Position numbers and translations under genes: made by a program. 64,000 nt of DNA from Halodesulfovibrio aestuarii DSM 17919 = ATCC 29578. Lineage in GTDB: Bacteria > Desulfobacterota > Desulfovibrionia > Desulfovibrionales > Desulfovibrionaceae. The stretch covers positions 372,001-436,000 of the forward strand of contig NZ_ARQF01000020.1 of the NCBI RefSeq assembly GCF_000384815.1. Reading direction: 5' to 3'. Of this stretch, positions 1-64,000 are shown in pieces; position 1 is the stretch's first letter; each line of letters begins with the position of its first letter. The notes under the pieces are model-generated. The model saw only the letters and a program-made list of their open reading frames with translations. It was not told the DNA's origin and did not search any database.

Positions 1-217
1 CTATTTAAAAACTTTGCGTTCAATTTCTATATGCTAAGTTAAATTATTACTTCTTGTCCACAAGATCTAAATATACCAAAAAGCACAGCGTCCCTTTATC
101 TGGTGCATATGATTGGGCCTCATCTCTTCTAACATCGTATTTACATACACAACATCTCTGTTATGCTAAATCAGATACCTTTCTACCCGACGTATAGATG
201 CATAGTGGAGGCATCCT

Positions 218-1174
218 ATGAAGCATTTCCAATTACCGACTGGAGAAAAAATACCAGCGTTAGGACTTGGCACCTACCTTAGTCCACCAGAAAAAATAGA
301 GCGCGCTATCCTGTCGGCTCTTGATGCTGGGTACAGACACATAGATTGTGCCGCAATTTACGGTAATGAAAAGCACATTGGTGCCGTATTAAAAAAAGCA
401 TTCAACCAATATCCACGTAAAGATTTATGGATCACCTCAAAACTCTGGTGTGACGCTCATAAACCGGAAGATGTACTTCCTGCTCTCACACGGACTCTTG
501 AAGATCTCGGACTGGACTATCTGGATTTGTACCTCATACATTGGCCGGTCGCATTAAAACGCGGAGTAGAACTTCCTGAAACAAAAGAAGATTACCTTAC
601 GCTGGAAGAAGTACCGCTACGTACTACATGGCGCGCCATGGAAGATTGCGCTGATCGAGGGATTGTCCGAAATATCGGCGTAAGCAATTTCAGCACAAAA
701 AAACTTACAACACTACTCTCCACTGCCGCCATTCCTCCTGCTGTCAACCAAATCGAAATGCATCCTTACCAGCAACAACGGGTACAAGTTGCCTTTGCTA
801 AAAAGCACGACATTACCCTCACAGCATATTGCCCACTCGGCTCCGTGGGAGAGGCTAGGACAACACGAAAAGGCTGCACGCCTCCGCCTCTGCTCAAACA
901 TCCCCTCATTATGACGATTGCAAAAAAGCATGGAAGTACTGCGGCTCAAGTACTGATCGCCTGGCTTTTGAAACAAGACATTGTTGCAATTCCAAAATCT
1001 GTTACTCCGGAAAGAATCCAAGAAAACTTCAAAGGCTCAGAATTATCTTTAGACGCGAATGACATGAGAGTTATCGCAGAGCTAGACATGGGAGCACGTA
1101 TTATCGACGGAAAAGTGTTCACACTCCACAACTCGCCGTACACCTTTGAAAACTTGTGGGATGGAGAATGCTAA
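218..1174 (+). CDS. Aldo/keto reductase
   Basis: Cytosolic NAD(P)H-dependent aldo/keto reductase of 318 aa, the usual family length. The catalytic tetrad is visible: Asp43 in DAGYRHID, Tyr48 in IYGNE, Lys75 in TSKLW and His108 in LIHWP. The later VSNFS and IPKS stretches match the cofactor-binding part of the barrel. The ATG is preceded by GGAGG at suitable spacing. It converges on the metallophosphoesterase gene and the two stop codons overlap (CTAA read from both strands), so neither gene has its own 3' untranslated spacer. Substrate cannot be told from sequence. Confidence 0.93.
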   Translation: MKHFQLPTGEKIPALGLGTYLSPPEKIERAILSALDAGYRHIDCAAIYGNEKHIGAVLKKAFNQYPRKDLWITSKLWCDAHKPEDVLPALTRTLEDLGLDYLDLYLIHWPVALKRGVELPETKEDYLTLEEVPLRTTWRAMEDCADRGIVRNIGVSNFSTKKLTTLLSTAAIPPAVNQIEMHPYQQQRVQVAFAKKHDITLTAYCPLGSVGEARTTRKGCTPPPLLKHPLIMTIAKKHGSTAAQVLIAWLLKQDIVAIPKSVTPERIQENFKGSELSLDANDMRVIAELDMGARIIDGKVFTLHNSPYTFENLWDGEC

Positions 1175-2334
1175 GCCCTAATGCCTGTAACCGTATGCAC
1201 AGTAACCTCCGGAGGAACTGTAAGACGCATCGGCGGCCCCCAGAATCCGGTTCCCGTGCTCACATACAACCTGCTTCCATCAACACAGTGCATCCCTTTT
1301 ACATAGGGCTGGAATAAATGCACCGCGTACGTCCATGGAAAGTATTGTCCACCATGTGTATGACCTGAAAGCTGTATATCAAATTTTGCCTTACTAGCTT
1401 CAAAAATACTTTTAGGCTGGTGTGCCAGCAGGATAGAAAGATCATGTTCCGGTGCACCGGCTTTTGCAGCAAACGGATCAGAAACATATTGTTCACCAAA
1501 TCGTTCGCCATGATAATCCCAGACACCTGCCATTAAAAGCTTACCTTCTCCTTTGCGTACAAGAGTATGCTCATTATTCAGCACAGTAAAATTAAGTGCC
1601 CGCAGTTGTTCGACCCAACCATCAACACCGGAATAAAATTCATGATTACCGGTCACAAAAAAATTCCCTAATGGTGCTTCAAACTTGAGCAATGCATCGA
1701 GTTCTTTTCCAACACGAGAGACTCTGCCATCTATAGCATCTCCAGTAAGTACAAATACGTCAGGACGTAACGCTTCAATCTGTACCATCAATGCATTAAG
1801 CCATTTCCCATCCAATATCGATCCAACATGTAAATCGGAAATTTGGACAATTCGCAACCCTTCCAAATCAGAGTGCAATCCTGCAATTCGTAATACGTTT
1901 TGTTTCACAAGAGGAGTCGCAAACGCCTCCTTTACGGAAAGTGACATTGTAGGAAGCACAGCCGCCATGACAACCGCATTGCCTGCGTTGTGCAAAAAAG
2001 CGCGACGGGCTCCATCAACAGGTCTTCTCTTGCTTGTTACAATACGCCCTCCCAACTGCACCACCTCTTTTACAAAAAGGAATGGGATAGTAAGAGATAT
2101 AAACCCTAACGATAAATAGCCTACCCATCGCAATGTATCGTGAATCTCAACAGGAAGCCCTTCTTCACGAACAACTGCCCGGGTAACGTAATAAATAACC
2201 AAGGCAATAAACAAACCAACAGCAAGCACAATCTTGGTAGACCGACGTACAGTAAGCGGAACAATCATTCGCCAACAAACAATTGCCCAAAGAACAAACA
2301 GAACTGATGTCATCACTATTGAAAAATACGTCAT
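1171..2334 (-). CDS. Membrane-anchored metallophosphoesterase
   Basis: Calcineurin-like phosphoesterase of about 387 aa. The N-terminal ~110 residues hold several hydrophobic segments. A twin-arginine-like stretch (ARRAFLHNAG) and another hydrophobic segment follow, then the phosphoesterase domain with ISDLHVG, LTGDAIDG, GNHEFYSG and SGHTHGG, the full metal-ligand set. The domain is therefore probably outside the cytoplasmic membrane, as in YkuE-like enzymes. The frame is open 32 codons further upstream, but that extension is Cys-rich and uncharacteristic; the start at 2334 leads straight into a membrane segment and has a G-rich ribosome-binding region (GGGGGTAGGG). Substrate unknown. Confidence 0.85.
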   Translation of the reverse strand: MTYFSIVMTSVLFVLWAIVCWRMIVPLTVRRSTKIVLAVGLFIALVIYYVTRAVVREEGLPVEIHDTLRWVGYLSLGFISLTIPFLFVKEVVQLGGRIVTSKRRPVDGARRAFLHNAGNAVVMAAVLPTMSLSVKEAFATPLVKQNVLRIAGLHSDLEGLRIVQISDLHVGSILDGKWLNALMVQIEALRPDVFVLTGDAIDGRVSRVGKELDALLKFEAPLGNFFVTGNHEFYSGVDGWVEQLRALNFTVLNNEHTLVRKGEGKLLMAGVWDYHGERFGEQYVSDPFAAKAGAPEHDLSILLAHQPKSIFEASKAKFDIQLSGHTHGGQYFPWTYAVHLFQPYVKGMHCVDGSRLYVSTGTGFWGPPMRLTVPPEVTVHTVTGIRA

Positions 2335-2542
2335 TTGATCTTTCACCCTACCCCCAGCGATACCTGTGTAGCAGCACTCGCTGCTAACACCTTTTGAATC
2401 TAGGCAATTCGTACAGAGACACAAAAACATCGTACATACGGCTGTTAGGAAAAACTACATGAACGACTTTGAACTTTCTAGAGCCTTGTTTCTTGCAAAG
2501 AGTTTATCATCGCATATTATCTACTATTTCTATGGAATATCC

Positions 2543-2592
2543 AGCAAAAAAACAGGCTCCTTCTTGCTAAAAAAAGAGCCTGTTTTTTGCTG
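2543..2592 (-). terminator. Intrinsic terminator of the DUF2955/HlyD operon
   Basis: Inverted repeat with arms AGCAAAAAAACAGGCTC and GAGCCTGTTTTTTGCT. Read on the minus strand the 3' arm ends in a T-run. It lies about 50 bp beyond the stop of the leftward operon and could also act on the plus strand. Confidence 0.8.
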
Positions 2593-2641
2593 AATAACCA
2601 CGTACCGTTTATAGCGGTGTCTAGCTTTAAGATTCTGCGCA

Positions 2642-3646
2642 TCAGGTTCGGGCTAACTGATTTTTCCCCAACATGATAGCAACACAATAAACTACCCCCA
2701 AAGCAAGCACGAGCTCTACAGTTCGCAACGCAATCAAATCTAAGCCAAAATTATTTCCATATTTACCAATGTACAATTGAAAAGGAACCAGAATTCCCAA
2801 CACGGCATCGTTGTGTATTGAACGTTCCACAGGATCAGGACACTCACACCATTTCATCAAGGTAAATACCAACCCAAACGAGACAAGAAAGAACGTTGCA
2901 ACATTAATTTCAGTCCCCATAAATAGAATAGAAAGAAACATTGCACTACAGCAGCCACCAACCTGTGTAATAATTCTTTTTTCCACTTCTTTCTTCATAT
3001 GCCCATATGTTGGTTGCATAACGGATGTTATAACAGGGACTAAACAAAATGTTGCACTAGTCACTTCATTGAGCATTAAAAATGCGAGGCCGCCCCCTAC
3101 AAGAATCAATATTTTAAGACGCTCCGCACCTGAAACAGGTAACGTCACAACAGGCGTTTGTATTTTCTTCAATTTAATGGGCAATAGTAGATTCACCAAA
3201 TACGCAATAGCAGAAGCCAAAAAAATGCTCACAAGAAGATCACGTATGAGATCTGGCACAACCAGAACGAAGTCACTACTGTTAGCAAAGGTATCAATAA
3301 AAATAACATTAAATAGCGGAAAGATAGCTGATCTTGCTTTTACGCTAGTGTCAGTCTTTTTTCTAATATGATCAAAATATACAACCGACAATGTCCAGAT
3401 AATAAATGGATGCGCAGAGAAAATTTGGTTAACAAAGGAAGCCCCAACCGCAGCCAAAAAAGAAGGGGCTAATATTCTTAGCATGACCGGTAATCTGTTA
3501 ACAGGACAATTATTCGCTATAATTATCCCGTATAATACCAAAAAAATTCCAACTTGCAGGTGTAAAACTTTGCTCAGAACAAGACACAACGCGATTATAA
3601 GTGTTTTTCTTATTATTTCAAACACATAAATACCATCAATACACAA
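2642..3646 (-). CDS. DUF2955-type integral membrane protein, export partner
   Basis: Polytopic membrane protein of about 334 aa with two clusters of roughly five hydrophobic segments separated by a short hydrophilic linker, the layout of FUSC/aromatic-acid-exporter relatives and of the DUF2955 family, which is usually encoded beside an HlyD-type adaptor as here. I infer an inner-membrane efflux component. The frame overlaps the end of the HlyD gene by 11 bp, indicating translational coupling. The first start codon is TTG (3646); an in-frame GTG at 3625 just before the first membrane segment is an alternative. Substrate unknown. Confidence 0.75.
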   Translation of the reverse strand: MCIDGIYVFEIIRKTLIIALCLVLSKVLHLQVGIFLVLYGIIIANNCPVNRLPVMLRILAPSFLAAVGASFVNQIFSAHPFIIWTLSVVYFDHIRKKTDTSVKARSAIFPLFNVIFIDTFANSSDFVLVVPDLIRDLLVSIFLASAIAYLVNLLLPIKLKKIQTPVVTLPVSGAERLKILILVGGGLAFLMLNEVTSATFCLVPVITSVMQPTYGHMKKEVEKRIITQVGGCCSAMFLSILFMGTEINVATFFLVSFGLVFTLMKWCECPDPVERSIHNDAVLGILVPFQLYIGKYGNNFGLDLIALRTVELVLALGVVYCVAIMLGKNQLART

Positions 3647-4547
3647 ATCTAAACAAGCTCAAAAGTCTCATCCACGCATCAGAAACAACCGTAGCTCCCC
3701 CGCTTCCTCTCACCATAAGACTCGCACGACTGCCTGCAATAATGTGTATGTCAAACGTATCGGGAACAATACGGACTCGTATTTTTTGCTGAGGACGTAT
3801 CCATCTTGTTTCATTTCCTATTTCACCTAATCGACTGCGCTGACTGATACCTGAACTGATAGCGTGATCGATAGATATGATTCTGCCCCTGAACACCTTA
3901 TTAGGAATTGCATCATACACAATATTTACTTGTTCATTAACAGCCAAGGCAGACAAGCCTTTCTCTGCAAAATCCCCTTCGATCCACTGTACCCCCTTCA
4001 CCAGATGCACTATCGGTGCTGTTGTAGACGCGTACATCCCTTTGGAAAAAGTAAGGTTTGTCACTATTCCGGAATCGTTAGCCCGGACTTTTGTCCTTTC
4101 TAAATTCAAAGAAGCCATTTTAACATCTGACCTTGCAGACAGCACTGCGGCACGGGTAATGGCCTCTTTGCTCATCGCATTATCCAACTCTTCTTCGCTA
4201 ACAAATGCACGCGCCGCTAATGGTTTGATACGGTTAACATGCTGTACCGCCTCATCATATTCACTTTGTCTTTGAAAAAGCACAGCTTCTGCTTTTTCTT
4301 TTGCAATTTCATATTGCTCAGGATCAATACAAACAAGTACATCCCCGCGTTTTACAAACTCCCCCTCTTGTATCTCTATACTTTTTATGTACCCGTTCAC
4401 TTCCGGCATCACATCAATGGAAATCGTTTTTACCGTGGCCTGTGTCGTAAACGGCAACATGTTATCACTAACCACAAAAAATACGCTCAATGCCAAAGCT
4501 AAAAACAATGTAATTCTAGTTATATGCGCATATACTGAATCTTTCAT
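3636..4547 (-). CDS. HlyD-family membrane fusion protein
   Basis: Periplasmic adaptor of 303 aa: one N-terminal membrane anchor (residues ~9-28), a biotinyl-lipoyl-like half motif (VNGYIKSIEIQEGEFVKRGD), a coiled-coil hairpin (~75-150), the second lipoyl half (VRANDSGIVTNL) and a beta-barrel. This is the EmrA/AaeA arrangement. The ATG overlaps the stop of the small HTH gene (ATGA) and its end overlaps the downstream membrane-protein gene, so all three are one transcript. No outer-membrane TolC-like gene is nearby; a general one is presumably used. Confidence 0.9.
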   Translation of the reverse strand: MKDSVYAHITRITLFLALALSVFFVVSDNMLPFTTQATVKTISIDVMPEVNGYIKSIEIQEGEFVKRGDVLVCIDPEQYEIAKEKAEAVLFQRQSEYDEAVQHVNRIKPLAARAFVSEEELDNAMSKEAITRAAVLSARSDVKMASLNLERTKVRANDSGIVTNLTFSKGMYASTTAPIVHLVKGVQWIEGDFAEKGLSALAVNEQVNIVYDAIPNKVFRGRIISIDHAISSGISQRSRLGEIGNETRWIRPQQKIRVRIVPDTFDIHIIAGSRASLMVRGSGGATVVSDAWMRLLSLFRFVY

Positions 4548-4771
4548 CGTTCCACACTCATCACTGAATCGATTATTTTCTTTGTTTCATCATCATGGAA
4601 TACTCTAGTATATTTTTTTGCCTCAGCGCATCCCAGAATAATCACGATGGTACGAGTACGAGTTTTAGGGTCATTCCACCAATTAAACAGGGTGCTTCTC
4701 CCAAATCCACTCATACGTATTACTTCGGTCAGCTTAATATGGTGCCGTTTGGCAAACTCACTAGCTTTCAT
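4544..4771 (-). CDS. Small HTH DNA-binding protein, likely operon regulator
   Basis: 75-aa basic protein. Residues ~12-45 (KLTEVIRMSGFGRSTLFNWW) look like a Cro/MerR-type helix-turn-helix ending in a tryptophan-rich recognition helix. No ligand-binding domain. It is the first gene of the export operon, its stop overlapping the HlyD start by 4 bp. A 20-bp inverted repeat (GTTGAC-N8-GTCAAC) 50 bp upstream overlaps a possible -35 box and would suit an autoregulatory operator. I do not recognise a named family. Confidence 0.7.
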   Translation of the reverse strand: MKASEFAKRHHIKLTEVIRMSGFGRSTLFNWWNDPKTRTRTIVIILGCAEAKKYTRVFHDDETKKIIDSVMSVER

Positions 4772-4821
4772 AAGTCCTCATATTGGATGTTTATTGCTTT
4801 TAAAGTCCCCCTGATAGACTT

Positions 4822-4841
4822 GTTGACTTTCAAATGTCAAC
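4822..4841 (-). promoter_or_regulatory. Candidate operator/promoter of the export operon
   Basis: Perfect 6-bp arms GTTGAC/GTCAAC separated by 8 bp. On the minus strand it includes TTGACA, and CTATCA/TATCAG follows 17-18 bp later, a plausible -35/-10 pair reading toward the small HTH gene. Confidence 0.45.
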
Positions 4842-4940
4842 CTGTCCCATGCCACATATGATTTTCTACAAGCAGGAAAAGACATCCTATAATCAGCTCA
4901 TATGGTATGAACTTAGCGACTAGGCACTGAGAATGAACAC

Positions 4941-4980
4941 AAAAAAAGAGGCTCTTTCCAAAAGAAAAGAACCTCTTTTT
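4941..4980 (-). terminator. Terminator of chemoreceptor gene
   Basis: AAAAAAAGAGG ... CCTCTTTTT inverted repeat with further internal pairing (CTCTTT/AAAAGA). It lies just past the stop of the leftward chemoreceptor gene and ends in a T-run on the minus strand. Confidence 0.75.
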
Positions 4981-5007
4981 CAGGTATTATTGACAGGTTA
5001 CATACAA

Positions 5008-7101
5008 TTAATCCTGTTTCAAAGTCTGAATAACACCATTCAATTCATCAGACAGACGAGCCAACGTTGCCATTGTCCTCGCAGAATCACTGGCCGAGGA
5101 GGCCATTTGGCCAGCCAACGTTGTTACTTCCTCTACACTTGCATTAATTTCTTCACTGCTAGCGGACTGCTCTTCCGATGCCGTGGCGATAACACGTACC
5201 ATGTCAGTGGAGCTTTCAATCATTGTAGTCATGTTCACCAATGAATCGCCTGCTTCCTTCGCAAGACTGGTACAGTTCACAACCACATCTGTTGTCTGCT
5301 TCATGGCTTCAATATTCTGACTTGTTCCCTGCTGAATAGCTGAAACAGCCTGTTCAACTTCTGATGTGGCGTGCATCGTTTTTTCTGCAAGCTTGCGGAC
5401 TTCATCAGCAACAACTGCAAATCCACGTCCTGCCTCTCCTGCACGGGCAGCTTCAATAGCTGCATTTAATGCAAGCAAGTTTGTCTGGTCTGCAATGTCC
5501 GAAATCACGTCCATAATCTGACCAATACCCTGTGCTTTTTCGCCGAGTGAGCCAAGGCTGTTCATCATTTTTTCAGATCGACTTGCCACATCATCAATAG
5601 CTTTCACAACCTCCATTACAGAGTCAGCCTCATGTATCACGCTTTCACGCATTACTTCAGAGTGCTGAGCTGCATCAGATGCATTACGAGCAACTTCCAT
5701 TACAGCAGTATTCATCTGCACCATAGCCGTTGCAGTTTCTCCGCTGCGTGCAGCCTGCCGTTCTGTCCCAAGTCTGGTCTGTTCAACAAGCGCTGTTAAT
5801 TCCTCTGAGACAGAACCAATATTCTCAACAATAGACTCGAGCTGCCCAGCTGCGTGGTTCAGCCCTTCTTTACGGGCAACTTCAGCCTGAGCTTGAGCCT
5901 CGGCAGCCGTTTGCAGAGCTTCATTTGCTCGTGCTGTCTGTTTTTCAGCCTCTTCTGTTTTACTATCTGCCATCTGAATAGAGCTCACAAGACTAGCTAC
6001 CATTTCCTTCAGCGCAAGATGCAGATCCAAAATTTCACCTGAGAATTCAGCATCAGGTTGAACATTTGAATACTCACCCTTGCTTACTTCTTTTGCAAAG
6101 TGAATAACTCTGTAAAGAGGCTTTACCGTACGCAAAACAAACAAATATGCTATTAATCCAATAAGTAATGTCACACACACACCTGAAACAACAGTAACCA
6201 TCAGGCTATATTTGGCCGCTTCAAGGACTTCACTTTCATTTTTTATAACAAGTAATTTATGGCCGGTTGCAGGTACAGAATGCATACGAACAAGCTGCGT
6301 ACCGCTCTCAGCTTCAATCTCGTACATGCCATCCTGTTTTGCCGCTAATGAGTCTAACGCCTTGTTCCCGGTAGAGCCAATGCGTTTCATAATAAGATGT
6401 TCATCCCCAGGGGCTGCAAGCACAGTTCCATCATTTTCAAGCAACAGTACCCGACCTGTTTCACCAATTTTAATATCCTTCATCAGTGTTACAAGCATAG
6501 AAAGCTGAACATCAACAGCAATGACACCAAGTACTTTCCCTTGTTGATTACGCACAACAGTCATGGTGCTTGCCACAGGCATACCGGAAGTACTCTGATA
6601 AGCCTTAGAAATAGCCGAACCGGAAGAAGAGGCTACTGCTGTTTTATACCAAGGACGCTGGCGAGGATCATATTGCGCCGGCAACACTGTTGGCTCGGAC
6701 ATAATAAAGCCACCAGTGTTACTGCCATAATATACTAACTCATAACTTGTATGTGAGGCTTGTGCATTGGAGAATGCTCCTGCCAGACGATGTTCAGATT
6801 GTGTCAGATCGTTAAAGGCAAAATGAATTTCAGACTGAATCGTATTGTTATAGGTAAATGTTCCTGTAACGTCTTGCAGATCCTTAAGTAACGCCAATTC
6901 TTTCGTTGTATTAATCGCATCGGCGAAAAAACTGGTTACGATATGCTCAACAAGGGTCGCATCTGTTTTTGACGACAGTTCATACGATTTAATAGCGTCC
7001 TCGCGCACAATAACATTTGAAAAAATAAGAACCAACGCAACCGACACTAACGAAGCTGTCATCACTAAAGCCGTGACCTTGGCTTTGATACTTTTAAACA
7101 T
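5008..7101 (-). CDS. Methyl-accepting chemotaxis protein, double-Cache
   Basis: Transmembrane chemoreceptor of 697 aa. A membrane segment at ~8-30, a periplasmic double-Cache sensor (~35-285, with the hallmark [12 protein letters not shown]), a second membrane segment (~295-320), HAMP (~322-375), then a signalling domain with the hairpin tip [19 protein letters not shown]. It should relay ligand binding to CheA/CheW. No C-terminal CheR-docking pentapeptide is seen. Start is ATG with a GGGGGGAT ribosome site. Monocistronic, with its own terminator. Double-Cache domains often bind amino acids or organic acids, but the ligand cannot be assigned. Confidence 0.95.
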
Positions 7102-7544
7102 ATCCCCCCCATAAAAATTGCATACATGAACAATAAAAAGATAATTTTAGCATATAAGATCAACTTACCATTCTAATTTTACTTTTTTCACAAGCAAAGC
7201 GTTCTCCACATTACTCTAAATAAAATTTTATATGATACTTGTCTCTTCAACTATTTCGGCAATACGGGGTGAAAACTTAATTTAAAAAAGAAAACAACAG
7301 CCAATACATACCTACTGACGTGTCTTGACACTCAAAAATTAAAAAACATCAATCGCAACTCCATCAACAAGAGAAAAGTTCATCTCTCAGAAAAAGTTAT
7401 AATCAACTGGCTGTATCCAAAGTACAAAAAACTTTTTGATCATATTCAACCTCATTCTCTTCTTTACAAAGGCAGGAACATGTGTGATTTAAATGTGTGG
7501 CGGTACGCCAAAAACTTAACCACATATAACCAACATATTTTTCA
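7102..7544. other. Intergenic region, chemoreceptor / amidohydrolase
   Basis: AT-rich divergent spacer of 443 bp with no convincing gene. It must hold the promoters for both flanking genes. The only notable site is a 12-bp palindrome GTGTCTTGACAC at 7320-7331 that includes a TTGACA hexamer; no good -10 follows. Confidence 0.5.
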
Positions 7545-8738
7545 ATGCTCAATGCCATCCGCGCTCGTCGCATCCTACCTATGGAAGGCCATAACACTTC
7601 CTCCCGAACAGATTCGGGATATTACTCTTTTCCAGATGTCATTGAAGACGGCGTTATCGTCCACAACAGTTCAACTATTGTGGACGTTCTTTCGTTCAAT
7701 GCCTTTTCAAAAAAGTACACTCTCAAAGCGGAAGATCTGGGCGATGTAACACTGGCACCAGCTCTCATTAACTGCCATAACCATCTGGAGCTTGCCCATC
7801 TAAAAGGTAAAGCAACATTTGGTGAAGGGTTTGAGACATGGATTGATTCAGCTCTGCCACACATGGCAACTCCAGTTACTGCTCTAAGCCTTGAATCCGC
7901 CGTGTCTGAAATGGCAAAAACTGGCACTGCTCATATCGCAGATGTTAACGGACGCGCACCTAAAGCTGTGTACGATGCCGTTACTGCATATAACCTCAGC
8001 TGCCATATTCAGTTTGAAGTGTTCGGCTATAATTTTCCCAATATTGCCACCGGAACCTTATGTCCCGAGGACTTATTCTCCTCCACTGCTGCGACATTGC
8101 CAAACGAAGCCAAAAAACGATGGATGACTCTTTCCGGTCACGCTCTCTATTCAACCAGTCCTGATGCATTGGTTGTTGCTAAACAATGGTGCCGCTCTCA
8201 TGAGCGGTATTTTTCTATCCATCTTTCAGAGCATCTAGGTGAAGATGAGTTGCTAACCAAGGGAACCGGCCGCTTTAGAGAACAACTTTCACGCCGAGTT
8301 CTCCCCAAGGACTTTACTCCGCCTAAAATGCGTGCAGTACCATATGCGAAGCATCTTGGGTTACTTGATGAATCTACTCTTGCCGTCCACTGCGTCCACT
8401 GCACACAGGAAGACATCAATATTCTTCAGGAAAGCGGGACAACTGTGTGCCTGTGCCCACGCTCCAATGAACTTATCGGAGTAGGCACCGCACCAGTACG
8501 CAATTTTCTAGAAGCAGGCCTTCAACTGACCCTCGGTACAGACAGCCTTGCTTCAAACCATGACCTCAACCTTTGGAATGAAGCGCGCTACCTGCGCGAT
8601 AATTTCGATATACCTACCGGTGCATTGTTACGCATGCTTACTATTGCAGGCGCCAAAGCACTGGGCATTACGAATGAATTAGGAACATTGTCGAAAGGCA
8701 AACGGTTCCACTACGCTATTTTGCCGGAAGACTTTTAG
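7545..8738 (+). CDS. Amidohydrolase (aminodeoxyfutalosine/SAH deaminase-like)
   Basis: Metal-dependent cytosolic deaminase of 397 aa in the amidohydrolase superfamily. Metal and substrate motifs are NCHNHLELAHLKG (~77-89), SGHALY, SIHLSEH, VHCVHCT and GTDSLASNHDLN. This pattern matches the group with S-adenosylhomocysteine deaminase and aminodeoxyfutalosine deaminase, the latter acting in futalosine-dependent menaquinone synthesis; which reaction applies is inference. The start at 7545 lacks a clear Shine-Dalgarno, but the beginning (AIRARRILPM) fits the family. It is closely followed by pyrB-pyrC and probably cotranscribed with them. Confidence 0.85.
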   Translation: MLNAIRARRILPMEGHNTSSRTDSGYYSFPDVIEDGVIVHNSSTIVDVLSFNAFSKKYTLKAEDLGDVTLAPALINCHNHLELAHLKGKATFGEGFETWIDSALPHMATPVTALSLESAVSEMAKTGTAHIADVNGRAPKAVYDAVTAYNLSCHIQFEVFGYNFPNIATGTLCPEDLFSSTAATLPNEAKKRWMTLSGHALYSTSPDALVVAKQWCRSHERYFSIHLSEHLGEDELLTKGTGRFREQLSRRVLPKDFTPPKMRAVPYAKHLGLLDESTLAVHCVHCTQEDINILQESGTTVCLCPRSNELIGVGTAPVRNFLEAGLQLTLGTDSLASNHDLNLWNEARYLRDNFDIPTGALLRMLTIAGAKALGITNELGTLSKGKRFHYAILPEDF

Positions 8739-8783
8739 TCTTCCAATCATCATGGGCTTTGCCCGCAAACCAGAGAAAATGAA

Positions 8784-9737
8784 ATGCCACAAGAAAAACA
8801 CTTCATCTGGCCGCACAAGGACCTTTTGGACGTTAGTCAGCTGTCACTCGAAGAAGTCTCTCATCTTCTCGATACAGCCGAGCAATTTCACGAAATCAAC
8901 CAGCGCCCTGTCAAAAAGGTTCCGACCCTTAAGGGTAAAAGCGTTGTGCTCTTCTTTGCTGAGCCGAGTACGCGGACAAAGACCTCATTCGACGTTGCAG
9001 GCAAGCGCTTGTCTGCTGACACTTTTTCACTGTCCAGCAGCAGTTCCAGTCTGACAAAAGGCGAAAGTCTTAAAGACACTGCACTCACACTTGAAGCCAT
9101 GAACCCTGATGTTATCGTTTTGCGCCACAAGGCAAACGGTGCCGCGCAGTTTATCGCGGAACGTCTGGACTGCGCAGTAGTCAACGCAGGTGATGGCTGT
9201 CACGCACATCCGACTCAAGCACTTCTGGATAACTTTACCCTGCGCAGGGCATGGAATAACGAGTACAAGGGTAAAACAATCCTTATCCTCGGCGACATCA
9301 AACACAGCCGTGTAGCACGTTCCAACATCAACCTGCTCACACGTCAGGGTGTTAAGGTTAGATTATGCGCCCCGCGCACATTGTTGCCTCACACTGTACA
9401 CACATGGCCTGTAGAAATATTCCAGGACCTAAACAAAGCTATGGAAGGTGTTGACGCTGTTATGTGTCTGCGCCTTCAACTGGAACGTCAACAGTCAGGT
9501 CTGTTACCTGACCTAAGTGAATACGCACGCATGTACTGTCTTACTGCAAATCACATGGATATGGCGGTTGAGGGTGCTAAGATTCTTCATCCGGGGCCTA
9601 TGAACAGAGGACTTGAGATTGCTTCAGACCTCGCCGACTGCAAAAACAGTCGCGTTCTTAATCAGGTTTCCGCAGGCGTAGCCACTCGCATGGCAATCCT
9701 GTACCTTCACGCAACCCGTAAGGACAAAGGAGTATAG
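8784..9737 (+). CDS. pyrB: Aspartate carbamoyltransferase, catalytic chain
   Basis: Second step of de novo pyrimidine synthesis: carbamoyl phosphate plus aspartate to carbamoyl aspartate. 317 aa. Visible signatures are the carbamoyl-phosphate loop [11 protein letters not shown] (~57-67), the [10 protein letters not shown] segment and [10 protein letters not shown] near the C-terminus. No regulatory chain (pyrI) is next to it; instead pyrC begins 2 bp after the stop, so the two are coupled, as expected for the PyrB-PyrC type without PyrI. Confidence 0.96.
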
Positions 9738-9739
9738 CC

Positions 9740-11005
9740 ATGAAAAATCTGTTTATCTTCAATGGGCTGCTTCGTAAAAAAGCCGTAGATATTCTTGTTT
9801 CCGGTTCAACTATTGTCTCAGTCACACCGCACGGTGAAGTGCCAGCACCGGAAGATGCTGAAATAATAGATGCTACAGGTCTCATCGTATTCCCAAGCTT
9901 CTATGACTGCCACGTACACTTGCGTGAACCGGGCTTCGAATACAAAGAAGACATTGAATCCGGCCTTGAAGCTGCTGCTCACGGAGGCTTTGGTGGTGTT
10001 ATGGCAATGGCCAACACCAAACCGACTAACGACTCTGCATCCGTTACTGAAGCAATGCTCCAACGCGCACAGCAGACATGGCCCAACGGCCCTTATCTCT
10101 ACCCTATCGGTGCAGCTACTATCGGCCTCAAGGGTGAAGAACTTGCCCCGATGGGTGAACTTGCAGAGGCAGGTTGTGTGGCAATTTCAAACGATGGAGT
10201 CCCAGTAGGCGGCGCAGAAATGTTTCGTCACTGCATGGAATACGCTGCCACCTTCGGACTGACCATCATTGACCATTGCGAAGATCCGACCCTTGCCAAA
10301 GACTGCCACATGAATGAAGGCGAAATAAGCGAAGCAATCGGTGTAAAAGGCCAGCCTGTTGTTGCTGAATCCATGCAGGTTGCCCGCGATATTCTGCTTG
10401 CTGAATTTCTTAATCTGCCAGTTCATTTGGCACACATAAGTTGCAAACAGTCCGTAGACCTCATTCGCTGGGCAAAGGCCAGAGGCGTAAAAGTAACGGC
10501 TGAAACATGCCCCCACTACCTGCTTCTTACTGAAAAAATTCTCAACAACTACTCCACCGCAGCAAAAGTAAATCCTCCATTACGCAGCGAAGAGGATCGC
10601 TTAGCCATGAAGGAAGCGATAAAAGACGGCACAATCGATATATTTGTGACCGACCATGCACCGCATGCCGATCATGAAAAAGAACACCCTATTGAAGGTG
10701 CTCCGAATGGCATCTCCGGTTTGGACAGCGCTGTAGCACTCACATGGACACAGGTAGAAGACGGCACTATTTCAGAAGATGATTTCATCAAACTGTGGGC
10801 TGAAAAGCCAGCAGCTATCTTCAAGCTTCCACTCAATACTTTTGCAGAAGGCGACATTGCAGACTTCTTCCTCTTCGACCCAAAAGAAGAATGGAAGCTG
10901 ACAGAAGACGCCATGCATTCCAAAGGAAAAAATACACCGTTCCTGAACACAACGCTCAAGGGCCGTGTCAAAGCTCACTGGCTTGGCGGTACGCGTATTG
11001 TTTAA
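9740..11005 (+). CDS. pyrC: Dihydroorotase, class I
   Basis: Third step of pyrimidine synthesis: interconverts carbamoyl aspartate and dihydroorotate. 421 aa. Metal and catalytic motifs are intact: DCHVHLREPG (~54-63), ANTKPTND, DHCED, HLAHIS, ETCPHYL and VTDHAPH. The intact motifs argue for an active enzyme rather than the inactive pyrC' scaffold seen with some aspartate carbamoyltransferases. It starts 2 bp after pyrB and is followed by a strong hairpin. Confidence 0.96.
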   Translation: MKNLFIFNGLLRKKAVDILVSGSTIVSVTPHGEVPAPEDAEIIDATGLIVFPSFYDCHVHLREPGFEYKEDIESGLEAAAHGGFGGVMAMANTKPTNDSASVTEAMLQRAQQTWPNGPYLYPIGAATIGLKGEELAPMGELAEAGCVAISNDGVPVGGAEMFRHCMEYAATFGLTIIDHCEDPTLAKDCHMNEGEISEAIGVKGQPVVAESMQVARDILLAEFLNLPVHLAHISCKQSVDLIRWAKARGVKVTAETCPHYLLLTEKILNNYSTAAKVNPPLRSEEDRLAMKEAIKDGTIDIFVTDHAPHADHEKEHPIEGAPNGISGLDSAVALTWTQVEDGTISEDDFIKLWAEKPAAIFKLPLNTFAEGDIADFFLFDPKEEWKLTEDAMHSKGKNTPFLNTTLKGRVKAHWLGGTRIV

Positions 11006-11011
11006 CCAGTA

Positions 11012-11043
11012 ATTGCCTCCGGCGGAGACCCGCCGGAGGCAAT
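11012..11043. terminator. Bidirectional hairpin between pyrC and superoxide-reductase-like gene
   Basis: Perfect 14-bp stem ATTGCCTCCGGCGG / CCGCCGGAGGCAAT with a 4-nt loop, symmetric and between two convergent genes. There is no long T-run, so termination efficiency is uncertain. Confidence 0.75.
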
Positions 11044-11048
11044 AATAC

Positions 11049-11447
11049 TCACAACATAAATTCCTTAACCCACATATCATGTAAGTTACAGAAGCTTGTC
11101 GCCACGTATTTACCTTTTTTCTTTAGCACAGCTTTAGAAACGGGATCGTCTTTCCAGTTGAACGTTTTAGCATGCACTACTTCACCGTCTTCTGCCACGA
11201 TGGTATGCCTTACAATATAATGCTGCTCGCTCATCGGATGCGGCGTCGTCACAACAACGTCCAGCCCCTTTGTGTCCACAATCGGCACATGACTATTCTG
11301 TTTTCCTTTCCACATACCAGGCTGATCATCAGTATAGATAACACCTTTCTCCATGGCAAAATGCCAGGCATACGCTGGAACAGCTCTAACCACAGAAATA
11401 CCGGCAACCATTGCTGTACCAGCTAAAAACTGTCTCCGAGTAGTCAT
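11049..11447 (-). CDS. Tat-exported superoxide-reductase-like (neelaredoxin-type) protein
   Basis: 132 aa. A twin-arginine signal (TTRRQFLAG, cleavage predicted near AYA27) precedes a single superoxide-reductase iron domain. All five iron ligands of the SOR centre are present: His53 (HVP), His70 (PHPM), His76 (EQHYI), Cys120 and His123 (CNLHDMW). There is no N-terminal desulforedoxin domain. The Glu-Lys pair normally two and one residues before the first His (EKHVP) is Asn51-Ser52 here. I infer a periplasmic iron protein for superoxide detoxification. Monocistronic, converging on pyrC. Confidence 0.85.
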   Translation of the reverse strand: MTTRRQFLAGTAMVAGISVVRAVPAYAWHFAMEKGVIYTDDQPGMWKGKQNSHVPIVDTKGLDVVVTTPHPMSEQHYIVRHTIVAEDGEVVHAKTFNWKDDPVSKAVLKKKGKYVATSFCNLHDMWVKEFML

Positions 11448-11554
11448 TACATACCTTCCTGTCTTAATTTTCCGCTTCCTGAATTAATAAAGCGGACAGT
11501 CCTGATATAAAATCTGACAACTCGTTCGTAAGTTAAATGATATGTTGCGGGCAT

Positions 11555-11587
11555 AAAAAAAGGCCGAACAACAAAGTTGTCCGGCCT
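11555..11587 (-). terminator. Intrinsic terminator of CCA-transferase-like gene
   Basis: Stem AGGCCGAACAAC / GTTGTCCGGCCT with one mismatch and an AAA loop. On the minus strand it ends in a run of seven T. Confidence 0.85.
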
Positions 11588-11638
11588 GAATAGCACGTTG
11601 CGCAACACAGCTATATGCTGAATTGCCTCAGTGTTAGC

Positions 11639-12955
11639 TTACATTTTGTAGCCACGCACAAAATCGATAGCTTCTTCAACTGAATTAACTTTTCCTTCAA
11701 TCTGAGCTTTAAGAAGCTCATCACGCAGAAGGCCTACATGAGGACCAGGTTTAAGACTGGTAGCTTCCATAATTTCGTTACCGTTCAGGAACGGCTCGAT
11801 CATCTGCTCAGGAGTATCTGCGCGCTCAATCCACTTCATGTTATGGTTAAAGGCGGTAAAGGCAATGCCGCGGCCTTTAACATCTGCCCGAGCCATTTCA
11901 ATAAGACGCGGATATTCGTCAAGAGCACGGAAACGACGGATGCCTCTATCTGTAAGCAGGTTGTGGAAGAACTGCTGATGCTTAACAAGATGGCAAACAA
12001 GGTCAATGTCCTGCGGCAGGAATGACAAGCGCCCCATAATTTTTCTGGTAACTTTAGCACCAACACGACAGGACTGATTGAACGTCCACGTGTCGTTGCT
12101 AAATTCTGCTGTATACAATTTACCTACATTACTGCAAAGAACCGCAAAAGTACCGAACCAGTCGTACGGCAATTCTTCAGGGTAGTGGCGCATGGTATCA
12201 ATGGTATGCTGGAATACAGTCTGCTCTTCACCAGTGTCTTCATTTTTAATCTGAATACAACGGGAAAGGGCCGCAAGCTCAGGAACAAGACCATGAAGAA
12301 TCATGGAGTCGAACAACAGCTCAACAAAGCGCCACATATTTTCGGCTTCAACTTTGCGCCATTCTTCCATAATGCTATGGGAAGGTACGTAATCGAGGAT
12401 ACGGGAGGTAGCTTTTACGATGGAAATCCAGGTATTCTTTTCGACTGGCAAATCATAGTTTGCAGCAAAACGTAATGCGCGAATACCAAGCAGGTAATTG
12501 CGTCGTAAAGTTTGATCTGGAATGCCTGAAAATTTAATAACACCAGTAGCGATGTCTTCGAAGCCTTCATATGTTCCAGAACCTGGAACATATGGGCATG
12601 CGTACTGTGGAGGGATGCTACCATACTTCTCTTCCATGCGTTTAAGCAGATGAGGAGTAATACGGGCAATACTTTCTTCAGGATGAGACGCATCCTCTAC
12701 ATCTATAGGGTAAAAACGATACGTAACATCAGCTTCTTTCAGCAGAGCAATAACTCCGCGTTCACTTCCTTCACTAACATTAGGGAACATGCGCTGAATT
12801 TCGTCGAAGGGGGCTTCGCATGCAAGATCCAATTCAATATCGGTTGAATCTTCAAGCAATTCGCGCTGAAGCTGAGCGTTTACAACATACGCATCAAAAC
12901 CATTACGCATAATAGTCTTACACATGCCGACGGCATCTTTAAAAGGCTGAGTCAT
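11639..12955 (-). CDS. Degenerate CCA-nucleotidyltransferase/HD-domain protein
   Basis: 438 aa, collinear with bacterial tRNA CCA-adding enzymes/poly(A) polymerases carrying an HD domain. Residues ~18-50 follow the head domain but lack the GG motif (VVNAQLQRELL); ELDLACEAP recalls the DxD strand. GFEDIATGVIKFSG and IRALRFAANY match the neck, but the EDxxR base-reading motif reads RNYLLG. In the HD domain the expected HD pair is SN (CSNVGK). It is therefore probably not an active CCA enzyme or phosphohydrolase; an RNA-binding or regulatory role is inference. Own terminator, single gene. Confidence 0.7.
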   Translation of the reverse strand: MTQPFKDAVGMCKTIMRNGFDAYVVNAQLQRELLEDSTDIELDLACEAPFDEIQRMFPNVSEGSERGVIALLKEADVTYRFYPIDVEDASHPEESIARITPHLLKRMEEKYGSIPPQYACPYVPGSGTYEGFEDIATGVIKFSGIPDQTLRRNYLLGIRALRFAANYDLPVEKNTWISIVKATSRILDYVPSHSIMEEWRKVEAENMWRFVELLFDSMILHGLVPELAALSRCIQIKNEDTGEEQTVFQHTIDTMRHYPEELPYDWFGTFAVLCSNVGKLYTAEFSNDTWTFNQSCRVGAKVTRKIMGRLSFLPQDIDLVCHLVKHQQFFHNLLTDRGIRRFRALDEYPRLIEMARADVKGRGIAFTAFNHNMKWIERADTPEQMIEPFLNGNEIMEATSLKPGPHVGLLRDELLKAQIEGKVNSVEEAIDFVRGYKM

Positions 12956-13243
12956 TCATCCTCCCATTGTAGAACCGGCGAAGAACCGGAACACAGAGTC
13001 TCATATAGTATGCTATAGTAAGAACATAGCGTTTTGATAATCTAAACAAGTCAACTACATTGTGAAATATAACACATGCTCAATAGACACGCAAATAAGC
13101 TTTGGCACTCTAATGTGACAATATGTATCCGTTACTGGTAATAACGAATGCCTTGTTTGTACAGAGATGTATTAGCACTTTTCTTTTTTTCAGCCCCTGA
13201 GAACTGGTCGGGTATCCATCAAAAAAATCTGCACAAGCAATGC

Positions 13244-14131
13244 TTACCGTGAAAGATGTAGCTTTGCGACTTTCTCAAAGGCATCCGTAAGCATCATAAT
13301 GTGCCTCGTCTGCAAATTCCAGCAATGCCAGTACAGCCTAACTGTTACTGAATATTTTTCCACAATTGGGATTAATTGCTTACTCCTGAGCTCTTCCTCA
13401 ATCTGTAAACTCGGGATCATGCCATAGCCTAACCCCTTCTTACACATATCAACGAACATGTGAGAATCCGGCACATAGTGCGTCGGAAATTCACCGGCAC
13501 GGATTCCACACCGGGTAAGCATTTCATTATTCATTTCATCAGTACGATCATATGTAAGGATAGGAGCCTTCCGAACGGCATCGGGTATGAACCCGTCCGG
13601 AAACCATTTTTCAGCAAAGTCCGGTGTAGCGCAACACACATAGATCATCTTACCGAGGTATACTGTTTTACACCCCTGCATGGGGCCAGGTTGTGAGCTG
13701 ACACAGCCTACTACTTCCCCGTTTTTAAGCATGTCATGCGTTTTATCCTGATCTCCTAGCCGAATATCCACAAGAATATTCGTAGTAGTCAGAAGTTCCT
13801 GCAACGTGTCCGGTATCCATGTAGCAAGACTATCTGCGTTAATACCGACAGGTACTGTTATATACTCTTCAACTGTTTTACCCAGCGTATCTTCGAACAA
13901 GTCCTGCTCCATCAGACTTACCTGCTTATAGTGACCAAGCAGTTTTTGCCCCATAGCTGTGGGTTGAACCGGAGTAGAACGTACAATAAGCATTGCACCA
14001 ATTCTATCTTCAAGCAGCCGGATACGCTGTGAAACAGCAGACTGCGTAATGTGCAATACTGTTGCTGCTTTTTCAAAACCACCATTTTCAACCACTGCGG
14101 CAAAGGCTTCGAGCTGTTTGTAATCGATCAT
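13244..14131 (-). CDS. argP: LysR-family regulator, ArgP-like
   Basis: 295-aa LysR-type regulator: winged HTH at residues ~1-60 (AATVLHITQSAVSQRIRLLE) and a periplasmic-binding-like effector domain (~90-290). Similarity of the start (DYKQLEAFAAVVENGGFEKAA) and the divergent position next to a LysE/ArgO exporter identify it as ArgP, which in other bacteria senses lysine/arginine and activates argO. The 237-bp divergent spacer should hold the ArgP site. Assignment is strong by context, not by effector residues. Confidence 0.85.
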   Translation of the reverse strand: MIDYKQLEAFAAVVENGGFEKAATVLHITQSAVSQRIRLLEDRIGAMLIVRSTPVQPTAMGQKLLGHYKQVSLMEQDLFEDTLGKTVEEYITVPVGINADSLATWIPDTLQELLTTTNILVDIRLGDQDKTHDMLKNGEVVGCVSSQPGPMQGCKTVYLGKMIYVCCATPDFAEKWFPDGFIPDAVRKAPILTYDRTDEMNNEMLTRCGIRAGEFPTHYVPDSHMFVDMCKKGLGYGMIPSLQIEEELRSKQLIPIVEKYSVTVRLYWHCWNLQTRHIMMLTDAFEKVAKLHLSR

Positions 14132-14368
14132 GCATTTATATTAGCAAAACTTATGCAACATCAAAACAATGAATTTCACTTCTACATTTTTTTCTTTTAG
14201 ATAAGTGTTCGCAAACAAGTTCCAGATGTAATGGCGGGGTGTTGAGCGTACCCCGCTGTTGCAGCGCTCACTGAACTTCCCATGTGTCTGCTGAAGGGAC
14301 GCCTTCTGCATTTACCTGAAAAACAATGATCTTATACTTACGATGCAGTTAAGGATTGGGAAAAAACT

Positions 14369-14986
14369 ATGCTCGCTCCATTCTTTCAAGGATTTGGTAC
14401 TTGCGGTGGGTTAATCATGGCGATCGGGGCTCAAAATGCCTTTTTACTCTCTCAGAGTGTTCGCAAAAACCACCATCTCACTATCGCTCTCATGTGCATT
14501 TTGTCCGACATGCTACTTATCGGACTTGGCGTTTTCAGTATCGGACGAATTGTCGCCTCCTCACCAGAGGTAAAGGTGTTTGCCACTTTTTTTGGCGCGG
14601 CTTTTTTACTCTGGTACGGTTTTTGTGCTTTCAGGTCTGCCTGCAAGCCGGGAGTACTGACAACATCATCAGATGCGACACGCTCTTTGCGAAATGTTGT
14701 GTTAACAACACTGGCGGTTACTTTTTTAAACCCGCACACCTATCTGGACACAGTTGTTCTGATGGGATCACTCAGCGGACAATTTATTGGTAACGGCAAA
14801 ATTTACTTCTGGATCGGTGGCGTCTGCGCCTCCGCAATCTGGTTCTGCGCTCTCGCTTTTGGAGGACAGGCTCTTGCACCACTATTTCGCAAACCTTCTT
14901 CATGGCGAATTCTTGATGGCAGTGTGTGTCTGATCATGTGGTTTATCGCCGCAGGACTTATTAGCCAAGGAATAGCGCTTTTATAA
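14369..14986 (+). CDS. argO: LysE/ArgO-family basic amino acid exporter
   Basis: 205-aa inner-membrane protein with about six hydrophobic segments and the LysE signature near the N-terminus (MAIGAQNAFLLSQS) plus FLNPHTYLDT in the middle, both typical of LysE/ArgO arginine-lysine exporters. Divergent from the ArgP-like regulator. A palindromic terminator follows about 110 bp downstream. Exact substrate preference (arginine or lysine) is not visible. Confidence 0.88.
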   Translation: MLAPFFQGFGTCGGLIMAIGAQNAFLLSQSVRKNHHLTIALMCILSDMLLIGLGVFSIGRIVASSPEVKVFATFFGAAFLLWYGFCAFRSACKPGVLTTSSDATRSLRNVVLTTLAVTFLNPHTYLDTVVLMGSLSGQFIGNGKIYFWIGGVCASAIWFCALAFGGQALAPLFRKPSSWRILDGSVCLIMWFIAAGLISQGIALL

Positions 14987-15096
14987 TCTGTCCCCTAAGG
15001 ACGCTGGTAGCTTCCCGTACCGGTATTAAGCAATACACCGCGTATTCCCTTACGCTTCCAGAGAAAAAATTTGTTTAATACACGTCCTATCCCATA

Positions 15097-15128
15097 TTAA
15101 ACGCCCCTTTTCCCGAAGGGGCGTTTAA
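15097..15128. terminator. Hairpin downstream of argO
   Basis: Perfect 13-bp stem TTAAACGCCCCTT / AAGGGGCGTTTAA with a 6-nt loop, flanked by AT-rich sequence. It probably terminates the argO transcript. Confidence 0.75.
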
Positions 15129-15138
15129 AAAGCACCGC

Positions 15139-15210
15139 ACATCCGTTTGAACCCGGAGAAAAAGAACTTCGTACCTTCCTTTTCCTCCAGGTCCAGACGG
15201 ATGTTTTTTT
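15139..15210 (+). promoter_or_regulatory. Long terminator-like hairpin in the moeA leader
   Basis: Imperfect stem: ACATCCGT/ACGGATGT at the base, then TTGAACC/GGTCCAG and GGAGAAAAAG/CTTTTCCTCC, followed by seven T. It lies 10 bp after the argO terminator and ~115 bp before moeA. Either a second argO terminator or an attenuator for moeA. Confidence 0.55.
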
Positions 15211-15325
15211 ACGCCCGACATTAAGTATTTCTTTAGCCGCAAGCCCTCCCACCGCAGCCTTGCACCACATACCGTTACAGGCTACTCTGCTTGCTAGCTA
15301 TTCAATATTGATTCGAGGATACAAT

Positions 15326-16564
15326 ATGAAAAAAGATTTCTTCAATGTACTAAGCGTGCAGGAGTTTATCCAGAAACTCCATGCATTCACCCCACTACAC
15401 ACCCACACTGTTTCTATTGATGCAGCAGACGGGTACGTACTCGCGGAAAACATTATAGCAGCAGAAAATTTACCTCTGGCCAGCCGTTCATGCATGGATG
15501 GATACGCAATTAATGCGGCAAATGTGTTCGGTGCATCTGAAGCAAATCCAGCATACCTCGAATCAGTCGGTGACATTGACATTGAACAGCCTGCGTCATT
15601 CACCTTGAAGGATGGCGAATGTGCCGGAATCGTAACCGGCGGTATTCTGCCGGAAGGCGCTGACGCAGTCGTCATGATAGAACATACCGAATCTCTCGGT
15701 GCAGGAACTGTAGAAATCCGCAAGTCTCTTGCTCCATATGAAAATGTCATGCTAAAAGGGGAAGATGCGGCTACGGGCAAAGACGTCTTTACAGCAGGGA
15801 CTCTCATTCGTCCGCAGGAAATCGGTATGCTGGCAGCTCTCGGTATTCAGGAAGTATCTGTATACAGCCCCCCGCGTGTCGGCATTATCTCAACGGGTGA
15901 TGAGCTTATTCCAATCAATGAAAAGCCTGTAGTAGGCCAAGTGCGTGACGTTAACAGCTATACACTTGCAGCGTGCGCACGACGCGCAGGTGCAGCCGCA
16001 ACAACATACGGCCTTGTGGAAGACAAGCTTGACGCCCTAAAGTCAGCCCTTGAAAACGCCCTTTCCGAAAACGACGTTGTATTTCTTTCAGGCGGCAGTT
16101 CTGTCGGAGTTCGTGACCTTACAGTCGGAGCCATCGATAAAATCGAAGACGCAGAAATTATCAACCACGGTGTCGCAATCAGTCCCGGCAAGCCGCTTAT
16201 TCTTGCTAAATGCGGCAACAAAGCCATCTGGGGACTTCCGGGCCAAGTTGCATCCGCACAGGTCGTCATGTTTGTTCTCGGCATGCCGTTTTTACGTTAC
16301 CTTGGTGGCAATTCAAAAGCCTTTGACCAATCCCGTTGGCCTTCCAAACAGGCTATTATCAGCCGCAACGTGGCATCAAAACCGGGACGTGAAGACTATG
16401 TCCGAGTCAGCGTTACGGTAAAAGATGGAAACACTATCGCAACCCCTGTGCTCGGTAAATCCGGTTTACTGAAAACCATGCTTCAGGCCGACGGAGTCAC
16501 GCGCATTGGCGCAGACAGCGAAGGTATCTACGAAGGCACAGCTGTTGACGTACTCTTTTTTTAA
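15326..16564 (+). CDS. moeA: Molybdopterin molybdenumtransferase MoeA
   Basis: Inserts molybdenum (or tungsten) into adenylated molybdopterin, the last common step of cofactor synthesis. 412 aa from the ATG with GAGG 8 nt upstream; an open extension of 22 codons upstream has no ribosome site. Family motifs: NLPLASRSCMDGYA near 50, the domain VGIISTGDEL, DVNSYTLAA, LSGGSSVGVRD and GLPGQVASA, then the C-terminal beta-barrel. The ymdB-like gene follows 15 bp later, suggesting a shared transcript. Confidence 0.95.
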   Translation: MKKDFFNVLSVQEFIQKLHAFTPLHTHTVSIDAADGYVLAENIIAAENLPLASRSCMDGYAINAANVFGASEANPAYLESVGDIDIEQPASFTLKDGECAGIVTGGILPEGADAVVMIEHTESLGAGTVEIRKSLAPYENVMLKGEDAATGKDVFTAGTLIRPQEIGMLAALGIQEVSVYSPPRVGIISTGDELIPINEKPVVGQVRDVNSYTLAACARRAGAAATTYGLVEDKLDALKSALENALSENDVVFLSGGSSVGVRDLTVGAIDKIEDAEIINHGVAISPGKPLILAKCGNKAIWGLPGQVASAQVVMFVLGMPFLRYLGGNSKAFDQSRWPSKQAIISRNVASKPGREDYVRVSVTVKDGNTIATPVLGKSGLLKTMLQADGVTRIGADSEGIYEGTAVDVLFF

Positions 16565-16579
16565 ATTATAGGAAGCGTC

Positions 16580-17353
16580 ATGCGAATTTTATTCTTCGGT
16601 GACATTGTAGGCAAACCGGGCAGACTTGTTCTGCGTAAGCGCCTTCCTTCTCTCAGAGAAGAACACAGGGCAGATCTCGTTATTGCTAACGGGGAAAATG
16701 CCTCCGGCGGCATTGGTCTTTCAGGAGACACAATGCGCGAACTTTTTAGTGCAGGCATAGACATTCTTACTTCCGGAAACCATATCTGGAAGCATAAGGA
16801 AATGTATAACCTGCTTAACAATGAACCACGCCTTATCCGCCCTGCGAATTACCCGCAGGGAGCACCGGGGAGCGGACTGGTCATTTTTGAGCCTAAGCAC
16901 GGCAGCAAAGTCGCGATCATAAACCTGCTAGGACGAACATTCATGGATAACATCGACTGCCCGTTTAAAAAAGTGGACGAACTGCTCGCATCCATTCCAG
17001 ACGATGTGCGTATCCGCATTATAGACTTTCATGCTGAAGCAACGAGTGAAAAGAAAGCCCTCTCCTTCTATGTAGACGGCAGAGTTTCCACTGTTATCGG
17101 CACACACACCCATGTACAGACAGCAGATGCCATGATTTTAGAAAAGGGAACCGGCTATCTTACTGATGCCGGTATGTGCGGTGTCGAAGAATCCTGCCTC
17201 GGAATGGAACCCAAAGTTATTATTGAGCGATTCATAACAGGACTGCCTCAGCGTTTCAAAGTCGCTAAAGGCGCTGCACACATCAACGGCCTGTTCATGA
17301 ACATTAATGATGAAACAGGGCTATGCTCAGATATTAAGCTTATTCGCGAATAA
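16580..17353 (+). CDS. YmdB-family metallophosphoesterase
   Basis: 257-aa cytosolic binuclear metallophosphoesterase of the YmdB (TIGR00282) family, which in Bacillus and Deinococcus hydrolyses cyclic nucleotides. Metal motifs are FFGDIVGKPGR, NGENASGGIG, SGNHIWKHKE, DFHAEATSEK and GTHTHVQTAD. Start ATG with AGGAAG upstream. It sits 15 bp after moeA, without an obvious functional link; cellular substrate here is unknown. Confidence 0.92.
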   Translation: MRILFFGDIVGKPGRLVLRKRLPSLREEHRADLVIANGENASGGIGLSGDTMRELFSAGIDILTSGNHIWKHKEMYNLLNNEPRLIRPANYPQGAPGSGLVIFEPKHGSKVAIINLLGRTFMDNIDCPFKKVDELLASIPDDVRIRIIDFHAEATSEKKALSFYVDGRVSTVIGTHTHVQTADAMILEKGTGYLTDAGMCGVEESCLGMEPKVIIERFITGLPQRFKVAKGAAHINGLFMNINDETGLCSDIKLIRE

Positions 17354-17455
17354 ATTCACGCCTACAAATTTTACATTTTCGTAAGGTTTGACAATTCGCT
17401 ATTTCTTTGTAAGAGACACCAAGCTACAACATATTTTTTTGTAAAAGAGAGAATT

Positions 17456-18646
17456 ATGGATATTCAAAAACAGCTCGAAATCATTCAGCGTGGCTGTGCT
17501 GAACTTATTGATGCTGACGAGCTCAAAAAGAAGCTCGAAAAAGGCAAACCGCTGCGCGTAAAAATGGGTTTTGACCCTACAGCTCCGGATTTGCACCTTG
17601 GTCATAGTGTTGCAATTCACAAGTTGCGTCATTTTCAGGAACTCGGCCACACTGTTATCTTCCTTATCGGTGACTTTACCGGAATGATTGGAGATCCATC
17701 CGGTCGTTCCGACACCCGTCCTCCGCTCACTCGTGAAGATGTTCTTGCTAACGCAGAAACATATAAAGAACAGGTGTTCAAGATCCTTGATCCTGAAAAA
17801 ACAGAAGTTCGTTTCAACTCCGAATGGTTCGACAAATTCGGTGCAGCTGACTTTATCCGCCTTGCATCCCGCTATACCGTAGCGCGCATGCTTGAACGCA
17901 ACGATTTTGAACAGCGCTATAAAAGCAATACTCCAATAGCTATCCATGAATTCTTATATCCGCTTGTGCAGGGTTATGACTCTGTAGCACTCGAAGCTGA
18001 CATCGAACTCGGTGGTACCGACCAGAAGTTCAACCTGCTTATGGGAAGGACTCTCCAGTCTCAGGAAGGTCAGGAACCGCAGTGTGTCATGACCATGCCT
18101 ATTCTTGAAGGTCTCGACGGTGTTCGTAAGATGTCTAAATCCTACGGGAACTATGTAGGCATTGACGAAGCTCCTACTGATATGTTCGGCAAACTCATGT
18201 CAATTTCTGATGAACTTATGTGGCGCTATTACGAACTCATTTCTCTCAAAACTCTTGAAGAAATTGCCGAGCTTAAAGCTAAGGTAGAATCCGGAGAACT
18301 TCATCCGAAGACTGCTAAAGAAGAGCTCGCAGAAGATATCGTAACCCAGTACCACGGTGCAGAAGAAGCAGCAAAAGCACGTGCAGGATTCAACTCTGTA
18401 TTTGCTAAAGGCCAGCTTCCAGATGAAATGCCTGAACACACCTGTGAATCCGGTGACGCATCCATGCCTCCTGTATTCCTTACAGACGCAAAGCTCACCA
18501 AATCCCGAGGTGAAGCACGTCGCCTTATGAAACAGGGTGCACTCTCCATTGATGGAGAAAAATGCAACTCTGAAGACGCTCTCCCTGCTGGTGAATACGT
18601 CATCAAGCTTGGGAAAAAACGCTTCCTCAGATTATTCGTTAAGTAG
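17456..18646 (+). CDS. tyrS: Tyrosyl-tRNA synthetase
   Basis: Charges tRNA-Tyr. 396-aa class I synthetase with HLGH (~47-50) and KMSKS (~226-230) and a C-terminal S4-like RNA-binding domain ([19 protein letters not shown]). Full length for the shorter TyrS type. The nearby upstream region lacks a T-box. Followed by a textbook terminator. Confidence 0.97.
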
Positions 18647-18669
18647 CGTTTTGCAAAAAGTACTAGATC

Positions 18670-18702
18670 AAAGCCCCGTAGCAATTGCTACGGGGCTTTT
18701 TT
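18670..18702 (+). terminator. Intrinsic terminator of tyrS
   Basis: Perfect stem AAAGCCCCGTAGC / GCTACGGGGCTTT with an AATT loop, followed by a T-run. Confidence 0.95.
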
Positions 18703-18796
18703 AATTATACGGATGGACTTTTTTTAACGATCAAGATAATTACTTGCTAGATACTTCACAAGTCAACAATCTAGCAAATAAAAAGCAAGGTCAACA

Positions 18797-19222
18797 ATGT
18801 CACAACCATCTCAAACAGCACATAGTATTTTTTCCATTTCTGCACTGCATGCACACTGTATGAAACAGCTCAATGCCCAACTCAGTGTCCATGGGATTAA
18901 CTTCACGGAATTTATGATACTTCAATCTCTTGAAAACGCAGCAGAAAACACCATGCGCCGTATAGAGCTTGCAAACGCCGTCAACCTCACTGCTTCCGGC
19001 GTAACAAGAGTCCTGCACCCGATGGAACGGATACATCTTATCGAAAAACGTTCGAATCCTCGAGATGCACGCATCAGTTTAGTAAAGCTCACTTCCGCAG
19101 GCAAAACCATTTATGCAGACGCGCTCATAACCGTAGAATCGTGTGCTGAGTCATTAATGGCTCCCCTGACTTCTAACCAGATTGAAACCCTAACCGGGCT
19201 GATAAAAAAACTTTCCGTATGA
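18797..19222 (+). CDS. MarR-family transcriptional regulator
   Basis: 141-aa winged-helix regulator. The recognition helix region (RRIELANAVNLTASGVTRVL, ~55-75) and the wing (EKRSNPRDARISLVKLT) match MarR proteins. Single gene between two terminators, so its target is not evident from context; it may be autoregulated. Effector unknown. Confidence 0.88.
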   Translation: MSQPSQTAHSIFSISALHAHCMKQLNAQLSVHGINFTEFMILQSLENAAENTMRRIELANAVNLTASGVTRVLHPMERIHLIEKRSNPRDARISLVKLTSAGKTIYADALITVESCAESLMAPLTSNQIETLTGLIKKLSV

Positions 19223-19250
19223 AAAAAGGCACCCGCAATGCGGGTGCCTT
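19222..19250. terminator. Shared terminator of marR-like gene and glgP
   Basis: Perfect stem AAGGCACCCGC / GCGGGTGCCTT with loop AAT. The A-run on the plus strand makes it a terminator for the leftward glgP gene, and it can also stop the rightward transcript. Confidence 0.85.
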
Positions 19251-19258
19251 ACTTTGAC

Positions 19259-21754
19259 TTAAACATCCGGCGCTATATCCCAGATACCCTCACTATATTC
19301 CTTTATGGCTCGGTCACTGGAAAAGAACCCCATACCTGCAGTGTTCATAATAGATTTTTTTATCCATAACTCACGATCAACATATTCATGGGCAATACGC
19401 TTATGTGCTTCCACATACGCACGGTAATCTGCCAGAATCATAAAGGGGTCACCACCACTCAACAACGAATTGAAAATTGAACTGAAGGCAGTCGGATCAC
19501 CAGGTGTAAACTGATCGGAATTAATCATATCCAAGACTTCACGCAGTTCACTGTCATTTTTATAGATATCCCAGGGATCGTATCCTCGTCTCCGGAGATC
19601 TATAACTTCCTGCTCGCACAACCCAAAGAGATAGATGTTCCCATCTCCAACACGCTCAGCAATCTCTATATTCGAACCATCTCTCGTTCCAAGGGTCAAC
19701 GCTCCATTAAGTGCAAACTTCATATTACCAGTACCGGACGCCTCATACCCTGCTGTAGAAATTTGCTCAGAAACATCTGTTGCCGGAACAAGAAGCTGCG
19801 CCAACGATACATTATAGTTCGCAAGAAAAATGACTTTCAAAAAGTTACGGGTATGCGGATCAGAATTAACCCGCCGTGCTACGCAATTAATGAGATATAT
19901 TATATCCTTTGCCATCCGGTAACTTGGTGCCGCCTTTCCGCCGAAGATAAATGTACAGGGCTGCATTTTCACTTCAGGTTTCTTCCGGATATTATTGTAA
20001 AGCGAAATTATGTGCAGAATATTCAATAGCTGACGCTTGTATTCATGGAAACGCTTCACTTGCACATCGAATATGCTATGCGGGTTAACCGTAATGCCAT
20101 TCATTTTTTCAATGTAATCTGCAAGACGTTTTTTATTTGTTAAACGGCACTGCTCCCAGTCATGCCGAAATTCCTCAACATCTACCAGTTCGCGAAGCTT
20201 CTCCAGCTGATTGAGGTCTGTTACCCAGCCACATCCTAAATGTTCACTCAACAACCACGACAACGGCACGTTACACTGACGCAACCATCTGCGCGGTGTA
20301 ACCCCGTTGGTTTTATTATTGAACCTGTCTGGAAAAATTCTAATGAAATCATGAAATACACGATCCCGCAAAATTTGTGTGTGTAACGCAGATACGCCGT
20401 TAACGCTAAAGCTTCCGACAATGGCTAAATGACTCATCCGCACTCTTGGTTCCGGCCCGGCGGTAATGAGAGACACTCGAGATGGTAAGTCCGGTTCATC
20501 ACGAAAATGCAATCGCACATCTTCAAGAAAACGGCGATTAATTTCATAAATAATCTGCATATGCCGCGGAAGCAGCTTCTCCATCAGCTCTACAGTCCAA
20601 GTCTCCAGCGCTTCCGGTAAAACGGTGTGGTTAGTATACGCAAAAAGTTTCTGACAAATATACCAAGCCTCTTCCCACGATAGGAGTTCTTCATCCAGCA
20701 AAATGCGCATCAGCTCCGGAATAGCAATGGAAGGATGCGTCTCATTAAGCTGTACGACATTTTTTTCCGGTAACTGATCCCAAGGCTTGTTGAGCTTTTT
20801 AAAACGGCGCACCATATCGTGCATAGTTGCAGCTACAAAAAAATACTGCTGCTTTAAGCGAAGAGTTTTTCCTTCTGGAGCATCATCGCTGGGATACAGC
20901 ACCATGGAAATATTCTCATCCGATATTTTTTCCTGAACAGAGCCTATATAGTCGCCAGCATTAAACGAACTCAGCACAAATTCTTTATGCGGACGAGCTT
21001 CCCATAACCGGACGCTGTTCACGTGCCCGTTGCGGTAGCCCGGAACAAGCACATCATTCGCCATGGCCATAACAAGATCACCGCCACGCCAGTCATGACG
21101 CAATATGCCATTATCATCCAACCACTCATAAACTGTCCCGTAAAAGCGAACAGGATACAACTTGTAAGGACGGGGAATAAGCCAATGAGTGCCTTCATGT
21201 AACCAGTTGTCCGGCTGTTCCACTTGCTGCCCATTGCGAATTTCCTGCCTGAACAAGCCATACGAATAGCGAATGCCATACCCATAAGCGGGCAACCCAT
21301 ACGTTGCCATCGAATCCATATAACACGAGGCCAGACGACCCAAACCGCCATTGCCCAACCCCGGCTCGCATTCTTTCGCAATAATTTCATCTAACGAAAA
21401 GCCACGCTCCCGTAAAAATTCATGCGCTTCGTTTTCCAACCCTAATGCCAATAAATTCCCACGCAAAAATTTACCGGGCAAAAACTCAAGCGAAAGATAG
21501 TACAACCGCTTATCATCGTTTTTATAATATCGTCTCTGTACTTCCGACCATTTTTCCAGCATACGATCACGCACAGCCAACACAAGTCCCCAATAACATT
21601 TTCGTTCGGTGAGGTGCGTATTATCCTGCCCTAGTGAATACAAAACATGCCACAGAGCATCTTCTCCGAGTGCGGAGTTGCGCGCTTCCGGAGCTTCTGA
21701 TTCATCCAGTGGTTTATCCAGCAATCTGAGATAATCTTTAACTTCTTTCGGCAT
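19259..21754 (-). CDS. glgP: Glycogen/starch phosphorylase
   Basis: Releases glucose 1-phosphate from glycogen. About 831 aa, full length. The pyridoxal-phosphate lysine lies in EASGTGNMKFALNG and the substrate loop ELNETHPS/GLGRLASCY segments are intact. The ATG at 21754 (MPKEVKDYLRLL) has a G-rich ribosome site directly upstream; the frame stays open 19 codons further without one. Single gene, with a terminator at 19222-19250. No other glycogen genes are in the window. Confidence 0.95.
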   Translation of the reverse strand: MPKEVKDYLRLLDKPLDESEAPEARNSALGEDALWHVLYSLGQDNTHLTERKCYWGLVLAVRDRMLEKWSEVQRRYYKNDDKRLYYLSLEFLPGKFLRGNLLALGLENEAHEFLRERGFSLDEIIAKECEPGLGNGGLGRLASCYMDSMATYGLPAYGYGIRYSYGLFRQEIRNGQQVEQPDNWLHEGTHWLIPRPYKLYPVRFYGTVYEWLDDNGILRHDWRGGDLVMAMANDVLVPGYRNGHVNSVRLWEARPHKEFVLSSFNAGDYIGSVQEKISDENISMVLYPSDDAPEGKTLRLKQQYFFVAATMHDMVRRFKKLNKPWDQLPEKNVVQLNETHPSIAIPELMRILLDEELLSWEEAWYICQKLFAYTNHTVLPEALETWTVELMEKLLPRHMQIIYEINRRFLEDVRLHFRDEPDLPSRVSLITAGPEPRVRMSHLAIVGSFSVNGVSALHTQILRDRVFHDFIRIFPDRFNNKTNGVTPRRWLRQCNVPLSWLLSEHLGCGWVTDLNQLEKLRELVDVEEFRHDWEQCRLTNKKRLADYIEKMNGITVNPHSIFDVQVKRFHEYKRQLLNILHIISLYNNIRKKPEVKMQPCTFIFGGKAAPSYRMAKDIIYLINCVARRVNSDPHTRNFLKVIFLANYNVSLAQLLVPATDVSEQISTAGYEASGTGNMKFALNGALTLGTRDGSNIEIAERVGDGNIYLFGLCEQEVIDLRRRGYDPWDIYKNDSELREVLDMINSDQFTPGDPTAFSSIFNSLLSGGDPFMILADYRAYVEAHKRIAHEYVDRELWIKKSIMNTAGMGFFSSDRAIKEYSEGIWDIAPDV

Positions 21755-22106
21755 GGGCCCCCCGTGCTCTCTATATAACAAAACATAAAATATCATTATT
21801 TCGCAGCACAATGGTGCTAACGTTGTATGATACGGGGATGCCTACAATGCAAACATGATAAGGTCACTGGGCCTGTGCACTTTCAATTTTCAAATTTTTC
21901 ATTTGCGGGTGGCCTATGTTTCTTATACTACGATGACCATCAGAATGAGATATTGCCACGAGCCTCAAAAGCACATTGCCCCAACATGGCTCAAAAAAAT
22001 ATGCAGCCTCTGTGTTGCATCTCGCCATACACTCTCAAAACAGGGCTCACAGAAGCTTCACTTGTCTCACTCTGAAAAAAAGTCGCGATAACCATAAAGG
22101 AATCCC
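21755..22106. other. Divergent spacer glgP / DEAD-box helicase
   Basis: 352 bp between divergently transcribed genes. A short open frame inside (21827-22075) has no ribosome site or recognisable product. I see no strong promoter or structure. Confidence 0.5.
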
Positions 22107-23498
22107 ATGACCACGCCCGAAACAAACGCCAACGAACTTGAAAAAGAAACTGAAACCGCAGAGACAGAACAAGTCTCGTTTGATCAGTTTTCTTTTGACC
22201 AGCGAATCCGTTCCGGTATAGCTGCCTGCAAATTTTCTACACCGACTCCGGTTCAACAGGCTGTTATTCCTGCCTTGCTGAACAGACAGGATACTATCGC
22301 TCTTGCAAACACAGGCACCGGAAAAACCGCGGCGTTCCTTCTTCCATTGCTTCAGCACTTAGCAACAGAAGAAGCCCTCAAGCGTGGCCCTGTACGTGCA
22401 CTCATTCTTGCCCCGACACGGGAGCTTGCGCTGCAGATTCAGAAAACCTGCATCGCGCTTGGGCAGCAAACCGGCTACCGTTGCGGAGCTGTCTACGGTG
22501 GCGCGGGTGCCGCACCACAAAAAAAAGCCGCTGCTGCGTCTACAATTATTGTAGCAACCCCAGGGCGACTACTTGATTTTATTAATCAAAAAGAAATCCG
22601 TCTCGGAGGCATCGACACGCTCATTATTGATGAAGCTGACCGTATGTTCGACCTCGGTTTTTTACCGGAAATCCAGAAAATTTTGGATCATGTTCCGTCC
22701 AAGCGTGTCACAGCTTTCTTTTCTGCGACCATGCCAAAACCTATTGAGCATCTGGCATGCACCTATACTAAAGACCCAAAAGTCATTGATGTACGCACAG
22801 AAGAAGCAAAGCCGGACATTACACATGAACTCTTCACTGTGCCGCCGCATCTTAAAAAAAAGCTGCTCCTTGCACTCATGCCATTGCTTCTGAGTGACTC
22901 TGACGACCTTGTCCACAAACAAAAAAGAGCAGAGCACAGCCCGCATTCAAAAGAAGATGGTGGTATAATCATCTTTGCCAATACAAAAGAAACATGCCGT
23001 GAACTTGAACGAATGCTATCGGGAAAATTTGGTGAAGTTGCCGCACTGCACAGTGATCTTTCACAGTCAAAGCGCAACAAAATGCTTGAGAAAATGCAAA
23101 CAGGTGAAGCTCGAATCCTCGTAGCTACCGACCTTGTTGCACGCGGTATTGATCTCGATCACATCACGCATATTATTCAGTTCGACACCCCTGACAGTCC
23201 GGATAAATACATCCACCGAGTGGGACGAACAGCACGCGCGTATCGCAAAGGCACCGCCATCACCCTGATAGGTGAAAAAGAACTCATGACTATGCTTCAA
23301 ATGGAGCAAGAGATCGGCAAGTCCTTCGCGTTGCGCAAACTCGGCAATTTCAATTATAACGAGCCTTCCGGTAACAACAAAACTGACAGCCGCAGCGACT
23401 CACGACGTAAGCCTAGCTTTAAACGCAAACCGCAAGGCAAGCCTCAGGGTAAAAAGCCAAACGCCTCGCGTAGCCAAAAGCCACGACGCAAACGCTAG
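22107..23498 (+). CDS. DEAD-box ATP-dependent RNA helicase, RhlE-like
   Basis: 463 aa. Helicase core with Q motif (FDQRIRSGIAA...TPTPVQ), Walker A ANTGTGKT (~68), PTREL, TPGR, DEAD box IIDEAD, FSATMPK, and C-terminal motifs ATDLVARGIDLD and HRVGRTAR. The last ~55 residues are rich in Arg/Lys/Ser (KPSFKRKPQGKPQGKK), a basic RNA-binding tail typical of RhlE/CsdA relatives. Likely functions in ribosome assembly or RNA turnover. An insert of ~30 hydrophilic residues (~250-285) separates the two core domains. Monocistronic with terminator. Confidence 0.93.
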   Translation: MTTPETNANELEKETETAETEQVSFDQFSFDQRIRSGIAACKFSTPTPVQQAVIPALLNRQDTIALANTGTGKTAAFLLPLLQHLATEEALKRGPVRALILAPTRELALQIQKTCIALGQQTGYRCGAVYGGAGAAPQKKAAAASTIIVATPGRLLDFINQKEIRLGGIDTLIIDEADRMFDLGFLPEIQKILDHVPSKRVTAFFSATMPKPIEHLACTYTKDPKVIDVRTEEAKPDITHELFTVPPHLKKKLLLALMPLLLSDSDDLVHKQKRAEHSPHSKEDGGIIIFANTKETCRELERMLSGKFGEVAALHSDLSQSKRNKMLEKMQTGEARILVATDLVARGIDLDHITHIIQFDTPDSPDKYIHRVGRTARAYRKGTAITLIGEKELMTMLQMEQEIGKSFALRKLGNFNYNEPSGNNKTDSRSDSRRKPSFKRKPQGKPQGKKPNASRSQKPRRKR

Positions 23499-23561
23499 TA
23501 CTTTTCAGTATATTGGTTACATAACATAACGGCTTAGGCTCCACTGTATTTCATAAACAAC

Positions 23562-23598
23562 AAAAAGGCTGTCCTGCACAAGCAGGACAGCCTTTTTT
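23562..23598 (+). terminator. Intrinsic terminator of helicase gene
   Basis: Perfect stem AAAAAGGCTGTCCTGC / GCAGGACAGCCTTTTT with a 4-nt loop, ending in T6. Confidence 0.93.
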
Positions 23599-23730
23599 AT
23601 TAGTTATTTCGTGAGATATAGGGCGCGTAAAAGTATATTTAACGGGCCAACCTCACCAGACTCCGGGGGGGAAACCTTTCCAAAGGGAAGTTTCACTCAG
23701 CCGTCAAAGCCCCGCCGAAGCCAACAAGTT

Positions 23731-24969
23731 CTAGCCGCGAAGGAAAAGACCTTCTGCGAAGTCTGGGCTTTCGCAACGGATAAATCCGAACATGCCCGGA
23801 TGCACAACATCGACGGCTTCGCCGCGATGATTTTCAAGCTGGAAGCTACCTACCGGCAACACAGGACGTTTAAGCCCGGGGACCATGACTTGCACAGGTC
23901 TGTCAGCTCTGAAAGGAGAACGCACGGCGATTTGCCATTTGCTATCATCTTCTTTTTGCACGAGCTTTGCGACGATTGGAGTACAGTCCTTCTTCGGCAA
24001 TGGAGACACAGATTTTCTGTGACCTTTTGGCAGGAAGAAGCCTGTACTTAAATTTCTTGATGCAGTGTTCTGCAATTCCCGGATGTACTCATCGTAACGG
24101 AACTGTTTGGAGGCTACGTCATTAATGGCGGTTCTATAAACATCCACTACGTGTGCCACGTAGCTTGGAGTTTTCATACGCCCTTCTATTTTAAGTGACG
24201 CAACATTATTTTGGCAGAACCAGCGCATGTATTTAACAAGACAGAGATCTTCCGGTGCCCAGAATGCACTATGAGGGCCTTCATGGGTAATATCCCATGT
24301 CGGGCCTTCGCGCATACCTTCTTCAACGGTCAAACGCATATCCTGTATTTCAATGCCCTTGTATTCAAACCGGCACGGATGCGTGCATTCCCCGAGGTTC
24401 GCAGGACGCTGGTTCATCCATGAAGACAGAAGGCAGCGACCGGAGAGTGCAAGACACATGGCACCATGCACAAACACTTCAAACTCCATTGCGGGATATG
24501 CTTTAGTCAGCTTACTGATAGCATGTGCACCAAGTTCTCGTGCAACGTTAACACGCTCGATTCCGAGATCATGCCAGAAGCCCACGGCTTCGCTGTTGGA
24601 AGTGTTAGCTTGCGTGCTGAGATGGATAGACTTCTGCGGAGCAATACGACGTGCCATACGAAGCACACCGGGATCAGCGATAATGAGCCCATCTACGCTG
24701 GATTCCGCAAGATGTTCGAGAGATTCTTCCACACCGGCAAGATGCTGTTCATGTGGCAGAATATTAAGGGTATAATAAATGGAAGCATTTTTTGCATGCG
24801 CTTTAGAACAAGCAGTTTCCAGTTCTTCCCAGTCAAAACCGCCGGAGCTCGCGCGCAGGCTATGTTTCTTTCCACCAAGGTAGCAGGCATCAGCACCGTA
24901 AAGCAGTGCTGAATCAAGTCTGTCCATATCTCCTGCCGGACAAAGCAGTTCAGGCAATTTTTTCGTCAT
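23731..24969 (-). CDS. U32-family peptidase-like protein (tRNA/rRNA hydroxylation type)
   Basis: 412 aa. Begins LPELLCPAGDMDRLDSALLYGADACYLGG in the style of all U32 proteins and has the family signature EVFVHGAMCLALSGRCLLSS followed by LGECTHPCR, giving the four-cysteine cluster thought to bind iron-sulfur. Characterised members (RlhA, TrhP/TrhO group) hydroxylate rRNA or tRNA rather than cleave peptides; which applies here is not determinable. It is followed 11 bp downstream of the PHP gene, so the two probably form one transcript. Confidence 0.9.
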   Translation of the reverse strand: MTKKLPELLCPAGDMDRLDSALLYGADACYLGGKKHSLRASSGGFDWEELETACSKAHAKNASIYYTLNILPHEQHLAGVEESLEHLAESSVDGLIIADPGVLRMARRIAPQKSIHLSTQANTSNSEAVGFWHDLGIERVNVARELGAHAISKLTKAYPAMEFEVFVHGAMCLALSGRCLLSSWMNQRPANLGECTHPCRFEYKGIEIQDMRLTVEEGMREGPTWDITHEGPHSAFWAPEDLCLVKYMRWFCQNNVASLKIEGRMKTPSYVAHVVDVYRTAINDVASKQFRYDEYIRELQNTASRNLSTGFFLPKGHRKSVSPLPKKDCTPIVAKLVQKEDDSKWQIAVRSPFRADRPVQVMVPGLKRPVLPVGSFQLENHRGEAVDVVHPGMFGFIRCESPDFAEGLFLRG

Positions 24970-24980
24970 AATATTCTTAG

Positions 24981-25847
24981 CTAAACAGGGAGCCCCTGCT
25001 TGCGGCGTAGTTCTTTTAAGTTATCAAGCACACTGTGCGGCACGTACAATCCACCCTTACCACGTCCTAGCGCAATATTGGGCTTCACCGCGCCGTGATA
25101 GTCCGAACCGCCGGTGAGTGCAAGTCCATGAACGGCTGCAAGTTCAACTACCAGTCTTGTAGAAGCATCACCGTGTTCACTGTGGTACGCTTCCAACGCA
25201 TCCAGTCCATACGGCTTCAACGTTGCGATCATATCGCTGAGGTATTCGGTAGATTGACCGTGAATACACATATGCGCCCATGATACTGTGGCTCCTTCCT
25301 CTTTCAACAGCTTAACACCATCGATAGGACTGAGCACTTTTTTAGGCGCATATGCTTTGCCCCCATCGCACAACATTTCTTCAAAAACATTTTTTACGCT
25401 TTTAAAATATTTTTTATTCACGAGAACCTGTGCAATATGCGGACGCCCGACAGACCCATCGCCTGCTGCTTCCAAAACTTCTCCGTAGGTAATATCCATA
25501 CCGAGCGCTTGCAGCTTTTCGACAATAATTTTATTACGGCTTGCTCTATATTCGCGTAATTCGCCCATTACTTTTTGTAATCTTGAAGCCTTGGGATCAA
25601 GCCACAAACCAAGAAGGTGAATTTCGCCGAAATCCGTCTTCACCCCCAGTTCACAACCGGGAATAACATCCACTCCAAGCTCATTACCTGTCTCAACAGC
25701 TTCTTCAACACCGGCAACAGTATCATGGTCTGTTAAGGCGAGTGTAGTTACGTTACTTTTTTTAGCCAGCTTGATCAGCTCTTCAGGAGAATCACTTCCG
25801 TCAGAGGCTGTGGAATGCGTATGTAAGTCTATGTATGTCCGCGTCAT
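24981..25847 (-). CDS. PHP-domain phosphoesterase (RNase AM-like)
   Basis: 288-aa PHP metal-dependent phosphoesterase: DLHTHSTASDGSDSPEEL, LALTDHDTVAG, GCELGV, GRPHIAQ, the long alpha-helical insert, WAHMCIHG and GGSDYHG. Pattern and length match the YciV/RnaAM group, which acts on 3',5'-nucleoside bisphosphates and short RNA ends. The ATG at 25847 is chosen because GGAAGGA lies 6 nt before it; an ATG 12 bp upstream is part of that ribosome site. First gene of a two-gene unit with the U32 protein. Confidence 0.9.
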   Translation of the reverse strand: MTRTYIDLHTHSTASDGSDSPEELIKLAKKSNVTTLALTDHDTVAGVEEAVETGNELGVDVIPGCELGVKTDFGEIHLLGLWLDPKASRLQKVMGELREYRASRNKIIVEKLQALGMDITYGEVLEAAGDGSVGRPHIAQVLVNKKYFKSVKNVFEEMLCDGGKAYAPKKVLSPIDGVKLLKEEGATVSWAHMCIHGQSTEYLSDMIATLKPYGLDALEAYHSEHGDASTRLVVELAAVHGLALTGGSDYHGAVKPNIALGRGKGGLYVPHSVLDNLKELRRKQGLPV

Positions 25848-26097
25848 AATTCCTTCCATTCGTAGAACTATGTAATAATGTGTATGGTTATTTCTTTCAC
25901 CATACCGAATACGCCCGCGCTTTGCGGGTTGTCAAATGGCGAATCTGTGACACTCTGCACCCTGAAGGTTTCATATATTCTGTTAAACGTTATTTCAAAA
26001 TTATACCACGCCGCTTCCTGTTGCTGTACATACAGTAACTGCGTATACTGTTTCTTCTGCACACTACACGTGCATATACTTTTTAAGGAGTCGCCCT

Positions 26098-26301
26098 GTG
26101 ACTGTACAAGCTGATTTATTGAAGATACTTGCCTGCCCTAAGTGCAAAAATTCTCTTAAACTTACTGAAGAAAAAGACGGGCTGTCCTGCTCAAAATGCA
26201 ATGTTGTATACCCTATTCGCGAAGATATTCCTGTAATGCTGGTTGAAGAAGCCATTTCTCAGGAAGATTGGGACAACGGAACACGCGACGCACGTAAATA
26301 G
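26098..26301 (+). CDS. Trm112/YcaR-family small zinc protein
   Basis: 67 aa with GTG start and AAGGAG 8 nt upstream. Two zinc knuckles, CPKC (residues ~14-17) and CSKC (~31-34), followed by YPIREDIPVML, the hallmark of the UPF0434/Trm112 family. Eukaryotic and archaeal Trm112 activate methyltransferases; the bacterial role is uncertain. Alone between the PHP gene and the Hsp20 pair. Confidence 0.9.
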   Translation: MTVQADLLKILACPKCKNSLKLTEEKDGLSCSKCNVVYPIREDIPVMLVEEAISQEDWDNGTRDARK

Positions 26302-26347
26302 CTTTTCTCTGCTCGCTCAGTCGTTGTCTTGCGTACAGTTGCATATC

Positions 26348-26375
26348 TTGACGGATTGCTGTCCCTGCTTATGAT
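26348..26375 (+). promoter_or_regulatory. Promoter of hsp20 pair
   Basis: TTGACG, 16-bp spacer, TATGAT. Predicted start is about 18 nt before the first hsp20 ATG, leaving just room for the AAGGAG ribosome site. Confidence 0.6.
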
Positions 26376-26399
26376 ATATGCTGAAAGGAGAGCCGGATT

Positions 26400-26813
26400 A
26401 TGGTTATTAATTATGGATCGTTTTACGACTTCCCCCATCTGTTTGATCAACTGATGGACGACTTGCACGACCCGCAGCTTACTGCCCCGCGACGCGCCAC
26501 GTATCCTCCGCTATACATCAGCGAGGATGATACACACGTGTTTGTTCGGGCGCTGCTTCCGGGTGCTGCAATGGAAGACGTTGAGTTGATTATTGAAGAC
26601 AATACGCTAGTCCTTCGGGGCGAGCTTAAACCGATTCAAGGAAAATACCATCAACAGGAACGCCCGACTGGAGCCTTCCAACGACTGGTAAAAATCAACG
26701 TTCCTATCCATAAAGATGGCATCACAGCCACCATGAAATCCGGCATGCTGTTTGTTCAGCTCCCTAAATCCACGGCAATGCAGCCGCGCACAATCCATAT
26801 TCAACCAAGGTAG
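26400..26813 (+). CDS. Small heat-shock protein, Hsp20 family (first of pair)
   Basis: 137-aa alpha-crystallin-domain chaperone. The domain runs ~36-135 (PPLYISEDDTHVFVRALLPGA ... GAFQRLVKINVPIHKDGITATMKSGMLFVQLPK), with the usual A-x-x-x-n-G-v-L pattern near the end (ATMKSGMLFVQLP). It should hold unfolding proteins in ATP-independent fashion. The second hsp20 begins 5 bp after its stop, suggesting a hetero-oligomer; a sigma-70-like promoter lies just upstream. Confidence 0.92.
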   Translation: MVINYGSFYDFPHLFDQLMDDLHDPQLTAPRRATYPPLYISEDDTHVFVRALLPGAAMEDVELIIEDNTLVLRGELKPIQGKYHQQERPTGAFQRLVKINVPIHKDGITATMKSGMLFVQLPKSTAMQPRTIHIQPR

Positions 26814-26818
26814 TAGCT

Positions 26819-27181
26819 ATGCAGCAGATGCCTAAGAGAATGGGAAAACGCCCAAGAGTACAGCCCCCCGCAGATTTTGTTGAACGTGCAGACGGATTTT
26901 ATCTCTACCTTGACATGCCGGGAGTAGATAAAGAAAAACTGCTGTTGGACATCGAAAACGATAAGCTTTCGGTTCATGCAAAATCCAACTTCGGTCTCAC
27001 CGCCGGAGAACGTGTGCACTCTATGGAATTCGGGGAAGTGGAGTACTACGCACGTTTTGAAGTAAGCGAGCTGGTAGACAAAGAAAAAGTGAGCGCCAAA
27101 TTTGAAAACGGCGTATTGACGATTTATCTTCCCAAACGGGAAGAAGTGCCGCCCAAGCGCATACAAATCGAAGTTTTATAA
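26819..27181 (+). CDS. Small heat-shock protein, Hsp20 family (second of pair)
   Basis: 120-aa alpha-crystallin-domain chaperone. Domain ~18-118: ADGFYLYLDMPGVDKEKLLLD, then EYYARFEVSELVDKEKVSAK and FENGVLTIYLPKRE, the conserved GVL motif. Shorter N-terminus than its partner (MQQMPKRMGKRPRVQPP). Cotranscribed with the preceding hsp20 at 5-bp spacing; tandem divergent copies are common in deltaproteobacteria. Confidence 0.92.
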   Translation: MQQMPKRMGKRPRVQPPADFVERADGFYLYLDMPGVDKEKLLLDIENDKLSVHAKSNFGLTAGERVHSMEFGEVEYYARFEVSELVDKEKVSAKFENGVLTIYLPKREEVPPKRIQIEVL

Positions 27182-27204
27182 TTTTTTAAAGACACACACA
27201 CTTA

Positions 27205-27750
27205 ATGAAAATTTTATTTATCTCAGATTTGCACGGTTCATACGACCGTGCAAAAACTGTTTTGGACAAGGCTGAAAAATTCAATCCGGACTGCATCGTA
27301 CTGCTTGGAGACCTGCTTTACCATGGCCCCCGGAACCCTCTTCCTGTAGGACACGACCCTAAAGCCACTGTCGTTCTGCTGAATGAATATAAGGACAAAA
27401 TTATTGCAGTTCGCGGTAACTGTGATGCAGAAGTCGACCAGATGGTGCTTGAGTTCCCTATCATGTCAGACTTCTCCTGGCTGGTCGCAGATGGTCGGCG
27501 TATTTTCCTGACCCACGGACACCTGTGGAATCCGGAGAACATGCCTCCACTTTCTGCCGGTGACACCTTTGTCTACGGACATGTTCATCGCCCTAAAGCA
27601 TATACAAATGAAAACGGAATCAACATCTGGAACCCGGGTTCCTGCTCGCTTCCTAAACAAAGCGACTGCCCAACGTATGCGACATACGAAAACAATACGT
27701 TCCGCGTTTTTGAATTAGACGATACCTGTATTCTTGAACAAACCTTGTAG
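27205..27750 (+). CDS. YfcE/MJ0936-type phosphodiesterase
   Basis: 181-aa metallophosphoesterase with the compact YfcE layout: FISDLHG, LLGDLLYHGPRN, RGNCDAEVD, THGH and YGHVHRP, ending in NPGSCSLPK. E. coli YfcE hydrolyses phosphodiesters such as bis-pNPP; physiological substrate unknown. No strong ribosome site (spacer 23 bp from hsp20). The Dus gene begins 8 bp downstream. Confidence 0.92.
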   Translation: MKILFISDLHGSYDRAKTVLDKAEKFNPDCIVLLGDLLYHGPRNPLPVGHDPKATVVLLNEYKDKIIAVRGNCDAEVDQMVLEFPIMSDFSWLVADGRRIFLTHGHLWNPENMPPLSAGDTFVYGHVHRPKAYTNENGINIWNPGSCSLPKQSDCPTYATYENNTFRVFELDDTCILEQTL

Positions 27751-27758
27751 GGGCGCAC

Positions 27759-28781
27759 ATGCACGCTGCTGAATCTTTCTCTGCGCCTATCACACTACGT
27801 GGCAGAACCATCGAGAATCGCTTATGTCTTGCGCCCATGGCAGGACTTGGCCACATTGCCTACCGTGCTATGGCGGCACATTACGGGGGATACGGTCTAT
27901 TGTTTACGGGCATGTGCAGTGCCCGTGCTGTACCTACTGAAAACCGCCATAAGTCCCCCGTGTTCAACTGGCAGGATGAAGAACTGCCAACGCTTGTCTG
28001 TCAGCTTTTTGGTGCTGCACCTGATGACATGGCTATTGCGGCAGAACGAATTCAGGAAGAAAATTTCTTCGGTGTTGATATCAATATGGGCTGCTCTGTT
28101 TCCCCAATCGTAGACAAACAGTGCGGCGCAGATCTTATGCGCGATGTCGACCGCGCCTGCGAGATGGTTGAAAAGATGCGTAAAGTTATTGATATTCCGC
28201 TGTTCGTAAAATTCAGAACAGGTTGGCAGAATGAACCGGAACCAGCTGTTGCCTTTGCCCGAATGCTTGAACAAGCCGGAGCTGATGCTTTAACGTTCCA
28301 CCCGCGCGTTGCACCGGACAGACGTACAAGACGTCCTCGCATTGATGACATCAGGCTTGTAAAAGAAGCTGTATCTATTCCTGTTTTCGGGAACGGTGAC
28401 GTATGGGATGCGGCATCCGCACAATCCATGGTTGAGCGTACTGGCTGCGATGGCCTTGCCATCGGTCGCGCGGCAATCTCAAAACCGTGGATATTTGCAG
28501 AATTGACCAGAGGGTTTGAACCGACACCAGAAACCTACAAAGAAACGCTCTTTATGTTTCTGGATCAAATTGAAAAATGGTATGACCCCACCCGTGCGAT
28601 TAAGCTCTATAAAAAATACTGCATGTTTTTTGCGGCAAATTTCTCATACGGCAACCGCCTGTTCGGACAATTAATTGCAGGAAACTCCATGGAAAAAATG
28701 CGTGAAAATGCAGAACGCTGCTTCGGCGATAAAATCCCGCAGATTTCCAAGAGCCTCAATTCGCTGATGATGAACCGATAA
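27759..28781 (+). CDS. tRNA-dihydrouridine synthase
   Basis: 340-aa FMN enzyme reducing uridine to dihydrouridine in tRNA. TIM-barrel motifs: LAPMAGLGHIAYRAM, QLFGAAPDDM, DINMGCSVSP with the catalytic Cys, VKFRTGW, HPRVAPDR, FGNGDVWD and GRAAISKPWIF. The usual GCP is GCS here but the cysteine is intact. C-terminal helical domain of ~90 residues. Follows the YfcE-like gene by 8 bp; terminator downstream. Specific U position is not assignable (DusB/DusC-like). Confidence 0.92.
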   Translation: MHAAESFSAPITLRGRTIENRLCLAPMAGLGHIAYRAMAAHYGGYGLLFTGMCSARAVPTENRHKSPVFNWQDEELPTLVCQLFGAAPDDMAIAAERIQEENFFGVDINMGCSVSPIVDKQCGADLMRDVDRACEMVEKMRKVIDIPLFVKFRTGWQNEPEPAVAFARMLEQAGADALTFHPRVAPDRRTRRPRIDDIRLVKEAVSIPVFGNGDVWDAASAQSMVERTGCDGLAIGRAAISKPWIFAELTRGFEPTPETYKETLFMFLDQIEKWYDPTRAIKLYKKYCMFFAANFSYGNRLFGQLIAGNSMEKMRENAERCFGDKIPQISKSLNSLMMNR

Positions 28782-28795
28782 GATTAAGACATAAA

Positions 28796-28829
28796 AAAAA
28801 GCCTGCGAATTTTAATTCGCAGGCTTTTT
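28796..28829. terminator. Bidirectional terminator, dus / acyl-CoA synthetase
   Basis: AAAAAGCCTGCGAAT / ATTCGCAGGCTTTTT perfect inverted repeat between convergent genes, with A- and T-runs suitable for both directions. Confidence 0.93.
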
Positions 28830-28843
28830 CCGTTAATCATTAT

Positions 28844-31279
28844 CTATCGAATCCCACACCCGCCGCAGCGAATAGACTTAGCATGTAAACGGGACTGAAC
28901 ATAGCGCGCCAAAGCTGCCACGGCTCTATCTGCTGTCTGAAAAACAGGCACACCTGCTTTATTCAATGCTTCTCGCATCGGCTCAAACAACATACCTCCA
29001 TCAGAAGCACACACAAGCGGCTTATTCGATTGCTTTGCCAATTCCAGCACACGGGTCAATATGCTTGTTTCATTATGCATACTAAAAGGGTCTCCCCTGT
29101 CAGTATCCAAGGACTGCATCATTGGACTGAGCGGTGTCAGGGCAAGCACAACCGCATCCACAGTCGGCTCATCCAACATAATTTTTGCTAGCTCCACATG
29201 CAGCTCATCATCCCCTGCCGGAGTTACATCCATAGGGTTCGAAACTGTCACGAGGGATTCCAGATGCTTTTCTTTCAACAATGTACGCATTCCACTGGCC
29301 GCTTTTTCAGAAAACGGAGCAAGCTTCATAGTAAATGTACCCACATCAATACTGTCTGCCATGCTTACGGCTTCAAAGCCGGCGCCGCTAATAGCACCGA
29401 GCCGATTACCATCCACTCTTTTAGAATGCAGCGTTTCCGCAAGAACAAAAAGATCTTGGAATTGCTCAACAGTCTGAGCAACAACGGCACCAGCCTGTCG
29501 GACACAGCTCTCTGCTACCATATAGTCACCAGCGAGTGACGCAGTGTGGCCACTGGTCGCCGACTTGCCTTCCGGCGTACGTCCGGCTTTATAGAACACA
29601 ACTTCCTTGCCTGCCAAAACAGCTTCGCGCACGGAACGACAAAAAGCTAAGCCATCAAGATCATTAAATCCTTCAGCATATACAGCAATCACATCAACAT
29701 TGTCATCATCTTTAAGATAGGTGACCATATCGCCCAAAGTAAGGTCCGTTTGATTGCCCATTGAGATCATGTAGTTTGGAGAAAGATGCGGATAACGGCT
29801 AAGCCCGAAAAGCATAAACGCCCCACTCTGGCTGACCAGGGCAGCTCTGCGAGGTGTTCCAAGCCCGTTCTGTGGAAACTTGTTTTCCGGAATAAACCAA
29901 GTGTTGTATCCTCCCGGGCGAGATACAATCCCCATGCAGTTTGCTCCGATAAAGACCGGCCCACCATCGTCGGATTCGTGCGCCTTATTAATTTTTGCAA
30001 TAACCTGCTGTGCACGTTCATGGCTATCCTGAGTTTCCCCAAGACCGCCGGCAATCAGCATCACACTGTTCGCTGCATCCTTCTGAATAACCTCGTCCAC
30101 AACAGCCGGAATATGTTTAGCTGGAACAGCCACAACGAGCATATCAAGTTTGCCTTCTGTGCTCACTGAAGGAATACAACGCACGCCGTCAATTTCATCA
30201 CAACCTTCACGGACAATACGAACCTGTTCCTTCGGAAACCCTTCTGCAAGGATGTTATGAAGGATGATACGACCAAAATTTTCACGAGAAGCAGAGACTC
30301 CGATGATGCCGATGGTATCTGGATGCAGCAGTTTTTTAATTTTTGCGACAGGTCGAGGCGTCACCGTCTTCTGCGGCAGGGAAAATCTGCACAGTCCATC
30401 CAGCGGAACCATAAGAAAATCCGTGAAGGCAAATGGATTGATCTCAAACTCATCAATAATAAAAGGAGCGTCAGGATTTGTCGGCGAGTAGTAGTTCGCA
30501 AGCAAAATACAAGCATCAAAACATTCTAATAGCTGATCATCCGAGACAATTCGCTCCTGACCACGGGTACGGCCAGCCAATTTCTCAAAGGAAATTGTCT
30601 GCCTGAAATGACTAAAGAACGTTTCGCCATCAGTCAGCTTAGTGGATGCGGCAACAATAGCCTGACTTTTCTTAAAGCGCTCCGCATACAATTCGGCATC
30701 AGTACCACCAAGCCCCGCACTCAGAACCATACCGAATTCACGGGTTCGCCTGATGCCGACAATCAGCTCATTACCGAACGTGTCCGAATCCGGCGGCATA
30801 AACTGCACAAGCAATACACCTTTCAAGTCCATGGAAATAGCTTCTTCAAGCGCAGTGCCGGATAACCCTGCATATTCTTTTGGAGAAGCATCTGCATGCC
30901 GCTCAATCCAACGGGCATACTTCTCAGGGACTTCATACATCATACGACGCCATGCAGAACGAATCTTACTTGGCTCACACTCTACAATACGGACACCGCC
31001 CACCTCGGTTTTGTGCACAATGGTAGGCGATACAATTTTAAGCACAACTTTTTTACCGGGAATGCTCATCAGTTCATCATCAGAAGGACGAGTTCCCCGC
31101 GGGATCAATTTAACCTGCGGCGGAGTTTCAGAGCCAATGCTCTCCATAACTCGATATACCTCGTGTTCATACAAGGAAGCTCGTCCGTCATTATGTGTCT
31201 GTGTGAAAATCTCAGTGATTGCGTCAAAATCAATGTGAGCTGTAGTCTTCGCGTGTGAAAATGCGCCGTAATTTTGCAT
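28844..31279 (-). CDS. ADP-forming acyl-CoA synthetase, ATP-grasp first
   Basis: 811-aa single-chain NDP-forming acyl-CoA synthetase. Residues ~20-300 form the ATP-grasp (beta) part (KIVSPTIVHKTEVGGVRIV, ELIVGIRRTREFG, DEFEINPF); ~315-790 form the CoA-binding and ligase (alpha) part (TIGIIGVSASRENFGRI, GANCMGIVSRPGGYNT, SQSGAF, catalytic His in SGHTASLAGD). Most fused ADP-forming acetyl-CoA synthetases are alpha-beta; this one is beta-alpha. Likely makes ATP from acetyl- or other acyl-CoA, or the reverse. The IclR gene lies immediately upstream and shares one base with it. Substrate not assignable. Confidence 0.85.
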   Translation of the reverse strand: MQNYGAFSHAKTTAHIDFDAITEIFTQTHNDGRASLYEHEVYRVMESIGSETPPQVKLIPRGTRPSDDELMSIPGKKVVLKIVSPTIVHKTEVGGVRIVECEPSKIRSAWRRMMYEVPEKYARWIERHADASPKEYAGLSGTALEEAISMDLKGVLLVQFMPPDSDTFGNELIVGIRRTREFGMVLSAGLGGTDAELYAERFKKSQAIVAASTKLTDGETFFSHFRQTISFEKLAGRTRGQERIVSDDQLLECFDACILLANYYSPTNPDAPFIIDEFEINPFAFTDFLMVPLDGLCRFSLPQKTVTPRPVAKIKKLLHPDTIGIIGVSASRENFGRIILHNILAEGFPKEQVRIVREGCDEIDGVRCIPSVSTEGKLDMLVVAVPAKHIPAVVDEVIQKDAANSVMLIAGGLGETQDSHERAQQVIAKINKAHESDDGGPVFIGANCMGIVSRPGGYNTWFIPENKFPQNGLGTPRRAALVSQSGAFMLFGLSRYPHLSPNYMISMGNQTDLTLGDMVTYLKDDDNVDVIAVYAEGFNDLDGLAFCRSVREAVLAGKEVVFYKAGRTPEGKSATSGHTASLAGDYMVAESCVRQAGAVVAQTVEQFQDLFVLAETLHSKRVDGNRLGAISGAGFEAVSMADSIDVGTFTMKLAPFSEKAASGMRTLLKEKHLESLVTVSNPMDVTPAGDDELHVELAKIMLDEPTVDAVVLALTPLSPMMQSLDTDRGDPFSMHNETSILTRVLELAKQSNKPLVCASDGGMLFEPMREALNKAGVPVFQTADRAVAALARYVQSRLHAKSIRCGGCGIR

Positions 31280-32058
31280 TATATTTCATCCACAAATTTT
31301 GGCTGTGCTCTATACCCCATCTGCACCGAAATCTCTGATGCGACGTCTAAGAGCCGGTTTGCAAACCCTGCAATATCAGTTTCCGTGCCAATAATATCAC
31401 TGGTGCCACTTACGCTGATGGCACCGATTACTTTACCTTCTGCACCAAAAACTGGCGCACCAATCGTATTTAAATGAATGAGAGTTTCACCGAAAACCAA
31501 TGAATACCCCCGATCACGGGTTGCGCTAATTTCTTCATGCAACTCTACAGGATCAGTAAGAGTTTTAGGTGTATACGGGAGCAAACGCACAGTCGCCAAA
31601 TGCTCCACAAGCTCTCTCATAGGGAGTTGAGCCAAAATGGCCCTCCCCATACCCGTACAATACGCCGGAACAGTGGGGCCGATATATGATGAAGGGTGCC
31701 ATTCCTGATGATCCGTGCTTAATGTCGTTAAAATGGCATTATGGTACATGACCCCAACCCTGCCAATAGTTTTGGAGTGCTGGGCAAGATACGTAACCGG
31801 AGTAGCAGACTTACGGTTAAGCTCATACGTAGCAGATTGCAATGAGCCAAGCTCCATAAGTTTCAATCCTAACTTATATTCCTTAGTCGCAGGATCCTGT
31901 GCTAAATAGTCGTTGCTAGCTAAGGCTTTTACAATGCCATGTGTAGTGCCAATTGCAAGATCAAGAGTCTTTGCAATATCACTCACACGCCAGCTTGAGT
32001 GTTCAAATGTGAATAACCCAAGTACTCGGGTTGCGCGTTCAATAGATTGTTGGGACAT
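31279..32058 (-). CDS. IclR-family transcriptional regulator
   Basis: 259 aa: N-terminal winged HTH (~5-70, RVSDIAKTLDLAIGTTHGIV) and C-terminal IclR effector domain (~85-255, VPAYCTGMGRAILAQ, GYSLVFGETL, GAISVSGTSDIIG). IclR proteins usually sense small organic acids. The gene directly precedes and overlaps by one base the ADP-forming synthetase, so it probably controls that gene and itself. Start ATG after a 690-bp AT-rich region. Confidence 0.93.
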   Translation of the reverse strand: MSQQSIERATRVLGLFTFEHSSWRVSDIAKTLDLAIGTTHGIVKALASNDYLAQDPATKEYKLGLKLMELGSLQSATYELNRKSATPVTYLAQHSKTIGRVGVMYHNAILTTLSTDHQEWHPSSYIGPTVPAYCTGMGRAILAQLPMRELVEHLATVRLLPYTPKTLTDPVELHEEISATRDRGYSLVFGETLIHLNTIGAPVFGAEGKVIGAISVSGTSDIIGTETDIAGFANRLLDVASEISVQMGYRAQPKFVDEI

Positions 32059-32750
32059 CGTCTATTCCTCGACATTATCGAATTATTTTTCGGATGAATT
32101 TACATTCCATTAAGATTCTGTCAACGCAACTACTGTATCAAATATATAACCAATGCCCATAGATTATCATCAGACGATACCTATAAACATACTTTTTTTG
32201 AACAACGTTCACTAACAAAAAAACTATTCATAAATCCGAGTAATAAACAACATCGTTTATAACCTTCAGACTAAAATTTATATTTTTACATTTAAATTCC
32301 AATAATTACCTACTACTTTTCTCATAAATTCCATAAAAAAAGAAAATAAAGAACTTTTAAAAAAAGTAATACATCACATTTTGACACAACCACTCCTACA
32401 ATACCCCACCCCTCATCACAATATAGACCAACCAACTATTGTTCCAACAAGTGCCTATATAACTTTTCCAATTCACTCTATGCAATACATTCTAAATTTC
32501 TCTTAAAAAAAATTAGTGCATTTATGTTACATTTTATCTTTGCTTTTTTTTACATCAAAAGTGGATAGTGCGCATGCTGCCTAGCGAAATTTATGACTAC
32601 TACAACAAAAAACTTGCCTTACTCACATTTTTAAATAGAGTAAGCTTCTATATACGTTGGGAAGTTTTCTATTGACTAAACGTCATAAAGTTGACAGTCA
32701 TTAGTCCAAGGGGATGCGTTAGCAGGGGGACGTAATTAACTGGAGAGGAA
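32059..32750. other. 692-bp AT-rich intergenic region
   Basis: Divergent spacer between the IclR gene and the sigma-54 activator gene, visibly more AT-rich than its surroundings and dense in stop codons in all frames. No RNA gene or convincing promoter was recognised. Near its right end are an inverted repeat TGAC-N5-GTCA (32673-32685) and a TTGACA at 32691, possible control elements of the activator gene. Confidence 0.5.
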
Positions 32751-33776
32751 ATGAGCCTGAACAAACTTGGAACGATTGGACACTCATCTGTCATGCAGGA
32801 TGTCTTCAGCGTTCTTGCTAAAGTAGCCCCAACAGATAGTACAGTGCTTGTAACAGGTGAATCTGGTACTGGTAAAGAATTGCTCGTACGTTCCCTACAT
32901 GTAAACAGCACACGGAAAGACGCACCTTTTGTCCCCATCAACTGCGGTGCAATCCCACGCGACCTTCTTGAATCCGAGCTCTTCGGACATGAAAAAGGCG
33001 CATTTACACATGCCATCCGTTCACGTCCCGGCCGCTTTGAATTAGCAGACGGCGGCACTATTTTTCTTGATGAAATCGGTGAAATGGACCTGACTCTTCA
33101 GGTCAAAATTTTGCGAGTCCTTCAAGAAAAAGAAATTGAACGTGTCGGCGGTTCATCTATTAAACATGTTGATGTACGAATCGTTGCTGCAACCAACCGC
33201 GATTTAGAAGCTGAAGTGGAAGCCGGTCGTTTTAGAGAAGATCTTTACTACCGATTGAATGTTATCCCTCTTCAGCTGCCTGCTCTACGGGAACGCGGTG
33301 GCGACGTATTGTTGCTTTGTGACCATTTCTTACAAAAATTCAGCGAAAAACAACAACGCCCGCGACTCACGCTATCTCCTGACACCCGTAAAATCCTCGC
33401 AGCCTACAGTTGGCCTGGAAACGTGCGAGAACTGGAAAACTTTATGGAACGCATGACTATTTTATGCGATTCCAACACTATTACTCCAGCAGACCTTCCA
33501 CACAAGATTCTTGATCAAGTTGGTATCGTCGCAGAACTTCCGGAACCTGCAGCGCCGGAAAAAATTCGACCGCAGCAGGCGGGATTCCAGTGGCCATGCA
33601 TCAAAGATTTGAACGATCAGAAGCTTCCACTTAAAGATTTCCTTGATATTGTTGAAGAAAAACTGCTACTGGAAGCCCTGCAGCAAGCAAATGGTATTAA
33701 AAACCAAGCAGCAGAAATCTTAGGTGTAAAGCGTACCACTCTGATTGAAAAACTTAAGAAGAAAAAAATTGATTAA
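32751..33776 (+). CDS. Sigma-54 activator, AAA+ plus Fis HTH, no sensor domain
   Basis: 341-aa bacterial enhancer-binding protein lacking an N-terminal regulatory domain (PspF-like layout): AAA+ at ~5-240 with Walker A GESGTGKE, Walker [11 protein letters not shown] and the arginine-finger region, then a Fis-type HTH ([20 protein letters not shown]). The sigma-54-contacting loop is GAFTHA rather than GAFTGA. Good ribosome site (GGAGAGG). Control must come from an interacting protein or from expression level. It heads a rightward gene series with a TPR protein, MEMO protein and a kinase/regulator pair. Confidence 0.9.
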
Positions 33777-33869
33777 TACTTCTAGTCAATTACATTCAAA
33801 AAAATACGACACTAAGTTTCCTGGGTGCATTGCGTCCGTTTCTTGCACATTAATTGCAATGAGATAGCT

Positions 33870-36794
33870 GTGATAAAACATATTAGTTCCAGACTTATCT
33901 GGCTCATAGTGGCAGTGGGATTTGTGTTGCCGGCATTACCCGCAGAAACACAGGCTGCATCTTGGTATTGGGGCGAACATTCAAAGTTTGAACGCCTTGT
34001 TATTGCGTTTGATACCCCAGTCAAAAATTTTACGCTCTCCCGAACAGGGAAGAATGAGCTTACTTTTGTCACGCCTCAAAAACAGCAGGCTGTCAAATCT
34101 TTCAAGCCCATAAAAAATGGGCGCCTTATCAAATCTTCAAAATACCTTGCTGCTCCTAAAAATACAAAAAAATCATTGCGCATCCGTACTAAGCTCAATG
34201 GTTTCCGTTTTAAAACAAGCAGAGCCGCTAACAACAAAATAGCAATTGATATTTACCCAGACCGCAAAGGGAAATTTACACCTGTTGCTAAAAAGAAACA
34301 GGTTCCTGCAAAAAAAATTGCTACCGGGAAAAAGCCTTCAACAAAAAACAGTGCTGCAAAAAAAACGGCAACTGTTAAAAAAACGGCAAATCCAAAGCAG
34401 CAACCCGTAAAAACTGCTTCATCTGTTGCGCAAAAAACGACCTCTCCAGCTGTAAATAAAGTCTCCAGCAGTAAAGAAGAAAAACGGCCCTTTTTCTCTG
34501 CCGACAATACATTCCGCTCCCCTGTAAACACTGGTGGACCTGAAAAATGGGTTGCCAAACAGACAAGTTCTCCAGCCATACCGCCTGTGCAGAACACAAC
34601 ACCTGCGGATGCCCCTCTTGCTGCTCAAGCCACAAAGAACAAGGCTGGCCAACAACCCCAACAGACTGCATCGAACACAATGAAAGAACCTATGCCTCCT
34701 GTAGGCAAGGTAACTATCCCAGAGAAAAAACTGGAAAAAGTTGTCAGTTCCGATGAAGCAAAAACGGAAATCGTGTGGGTGGATAAAGATGGTAACGAAG
34801 TCCCAGCGCCACCGAGTCCGGAACGACTTTTAAACGTTGCGAAAACCGCACTTAACAACGGCACCTACACAGAAGCTCTGGACATTTATAAAGAGCTCAA
34901 GCGTATGCCGACCTTGACTAAAAAGCAGCGCTACGAAGTACTTAACGGCATTGCCGACACACTTTACGCAATGGGCAAGGACAACCTTGCCAACAACTAT
35001 GAAAGTATTATTGCTGCCACCACAGAGGCTATGAACTTTGATCTAAAAAGCCCTAAAGTTCCAAGCCTGTTATTACGACTCGGATACACCAACTTAAAAA
35101 TAGGGAATGTTCGAGAAGCAGGAGCGTACTTTAACATCCTGCGCCGTAACCATCCTAAAGATGATCTTGTTCCGTCAACGTACTATTACTGGGGTGAACA
35201 CTACTTTAAAGAAAAAGACTGGCAGAAAGCAGCGGGTAACTTCCAGTACATTGTACAGAAATATCCAGATACTAGCTTCGTACGTGAAGCTGGTGTCGGC
35301 CTTGCAAAGTCACTGTATCAACTCGCCTATTACGATCAGGCATACCAGATTGTAGACTACGTAGGAAAACGCTGGCCTCGTTTTTACCTCGACTATCCTC
35401 CGTTCCTCAGTCAAATGGGTGACGTAGCATATCGTCTTGGCAAAGCAGATGAAGCCCGTACGCATTACTGGACGTACTACAACATCGACCCTGATGGTGA
35501 TGATGCAGACATGGTGCTTGCACGCCTCGGTGACATCTATCTTGAGACGGATGAGTTTGAAGCTGCACGGGAAATTTATGAAGAAGCAGTTCGTAAATTC
35601 CCTGACCGTGATGGCGGGTTAGTATCACTGATGCGCCTTGCAGAAGAAGGCAAATATGATACTCCGACCATTTCTGACATGTTCTCAGTGTTCGACAAGC
35701 CGTACAGTTTAAAACCTCTTGAAATCTATTCAAAAATTATTGAGGAACATCCGGACAGCCGACTGGCACCACTGGCACGATTGAAAAAATCCATATGGTA
35801 CCTGTGGAACAACCAGCATCCGGAAGCACTGGCAACAGCCTCTTCCTTTATGGAAAAGTACCCGTCTCACGAGCTGGTACCAAGAGTAAAAGAAGTCGCG
35901 ATGCGCTCTTTCAGTGTGCTGACAGCGAACAATATTAAAGAAGAAAACTACGAGAAGATCCTTCAAATATGGGATGACTTCCCTATCGTACACAATCAGG
36001 AAACAAAACTAACACCTGAAAGCCGCGTAGCGCTTGCTCTTTCTATGTGGAAAAAGAACAAGCCTTCCAAAGCACTGAAGGTTCTCGATCCGTTTTTCCA
36101 ACAACTTAAAATCCCTGAGTACTCAGAAATGGGACTGAACCTTGCCCTTTCCGTGTACGTAGACAACGAACGTTGGAGCGACATTATTGACCTTGCCCAC
36201 AGAGTTGAACTTTGGGAGCTTAAGAAAGAAAGCAAGAACCAACTCGACTATGCTGTAGCTCTGGCATACGAAAACCTCGACAAACCAGACAAAGCCGTCG
36301 ATTTATGGAACCGTTTAAAAAGTATCGAAGACATGCCACGCGCCAAGGAAGCATACGTTAATTACTTCCTTTCCCGCGATGCTGAACGCCGTGAAGAATT
36401 TGAACCGGCGTACAAGCTTGCTATAGGTGCACTTCGCTCCTTTAAAGAACTTGCTGCAAAAAATCCTAAAAAAGCAGATAATGAAAAAATAAGAGACCTT
36501 TTGAGCTCTCTTGTAGATATTACAGAGCGCACGGGTCGAGCTGACGAGGCTCTTGAATGGGCTCGCGAACTGTCACTTGCTGTGACTGAAAACGATCCGG
36601 GGTATGCGGCAATGCGTTACAGAATAGCGTCCCTCTACAAAAAGAACGGTGACACCGAAAAATGGAGAGATATTCTGACCCAATTAGCGACAGCCGATCC
36701 TCAGTCCCTGTATGGAAGAATGGCAACGTCTGACCTGACAACACAAGATTTGTCTAAAGATGCATCATCATTCTCACCGACAGGACGCCTGTAA
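33870..36794 (+). CDS. Exported TPR-repeat protein with AMIN-like N-terminus
   Basis: About 974 aa. A signal peptide (hydrophobic core LIWLIVAVGFVLPALP, cleavage near TQA) precedes a small beta domain (FERLVIAFDTPVKNFTLSR) resembling AMIN modules. A low-complexity Lys/Ala/Thr/Pro/Gln linker (~130-320) follows, then at least ten TPR-type helical repeats (~330-960), of the BamD/YbgF flavour (PSLLLRLGYTNLKIGNVREA). Probably periplasmic, in envelope assembly or cell-wall related scaffolding. Start uncertain: GTG 33870 begins the signal peptide; an in-frame GTG lies at 33825. No enzyme motif. Confidence 0.75.
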   Translation: MIKHISSRLIWLIVAVGFVLPALPAETQAASWYWGEHSKFERLVIAFDTPVKNFTLSRTGKNELTFVTPQKQQAVKSFKPIKNGRLIKSSKYLAAPKNTKKSLRIRTKLNGFRFKTSRAANNKIAIDIYPDRKGKFTPVAKKKQVPAKKIATGKKPSTKNSAAKKTATVKKTANPKQQPVKTASSVAQKTTSPAVNKVSSSKEEKRPFFSADNTFRSPVNTGGPEKWVAKQTSSPAIPPVQNTTPADAPLAAQATKNKAGQQPQQTASNTMKEPMPPVGKVTIPEKKLEKVVSSDEAKTEIVWVDKDGNEVPAPPSPERLLNVAKTALNNGTYTEALDIYKELKRMPTLTKKQRYEVLNGIADTLYAMGKDNLANNYESIIAATTEAMNFDLKSPKVPSLLLRLGYTNLKIGNVREAGAYFNILRRNHPKDDLVPSTYYYWGEHYFKEKDWQKAAGNFQYIVQKYPDTSFVREAGVGLAKSLYQLAYYDQAYQIVDYVGKRWPRFYLDYPPFLSQMGDVAYRLGKADEARTHYWTYYNIDPDGDDADMVLARLGDIYLETDEFEAAREIYEEAVRKFPDRDGGLVSLMRLAEEGKYDTPTISDMFSVFDKPYSLKPLEIYSKIIEEHPDSRLAPLARLKKSIWYLWNNQHPEALATASSFMEKYPSHELVPRVKEVAMRSFSVLTANNIKEENYEKILQIWDDFPIVHNQETKLTPESRVALALSMWKKNKPSKALKVLDPFFQQLKIPEYSEMGLNLALSVYVDNERWSDIIDLAHRVELWELKKESKNQLDYAVALAYENLDKPDKAVDLWNRLKSIEDMPRAKEAYVNYFLSRDAERREEFEPAYKLAIGALRSFKELAAKNPKKADNEKIRDLLSSLVDITERTGRADEALEWARELSLAVTENDPGYAAMRYRIASLYKKNGDTEKWRDILTQLATADPQSLYGRMATSDLTTQDLSKDASSFSPTGRL

Positions 36795-36838
36795 CAATTC
36801 GGAGCCATAGAACATAAACGCCATCCAAGGGGAATATC

Positions 36839-37672
36839 ATGGAAAAAGCAGACACAACCGCTGCCAGACGTTCACCTGTTGTCGCAGGCCAATTCTACAC
36901 TGCAAGCCCTCAAAAATTGCGGGCAGAAGTAGAGGCGTTCCTTCAACGCGGCACAAAACGTAGTAATCGTACACTCCTTGCGATGGTTCCACATGCCGGA
37001 TACATGTACTCCGGCAACACAGCCGGCTATACTTTCGGCTCATCTAATCTTTGTGACACAATTTATCTCCTCGGCCCGAATCATACGGGCCGGGGAGCTC
37101 CTGTTTCAGTCTGGAGCGGCGGAGACTGGGAAACACCACTCGGCATTGTACCTGTAGATATTGAAGCCAGAGATCAACTTCTTGCAACAGGGCCTTTCTT
37201 TGAAGCGGACACCCTCGCCCATATAAATGAACATTCCCTTGAAGTACTTCTACCTTTCATTCAGGTTGCCAACCCAAACGCGAAAATAGTTCCTATCTCC
37301 ATTGCCACAAGCAGTCAGGAAACTCTTGCTTTTGTCGGAGCAATGCTGGCAGAAGCCTTAAAGCAAAACCCAGACAGCAGTATTGTTGTCAGTTCCGATA
37401 TGAGTCACTACATTTCTGCTGATGCAGCAAAAAAACTCGACTCTCTTGCCCTTTCATATGTCCAATCTGTTGATGCACAGGGACTTCTCTCTACAGTTGC
37501 CCATAACAACATCAGTATGTGTGGGGTGCTCCCAATGACCGCAGCGCTCATTGCCTGTGAAGCCCTTGGTGCAGCTAGGGCTGATATTCTTGAATATACT
37601 TCGTCCGGTGCTGTTACCGGAGACCTGTCACAGGTTGTTGGATACGCAGGAGTGATTATAGACCGCCCATAA
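36839..37672 (+). CDS. MEMO-family protein (AmmeMemoRadiSam system protein B)
   Basis: 277 aa, homologous over full length to the MEMO1/AMMECR dioxygenase-like fold. Metal-site residues recognisable: His52 (VPHAGYMYSG), His82 (GPNHTG), Asp and His in SSDMSHY, and the conserved Cys in ISMCGVLP. Human MEMO1 binds iron or copper through these residues; in bacteria the family often sits with an AMMECR1 protein and a radical-SAM protein, neither of which is adjacent here. Good ribosome site (AAGGGG). Lies 44 bp after the TPR gene. Function unknown. Confidence 0.9.
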   Translation: MEKADTTAARRSPVVAGQFYTASPQKLRAEVEAFLQRGTKRSNRTLLAMVPHAGYMYSGNTAGYTFGSSNLCDTIYLLGPNHTGRGAPVSVWSGGDWETPLGIVPVDIEARDQLLATGPFFEADTLAHINEHSLEVLLPFIQVANPNAKIVPISIATSSQETLAFVGAMLAEALKQNPDSSIVVSSDMSHYISADAAKKLDSLALSYVQSVDAQGLLSTVAHNNISMCGVLPMTAALIACEALGAARADILEYTSSGAVTGDLSQVVGYAGVIIDRP

Positions 37673-37725
37673 AACCTCGCAAGAACGCCATTGCCATGTG
37701 CTTGCAGGGTGCGTATTGTGCGCCT

Positions 37726-39321
37726 ATGCCTACATCCGCTTCCACCCAATCTTCCCGCCATATTCATGTCCGTCCTTCACAGAAGGACGAAACTGACGTG
37801 CGTAGTTTTTTTGACAATGCCGTTGAAGGTATGTTTCGAAAAGCTCGTAATGGCCGTTTTATTCTAGTCAATCCTGCTCTGGCTAAAATTTTTGGATACG
37901 CATCTCCCGGAGAAATGCTCCGCAACTTTCCTATTGATCAAGACAAAGTTACCCTTGATGCCAGTCGATTTTTAGATCTGCTGACAGAACTCAAAAGCAA
38001 GGGCGAAGTTAAAAATTTTGAGATGCAGTTCCGCAGGCGGGACGGACTCCTTATGTGGGTACTCATCAATGCCCGCACGGTGTACACAGTAAAAGGTTCC
38101 ATAAAATTCTACGAAGGCACCCTTGTAGACATCACCGAACGAAAAGACTCTGAAACAGAACAGGCGATTATTGATGAGCAGATTCGTCAGTCGCAACGCA
38201 TGGAAGCCATCGGCATTCTTGCTGGCGGTATTGCCTCCGACTTCAGCACCCTGATCCGGCCTATTGTCAGCAGTACAGAATCTGCACTCAAGCAAAGCTC
38301 CGGCAACGAACAGGTTCAAAGCAATCTGAACACTATCCTTGGTGCTGCGAACAGTGCCATGGCTCTCATCAAGCAATTTCAGACTATCAGCAGACAAGGT
38401 CTGGGTGAAATGCGCCCAACCACCTTGCAACCCGTTCTTGCAGAGGCAGTAGGGGATTTTCAATCCTCTCTTCCGGAACACATTCAGCTTCTGGAAGAGA
38501 TTAGTGCTAATAACCGGACTGTGTTAGCTGACGTTGGACAAGTTCGACAAGTTATCGATAACCTACTAGAAAATGCAAGGCAGTCCATTGACGGTAGTGG
38601 AAAAATCACCGTACGCATGGCAGAAGTCGAATTTGATGAGCGCACAGGAGCATTCCGCGCAGATCTTATTCCCGGAAAATATCTCCGAATAACGATTCAG
38701 GATTCAGGCGTAGGGATTCCAGAACAGTTTCTTCCCCGCATTTTTGATCCATTTTTTACCACTCGTGATTCAGAAGACGCCCAAGGTCTTGGACTTGCTG
38801 TTGCCCATGGCATCGCCCGTGCCCACGACGGAGGAATTACAGTCCTGTCAGAAGAAGGACTTGGCTCTACTTTCTGCTTTTACATTCCGTTCTATGAACA
38901 GGAGATTGACCAGTCACAGCCAATTGCCCCTTCTCCAAGGCTTGGTAGTGAACGTATTTTGCTTGTATCCCCTGAAGAACAGGAAATCCGGAAGTGGCGC
39001 AGCCTGCTTGTTCCTCTCGGCTATCGTGTAGAAGCAGTTTCCGGCAGTGTTGAAGCATTACGGTTGTTTCTTGAATCACCGGATTCGTTCGACCTGATAG
39101 TTTCAACATTTGCTATGCCGCAAATGAACGGTCTGGAGTTTGCCAGAATCCTTCTCGGGGTTCATCCAACAACCCGTCTCGTTCTCTATGCTGATCCAAC
39201 AGACCCGATTACAAGCGAAATTGCCCTTGGTGCGGGTGTTCCTACCCTCGCGTATAAGCCCCTCGACACCAACAGTATTTTCAAGCTGGTGCAGTCTGCA
39301 CTCGAAGACCATCAGGAGTAG
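37726..39321 (+). CDS. Hybrid histidine-kinase-like protein without phospho-acceptor His or Asp
   Basis: About 531 aa, no membrane segment. PAS domain (~15-130), a dimerisation helix reading GGIASDFSTLI where family members have GGIAHDFNN, so the H-box His is Ser171; an apparently intact HATPase domain (N box DNLLENARQS, DSGVGIP, FFTTR, GLGLAVAHG); then a receiver-like domain in which the acceptor Asp is Thr461 (IVSTFAMPQMNG) and the acidic pair is SP (LLVSPEEQ). It can probably bind ATP but not carry out normal phosphotransfer. Overlaps functionally with the regulator gene 3 bp downstream. Start uncertain (alternative ATG 37696). Confidence 0.85.
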   Translation: MPTSASTQSSRHIHVRPSQKDETDVRSFFDNAVEGMFRKARNGRFILVNPALAKIFGYASPGEMLRNFPIDQDKVTLDASRFLDLLTELKSKGEVKNFEMQFRRRDGLLMWVLINARTVYTVKGSIKFYEGTLVDITERKDSETEQAIIDEQIRQSQRMEAIGILAGGIASDFSTLIRPIVSSTESALKQSSGNEQVQSNLNTILGAANSAMALIKQFQTISRQGLGEMRPTTLQPVLAEAVGDFQSSLPEHIQLLEEISANNRTVLADVGQVRQVIDNLLENARQSIDGSGKITVRMAEVEFDERTGAFRADLIPGKYLRITIQDSGVGIPEQFLPRIFDPFFTTRDSEDAQGLGLAVAHGIARAHDGGITVLSEEGLGSTFCFYIPFYEQEIDQSQPIAPSPRLGSERILLVSPEEQEIRKWRSLLVPLGYRVEAVSGSVEALRLFLESPDSFDLIVSTFAMPQMNGLEFARILLGVHPTTRLVLYADPTDPITSEIALGAGVPTLAYKPLDTNSIFKLVQSALEDHQE

Positions 39322-39324
39322 GCG

Positions 39325-41016
39325 ATGGCTCGCGTTCTCATTATCGATAACGACCCTGTTTTTTCTGAAACTCTGGCTTCAATTGTTACCGGCCTCGGAC
39401 ACCGCAGCAAACAGGTAAAATCACTTAGAGAAGCTTTTATATCCGGTCGCAAGCATTACACGGACATTGTATACCTCAATACACAGCTTCCGGATGGAAG
39501 TGGTCTGCTGGCAATTGCACAACTTAATGCCATGCGTGGACACCCTGAGATTATTGTTATGACCGGAACCCCGACACCGGACGGTGCTGAGAAAGCTATC
39601 CGGAACGGTGCATGGGATTACGTCGAAAAGCAAAGTTCCGTTGACCGTTTAGTACTTCCGCTTATTCGCGCTATCGACTACAGGGGCAAGCGCCCGACTA
39701 AAAACGGAGCTGTTAAGCTTAAACGCAGCGGCATTATCGGTGACAGTGCCGGTATCAAAAAATGTCTGGCTCTCGTGGCTGAAGCTGCTTCTTCTGACGC
39801 CTCAGCGCTGCTGCTCGGTGAAACCGGTGTAGGTAAAGAAGTCTTCGCCCGTGCTGTACACGAAAACAGCCTTCGAGCTACCGGCCCGTTTGTGGCTGTT
39901 GACTGTGCATCCATGTCACGCACGCTTGCCAGCTCCATCCTCTTCGGTCACCAAAAAGGTGCCTTCACCGGAGCAGATAAAGATCGGGAAGGCCTTGTCG
40001 CACAGGCAAACAACGGAACCCTCTTCCTCGATGAGGTGGGCGAACTCCCCCTTGCTATGCAGAAAATTTTTCTGCGAGTTTTACAGGAGCACAAATTCCG
40101 CCCTGTTGGTGCGAGAACTGAAAAAATATCGGACTTCCGTCTCATCTGCGCCACCAACAGAAGCCTTGATGAAATGGTTGCACGCGGTACATTCCGCAGT
40201 GACCTGCTGTTCCGAATCCGTACCGTTGTAATGGCATTGCCCCCCCTACGAGAAAGAGCCGATGACCTCCCACGGCTTATTGAGCACTATGTTAAACAAC
40301 TGTGCGGAAAATATGGTATGCCGGCCAAAGGGATTTCGCCAGATCTGCTTGACCTTGCTAAAGAGTATTCGTGGCCGGGAAACGTGCGCGAATTGATTCA
40401 TACTCTGGAACGCGCGGTGTTGGCAGCAAAAGATACTTCCAAGATTTTCAGCCGGCATTTACCAGATCATATACGTATTAATATTGCCCGGGCGGCTGCG
40501 GACAAAACACAGCGTGAAGAAAAGCAAGTCTCCGAGCATAACGGGGCATTCTGCGCGTTATCTGAAGCTGAAAACAACACTGAAAACTACACAGCACAAC
40601 TTGCCACCTCACCTGTAGAACAAGAATCACCGCGTCATCTGCCTCCGCAGTTTGCGATTACCACACCTGCGCCCATGGTCGTGCCCCGGCAAAACAGTGA
40701 CGGTCGTTTTACAAGCAACGTACAATGGGCAGAGGACATCCCACCAACATCTATATCGTCACAGTTTGGCACAGGCTATCAATCTGAAAATTCCGTGATC
40801 TCGGACAAAGAGTCGACAAATTCCGCGATCGAGGACGTTCAAATCTCTGCGACATCTATTAAGCCATTTTTTGAATTCAGAGACGAAGCTTTCTCACAAT
40901 ATCTTCAGAATCTTATGGCATTATCTGAGGGAAAAGTAGCAACAGCCTGCAAATTATCAGGCCTTTCCCGTTCCTATTTATACGACCTGTTAAAAAAGCA
41001 CTCAGTCAAAAAATAG
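39325..41016 (+). CDS. Sigma-54 response-regulator-like activator with Asn at the phospho-site
   Basis: 563 aa. Receiver domain (~1-120) keeps the fold, the TG threonine and YVEK lysine, but the phospho-acceptor Asp is Asn52 (VYLNTQLPDGSG). AAA+ domain (~133-375) is complete: GETGVGKE, intact GAFTGA, GTLFLDEVGE. A ~120-residue hydrophilic, low-complexity linker (~390-510) separates it from a C-terminal Fis-type HTH (VATACKLSGLSRSYLYDLLKK). Starts 3 bp after the kinase-like gene with GGAG. Directly downstream is a sigma-54 promoter with tandem repeats that it may bind. Confidence 0.92.
   Translation: MARVLIIDNDPVFSETLASIVTGLGHRSKQVKSLREAFISGRKHYTDIVYLNTQLPDGSGLLAIAQLNAMRGHPEIIVMTGTPTPDGAEKAIRNGAWDYVEKQSSVDRLVLPLIRAIDYRGKRPTKNGAVKLKRSGIIGDSAGIKKCLALVAEAASSDASALLLGETGVGKEVFARAVHENSLRATGPFVAVDCASMSRTLASSILFGHQKGAFTGADKDREGLVAQANNGTLFLDEVGELPLAMQKIFLRVLQEHKFRPVGARTEKISDFRLICATNRSLDEMVARGTFRSDLLFRIRTVVMALPPLRERADDLPRLIEHYVKQLCGKYGMPAKGISPDLLDLAKEYSWPGNVRELIHTLERAVLAAKDTSKIFSRHLPDHIRINIARAAADKTQREEKQVSEHNGAFCALSEAENNTENYTAQLATSPVEQESPRHLPPQFAITTPAPMVVPRQNSDGRFTSNVQWAEDIPPTSISSQFGTGYQSENSVISDKESTNSAIEDVQISATSIKPFFEFRDEAFSQYLQNLMALSEGKVATACKLSGLSRSYLYDLLKKHSVKK
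40792..40837 (+). repeat. Two copies of the TCCG-N6-CGGACA motif inside the activator gene
   Basis: TCCGTGATCTCGGACA at 40792-40807 and TCCGCGATCGAGGACG at 40822-40837, 30 bp apart, within the linker-coding part of the activator gene and ~360-400 bp upstream of the sigma-54 promoter. Confidence 0.5.
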
Positions 41017-41066
41017 CATCTGGCAACAGAATTCATCCGCGTCCTAATACATACTCCCAACTTTAA

Positions 41067-41103
41067 TCCGCTATTCAGGACATCTTATCCGCTATCACGG
41101 ACA
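41067..41103 (+). promoter_or_regulatory. Tandem upstream activator sites for the sigma-54 promoter
   Basis: TCCGCTATTCAGGACA at 41067-41082 and TCCGCTATCACGGACA at 41088-41103. The repeats are 21 bp apart, two helical turns, centred about 100 and 125 bp before the -24 element, the usual enhancer distance. Each is an imperfect inverted repeat. An AT-rich tract separates them from the promoter. Confidence 0.7.
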
Positions 41104-41197
41104 CTTTTAGCAACTTTGATGGCGCGCCTCGACGAAATCCATTCTCATTTATAACTATAACTAATTTTCTTTTTTATTATAAATAGGTTATGACAAA

Positions 41198-41212
41198 TGG
41201 CACATTTCTTGG
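41198..41212 (+). promoter_or_regulatory. Sigma-54 (-24/-12) promoter
   Basis: TGGCAC-ATTTC-TTGG, matching the consensus TGGCAC-N5-TTGC at all but one base, with the two key dinucleotides 12 bp apart. Predicted transcription start near 41224. Confidence 0.8.
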
Positions 41213-41223
41213 TATAGAGTCAG

Positions 41224-41387
41224 CAGTGCAGGAGAAATGGTCTGCTCCTGAAAAGAAATTTCCCCGAGTGTCGGACAAAGTTAGGGGAAGCTACTTTTTT
41301 TCGTACCGGCGAAAACTACCCGGTTTCCTTGATCGCTTAGTCGATTGAAAAATACGCGCTGCAGCTTGCTGTAGCGCGATTTTTTTT
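41224..41387 (+). ncRNA. Candidate sigma-54-dependent small RNA, about 163 nt
   Basis: Runs from the predicted start of the sigma-54 promoter to a strong intrinsic terminator, with no substantial open frame. Predicted hairpins: CAGGAG/CTCCTG (41229-41250), TTCCCC/GGGGAA (41260-41289, loop of 18 nt containing another CGGACA copy), ACCGG/CCGGT (41305-41324), and the terminator CGCGCTGCAG/CTGTAGCGCG with CTTG loop (41355-41378) then eight T. The layout, activator gene then sigma-54 promoter then terminated RNA, resembles Qrr, GlmY or CrcZ small RNAs, without evident sequence similarity. A leader of the downstream gene is less likely because of the terminator and 137-bp gap. Confidence 0.7.
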
Positions 41388-41523
41388 ACACAAAACTGTT
41401 CCACCGTTTTCATCACAATCAACAACTCTCCGGAAAGTCATCAAAAGAGATTCATACTCCAAACATAGCACCTCTACTTGAAATTACTTTTTGTGTGACG
41501 TACCACCACCCCAAGGAGACTTC

Positions 41524-42606
41524 ATGTCACACGCATCCATCAGTACCTCGTCATCCACATCCCGCAAACGTAAATCCAAGAGCCCGATAAAGGCACTTAT
41601 TATTGCAATTACCTGCTCACTTACAGCACTGGCAGTAATTCTTACTAATGACCCGAGCCTGATTTTATGGGATAAAGCATGGCCGGGACTTATACGTCCC
41701 CTTTTGCGCATGCTCGGCTTCCTTGGAATCGGGCTTATTGTTGGTATTACGGTTGAAGGCATGGGTTGGGCACCACTTCTTGCAACCCTTGTCCGCCCTG
41801 TTATGCGTTTCGGAAATCTTAAAGATGAATCCGGTGCGGCATTCACTACAGCTTTTTTTTCCGGCACAGCTGCCAATACAATGCTCATGACATTCTGGAA
41901 GGAAAAAAAAATCTCCCTGCAGGAAATGAAGCTAAGTTATCTCATTAACACAGGCTTACCTGTCTTTCTCCTGCACCTTCCAACCACTTTTTTTATTATT
42001 GTACCGATGACACGCACAGCCGGAGCCATCTACCTTTCTCTTAATGGGATAGCTGCTCTACTGCGTACTTTTCTACTGCTCATCTGGACCCGCATAAAGC
42101 TGGCTCCACATGCTGCGACATCTGCAGCGGAAAACCAACCGGCACACCGCAAAACATCCGCAGCAAAAGTTTTAGATGCGTTCCGCAAACGCTTCCTCCG
42201 CATCTGCACTATCACCGCACCTGTGTACTTTCTCATCTATGCATTAAACCAAGCCGGTATGTTTGAATACCTGCGCACCACAGCAGCCGGATGGATCACA
42301 TCTGCATACCTCCCTGTTGAAGCTGTCAGCGTAGTTGTTTTTGCCGTTGCTGCAGAATTCACTACAGGCATTGCTGCTGCAGGTGCATTACTGGATGGCG
42401 GGGCGCTTACCACTGAACAGCTTGTCCTTGCCCTTGTGCTGGGAACCATTGTAGCAACACCAATTCGTGCTTTGCGTCATCAATTGCCATCACAGACCGG
42501 TGTTTTCTCCTTTAAAATTGGCTTCCCTATGCTGCTTATGAGTCAAGCCTTACGCATCAGCTGCCTTATCTGTGTAACATCCTTATATATTTGGATTGCG
42601 GGATAA
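41524..42606 (+). CDS. Gate (nucleoside-recognition) domain membrane protein
   Basis: About 360 aa with 8 or so hydrophobic segments and two Gate-like repeats (GIGLIVGITVEGMGWAPLLATL; SGAAFTTAFFSGTAANTMLM), as in SpoIIM/SpmA-B and nucleoside-recognition domain proteins. Start ATG 41524 has AAGGAG at 7 nt; the frame is open 11 codons earlier without a ribosome site. It lies upstream of, but outside, the riboswitch-controlled cobalamin operon. Transported compound unknown. Confidence 0.75.
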   Translation: MSHASISTSSSTSRKRKSKSPIKALIIAITCSLTALAVILTNDPSLILWDKAWPGLIRPLLRMLGFLGIGLIVGITVEGMGWAPLLATLVRPVMRFGNLKDESGAAFTTAFFSGTAANTMLMTFWKEKKISLQEMKLSYLINTGLPVFLLHLPTTFFIIVPMTRTAGAIYLSLNGIAALLRTFLLLIWTRIKLAPHAATSAAENQPAHRKTSAAKVLDAFRKRFLRICTITAPVYFLIYALNQAGMFEYLRTTAAGWITSAYLPVEAVSVVVFAVAAEFTTGIAAAGALLDGGALTTEQLVLALVLGTIVATPIRALRHQLPSQTGVFSFKIGFPMLLMSQALRISCLICVTSLYIWIAG

Positions 42607-42618
42607 TAATATCACTTC

Positions 42619-42646
42619 TTGACCACTCAATTTTATTACGTATATT
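42619..42646 (+). promoter_or_regulatory. Promoter of the cobalamin operon
   Basis: TTGACC, 16-bp spacer, TATATT; predicted start about 42653 falls at the riboswitch 5' end. Confidence 0.6.
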
Positions 42647-42654
42647 GTACCACA

Positions 42655-42812
42655 CTTCAGGTGCTCAATGAGCCTAATAGGGAATCCCGTTAAAATCGGG
42701 AGCGGTCCCGCCGCCGTAAGTTTTATTCAATTTTTCTTCATATTATACCACTGGGTTTACCGGGAAGGTCGGAGAAAAAGAAACAAGCCGGAAGACCTGC
42801 CTGAGACTTTGT
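42655..42812 (+). ncRNA. Cobalamin riboswitch
   Basis: Recognisable conserved blocks in order: ATAGGGAATCCCG, TCGGGAGCGGTCCCGCCGCC, CCACTGGG, CGGGAAGG and the B12 box AAGCCGGAAGACCTGCC. Lies 180 bp upstream of cbiK. Adenosylcobalamin binding should lower expression of the chelatase-transporter operon, either at a hairpin (CAGTGC/GCACTG, ~42930-42948) or at the ribosome site. Confidence 0.93.
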
Positions 42813-42991
42813 GGATATTCACACCACGTCTACCTTCGAATGCCTATCACCCTTCTTTTCGGCAGACTGTGAATATCAGGCACGTTTTGCAAGCACGGGG
42901 CCTTGTTCTGCAAAATACACTTCGCTATCAGTGCGTGCTATGCACTGCCAATGCGTCATACTCCCCGCCCCAAACGTTGGAGGCTTTTGCC

Positions 42992-43876
42992 ATGATCCGC
43001 AGTCGTTCTTTACGACTCATGCTCGCTGTTGTCTTTGTTTTCGCTTTGTCATTCCCTGCTTTTGCCGGACACGGACAAACCGAAACCCCTAAAAAGGGCA
43101 TCCTGCTCGTAGCATTCGGAACTTCCGTACCTGAAGCTCGTGTGTCATTGGAAAATATTGGTGAAGAAGTTGCCAAAGCTTTTCCTGATACTGAAATCCG
43201 CTGGGCATACTCTGCTGCTATCATCCGTAATAAAATCAAGCGCACAGAAAACATGATTGTTCCTTCCCCTGCCACTGCCCTTGCGCAAATGGGAGATGAA
43301 GGCTTTACCCATGTTGCAGTTCAGTCTCTGCACACAATTCCTGGACAGGAATTTTCTGACATCAAAAAAACTGCTTCGGCATTCAACGGCATTCCAAAAA
43401 GTATCAGCCACATTGCTGTTGGCGCACCGCTTTTAAATTCGCCTGCTGATGTAGCTAACATGGCGAAAGTACTCCCGACCCTTATTCCTGCTGAACGCAA
43501 AAAAGACGAAGCAGTGATCTTTATGGGACATGGCACACACGATCCAGGCAACATCTACTACCCAGGTCTTGCCACCTACTTACAGGAACAGGATCGCAAT
43601 ATTTATGTAGCTACTGTTGAAGGCTACCCAGCTCTCGACAATGTTATTCCTAAGCTCAAAGCTAAAGGAATCAAAAAAGTATGGCTTATGCCGCTTATGT
43701 CTGTTGCAGGCGACCACGCCCGCAACGATATGGCCGGCCCGGAAGACGACAGCTGGCAATCCATCCTTAAAAAGGAAGGATTCAAAGTACAGCCTGTACT
43801 TAAAGGCACTGGCGAGTATGACATTGTTGTTGCCCAATGGGTTGCACATTTGAAAAAAGCATTTAACTCACTGTAA
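42992..43876 (+). CDS. cbiK: Periplasmic sirohydrochlorin cobaltochelatase CbiK
   Basis: Inserts cobalt into sirohydrochlorin in anaerobic cobalamin synthesis. About 294 aa with a clear signal peptide (LMLAVVFVFALSFPAFA), as in the exported CbiK of Desulfovibrio vulgaris. Chelatase motifs: LVAFGTSVPEAR, the active-site His in VQSLHTIPGQEF, FMGHGTHDPGN and MSVAGDHARNDM. ATG with GGAGG ribosome site; the open frame extends upstream through the riboswitch but is not translated there. First gene of a riboswitch-controlled operon with an ABC transporter and cobI. Confidence 0.93.
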   Translation: MIRSRSLRLMLAVVFVFALSFPAFAGHGQTETPKKGILLVAFGTSVPEARVSLENIGEEVAKAFPDTEIRWAYSAAIIRNKIKRTENMIVPSPATALAQMGDEGFTHVAVQSLHTIPGQEFSDIKKTASAFNGIPKSISHIAVGAPLLNSPADVANMAKVLPTLIPAERKKDEAVIFMGHGTHDPGNIYYPGLATYLQEQDRNIYVATVEGYPALDNVIPKLKAKGIKKVWLMPLMSVAGDHARNDMAGPEDDSWQSILKKEGFKVQPVLKGTGEYDIVVAQWVAHLKKAFNSL

Positions 43877-43879
43877 GTT

Positions 43880-44947
43880 ATGACTCGAACAGCAGACATT
43901 GCACAGCGTCGTACCCGCCGCTGCGTTCTATTCGCCAGCATCACGGCTCTGACCTGTGTGGTGTCTGCAGTTTTGGCTTCTGCATATGGTCCGTTAGAAA
44001 TACCTATTCAACAGACATTCCGAACGCTGGCACATCACATTTTCTTCAGTACACAAAATGCTGAAACAGCCAACTCCATTGTTGTGTGGGAAATCAGATT
44101 CAGCCGGATTGTTCTTTCTCTGCTCATAGGAAGCGGCCTCGCCATTTCAGGTACAGTCTTTCAAGGAATTTTACGCAACCCGCTTGCAGACCCTTTTACA
44201 ATAGGCGTTTCAAGCGGCGCAGCATTTGGTGCCTCTGTCGCTATTTTCTTTGGATTTTCAGGAGCTATCCCGTATCTAGCCGGAATAGGAATGGTTCCCA
44301 TTGCCGCCCTTATAGGTGCTCTGCTCGCTCTTGGAGCAGTTATCACCCTCGGCAGCATGGGCGGCCAGCTCAAACGAGATGCGCTTGTACTTGCCGGTGT
44401 TGTTGTTGCAACATTCCTTGCCGCGCTCATATCTCTCATCAAGTCACTTGATGAAGATTCCGTCGCTTCAATAGTATTCTGGATTATGGGAAGTTTACAG
44501 GGAAGAAGCTGGCAACACGTTCAGCTTATCCTGCCGTGGTACGGATTAGGCGTCGCTATTATCTGGCGATTCTCCCGTGAGCTGGATATCCTTTCACTTG
44601 GTGAAACCCAAGCGCAACAATTGGGAATGAATGCAAGCCGCGTTCGACTATGGTTGCTCGTTGGTGCCAGCATGATCACCGGTGCGTCTGTTGCTGTTTC
44701 CGGTGTTATCGGATTTGTGGGACTTGTGGTGCCGCACCTTGTACGTCTTGTACAAGGCGGGGAACACAGACCGTTGCTCGTAAGTTCTGCCCTTATCGGT
44801 GGATTGCTTCTACTATGGTCAGATGTGCTTGCCCGCACCATTCTACCGGAAGGTGCCGAACTGCCTGTCGGTGTTGTTACAGCACTTCTTGGTGGGCCTT
44901 TCTTCTGCCTGCTCCTACATCGTACCATGAAGCGGAGCAGCCGGTAA
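43880..44947 (+). CDS. FecCD/BtuC-type ABC transporter permease
   Basis: 355-aa inner-membrane permease with ~10 hydrophobic segments. Family signatures: WEIRFSRIVLSLLIGSGLAISG, FQGILRNPLADPFTIGVSSGAAFGA, SLGETQAQQLG and GFVGLVVPHLVR with the cytosolic loop contacting the ATPase. Begins 3 bp after cbiK and overlaps the ATPase gene by one base (TAATG). Members carry cobalamin, siderophores or heme; the riboswitch and neighbours point to a corrinoid or a cobalt-tetrapyrrole. Confidence 0.92.
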   Translation: MTRTADIAQRRTRRCVLFASITALTCVVSAVLASAYGPLEIPIQQTFRTLAHHIFFSTQNAETANSIVVWEIRFSRIVLSLLIGSGLAISGTVFQGILRNPLADPFTIGVSSGAAFGASVAIFFGFSGAIPYLAGIGMVPIAALIGALLALGAVITLGSMGGQLKRDALVLAGVVVATFLAALISLIKSLDEDSVASIVFWIMGSLQGRSWQHVQLILPWYGLGVAIIWRFSRELDILSLGETQAQQLGMNASRVRLWLLVGASMITGASVAVSGVIGFVGLVVPHLVRLVQGGEHRPLLVSSALIGGLLLLWSDVLARTILPEGAELPVGVVTALLGGPFFCLLLHRTMKRSSR

Positions 44948-45744
44948 TGTCCGCAAGCATCACCGTAAAAAACCTTTCTGCGGGCTACTCAAAGACTCCT
45001 GTACTACATGATGTTTCATTGTTGATTCAGCAAGGAGAAATGGTAGGCCTTCTAGGGCCAAACGGAAGCGGTAAAACGACGCTGCTCATGTCGCTTTCAG
45101 GGGTAAAAAAGCCACTACAAGGTTCAGTCACACTGAATCAGACGAATCTATTACAAATACCGCCCAAACTGCGTGCAGCACAAATTGCATCCGTACCGCA
45201 GTATACAGGTGAAACGCCGGATATAGAGGTTCTCTCCCTCGTGCTTATGGGACGATACCCTTACATATCAGCCCTCGGAGGGTACAGTGCTGAGGATAAA
45301 AAAATTGCCTTAGCCTGTATGAAAGAAACAGCCACCGACAATTTTGCTTACAGGTCAGCACGTGATCTTTCCGGTGGAGAATTCCAACGGGTTTTAATTG
45401 CACGGGCACTGACTCAACAAGCACAAACAATACTGCTGGACGAAGCCACATCCGGCCTCGACGTAGCACGTACCATTGAAATATTTGATTTACTGAAACA
45501 ACGGCACCACACAGGAACGACCGTAGTTGCAGCAATCCATGATATCAACCTTGCAGCCCTCTACTGTACACGGCTTGTGTTTCTCAAACATGGACGAATT
45601 GTACTGGACGGCACTGTTGAAGACGTTTTTACTGACGACAATCTGACGACAATTTATGACACACCAATTCACACATTCAAGCATCCGGTTACCAATGCGC
45701 CTCAAGCATTTTTTACTCCCGGCTCTACTGCTACTCATCGCTAG
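44947..45744 (+). CDS. FecE/BtuD-type ABC transporter ATPase
   Basis: 265-aa ATP-binding subunit: Walker A GPNGSGKT (~38), Q-loop, signature LSGGEFQR, Walker B ILLDEATSGLD and the H-loop His in AAIHDINLA. Start ATG overlaps the permease stop (TAATG). Its 3' end overlaps the start of the binding-protein gene. Powers import through the FecCD-like permease. Confidence 0.93.
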   Translation: MSASITVKNLSAGYSKTPVLHDVSLLIQQGEMVGLLGPNGSGKTTLLMSLSGVKKPLQGSVTLNQTNLLQIPPKLRAAQIASVPQYTGETPDIEVLSLVLMGRYPYISALGGYSAEDKKIALACMKETATDNFAYRSARDLSGGEFQRVLIARALTQQAQTILLDEATSGLDVARTIEIFDLLKQRHHTGTTVVAAIHDINLAALYCTRLVFLKHGRIVLDGTVEDVFTDDNLTTIYDTPIHTFKHPVTNAPQAFFTPGSTATHR

Positions 45745-46636
45745 TACAGCCCTTGCGAGTGAAGCGTTACCGGAAGCCCGCCCCGCACCTGTCAGCATCA
45801 TTGACGATCTAGGCAGGACTATCGTTTTGCAACGCCCTGCAACTCGAATCATTGCGCTGTATGGAGCATTTAACGAAATACTGGCAGAGATGGGAAAAGA
45901 AGATACCATCATCGCCCGCACAAAGGCTGATGCACTTCCCCCTTCTATTCTTGCAAAGCCTTCCATTGGAACACACATGCGGCCAAACCCTGAGCTGGTA
46001 GCTGGGTTGCGCCCGGACATTGTACTCCAACTGGGTGGAAGGAAAAAAGCACTGGAATCAGTTCACATGCTCGAACAACTCGGCATTCCCGTCGCCTTTT
46101 TTTCCATAACAACCTTCAAGGAACTTTTTTCCGTCATCAAGCGCCTCGGCACGCTTACCAATGCCGAAGAACAGGCAACGCGTGTTTGCAACTCCTTGCA
46201 GGCACGTCTCGATCTCGTCCAAAAGCAACTTGCGATGGTCAAACACAAGCCAACAGTATTCTTTGAGGTGCGATATCCAAACCTGCTCGGTGCAGGTGAT
46301 GCGTCTATTGTTAATGATATAATCAACCATGCAGGCGGCATTAACGTTATGGATGCCTCTGTAAAATTGGTTCGCATAAACGAAGAGGAAGTCATTAAAC
46401 GCGATCCGGAAGTGTACTTGATTCAAAAAGGTGCCATGAATCCGCAGCCACTGCCTATACAAGAGCGTGCCCATTTTCGCACCCTTAGGGCTGTAAAAAA
46501 CAACCGCGTCTATATTATCGATGAATCCAGTTACTCTCGTCCGGGGCCACGCGCCGTATCCGCCGTAGAAGAACTTGCAGCGCTGCTGCATCCAAACCTA
46601 ATGCAACCTACTTCTCATATTTCAGGAGATATATAA
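45695..46636 (+). CDS. BtuF/FecB-type periplasmic binding protein
   Basis: About 313 aa: signal peptide (LKHFLLPALLLLIASTALA), then a class III binding-protein fold (VSIIDDLGRTIVLQRPATRIIALYG, RPDIVLQLGG, KRDPEVYLIQKGA). Its start overlaps the ATPase gene by ~50 bp; an ATG at 45656 is also possible but would place 13 polar residues before the signal. Delivers ligand to the FecCD-like permease. Stop overlaps the cobI start (TAATG). Confidence 0.88.
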   Translation: MRLKHFLLPALLLLIASTALASEALPEARPAPVSIIDDLGRTIVLQRPATRIIALYGAFNEILAEMGKEDTIIARTKADALPPSILAKPSIGTHMRPNPELVAGLRPDIVLQLGGRKKALESVHMLEQLGIPVAFFSITTFKELFSVIKRLGTLTNAEEQATRVCNSLQARLDLVQKQLAMVKHKPTVFFEVRYPNLLGAGDASIVNDIINHAGGINVMDASVKLVRINEEEVIKRDPEVYLIQKGAMNPQPLPIQERAHFRTLRAVKNNRVYIIDESSYSRPGPRAVSAVEELAALLHPNLMQPTSHISGDI

Positions 46637-47349
46637 TGCCCGCTTCCCTAGGCACACTATACGGTATCGGGGTTGGTCCCGGTGATCCGGATCTGCTCAC
46701 CATCAAGGCCACCAAAGTTTTAGCAAACGTTGATATCGTGCTTGCTGCGTCTTCCACGAAAAACGATTACTCAACCGCGCTCTCCATAGCGCAGCCGCAT
46801 ATGCAGGCAGATGTCGAAGTTGTGCATCTTAGCTTCCCGATGACCCGTAACGAAAAAATCTTGATGAAAGCATGGGAACACAACGCAAGAATCGTTGCCG
46901 ACCTCCTCAAGCGAGGCAAAAACTGTGCGTTTCTTACCCTCGGTGATCCGCTCATCTATTCGACATTCGGATATCTGAAACGAACTCTTGAAGCCATCGA
47001 CACACCTTTCAACATATCAATAGTGCCGGGCATCACCTCCTATCAGGCAGCAGCAGCACGCACCGGAACAATCCTTTGTGAATCCGGCGAAAACCTACTG
47101 CTGGCATCTGGAGTACGTGCAACCGAAGACACAAAAAATCTCCTGCGCCACGTGGATAACGCCGTTATCCTCAAGACATATAAAAACTTTGCGGAACTTA
47201 AAAATCTTCTCCACGAAACCAACAGAAAAGATTCCGCTATTTTTATCTCACGGCTCGGTATGGATGGAGAAATCATTGCCCGCAACATCGACGATGCACC
47301 GGACGAACCGCACTATTTCTCACATATGCTTATACCTGTGTGTAAATAA
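46636..47349 (+). CDS. cbiL: Precorrin-2/cobalt-factor II C20-methyltransferase
   Basis: 237-aa SAM-dependent tetrapyrrole methylase: YGIGVGPGDPDLLTIKA at the N-terminus, FLTLGDPLIYST and VPGITSYQAAAARTG in the middle. Pattern is that of CobI/CbiL, adding the C20 methyl directly after cobalt insertion by CbiK. ATG overlaps the preceding stop, so it is the last gene of the riboswitch operon. Having chelatase and C20 methylase in one transcript fits the anaerobic, early-cobalt route. Confidence 0.9.
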   Translation: MPASLGTLYGIGVGPGDPDLLTIKATKVLANVDIVLAASSTKNDYSTALSIAQPHMQADVEVVHLSFPMTRNEKILMKAWEHNARIVADLLKRGKNCAFLTLGDPLIYSTFGYLKRTLEAIDTPFNISIVPGITSYQAAAARTGTILCESGENLLLASGVRATEDTKNLLRHVDNAVILKTYKNFAELKNLLHETNRKDSAIFISRLGMDGEIIARNIDDAPDEPHYFSHMLIPVCK

Positions 47350-47352
47350 TCA

Positions 47353-47506
47353 GGTTGTGTTTTCGGCAAGTCTGCAATGGTTGCGCCTCCGGCAGCCAAA
47401 GAACCTTTCTGTAGAAAGATTCTCTGGACTTCCCAAAGACTTTTACCTGTGAGTTCAGCCAGTTGCTCATAAAAGATTACGCTTATGCTCCACAATTTTC
47501 CATAAC
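47353..47506 (-). repeat. Degenerate intergenic element of the CCTCCGGC family
   Basis: Sequence between cbiL and its terminator containing GCGCCTCCGGCAGCCAAAG and GAAAGATTCTCTGGACTTCC. The left block resembles the arm of the pyrC hairpin (11012-11043); a looser resemblance exists at 23655-23700. Probably a dispersed noncoding repeat; a 71-codon frame on the minus strand is not convincing. Confidence 0.35.
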
Positions 47507-47509
47507 ACA

Positions 47510-47547
47510 AGAAAAGGCTGCCCTTCATATATGGGACAGCCTTTTCT
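47510..47547. terminator. Terminator between cbiL and umuC
   Basis: AGAAAAGGCTG-CCC ... GGG-ACAGCCTTTTCT with a nine-base loop, followed by T5. Lies between convergent genes and can serve both. Confidence 0.85.
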
Positions 47548-47591
47548 TTTTCAAAGACGAATGATTACGTCACAGCAGGTAACCCAACGGC

Positions 47592-48890
47592 TTAAAAAAT
47601 TTCTCTCAACTCACCCCATTTCGTAGTGTATCTGGGCGACAGATTTTTCTGTTTCATTTTCCATGGTTGCCCTAATCCTTCTCCTGCATATTGGACAGTA
47701 CCGCGTCCAAACTTTTTATTGATGGCATCCGTTACACACATAAGCCGCGCCTCTGCTTCTATTTGCTGCTGTGTAGCGGGTGAAGTTAGCTCCAGAAGCG
47801 AGCCTTGCTGATTATGTTTTGATTCCAGACCGGAAAGAAGCACACCAACTTTTTGATACTGATGCCCGTTACGGAATATTTTACAGAGCATTTCTGATGC
47901 GTGATGTACGAGCAGCGGCGTATAGTCTGTGGGTTTTTCCAGAGTGTAGGTACAGTATTCTGCATGTTGATCACCGGGACGATGCTCACTTGTTTTAATG
48001 AAGACAGAAAGAGTTGTGGCCAGCAATCCTTCACGGCGCAATTTTTCTGCTGCACGTACCATATAGGCTACGGCTGCCTCCTGTGCGTCTCTTTTTTCTG
48101 TGACCGGTTGACCAAATGATCGTGAAGAACGAATGCTGCGACGGGCTGGGGGGGCATCATCTAAAGCAATAGATGGTATGCCGCGCAGCTCCAACGCTGT
48201 GTATAGTCCTGTTACTGTCAGCATTTTTTGCAGCCATGCATTATCCCTGTCGCGCAACTGTCTTGCTGTAGTAATACCATAGTTAAAAAGCTTTGCCGAA
48301 GACTTACGCCCTATTCCCCATATTTCATTTACTGGCACCTTTTCCAACATGGCATTTATCTGCGATGAATTTCCCCACTGGTCATTCATGTTATAGACAC
48401 CGGATGAATTGGGATTTTTTTTACAAATATGGCTGGCTATTTTAGCGAGAGTTTTTGTAGGCGCTATACCGATGGAGACAGGAATACCTGTCCATTTATA
48501 GACTGTATTGCGGATATGCTGCCCATATGCTGTCAGATTGTACGTGGAAAATCCATCAAGACGAAGAAATGCTTCGTCTATAGAGTAAATTTCCATGTCA
48601 GAACAAAACGCTCTCAATGTATTCATTACACGTTCAGAAAGATCACCGTAAAGAGGATAGTTAGATGAAAAAACAGCCACCTCATTACGCTCAAGAAACC
48701 GCTTCTGTTTAAAATAGGGCGCAGCCATCTGCACACCAAGCTTTTTTGCCTCGTTGGAACGTGAAATAATACAACCATCATTGTTTGAAAGAACGACAAT
48801 GGGCTTTCCTATGAGATCGGGTCTAAACACCCGCTCACAAGAGCAGTAAAAATTATTACAGTCTACCAGAGCGTAGGCAGCTAAACTCAC
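47592..48890 (-). CDS. umuC: DNA polymerase V catalytic subunit UmuC
   Basis: Y-family translesion polymerase, 432 aa. Catalytic motifs: ALVDCNNFYCSCERVF, SNNDGCIISRSNEAK, the SIDEAFLRLDG metal site, then the little-finger domain and the UmuC-specific tail. Start is a GTG that overlaps the umuD stop (ATGTGA), with AGGA upstream; the frame extends 15 codons further into umuD but that is not needed. Cotranscribed with umuD and expected to be SOS-induced. Confidence 0.93.
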   Translation of the reverse strand: MSLAAYALVDCNNFYCSCERVFRPDLIGKPIVVLSNNDGCIISRSNEAKKLGVQMAAPYFKQKRFLERNEVAVFSSNYPLYGDLSERVMNTLRAFCSDMEIYSIDEAFLRLDGFSTYNLTAYGQHIRNTVYKWTGIPVSIGIAPTKTLAKIASHICKKNPNSSGVYNMNDQWGNSSQINAMLEKVPVNEIWGIGRKSSAKLFNYGITTARQLRDRDNAWLQKMLTVTGLYTALELRGIPSIALDDAPPARRSIRSSRSFGQPVTEKRDAQEAAVAYMVRAAEKLRREGLLATTLSVFIKTSEHRPGDQHAEYCTYTLEKPTDYTPLLVHHASEMLCKIFRNGHQYQKVGVLLSGLESKHNQQGSLLELTSPATQQQIEAEARLMCVTDAINKKFGRGTVQYAGEGLGQPWKMKQKNLSPRYTTKWGELREIF

Positions 48891-49327
48891 ATTTTTATCC
48901 TGAGCGAATGGATAACGGATGTGGCAACACCCCACACTTCAAAACTTTCGTTGTGTGTTACCTCAACAGCTTTATACCCCGGGTTATCCGGTATAAGGCC
49001 AACACGCCCATCTTTTTTCCACAAGCGTTTTACAGTGAGAGTACCGTTGAGCATTGCTACCACAACCGAGTTATGGGACGGCGACACAGAACGGTCTACA
49101 ACAAGAATATCATCAGTATGAATTCCTGCACCAGTCATAGAATCACCTTTAACGCGCAGAAAAAATGTTGCCGGTGCGTTGTGCACGAGCAACCTGTTTA
49201 AATCGAGCGCCCCATCCAGATAATCATCAGCCGGAGACGGAAAACCTGCATGCACACATGATGTGTGCATCTGACCATTTCCATCTGTAGATGCAGTATT
49301 TTCTGGAAAAACTGTTTTTCTTCTCAT
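48887..49327 (-). CDS. umuD: UmuD, LexA-like self-cleaving subunit
   Basis: 146-aa S24 serine peptidase: cleavage site Ala27-Gly28 in HAGFPSPADDY, catalytic Ser63 (GDSMTG) and Lys100 (GTLTVKRL). RecA-stimulated self-cleavage would give UmuD', the polymerase V cofactor. ATG 49327 has GAGG 8 nt upstream; a GTG six codons earlier is less likely. First gene of umuDC. The upstream spacer contains a small palindrome (GTAG-A-CTAC near 49376-49384) but no LexA box I can name. Confidence 0.93.
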   Translation of the reverse strand: MRRKTVFPENTASTDGNGQMHTSCVHAGFPSPADDYLDGALDLNRLLVHNAPATFFLRVKGDSMTGAGIHTDDILVVDRSVSPSHNSVVVAMLNGTLTVKRLWKKDGRVGLIPDNPGYKAVEVTHNESFEVWGVATSVIHSLRIKM

Positions 49328-49454
49328 ATAGGTACCTCGCTTCACACGCTGCGATTGCAGCCTGCTTCTATGTACCGTAGACTACGCTAGTGTTAGCAAC
49401 CATGCGAGTGCAACGGCGCCACATGTACATATTCACTTTTACTCAACTGTAGTT

Positions 49455-50180
49455 ATGGAAAATTTATCTCTTTCAACGTTTGATCCCCGCTTAAAAATTA
49501 TTCTTGTTGCTGTCATAGGAATACTCACATGGCATGTCCCTGTGTACGCTCTCTGTGCATATACGGCCGCAATTCTTTTTATTGGAGTCTCCAATCGTGT
49601 ACACATTACTCTCGGAAAGCGTACCGTCGCTACCTATATCTACTTCGTTATAGCATGGGCAGGAATAAAATTCGCGCTGGATTGCACCCCGCTGCTGCAA
49701 GGCATAACTCCAGACTATCAAAGTGCCTTACTGGCAGCTGGCACACTGGCGCTAAGGCTTAGCGTCCTCATAGGAGTAGGAATGCTACTCGCTGTAACAA
49801 GTTCCGCACGTCAACTCGGACTTGCGCTCTCATGGTTTCTGCGCCCCGTTCTTGGCAAACGCAGTTGGGAACCAGCCGTAAGTCTAGCTCTTATGATTCA
49901 TTTCATTCCACTTGTTCAGCGCACCTTCGCGCAAGTGTTGCAATCTATGGAATTGCGAAACCCGCCACGCTCTAAATGGCAACGCTTAATTCTTGTTCCT
50001 CAGGCCGTTCTACGCATCTGTGCACAAAAAACATGGACACAAACCGTAGCCGTAGCCGCTCGAAAACTAGACTCTCCAGAAGCATGGGAACCTCACTTTT
50101 CGTTATCTTATCAGGAAGTTATTATTTTTCTTTGTCTCCTTTTCTCCGCAATACTCCCACTCTGTCTAATGTGGTCATAA
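49455..50180 (+). CDS. ECF transporter transmembrane (T) subunit, orphan
   Basis: 241-aa membrane protein with about five hydrophobic segments, the FDPRLKIILV opening typical of EcfT/CbiQ/BioN and the two cytosolic coupling helices (MELRNPP near 165 and ARKLDSPEAW near 215). No ATPase or S component lies next to it, so it must pair with components encoded elsewhere. Position among cobalt/cobalamin genes makes a cobalt or corrin role possible, not shown. Confidence 0.8.
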   Translation: MENLSLSTFDPRLKIILVAVIGILTWHVPVYALCAYTAAILFIGVSNRVHITLGKRTVATYIYFVIAWAGIKFALDCTPLLQGITPDYQSALLAAGTLALRLSVLIGVGMLLAVTSSARQLGLALSWFLRPVLGKRSWEPAVSLALMIHFIPLVQRTFAQVLQSMELRNPPRSKWQRLILVPQAVLRICAQKTWTQTVAVAARKLDSPEAWEPHFSLSYQEVIIFLCLLFSAILPLCLMWS

Positions 50181-50272
50181 TTCACTATTCACCGTAACCC
50201 AATTTACCTTAAGCTACTTTTTTCTCCACACACGATTTATTCGGTATCACATTAATTTGAACACATTTTAGT

Positions 50273-50299
50273 TTGACACTCAAAAAGTATACGTATAGT
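50273..50299 (+). promoter_or_regulatory. Possible promoter/operator of the His-rich exporter
   Basis: TTGACA, 15-bp spacer, TATAGT; the -10 overlaps the 10-bp palindrome TATACGTATA (50288-50297), a possible site for the downstream MarR protein. Spacing is short. Confidence 0.4.
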
Positions 50300-50332
50300 T
50301 CTTTTTTTAACGGAAACAAAAAGGACCTTCTT

Positions 50333-51232
50333 ATGCTGTTTGACTCTGTTTTTACCATGGCGCTACAAAGCGCTCTCGCGCTTGGCTTCATTCACGGAAT
50401 TAATCCATGCGGTCATTCCTGGTTGGTACTTGCCCCATTTACATACGGTGCAAAAGATGGAAAACACGTCTTTTCAATCACTTCAGGCTTTATCTTAGGC
50501 ACCACTATTGCGTGTATTACTATTGGATTTTCATTAGGATCCATCTCATTAGCTATTCCGGCGTCGTTCAAAACGGCTGTTGACCTTTCCACTGTCGGAA
50601 TTTTGATTATTCTTGGACTCATCCTTATCGTAAAACCACACCTACTCCACAGTCACGACCATGATCATGATGAACATGCTGCAACCCGCTGCGGAGATCA
50701 CGCATATGGATATCCCGTCTGCTATGAAAACCACGGTCACCACAATGGACATCAACCGCTAGTCGTTGAAAATACAGCTGTCGCTACAGAACCTGCATAT
50801 ACATTAGGTCAACCTGTGAGCAGTACCGTGAAATTTATACCGGGGAAAAAGAAAAGCACGAAGAGGAAAGAGCATGGGCACAACCATCATAGCTGCGGGT
50901 GCTCAACTACCAGTAAACTTACAAAAGTTACATTTTGGGGGCTGACAGTCTTTGGCTTCCTTAATATGATTGTGCCCTGTCCGACAGTTGCGATCATGTA
51001 CACATACGGACTGGACTCAGGGAGCATTCTGAAAAGCACGTTGGTATTTTTATGTTACGCTGTTGGCACAGGATTAACACTCTCTGCTGTCATTTTTTCA
51101 ATCTACAAAGCAACAAATGCATTGAATACACTCAATAAAGCGTGGATTGAACCACTCGTCATGCGGACCGCAGGGGTGCTGACAATCGTGTTTGCTGTAT
51201 ATTCATATTTAGCTGACGCAAATATGATCTAA
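50333..51232 (+). CDS. His-rich metal exporter-like membrane protein
   Basis: About 299 aa. Hydrophobic segments surround a long cytosolic or periplasmic loop with histidine clusters (HSHDHDHDEH, HGHHNGHQ, EHGHNHHSCGCS), and the segments GINPCGHSW and MIVPCPTVAIM hold the paired Pro-Cys of the DsbD/RcnA/TauE-like fold. The arrangement fits a nickel/cobalt (RcnA-like) or related exporter. ATG 50333 has AAGGA; 20 open codons upstream have none. The MarR gene follows 12 bp later. Metal identity is inference. Confidence 0.78.
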   Translation: MLFDSVFTMALQSALALGFIHGINPCGHSWLVLAPFTYGAKDGKHVFSITSGFILGTTIACITIGFSLGSISLAIPASFKTAVDLSTVGILIILGLILIVKPHLLHSHDHDHDEHAATRCGDHAYGYPVCYENHGHHNGHQPLVVENTAVATEPAYTLGQPVSSTVKFIPGKKKSTKRKEHGHNHHSCGCSTTSKLTKVTFWGLTVFGFLNMIVPCPTVAIMYTYGLDSGSILKSTLVFLCYAVGTGLTLSAVIFSIYKATNALNTLNKAWIEPLVMRTAGVLTIVFAVYSYLADANMI

Positions 51233-51244
51233 AGGAGATCAGTG

Positions 51245-51658
51245 ATGGAACTTGATGAACTGAACCACTCCGTAGTGGAGTTCTACGAAAAGCTATCCTC
51301 TTGGGAACATGATGTTGTGCGAGAAAAGGGACTTACCCTGCCACAAATTCATGCTCTGGAGATTCTCGGTATACATGAGTCCATGCGAATGAAAGAACTC
51401 GCACATTGGATGGGTACCACAACAGGAACCCTTACTGTACTTATCGATCGATTAGAAAAAAAGGATTACGTGCGCCGCTGCCCACATAAAACAGACCGTC
51501 GTTCCATTATTATTGAACTTACTGATACAGGCAGACAAATGTTTTTAGAACATGACAAACTGCATATGCAATTAACTGAAACCATGGTTTCAGAACTTTC
51601 ATCAGATGAACAGGAATGTTTACAGCGCTGTCTTGAGAAGATGAATAAGACATTTTAA
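51245..51658 (+). CDS. MarR-family regulator (metal exporter operon)
   Basis: 137-aa MarR-type winged-helix protein: recognition segment RMKELAHWMGTTTGTLTVLIDRL and wing RRCPHKTDRRSIIIELT. ATG with AAGGAG at 7 nt, 12 bp after the His-rich exporter, so both are one transcript and it likely regulates it, perhaps through the palindrome at 50288-50297. Several His residues (HDVV, HKTD, HDKLHMQ) might bind metal, speculative. Confidence 0.9.
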   Translation: MELDELNHSVVEFYEKLSSWEHDVVREKGLTLPQIHALEILGIHESMRMKELAHWMGTTTGTLTVLIDRLEKKDYVRRCPHKTDRRSIIIELTDTGRQMFLEHDKLHMQLTETMVSELSSDEQECLQRCLEKMNKTF

Positions 51659-51891
51659 TATGTTGGATAGAGCTTATTGCTATCGCTAATGTACAGCCCT
51701 TGATACCTTAGTCATGGGAATTGTGCAGGAGGGGGGGGCGTTTAGAGGGAACCGACAAGCAAAGCAGGCATGTTCACACTTTCAAGGTTACACACTGGAA
51801 AGCTTATCGGTAGTGCAGCATACCTAGTTACTATGCTGAAGTTTGCGATATTTTTTGTTCTCATCATCAGCGTCAACATTTTGATATAAAT

Positions 51892-51926
51892 AAAAAAGGG
51901 TGGAGTTTTTAACTCCACCCTTTTTT
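51892..51926. terminator. Bidirectional terminator, MarR / chemoreceptor
   Basis: Perfect 16-bp stem AAAAAAGGGTGGAGTT / AACTCCACCCTTTTTT with TTT loop, between convergent genes. Confidence 0.95.
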
Positions 51927-51929
51927 ATT

Positions 51930-54242
51930 CTATCCTTTCATTTCTTCAGTCAGTGATCGTAATTCCAACACCATCTTTTGTAGCTCTTCTACAGCAACAA
52001 TTGCAGCACCCAGAGTCTCTACTCCTTCGTCCGTAATGGTACTAATCTCTGACGAAGCCTTGCTAATCTGCTCAGAAGTTGCAGACTGCTCTTCCGTAGC
52101 GGTCGCAATGGCGGTTATCTCACCAAGAGCATCGTCCATCATATTCTTAATAGAGACAAGCAGCTCGCCTGAAGCCTCTGCTTTGGCAGTTCCTTCACCG
52201 ACAGCAGCAACGGCCTTTTCAAAACCTTCAGCAACGCTCAATGTTGAACTTTGAATACTGCTGACAGCCTCACCAACCTCACGCGTTGCTGTCGTTGTTT
52301 TCTCTGCAAGCTTGCGGACTTCATCTGCAACGACGGCAAAGCCTTTACCGGCTTCACCGGCACGAGCCGCTTCAATAGCTGCGTTAAGTGCCAACAAGTT
52401 AGTCTGATCAGCAATATCTGAAATTACGCGAATAACATTCCCAATGTCATCAGCATGTTTCCCAAGATCCACCATCTGCTCATTCAATTCTCTGGCTTCA
52501 TTGTTTACCTTACTAATCGCTTGAATCGTCTCGCTCACTACGGACGTACCTTCATCAACACGATCACTGCAGGCGCCTGTACTTGAGGCCGCATTGCTTG
52601 CATTCTTAGCAACTTCCAGAACGGTTGCATTCATTTCTTCGACTGCGACAGCTGTCTCAGATGCCCGTTCCTGCTGAATATGTGCACCACTTGTCGTTTC
52701 ATTTATCCGAGTAAACAGATTCCCTGCTGCTGACTCCAGCGAAACAGCTACCATATCGACTCTGTTAGCAACTTCGAGAATGGCATTATGCTGTTCCGAA
52801 ATTCGATGTTCGGTGGCTCGTATTTCGGTTAAATCATAATACAAACCAAAGGCCCCAAGAAGGTTTCCGGAAACATCATAAATAGGTGTCACAGCATAAT
52901 AAACAGTAAGCTCTTTCCCGTCCAAACGTGTAACAGCTCTTTCTTCGTGAGTTTCTGTGCCTTCGCGTGCGGCCTGCCCCAACACTGTATCTATAGACGC
53001 ATCTCCATAGAACACGTCGCCTGATGCTTTACCGAGATACTCATCTGTACTTCCACTTCTTCCAAACAACTCAAGAAGTTCTTTGTTCATAAATGAGAAG
53101 CAGCCGTTTGTATCCACAACGCCGCACGGAAAGTTTATCCCCTGCAACACACCTTGCGACATACCAAGCTGTTCTTTTAACTCTACGGACATTTTGCGGA
53201 GATGCTCAGCCAAAACATTTAGTTCGTGCCGGAAATTACCTTCAAGCTTCGCTTCAAAATCACCGGATGCAATTTCTTTGGAATATTCACCAAGGGATGC
53301 CAATGGATTAGCAAAGACCTTCCGGATACCAAACAAAAGAATGATAGAGGCACACAACAGAGTAAACACGCCGATACATGTAATGATAAGCTGCTGTCTG
53401 TCAGCAGTGGCCACTAACTCCTTACGAGGAACAGTTGTGCTGATATACCAGCCAGTTTCCTTATTCTTTACAAACCGCTGTAATCTTTCAACGCCTTGAT
53501 AATTATAGCTAAAGAAGTTTTGACCAGCTGCTTCTGACTGAATAATTTTGTCATAAACAGAAGAATGCTTAAAAATAACCTTTTCATTAGGATGCGCTAC
53601 AATTGTACCCGAAGCGTCAATTAAATAAGCATATCCCGATTGCCCAAAGGAAACTGGGTCAATATAGCGTTTGCCAAATTCCCCAATATCAGCAAACACA
53701 ACAACCCCTCCAATAAGCGAATTATCAACAAAATCATATAATCGGGCTCCCATACCAAGAAGACGTTTCCCGATCACATCATTCGAAAGAACTTTCTGCG
53801 TTACGTATAGCTCATTTTCTTGATCCAGAAGCATTGATTTCCACAGTGCTGCCGGTTCCGTATTACCATTCAATGAAGGCCCGCTACGAGTAACACCGGA
53901 AGTAATTTCACCTTTTTTGTTAAAGACAAAAACAGCTTGAACATCATTATTAAGCTTAAGGATATTCTCCAAAAGCTTACGTCCCTCTTCACCTTCTACC
54001 CATGCACTGTTTATAACATCTTCATGACCTGCAAGGTAGACCACTAACGAATGGAGGTTGGCTGTAAACTGTTTTAATGAAGTGTCTGCCAACACTGTTT
54101 CTCGATCCATTGCTCCTAACTGAACGTCTTCTACAATTTCACGTGTAGATGAAGAAACGTAAAGAACGATGCAGATAACGGAAATTGAAACGATGAGTAA
54201 AACTGTAGCAACAAGCTCAGTAGCAATACTTTTTATACGCAC
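51930..54242 (-). CDS. Methyl-accepting chemotaxis protein with Cache and PAS
   Basis: 770 aa with GTG start behind GGGGG. Membrane segment (~8-30), double-Cache sensor (~35-275), second membrane segment (~285-305), HAMP (~306-360), a cytosolic PAS domain (~370-490, [20 protein letters not shown] and [10 protein letters not shown]) and the signalling domain with [19 protein letters not shown]. The PAS may read redox or a second ligand. No CheR pentapeptide. Different from the first chemoreceptor by the PAS insert. Single gene with terminator. Confidence 0.94.
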
Positions 54243-54448
54243 ATTAGCCCCCTATTTTCCCGAAAGACAAAGAACCCCAACTGAGAGCCAGTCTCTATGT
54301 TAGCAAATCTAAAAACCACAGAGAGCCTTATTCACCACAACAAATTATTGCACAGCCAGAAAGCCGTATTGTTTCTTATCGATCAATAGATGTAAAACTT
54401 TAAACAACAAAAGCAATAACCTATACTATAAAAAAATACGCACAGCAT

Positions 54449-55192
54449 CTATTTCTTAAAATAAGCTATGAACTCCTGATTTCCTTTGGGCCCTTTGATG
54501 CTTGACGGTACAACACCCAGCAATGTGAGTTTCAACTCATTCACGGCAAAATTTGTTACGTCATCAATAGCCTGTTGATGCAAAGCTGGATCACGGACAA
54601 CACCTTTGTCCGTCATGCCCGGTCCCAATTCAAACTGCGGCTTAATCAGCATCGCAAGTTCGCCGCCTTCTCGTAACAAAGCCACACAAGGAGGAAGAAT
54701 AAGCTTCAGAGATATAAAGGAAACATCCCCAACAACAAGATCTACCTGCTCTGGAATAATGGTATCATCAACATTTCGCAAGTTGGTACGCTCAAGATTA
54801 ATAACGCGGTCATCCTGACGGAGCTTTTCATGCAACTGCCCATATCCAACATCCACAGCATATACTTTTTTTGCACCGTGCTGCAGCAGACAGTCAGAAA
54901 AGCCGCCAGTTGACGCACCGGCATCCAGCGCAATTTTCCCTGCAGGGTCAATTCCAAAATGCTCTATAGCAGTGAGCAACTTATAAGCGCCACGACTGAC
55001 AAAACGCTCTATCCCTTTAACTTCGAAAAGAGATTCCAAATCCATTTTTTGGCCCGGCTTTATCACCGGTTCCGGATTTCCATTACGGATAACGTAAACT
55101 TGACCCGCCATAATCAGGCGTTTCGCCTTCTCGCGGCTGTCAGCCAGACCCGCATCAAAAACAAGTTGATCGGCTCGTTCTTTTTTTGCCAT
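54449..55192 (-). CDS. tlyA: TlyA-family rRNA 2'-O-methyltransferase
   Basis: 247 aa: N-terminal S4 domain (~5-65, RADQLVFDAGLADSREKAKRLI) and FtsJ-like SAM domain (~80-245, ALDAGASTGGFSDCLL, VDLVVGDVSFISLKLILP, LIKPQFEL). TlyA methylates ribose in 16S/23S rRNA and affects capreomycin sensitivity; older name hemolysin A. Likely function here is rRNA methylation. Divergent from rpmE. Confidence 0.92.
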   Translation of the reverse strand: MAKKERADQLVFDAGLADSREKAKRLIMAGQVYVIRNGNPEPVIKPGQKMDLESLFEVKGIERFVSRGAYKLLTAIEHFGIDPAGKIALDAGASTGGFSDCLLQHGAKKVYAVDVGYGQLHEKLRQDDRVINLERTNLRNVDDTIIPEQVDLVVGDVSFISLKLILPPCVALLREGGELAMLIKPQFELGPGMTDKGVVRDPALHQQAIDDVTNFAVNELKLTLLGVVPSSIKGPKGNQEFIAYFKK

Positions 55193-55534
55193 GTTATTTG
55201 CCTTGACATTGGAGCAAGGGAAGCATACGCACTCCTTGCCGGTTATAATTACAAGATGGCGCAGGACATCTTAGACTGCGACGAGCCTGCTATGTATTTA
55301 ACCATAGCGTGGTTGGCTCGGTAAAAATTTCTTTGCACCTCGGCAATGTACGAAAAAAATCATTCATCCTGAGGCATGCAGACTAGTTAAATGCATTTTT
55401 ATGATGCCAGCGCTTATAAACTAAAGCGAACTGTCAACTACATCATCGTTTGTGGAGACTCAATATATTTTTCTTGCCTTCCAAACGCAACTGACGTAAG
55501 AAATTCCGTTCTGCATCTTCGTGAGGAGTTTAAT
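55193..55534 (+). promoter_or_regulatory. rpmE leader with structured RNA
   Basis: 342-bp spacer between tlyA and rpmE. TATAAT at 55244-55249 could start an mRNA near 55256 with a ~280-nt leader. In it is a two-stem hairpin, CGAGCC/GGCTCG (55282-55287, 55315-55320) enclosing GCTATG/CATAGC. It may be an autoregulatory ribosomal-protein leader, by analogy; no known L31 motif was identified. Confidence 0.4.
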
Positions 55535-55744
55535 ATGAAAAAAGATACCCATCCAAAAGTGTTTAAGGCAAAAATTTCTTGTGCATGCGGCTACGAATCC
55601 GAAGCACGTTCTACTAAAGGTGAAACAGTAGCTGTTGAGATTTGCTCTCAGTGCCACCCGTTCTACACCGGTAAACAGCGCTTCGTTGATACCGCAGGTC
55701 GTATCGATCGTTTCCGCAAGAAATACGCCAATTTCCAGAAATAG
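55535..55744 (+). CDS. rpmE: Ribosomal protein L31 (zinc-binding type)
   Basis: 69-aa large-subunit protein with zinc ligands in SCACGY and [12 protein letters not shown], ending in [12 protein letters not shown] after GAGGAG, 8 nt spacing; the open frame extends upstream but is not plausible coding. First gene of a rightward group with DUF1385, prfA and prmC. Confidence 0.95.
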
Positions 55745-55854
55745 CACTTTTCTCGCATTTTTTGAGGCCGTCGCCAGACCGGCGGCGAATCTTCCTCCCC
55801 TTAAAGGTTTTCTTTTTGGGGAGGAGTATTCTTTAGCTCGACTGCGAGGAACAG

Positions 55855-56865
55855 ATGACTACTCTCCGCAAAAATTTCCGCTCCGTTTTATCAACCATAC
55901 TTTCTGCAGCCCGATGTAACGTCGGTGGTCAGGCAGTCATGGAAGGCGTTATGATGCGCAATCAGGATCGTCTAGCTATTGCAGTTCGCAAAGCTGACGG
56001 TTCAATTATTGTAGATCAACGCCCATGGTTCACTTTTTCTAAAGCTGATTTTTTTAAGCGTCCTTTCGTACGCGGCTTTCCTATCCTTATAGAAACACTG
56101 GTCAATGGCATTAAGGCTCTTAACTTTTCCGCGACACAAGCTGTAGATGCAGAAGAGGAAGAAGAACTTAAGCCGTGGCACCTCACCCTTACACTGATCT
56201 GCTCTGTAGGCATTGCATTATTTCTTTTTGTCGTGCTGCCTCACTTGTTCTCCATCGGGATGAACTACTTGGGGATTGGCGGTGATGTAAACGGGCTTTC
56301 ATTTCAGATATGGGATGGTTTCTTTAAATTCAGCATCTTTTTGGGATACATCATTAGTATCTCATTTATCCCTGATATAAAACGCGTTTTTCAGTACCAT
56401 GGCGCAGAACATAAAGTTATCTGGGCGTTTGAAGATGGAAAGGCTGTAAGCCCGGGCTCTGCAATTCTTCATAGCAGACTGCACCCACGCTGCGGCACAA
56501 CGTTCATGCTTTTTGTTCTATCTGTTGCCATTATCCTGCACACAATCCTTGTTCCAATAATGCTTATGATCTGGACACCGGAATCTGCAGTCGTAAAACA
56601 CAGTTTTATTATCTTTTTTAAGTTATTGCTTATGGCGCCTATCAGCGCATTTGCATATGAACTTATTAAATACAGCGCAAAAATTAATGATACAATCTTA
56701 GGCAAAATCCTCAGCGCACCGGGTATGATGCTGCAAATGCTCACTACCCACGAACCAGATTCACAGCAGCTTGAGGTTGCCATTGTTGCACTTAAGGAAG
56801 CTCTCGGAAACGAGGCTCCTGACGATATATATACCCCTGAGTATACAGTAGCGGAGAAAGCATAA
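55855..56865 (+). CDS. DUF1385 membrane protein (YqhQ-like)
   Basis: 336 aa with about four hydrophobic segments and the family hallmark [14 protein letters not shown] near the N-terminus, then [14 protein letters not shown] and [13 protein letters not shown]. Often encoded between rpmE and prfA in many bacteria, as here. Membrane location, function unknown. Stop overlaps the prfA ATG (TAATG). Confidence 0.9.
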
Positions 56866-57935
56866 TGTTAGCCAAGTTAGAACATCTTGAGCGCAAATTC
56901 GAAGACCTTGAACAGCAGCTCAGCTCTCCTGAAGTATTTGGTGATCAGGAACGCTATCGCAAACTGACTAAGGCTCATTCTGATCTTAAAGACGTTGTTG
57001 AAGCATTCCGCAAATACCGCACCATGCAGGAATCTCTTGAAGAAAACAAAGAGCTCATGCATGACAGCGATCCGGAACTTGCTGAAATGGCAAAAGAAGA
57101 AGTGAAAGAACTTGAGCGCCAACTTCCAGAAATGGAAGAGCAGCTCACTATCCTTCTACTTCCTAAAGATCCAATGGATGAAAAAAACACCATCCTGGAA
57201 ATCCGCGCCGGTACCGGCGGTGACGAAGCTGCACTTTTTGCTGGAGACTTATTCCGCATGTATTCCCGCTATGCTGAACGCATTGGCTGGAAAATAGAAC
57301 TGCTGAGCACAAGCGAAACAGGAACCGGTGGCCTCAAAGAGGTTATCGCACTTGTTAAGGGCGACAAAGTTTACAGCCGCCTCAAGTTCGAATCCGGCAT
57401 CCACCGCGTGCAGCGCGTACCAGCCACAGAAACTCAGGGTCGAGTTCATACTTCGGCTGCCACAGTAGCAATTATGCCTGAAGCTGAAGAAGTTGACGCA
57501 AATATTCGCAATGAAGACCTTCGATTCGACGTTTTCCGTGCTTCCGGCCCTGGTGGTCAGTCCGTTAACACAACTGACTCCGCTATCCGTGTGACACATA
57601 TTCCAACCGGCCTTGTTGTTTCCTGTCAGGACGAAAAGTCCCAGCACAAAAACAAAGCCAAAGCGCTTAAAATTCTTTCATCCCGCTTGTTGCAGAAAGT
57701 GCAGCAGGAACAGCACGATGAACTTGCAGAACAGCGCAAATCACAAGTTGGATCTGGTGACCGTTCCGGTCGTATCCGCACTTACAACTTTGGGCAAGGT
57801 CGCTGTACAGATCACCGTATCAACCTGACCTTGTACAAACTTGACGCCATTATGGACGGCGACATTAACGAGTTGATTGACGCTCTTATTACGGCCGATC
57901 AGACTGAAAAGCTTAAAGCTCAGGCTGACGCATAA
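56865..57935 (+). CDS. prfA: Peptide chain release factor 1
   Basis: 356 aa, reads UAA and UAG stops. The decoding tripeptide is PAT in [19 protein letters not shown], and the GGQ peptidyl-hydrolysis loop is in [18 protein letters not shown] overlaps the DUF1385 stop. prmC, whose product methylates the GGQ glutamine, follows 14 bp later. Confidence 0.97.
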
Positions 57936-57949
57936 GACACGAGGGCATT

Positions 57950-58828
57950 ATGGCGGTACAAAAACCCGCACAGCTCACTATTCAGACGATACTTACAGCC
58001 TTCTCGGGATACCTTTCCGGGAAGGCTGTTGATTCTCCTAGACTCTCGGCTGAACTAGTGCTCCGCAAAATACTAGGCATATCCCGCCTCGACATCCTTA
58101 TTCACTCCCACCGTGAGGTTTCCCATGAAGCGTACGCTGAGATGGAAAAACTCATCCTGCGGCGCGGAACCGGAGAGCCGGCGGCATACATCATGGGTGA
58201 GCGAGAATTTTATGGGAGACCGTTTCAGGTCAATCCACATACCCTTATTCCGCGTCCGGAAACAGAGCATCTTATAGAAGCTGTTCTTGAACGCTTTGCT
58301 CACAAAGGGCCATTCCGCTTTGCAGACTTAGGCACAGGAAGTGGATGCATTGCCACAACTATTGCTGCTGAATTGCCAGAGGCATACGGCGTTGCAGTCG
58401 ACCTTTCAGAAGGGGCACTTGCCACAGCAAAGCAGAATATAAAAGACAACGGAGTTGCCAGCAGAGTTACGTGCATTCGTGCCGATTTCACCACACCGTT
58501 GTTCAAAAACAACACATTTGACCTGATTGCCACAAATCCGCCATATGTCAGCCAGTCAGAATATATAAAGCTAGACCCCGAAGTTCAGCAATTTGAACCA
58601 GCTTCTGCGTTAGTTCCGGGCACAAGCGGACTTGAACACGGAACACTACTCATAGAGCTTGCCTCCAAGTGGCTTAACCCATCAGGATTCTTCATTATGG
58701 AAATGGGCTTCTGGCAAGGCCCTGATTTACTGAAAGAATTTGATAAGAATCCTACAAAATGGGCCGAAACGGCTATCATTAAAGATCTATCCGGTCATGA
58801 TCGTTTCGTCTGTGGATATAAAGTATAG
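57950..58828 (+). CDS. prmC: Release-factor glutamine methyltransferase
   Basis: 292-aa SAM enzyme with helical N-terminal domain and Rossmann core: LIPRPETEHLIEAVL, ADLGTGSGCIATTIA and the catalytic ATNPPYVS. Methylates the glutamine of the GGQ loop in RF1/RF2. Follows prfA by 14 bp, the usual prfA-prmC pair. Confidence 0.96.
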   Translation: MAVQKPAQLTIQTILTAFSGYLSGKAVDSPRLSAELVLRKILGISRLDILIHSHREVSHEAYAEMEKLILRRGTGEPAAYIMGEREFYGRPFQVNPHTLIPRPETEHLIEAVLERFAHKGPFRFADLGTGSGCIATTIAAELPEAYGVAVDLSEGALATAKQNIKDNGVASRVTCIRADFTTPLFKNNTFDLIATNPPYVSQSEYIKLDPEVQQFEPASALVPGTSGLEHGTLLIELASKWLNPSGFFIMEMGFWQGPDLLKEFDKNPTKWAETAIIKDLSGHDRFVCGYKV

Positions 58829-58973
58829 CACTGTGCTAAAAAGTCACACTGTGCTAAAAGCACACAGTTAGCCGAGGTAGCCTCAGTATAAAAAAACTAT
58901 TAATTCCAATATAATAAATACAAAAACACCTCTGGCACATTCTTTGCTTATACCATGTTGGAGGGAACTTTTA

Positions 58974-59888
58974 ATGCTACAAAAGACAATTAACAAATCA
59001 ATCGGATGCTCAGGTGTTGGCGTACACAGTGGTAAAATAGTAAAACTTACATTACACCCTGCCGCTGAAGACACAGGCATCATTTTTCATATACATGGCG
59101 AAGACGGCGTAAAGGTTATCGCACCTACACCGCAACTCGTAACTGCTACCCAGCTTGCAACAGTTCTCGGAGTTGGCAACACCTCAGCCGCAACAGTAGA
59201 ACACCTTCTTGCAGCAATCCACGGAATGCAGATCGACAACATCCGTATCGAAATCCAAGGCGGAGAAGTTCCAATCATGGACGGCTCAGCTGCTTCTTTC
59301 ATCTTCCTGCTTAAAGATGCCGGACTGCGCAAACAGGCTCGCCCCCGCACAGTGAAACGCATCAAGAAAGAAATCAATTTCGAACGCGATGGCAAACGCA
59401 TCAGCGCCAAGCCACACAAAGGACTTTCCATCGACTACACCATCGACTTTGCACACCCTCTCATTGGCGTGCAGACGATGTCCGTTGAAGTCACCCCGGA
59501 AACATTCGCTACAGACATCGCAAAAGCACGAACTTTCGGTTTCTTCCGCGAAGTTGAATACCTGCGATCTAAAAAGCTCGCTCTTGGCGGTTCCCTTGAG
59601 AACGCAATTGTACTTGATGACTACAATGTACTGAATGAAGACGGATTACGCTTCCCCGACGAATTTGTTCGCCATAAGATCCTCGATTTCATTGGTGATA
59701 TGACCATGCTTGGCGCACCTCTCGAGGGACACTTTGAAGTTTACTGCTCCGGTCACGCGCTGAACAACCAGTTCCTGCGCACAATCGATGAAAACGCAGA
59801 CATCTACCTTGAAAGTGTCACCGCAGAAGCACCAGCACCGGTAGAAGTTCCTGAAGTTGCTGCTTCCGCAGCAACAGCTGTGGCATAA
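58974..59888 (+). CDS. lpxC: UDP-3-O-acyl-N-acetylglucosamine deacetylase
   Basis: Committed step of lipid A synthesis, zinc-dependent. 304 aa. Zinc/catalytic motifs: TVEHLLAAIHG (first His), KILDFIGDM with the preceding His in VRHK, and the C-terminal His in CSGHALNNQF. ATG 58974 (LQKTINKS) has GGAGGG; an ATG ten codons upstream lies before the ribosome site. Ala-rich tail of ~20 residues. Confirms a Gram-negative outer membrane. Terminator follows. Confidence 0.95.
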   Translation: MLQKTINKSIGCSGVGVHSGKIVKLTLHPAAEDTGIIFHIHGEDGVKVIAPTPQLVTATQLATVLGVGNTSAATVEHLLAAIHGMQIDNIRIEIQGGEVPIMDGSAASFIFLLKDAGLRKQARPRTVKRIKKEINFERDGKRISAKPHKGLSIDYTIDFAHPLIGVQTMSVEVTPETFATDIAKARTFGFFREVEYLRSKKLALGGSLENAIVLDDYNVLNEDGLRFPDEFVRHKILDFIGDMTMLGAPLEGHFEVYCSGHALNNQFLRTIDENADIYLESVTAEAPAPVEVPEVAASAATAVA

Positions 59889-59915
59889 ACAACCTCCTCC
59901 CTCTTTTGTATACAT

Positions 59916-59942
59916 GACCGCCCATTGGGCGGTCTTTTTTTT
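59916..59942 (+). terminator. Intrinsic terminator of lpxC
   Basis: GACCGCCC / GGGCGGTC stem with ATT loop followed by eight T. Confidence 0.95.
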
Positions 59943-60343
59943 CGCCTTACTATATATAAAGCTACTCACCTCTTCTCACACGTTCTATCACCCCCAGCCC
60001 CCTCAATTATATTCACCAGCAAAAGTAAAAAGATATAAAACACCAGCAATCAATATTCGACTATAGTGTGTCCGCACCACCATGCAGCAGTAATTTTTTT
60101 TAAAGATCAAATCCACGGCTTATCAAATTATAGTGGACAAATGCCGTAAAAAGAACGAGTGTCGATCCTTGTTGCTCAGGCAACGACTGTCTAAGTGGCT
60201 AAAATCTAGAGATTAACTACAGCTTTTGCTTTTTTTCAACTGTCTGTTTTTTTTGCCTTTTTTAAAAAAGACAAAAAAAAGATCTAAAAAAGTGTTTTTT
60301 TACTTGCCAAAACGTTGGGGGGTATATAAACACTCTTCTCGTT
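59943..60343 (+). other. AT-rich region upstream of the tRNA-tuf operon
   Basis: 401 bp, no gene. Contains a small hairpin GTTGC-TCAG-GCAAC (60171-60184) of unclear role. The tRNA promoter is near the right end: TTTACT (60299) or TTGCCA (60304) with TATATA at 60323, preceded by A/T-rich tracts suited as an UP element for a strongly expressed operon. Confidence 0.55.
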
Positions 60344-60419
60344 GCTGGCGTAGCTCAATTGGTAGAGCAGCTGATTTGTAATCAGCAGGTTGCGGGTTCA
60401 AGTCCCATCGCCAGCTCCA
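60344..60419 (+). tRNA. tRNA-Thr (anticodon TGT)
   Basis: Full cloverleaf: GCTGGCG/CGCCAGC acceptor, anticodon loop with TGT (CTGATTTGTAATCAG), GGTTCAAGTCC T arm, encoded CCA. First of four tRNAs ahead of tuf. Confidence 0.97.
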
Positions 60420-60424
60420 GAACA

Positions 60425-60510
60425 GGTGGGGTTCCCGAGTGGCCAAAGGGAACAGACTGTAAATCTGTCGGCGTACGCCTTCGGAGGTTCAAATCCTCCC
60501 CCCACCACCA
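60425..60510 (+). tRNA. tRNA-Tyr (anticodon GTA)
   Basis: 86 nt, class II with long variable arm. GGTGGGG/CCCCACC acceptor, loop ACTGTAAATC with GTA anticodon, encoded CCA. Starts 5 nt after tRNA-Thr. Confidence 0.97.
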
Positions 60511-60565
60511 GTTGCTAAGTAGCAGGCTGTAGGAGACTCAAGTCGGAGAACTACGGCGCTTATAA

Positions 60566-60641
60566 GCGGGAATAGCTCAATTGGTAGAGCATCAGCCTTC
60601 CAAGCTGAGGGTTGCGAGTTCGAGTCTCGTTTCCCGCTCCA
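60566..60641 (+). tRNA. tRNA-Gly (anticodon TCC)
   Basis: GCGGGAA/TTCCCGC acceptor, anticodon loop CTTCCAA giving TCC, encoded CCA. Confidence 0.97.
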
Positions 60642-60681
60642 ACTAGCCTGAGTTCTCCCTATAGCTTTTTGAATAAGAGAA

Positions 60682-60757
<76 letters not shown>

Positions 60758-60807
60758 TTAATTATTTTCGGATAACCGAGAAAATTCATTGCCAGGGAGA
60801 TTTACTC

Positions 60808-62001
60808 ATGGGTAAACAAAAATTTGAACGTAGTAAGCCGCATGTAAACATCGGCACCATTGGTCACATTGACCACGGTAAAACCACTCTCACCGCAGCT
60901 ATCACTAAAATTGCTGCACTCAAAATGGGCGGCGTTGCTGTAGCTTTTGACGAAATCGACAAAGCTCCAGAAGAAAAAGAACGCGGTATCACCATTGCAA
61001 CTGCTCACGTTGAGTACGAAACTGACAGCCGTCACTACGCTCACGTTGACTGCCCAGGTCACGCAGACTACATCAAAAACATGATCACCGGTGCCGCTCA
61101 GATGGACGGTGGTATCCTCGTTGTTGCAGCTACTGACGGTCCTATGCCTCAGACTCGTGAGCACATCCTGCTCGCTCGTCAGGTTGGTGTACCTTCCCTC
61201 GTTGTATTCATGAACAAATGCGACATGGTAGACGACGAAGAACTGCTTGAACTCGTTGAAATGGAAGTTCGTGAACTTCTTTCTTCTTACGATTTCCCAG
61301 GTGACGACATTCCTGTAATTCGTGGTTCTGCACTTAAAGCACTCGAAGCAGATTCTGCTGACGATGCTGATGCAGCTCCAATCCTCGAACTCCTCGATGC
61401 TTGTGACTCTTACATTCCTGAGCCACAGCGTGATATCGACAAACCTTTCCTTCTTCCTATCGAAGACGTGTTCTCCATCTCCGGTCGTGGTACAGTAGTA
61501 ACTGGCCGTGTTGAACGTGGTGTTATCACTGTTGGTGAAGAAGTAGAAATCGTTGGTATCAAAGATACTCAGAAAACTACTTGTACCGGCGTTGAAATGT
61601 TCCGTAAACTTCTCGACCGTGGTGAAGCTGGCGATAACGTTGGTCTTCTTATCCGTGGTATTAAACGTGATGAAGTTGAACGTGGTCAGGTTCTTTGTAA
61701 ACCTGGTTCCATCAACCCACACACCAAGTTTAAAGCAGAAGTATACGTACTTTCTAAAGATGAAGGCGGACGTCACACTCCATTCTTCACTGGTTACCGC
61801 CCTCAGTTCTACTTCCGTACAACTGACATCACCGGCGTAATCGCTCTTGACGAAGGCGTTGAAATGGTAATGCCAGGCGATAACGCTGTATTCAACGTAG
61901 AACTCATTCACCCAATCGCTATGGAAACTGGTCTCCGCTTCGCTATCCGCGAAGGTGGCCGTACCGTAGGTGCAGGTGTTGTATCTGAGATCGTGGAGTA
62001 A
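60808..62001 (+). CDS. tuf: Elongation factor Tu
   Basis: 397 aa, delivers aminoacyl-tRNA to the ribosome. GTPase motifs GHIDHGKTT (with K and T of the P-loop), DCPGH and NKCD, then the two beta-barrel domains to the C-terminal VVSEIVE. Start ATG with GGGAGA. Codon use is strongly biased, giving a long spurious frame on the opposite strand. Cotranscribed with the upstream tRNAs and rpmG. Confidence 0.98.
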
Positions 62002-62004
62002 TTC

Positions 62005-62154
62005 ATGCGCGTTAATATCCAGCTCGCTTGCACAGAGTGCAAACGACGCAATTACGCGACCGTAAAGAATAAGAAGACCACTACTGGTCGTGTTGAATTG
62101 AACAAGTATTGTCCTTGGGACAAGAAACACACTCTTCATCGCGAAACTAAGTAG
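62005..62154 (+). CDS. rpmG: Ribosomal protein L33
   Basis: 49 aa, beginning [12 protein letters not shown] and ending KHTLHRETK. Cys pair CTEC plus one Cys in YCPWDKK, so three of the usual four, as in some L33 types with CPRDKK. ATG 3 bp after the tuf stop. Too short for most gene callers' default but a clear ribosomal protein. Confidence 0.93.
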
Positions 62155-62169
62155 TTGTTATAAAAACGC

Positions 62170-62246
62170 AGGGGTGTAGCTCCAACGGCTAGAGCGCCGG
62201 TCTCCAAAACCGGATGTTGCGGGTTCGAATCCCTCCACCCCTGCCA
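62170..62246 (+). tRNA. tRNA-Trp (anticodon CCA)
   Basis: AGGGGTG/CACCCCT acceptor, anticodon loop CTCCAAA giving CCA, G discriminator, encoded CCA end. Lies between rpmG and secE, the conserved position in many proteobacteria. Confidence 0.97.
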
Positions 62247-62279
62247 TTTTCTTCTTCCTTCTTTCACGGCGAGGCGACA

Positions 62280-62516
62280 ATGGCAAAAAAGCACTCCAAA
62301 AAAGCTGAAGCGAAAGCTAGCGAAGCTAACAAAGCAACTCAGCTTAAAGAGTTCTTCGAAGAGTCCCAGGTCGAAATTAAAAAAGTAGTCTGGCCCTCCC
62401 GAAAAGAGACAGTGACAACCAGCATCGCAGTGCTGGCTCTTGTTGTTGTCATGTCTCTATTTCTAGGCTTTGTAGATTTAGGTCTTACAAAGCTTGTAGA
62501 ATACATTCTTTCCTAA
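62280..62516 (+). CDS. secE: Preprotein translocase subunit SecE
   Basis: 78 aa with one C-terminal membrane segment (~45-65) and the conserved cytoplasmic helix (FFEESQVEIKKVVWPSRKE). Short single-membrane-helix type found outside enterics. The ATG follows GGCGAGGCG. nusG begins 12 bp downstream. Confidence 0.95.
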   Translation: MAKKHSKKAEAKASEANKATQLKEFFEESQVEIKKVVWPSRKETVTTSIAVLALVVVMSLFLGFVDLGLTKLVEYILS

Positions 62517-62528
62517 ACGGATATTCCT

Positions 62529-63083
62529 ATGACCGAGGAACAAGCACCCGTAAGAAAAGCTCGTTGGTACATTATCCACACCTACTCAGGTTTTGAGCAG
62601 CGTGTTGAGCAGACCATCTCTCAGATGATCCGCACCGGCGAAGCACAAGGTGAAATTGAGGAAGTTGTTGTACCTACTGAGAAAGTGGTAGAACTTGTAA
62701 AAGGTGAAAAACGCACCTCTACTCGTAAGTTTTACCCAGGTTATGTTATGGTCAAAATGATCATGACTGATCTCTCTTGGCATCTTATTTCCAACATTCA
62801 GCGGGTAACTGGCTTCATCGGCGGCAAAAACCGCCCTACCCCTATGCGGGATTCAGAAGCAGCACGTATCCTCTCTATGATGGAAGCTCGTCAGGAACAG
62901 CCTCGTCCTAAGTTCAACTTTGAACGCGGTGATGAAGTACGCGTTATTGATGGACCGTTCGGCGGTTTCAACGGCGTCGTGGAAGATGTAAACTACGACA
63001 AGGGTAAGCTCAGAGTATCCGTATCTATTTTCGGCAGACAAACACCTGTCGAGCTGGACTTTGTTCAGGTAGATAAGGGATAA
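62529..63083 (+). CDS. nusG: Transcription termination/antitermination factor NusG
   Basis: 184 aa: NGN domain (ARWYIIHTYSGFEQRVEQTI) and C-terminal KOW domain (RGDEVRVIDGPFGGFNGVVEDV). Couples RNA polymerase to Rho or the ribosome. Follows secE by 12 bp. Confidence 0.97.
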   Translation: MTEEQAPVRKARWYIIHTYSGFEQRVEQTISQMIRTGEAQGEIEEVVVPTEKVVELVKGEKRTSTRKFYPGYVMVKMIMTDLSWHLISNIQRVTGFIGGKNRPTPMRDSEAARILSMMEARQEQPRPKFNFERGDEVRVIDGPFGGFNGVVEDVNYDKGKLRVSVSIFGRQTPVELDFVQVDKG

Positions 63084-63105
63084 ACAAGCACAATAAAGCA
63101 CCTAT

Positions 63106-63121
63106 CGCCACGCAAGTGGCG
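63106..63121 (+). other. Short hairpin between nusG and rplK
   Basis: CGCCAC / GTGGCG stem with GCAA tetraloop, 22 bp before the rplK start. Might be an attenuator or processing site; weak. Confidence 0.4.
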
Positions 63122-63143
63122 TTTGCTATAGAGGTATAGTGGT

Positions 63144-63566
63144 ATGGCTAAAAAAGAAATTGCAAAAATTAAGCTTCAGATTCCTGCTGGTGCGGCGAAC
63201 CCGTCTCCTCCAGTAGGTCCTGCTCTTGGTCAGCACGGCCTGAATATCATGGAGTTCTGTAAAGCGTTCAACGCTAAGACCATGGATCAGAAAGGCATGA
63301 TCATTCCTGTAATCATTACTGTATTCCAGGATCGTTCATTCACTTTCATCACCAAAACTCCACCTGCATCTGTGCTGCTTATCAAAGCTGCAAAAGTTGC
63401 TAAAGGTTCTGGCGAGCCAAACCGTAACAAAGTTGGTTCCGTTACCGATGCACAGATCGAAGAAATTGCTACACTCAAAATGCCTGACCTTAACGCAGCA
63501 GATATTGATGCAGCTAAAAAGATCATCGCAGGTACTGCTCGCTCCATGGGCATTGATGTTAAATAG
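63144..63566 (+). CDS. rplK: Ribosomal protein L11
   Basis: 140 aa, complete, binds the GTPase centre of 23S rRNA. Begins [30 protein letters not shown] and ends [11 protein letters not shown]. Fourth protein gene after tuf in the usual order secE-nusG-rplK-rplA. Confidence 0.98.
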
Positions 63567-63586
63567 CATTCTGTAAATCAGTTGGA

Positions 63587-63640
63587 CTGCCGTTCGCCGT
63601 GCATAACGCCCGGCTCTTTTTATCTTAGATCGAGCGGCAG
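63587..63640 (+). other. rplK-rplA intergenic hairpin
   Basis: CTGCCGTTCG / CGAGCGGCAG arms at 63587-63596 and 63631-63640, with an inner GCCG/CGGC followed by CTTTTT. May be an attenuator or autoregulatory site for L1. About 33 bp before the rplA ATG. Confidence 0.4.
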
Positions 63641-63673
63641 GAGATTAACACAGAGAAGAAAAAGGATATTACT

Positions 63674-64000
63674 ATGCCTAAGCATGGGAAAAAATACCGT
63701 AAGGCAGCTGAAGGCCTTGAGCTTACCGCTCGCTTTGCAGTTGAAGAAGCGATGGCTAAAGTAGTTGATTCTGCTTTTGCAAAATTTGATGAAACTGTTG
63801 ACGTTGCTATCAACCTCGGCGTTGATCCTAAATACTCTGACCAGATGGTTCGTGGCGCATGCTCACTTCCACACGGTCTTGGTAAAGACGTGCGCGTAGC
63901 AGTATTCTGTAAAGGCGAAAAACAGGCTGAAGCTCGCGAAGCTGGCGCTGAAATCGTTGGTGCAGAAGATCTCGTAGCAGAAGTTAAAGCTGGTAACCTC
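63674..64000 (+). CDS. rplA: Ribosomal protein L1 (5' part, cut by window)
   Basis: 109 codons of L1 from its ATG (AAGGAT upstream), beginning [15 protein letters not shown] with [20 protein letters not shown] and [14 protein letters not shown], then running off the window. Frame intact to the edge. Confidence 0.96.

Follow-up and report, generated by a model that had tools for sequence, protein, structure and literature searches.

The stretch of DNA analysed here, called the window below, comprises 64,000 nucleotides of the Halodesulfovibrio aestuarii genome, and the elements of the locus under study are all read on its plus strand. A PAS histidine kinase with a C-terminal receiver (37696..39321; Pfam PAS, HATPase_c and Response_reg) is followed by an NtrC-type sigma-54 response regulator (39325..41016) that combines a receiver with an AAA+ domain (Pfam Response_reg and Sigma54_activat) and in which a GAFTGA motif was read in the sequence. 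The kinase is the probable cognate partner of this regulator, which it adjoins in 9/9 Halodesulfovibrio contexts examined (tblastn, E<=1e-20); at the same threshold it was found beside the regulator in none of six contexts from g43, the second genus bearing the locus. In these six contexts (L104-L109), a peptidase U32 gene adjoins the regulator in place of the histidine kinase. Orthologues of the regulator itself were recovered from 10/10 Halodesulfovibrio genomes and, at the threshold used, from six of the eight g43 genomes. A sigma-54 promoter, TGGCACATTTCTTGGT (41198..41213), begins 182 nt past the last base of the regulator gene, and a small RNA (sRNA) of about 163 nt would be expected to start near 41224. 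Its hairpin P1 (41229..41250) carries GGUC in the loop (41239-41242) and its hairpin P2 (41260..41289) carries GGACAAAGUU (41273-41282); both hairpins show covariation, and their loops, compared with the dsrAB leader, are the proposed pairing elements 1 and 2. They are followed by the region of hairpins P3 and P4 (41305..41346), placed from the fold by eye and strongly variable among lineages, and by an intrinsic terminator (41355..41387). The locus is present in a single copy in its own genome.

An earlier note on this DNA had read 41198-41387 as a sigma-54-dependent sRNA gene directly after its probable activator, and this reading is supported by 18/18 genomes of two genera, which share the position of the promoter, the palindromes, the terminator and the covarying hairpins (covariation counted on nine of them). 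The promoter, described there as near-perfect, fits TGGCAC-N5-TTGSW with 0 mismatches, a pattern in which the last core base may be either G or C. At up to two mismatches the same pattern matches 60 times in the window against 67 expected by chance, so that the promoter on its own is weak evidence. One other exact sigma-54-like match occurs in the window, TGGCACATTCTTTGCT at 58933-58948. The structured character of the RNA was borne out by a fold that beats its shuffles (z -2.36, with 2/200 shuffles equal or better), and the terminator scan recovered the announced GC-rich stem (10 pairs, 7 of them GC, at 41355-41378), followed by an A and eight T. The segment also holds, as claimed, no real reading frame: the best-placed start, ATG 41238 behind AGGAG, yields only MVCS and is missing in divergent lineages (by eye), and a peptide gene was rejected for want of a conserved frame. 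No known sigma-54 sRNA had been recognised there, and the Rfam covariance models likewise gave no match at the gathering score, with weak matches (E 5.3 or worse) to other families. The RNA is presumably transcribed, and the neighbouring regulator presumably activates it, judging from this arrangement.

The tandem motif copies noticed upstream of the promoter, after the activator gene, are enhancer palindromes, TCCGNNATNNCGGA, which a motif scan placed at 41067-41080 (one mismatch) and 41088-41101, i.e., 21 bp apart and at -131 and -110 from the promoter start. The intergenic pair recurs in 6/6 near relatives with a spacing of 21-22 bp, 108-131 bp upstream of the promoter. Three copies 32-34 bp apart are found in 7/8 g43 genomes, the eighth having an N gap, and in the four divergent genomes the palindromes are fewer, displaced or mismatched, except in G004. 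Their position beside the regulator gene is suggestive of a dependence on RpoN and an enhancer-binding protein. The exact 15-mer occurs three times in G000, twice at the sRNA locus, and elsewhere the exact palindrome was seen at one place each in G000, G007, and G009, all inside long open frames. Since scanning of these three genomes shows it almost confined to the sRNA locus, the two-component system may have a single output, and it looks dedicated to the sRNA. A further palindrome pair lies within the regulator coding sequence (40792-40805, exact, and 40822-40835, one mismatch), its copies standing 30 bp apart. It is kept in near relatives, where both copies are present at no more than one mismatch in 5/6 genomes (own included) and at least one copy in 6/6.

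The sRNA follows the C-terminus of the regulator in each of the 18 genomes examined, ten of Halodesulfovibrio and eight of g43. A plain DNA search detected the element in 6/59 genomes, own included and all of the same genus; strongly diverged versions were found in G004, G005, and G006 by reading downstream of the regulator orthologue. The earlier note had also suggested a covariance search of relatives. The model used here, R2, covers the P1-P2 module without the promoter and was built from six sequences; it recovers 10/10 Halodesulfovibrio genomes (E 1.1e-10 or better), including four that did not contribute to the model. At E<=0.1, R2 matched 53/288 family genomes, that is, the ten of the genus and 43 others with E from 4.0e-5 (best, G156) to 0.1; these 43, together with a second weak match in G006 (E 2.3e-4), are taken as chance. 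Among the 17 fetched R2 loci (L063-L079), of which L064 and L065 were read, GGACAAAG occurs only in L063 (G003, real) and L075. R2 misses the g43 RNAs, and its silence elsewhere is thus no proof of absence. In g43 the same promoter stands downstream of regulator orthologues, together with an RNA that has diverged further. A pattern joining the promoter to the P2 loop, run on 348 genomes of the order, matched the locus in 7/10 genomes of the own genus and 8/8 of g43; it strayed to two places, a second one in G005 and one in G268, and its control columns were zero among the rows listed. For the promoter, at a start-site distance ahead of the RNA, the strict pattern matched in 15/18 genomes and a tolerant one in 18/18, the three genomes missed by the former having slightly different promoters. 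Downstream of the regulator homologues of G033, G292, G085, and G062 (51-52% identical), reading revealed no such RNA.

Covariation was counted on nine own-genus sequences over 12 named pairs of P1 and P2, the structure having been drawn from the same sequences, and the hairpins, whose conservation in relatives the earlier note had expected, do covary. Standard pairs fill 88.9% of cells vs. 78.9% in shuffles and 44-51% in slid versions of the structure. Eight of the 12 pairs change on both sides, while shuffles average 3.2 (0/500 reach 8) and slid versions give at most five. Another measure points in the opposite direction, with nine further pair types against 11.6 in shuffles, i.e., fewer. 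The loop motifs GGUC in P1 and GGACAA in P2 are invariant in 18/18 genomes, both having also served as anchors for reading the loops. Predicted unpaired probabilities are 0.52-0.98 for P1 loops and 0.36-0.80 for P2 loops, and opening a 9-nt segment in the g43 P2 loop would cost 7.6-7.9 kcal/mol. A kissing interaction between P1 and P2 within the sRNA, amounting to merely three or four pairs by eye, was dropped. In the divergent genomes G003 (L114), G004 (L047), and G005 (L046), the P2 loop motif reappears in the P4 loop as UGGACAAG (by eye).

To find a target, three genomes were searched for ACTTTGTCC, the word complementary to the P2 loop; it occurs at 28, 32, and 36 places, sRNA included, and its reversed control is about two to three times commoner. 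Apart from the sRNAs, every place was screened with a script, and those that proved conserved were read. The own genome has 27 copies outside the sRNA, three of which are conserved, with aligned surroundings, in both G007 and G009. Two of these conserved clusters are antisense to longer open frames, and only the third, at dsrA, falls within a leader in sense orientation; the identity of dsrA was confirmed by TIGR02064 above cut-off. The 260 nt upstream of dsrA were then compared in 30 genomes, 18 sRNA-positive and 12 relatives without detected sRNA, the latter hand-picked before their leaders were seen and all lacking the promoter-P2 pattern (one of them, G024, has a weak R2 match at E 0.075). 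ACTTTGTCC is present in this region in 18/18 sRNA-positive genomes vs. 0/12 of the others, in which the shorter words CTTTGTCC and TTGTCC appear in one (G018) and three genomes, respectively. As the sRNA-positive genomes are related, shared descent may explain part of this co-occurrence. In 18/18 leaders the word begins 35-36 nt after the start of TTGACA, a spacing that would place this first site at or next to the expected dsrAB mRNA start, as judged from the promoter-like box. The P2 loop (GGACAA...) is complementary to ACUUUGUCC, with which the dsrAB mRNA presumably begins. The conserved leader block (L253-L270) runs on into AAAAAATCACG, which does not vary among the 18 sRNA-positive genomes and is unexplained by the sRNA. 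A pairing of the terminator tail with AAAAAATCACG, seen by eye, is not conserved in divergent lineages and was dropped. The word GGACAAAGT, of the same sense as the sRNA loop, was also noticed in three genomes, where it abuts the start codon of a gene (MSQDFL...) on its upstream side, in L195 near 1000 on the reverse strand and also in L170 and L239.

The second site is a GACC complementary to the GGUC of the P1 loop, which in the 18 leaders lies 31-37 nt after site 1 and 107-116 nt before the dsrA start codon; each leader contains one to four GACC, and the copy chosen falls within leader positions 25-70 and follows an A or a C. Three positions, one on either side of GGUC and one at the end of the P2 pairing, vary on both partners (n = 18 for each). 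At P1 -1, the pair is U:A in six genomes and C:G in ten, with a C:A mismatch in two; at P1 +4, it is U:A in ten and G:C in seven, with an A:C mismatch in one; at P2 +9, it is U:A in six and A:U in four, with a mismatch in the eight g43 genomes, where the P2 pairing extends on the other side instead. The mean energies of the P1-site 2 duplex are -9.6, -14.1, and -13.0 for cognate lineages and -7.3 to -9.7 for swapped ones, the cognate duplex being best in each row and column, with a preference below 1.2 kcal/mol for the near relatives. For P2, swapped lineages pair almost as well as cognate ones. These compensating changes fall in three lineages only, for which a lineage permutation cannot beat 1 in 6. 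In the own genome, the two-site score is equalled by 26/5079 overlapping window segments and 5/2000 shuffled leaders, and P2 alone by 63/5079 overlapping window segments; this single-genome score being modest, the case rests on conservation and compensation. Conserved complementarity to the dsrAB leader with compensating changes, the mismatches above being the exceptions, points to a trans-acting base-pairing sRNA.

An Hfq gene was found with the Pfam model in 0/6 genomes, 5/14 control genomes being positive. We consider it likely that an Hfq-free trans-acting sRNA, produced from the sigma-54 promoter upon activation of the neighbouring two-component system, pairs with the dsrAB leader. The active system would fire the promoter, and the P2 loop of the resulting sRNA, GGACAA(A/G)G, would pair with CUUUGUCC, which stands at the very start of the dsrAB mRNA or immediately beside it, while the GGUC of the P1 loop would pair with the GACC located 31-37 nt farther downstream; the order and polarity of both contacts would suit one antiparallel complex. 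That the RNAs pair in cells, and the sign of the effect, are inferred from the sequences. We lean, by a small margin of belief, towards pairing that activates or stabilises the dsrAB mRNA, by one or both of two routes: the 5' end of the mRNA could be masked from decay, and a leader structure that ties this end to early codons or to the Shine-Dalgarno region could be loosened.

Folding of the leaders bears on the second route. Site 2 sits in a predicted hairpin loop in 10/10 Halodesulfovibrio and 0/8 g43 leaders, and its mean unpaired probability is 0.85-1.0 for the seven Halodesulfovibrio leaders that were folded, as against 0.36-0.67 for three from g43. When coding sequence is left out, about 0.7 of the Shine-Dalgarno positions are paired with the 5' end in three near relatives, and less elsewhere; this share drops to 0.04-0.11 with 30 nt of coding sequence and is 0.08-0.26 with 60 nt. 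When site 1 is blocked in silico, the unpaired probability of the Shine-Dalgarno sequence shifts by -0.06 to +0.04 in the ten Halodesulfovibrio genomes, and the g43 genomes show a change of 0 to +0.12, so that these models lend weak support to its release by site 1 pairing. In two of the three folded g43 leaders the Shine-Dalgarno sequence is predicted to pair with the surroundings of site 2 (0.31-1.0), and an sRNA contact there could therefore matter. The same pairing could instead lower DsrAB, be it through recruitment of a double-strand RNase, through stabilisation of a closed leader or in some other way, a reading that overlaps with our preferred one, whose sign is left open, and to which we give a real but clearly smaller chance than to activation. 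The sequence does not fix the direction of the effect, and blocking site 1 left the ribosome-binding site closed in Halodesulfovibrio; against repression, both sites are off the ribosome-binding site, at a distance of about 107-161 nt upstream of the start codon.

A genuine sigma-54 sRNA might also act on another target, the match to dsrAB arising from chance and shared ancestry and the 5' block being kept for promoter function or protein binding. We hold this to be unlikely, even if the single-genome pairing score is merely in the best 0.5% of segments, the conserved block of the dsrAB mRNA reaches beyond the pairing, the sRNA-positive genomes are related to each other and P2 has little cognate preference. 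Such a coincidence would have to produce compensating changes at three positions together with the cognate preference of P1, the distribution of ACTTTGTCC (18/18 vs. 0/12), and two sites in the right order, the second in a predicted hairpin loop in 10/18 leaders. Still less probable is a sponge for CsrA, whose binding site would be the GGA of the P2 loop. CsrA was indeed found in the 6/6 genomes in which Hfq was not, and GGA belongs to the P2 loop motif in 18/18 genomes and to a second loop in some diverged RNAs (by eye); yet, whereas CsrA sponges are rich in loop-borne GGA motifs, the own RNA has three GGA vs. 2.5 expected from its composition, one of them in a loop (by eye), and both the P1 loop and the dsrAB match would be left unexplained. 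That there is no sRNA at all, and that the segment either serves the downstream Gate-domain gene as its leader or encodes a short peptide, is very improbable, since, although near relatives have the next gene downstream on the same strand, the terminator is strong, the next gene is on the opposite strand in the divergent species and g43, and no frame is conserved (by eye).

Sulfate respiration has dissimilatory sulfite reductase as its central enzyme and, if the preferred reading of a base-pairing sRNA acting on the dsrAB leader is true, would come under post-transcriptional control at this key step. In its full form, in which the sole output of the two-component system would be one sRNA setting DsrAB synthesis without Hfq, through a two-loop complex at the dsrAB 5' end that co-evolves with its target in two genera, we regard this reading as evenly balanced between true and false. 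Should the pairing be real, the sRNA and the two-component system, both of them orphans, would gain a function together, in bacteria where Hfq was not found (6 genomes), and this function would be testable by a few base changes in a genetically tractable sulfate reducer.

The Qrr sRNAs under LuxO likewise combine an NtrC-type response regulator, a sigma-54 promoter and a base-pairing output, and Qrr and CrcZ act with Hfq. The window sRNA differs from Qrr, GlmY-GlmZ, and CrcZ by the absence of an Rfam match, from Qrr and CrcZ by the lack of a detected Hfq (6 genomes), and from Qrr by its single copy in the own genome. OxyS and fhlA form a two-loop kissing complex, and FasX pairs at the extreme 5' end of the ska mRNA without Hfq; the regulators and targets of OxyS and FasX are unrelated to those of the window sRNA. 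Among the titles and abstract openings listed for sRNAs in sulfate reducers or for dissimilatory sulfite reductase, a set with subscription journals mostly outside it, no sRNA is named as acting on dsrAB.

The existence of the sRNA is probably not new, and it is the dsrAB leader as its proposed target that is new. An "ncRNA downstream of DVU0653" is listed in passages of Kazakov 2015 (PMC4641369) as the target of the sigma-54 regulator DVU0653 of D. vulgaris Hildenborough, within a sigma-54 regulome that includes four ncRNAs, and passages of Rajeev 2011 (PMC3333781) mention a successful DAP-chip for DVU0653 and a missing annotation downstream. Like the RNA of the window, this ncRNA is placed by these passages directly downstream of a GAFTGA sigma-54 two-component response regulator; it was assigned from DAP-chip and motif analysis, and DVU0653 orthologues are described as restricted to few Desulfovibrio species (PMC4641369, PMC3333781). 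The likeness is one of position and regulator motif, the passages giving no sequence, structure or target. A separate sRNA downstream of DVU0679, Dv_sRNA2, also resembles that of the window in lying downstream of a sigma-54 response regulator; according to passages of the same paper, it is bound by that regulator and is expressed. Unlike the window regulator, DVU0679 has GAYTGS instead of GAFTGA and probably belongs to a different system (PMC3333781). Since the regulator of the window has GAFTGA, not GAYTGS, its system is probably that of DVU0653, and the window sRNA would be the same as the ncRNA downstream of DVU0653. The gene numbers of the neighbours presumably fit this identification. Across the 14 genomes asked, the D. 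vulgaris CbiK sequence matches at no more than 68%, most closely in g43, and Hildenborough was not found among them. In the window, a cobalamin riboswitch (Rfam RF00174, 100.2 bits) lies at 42642-42818, upstream of the cobaltochelatase cbiK gene.
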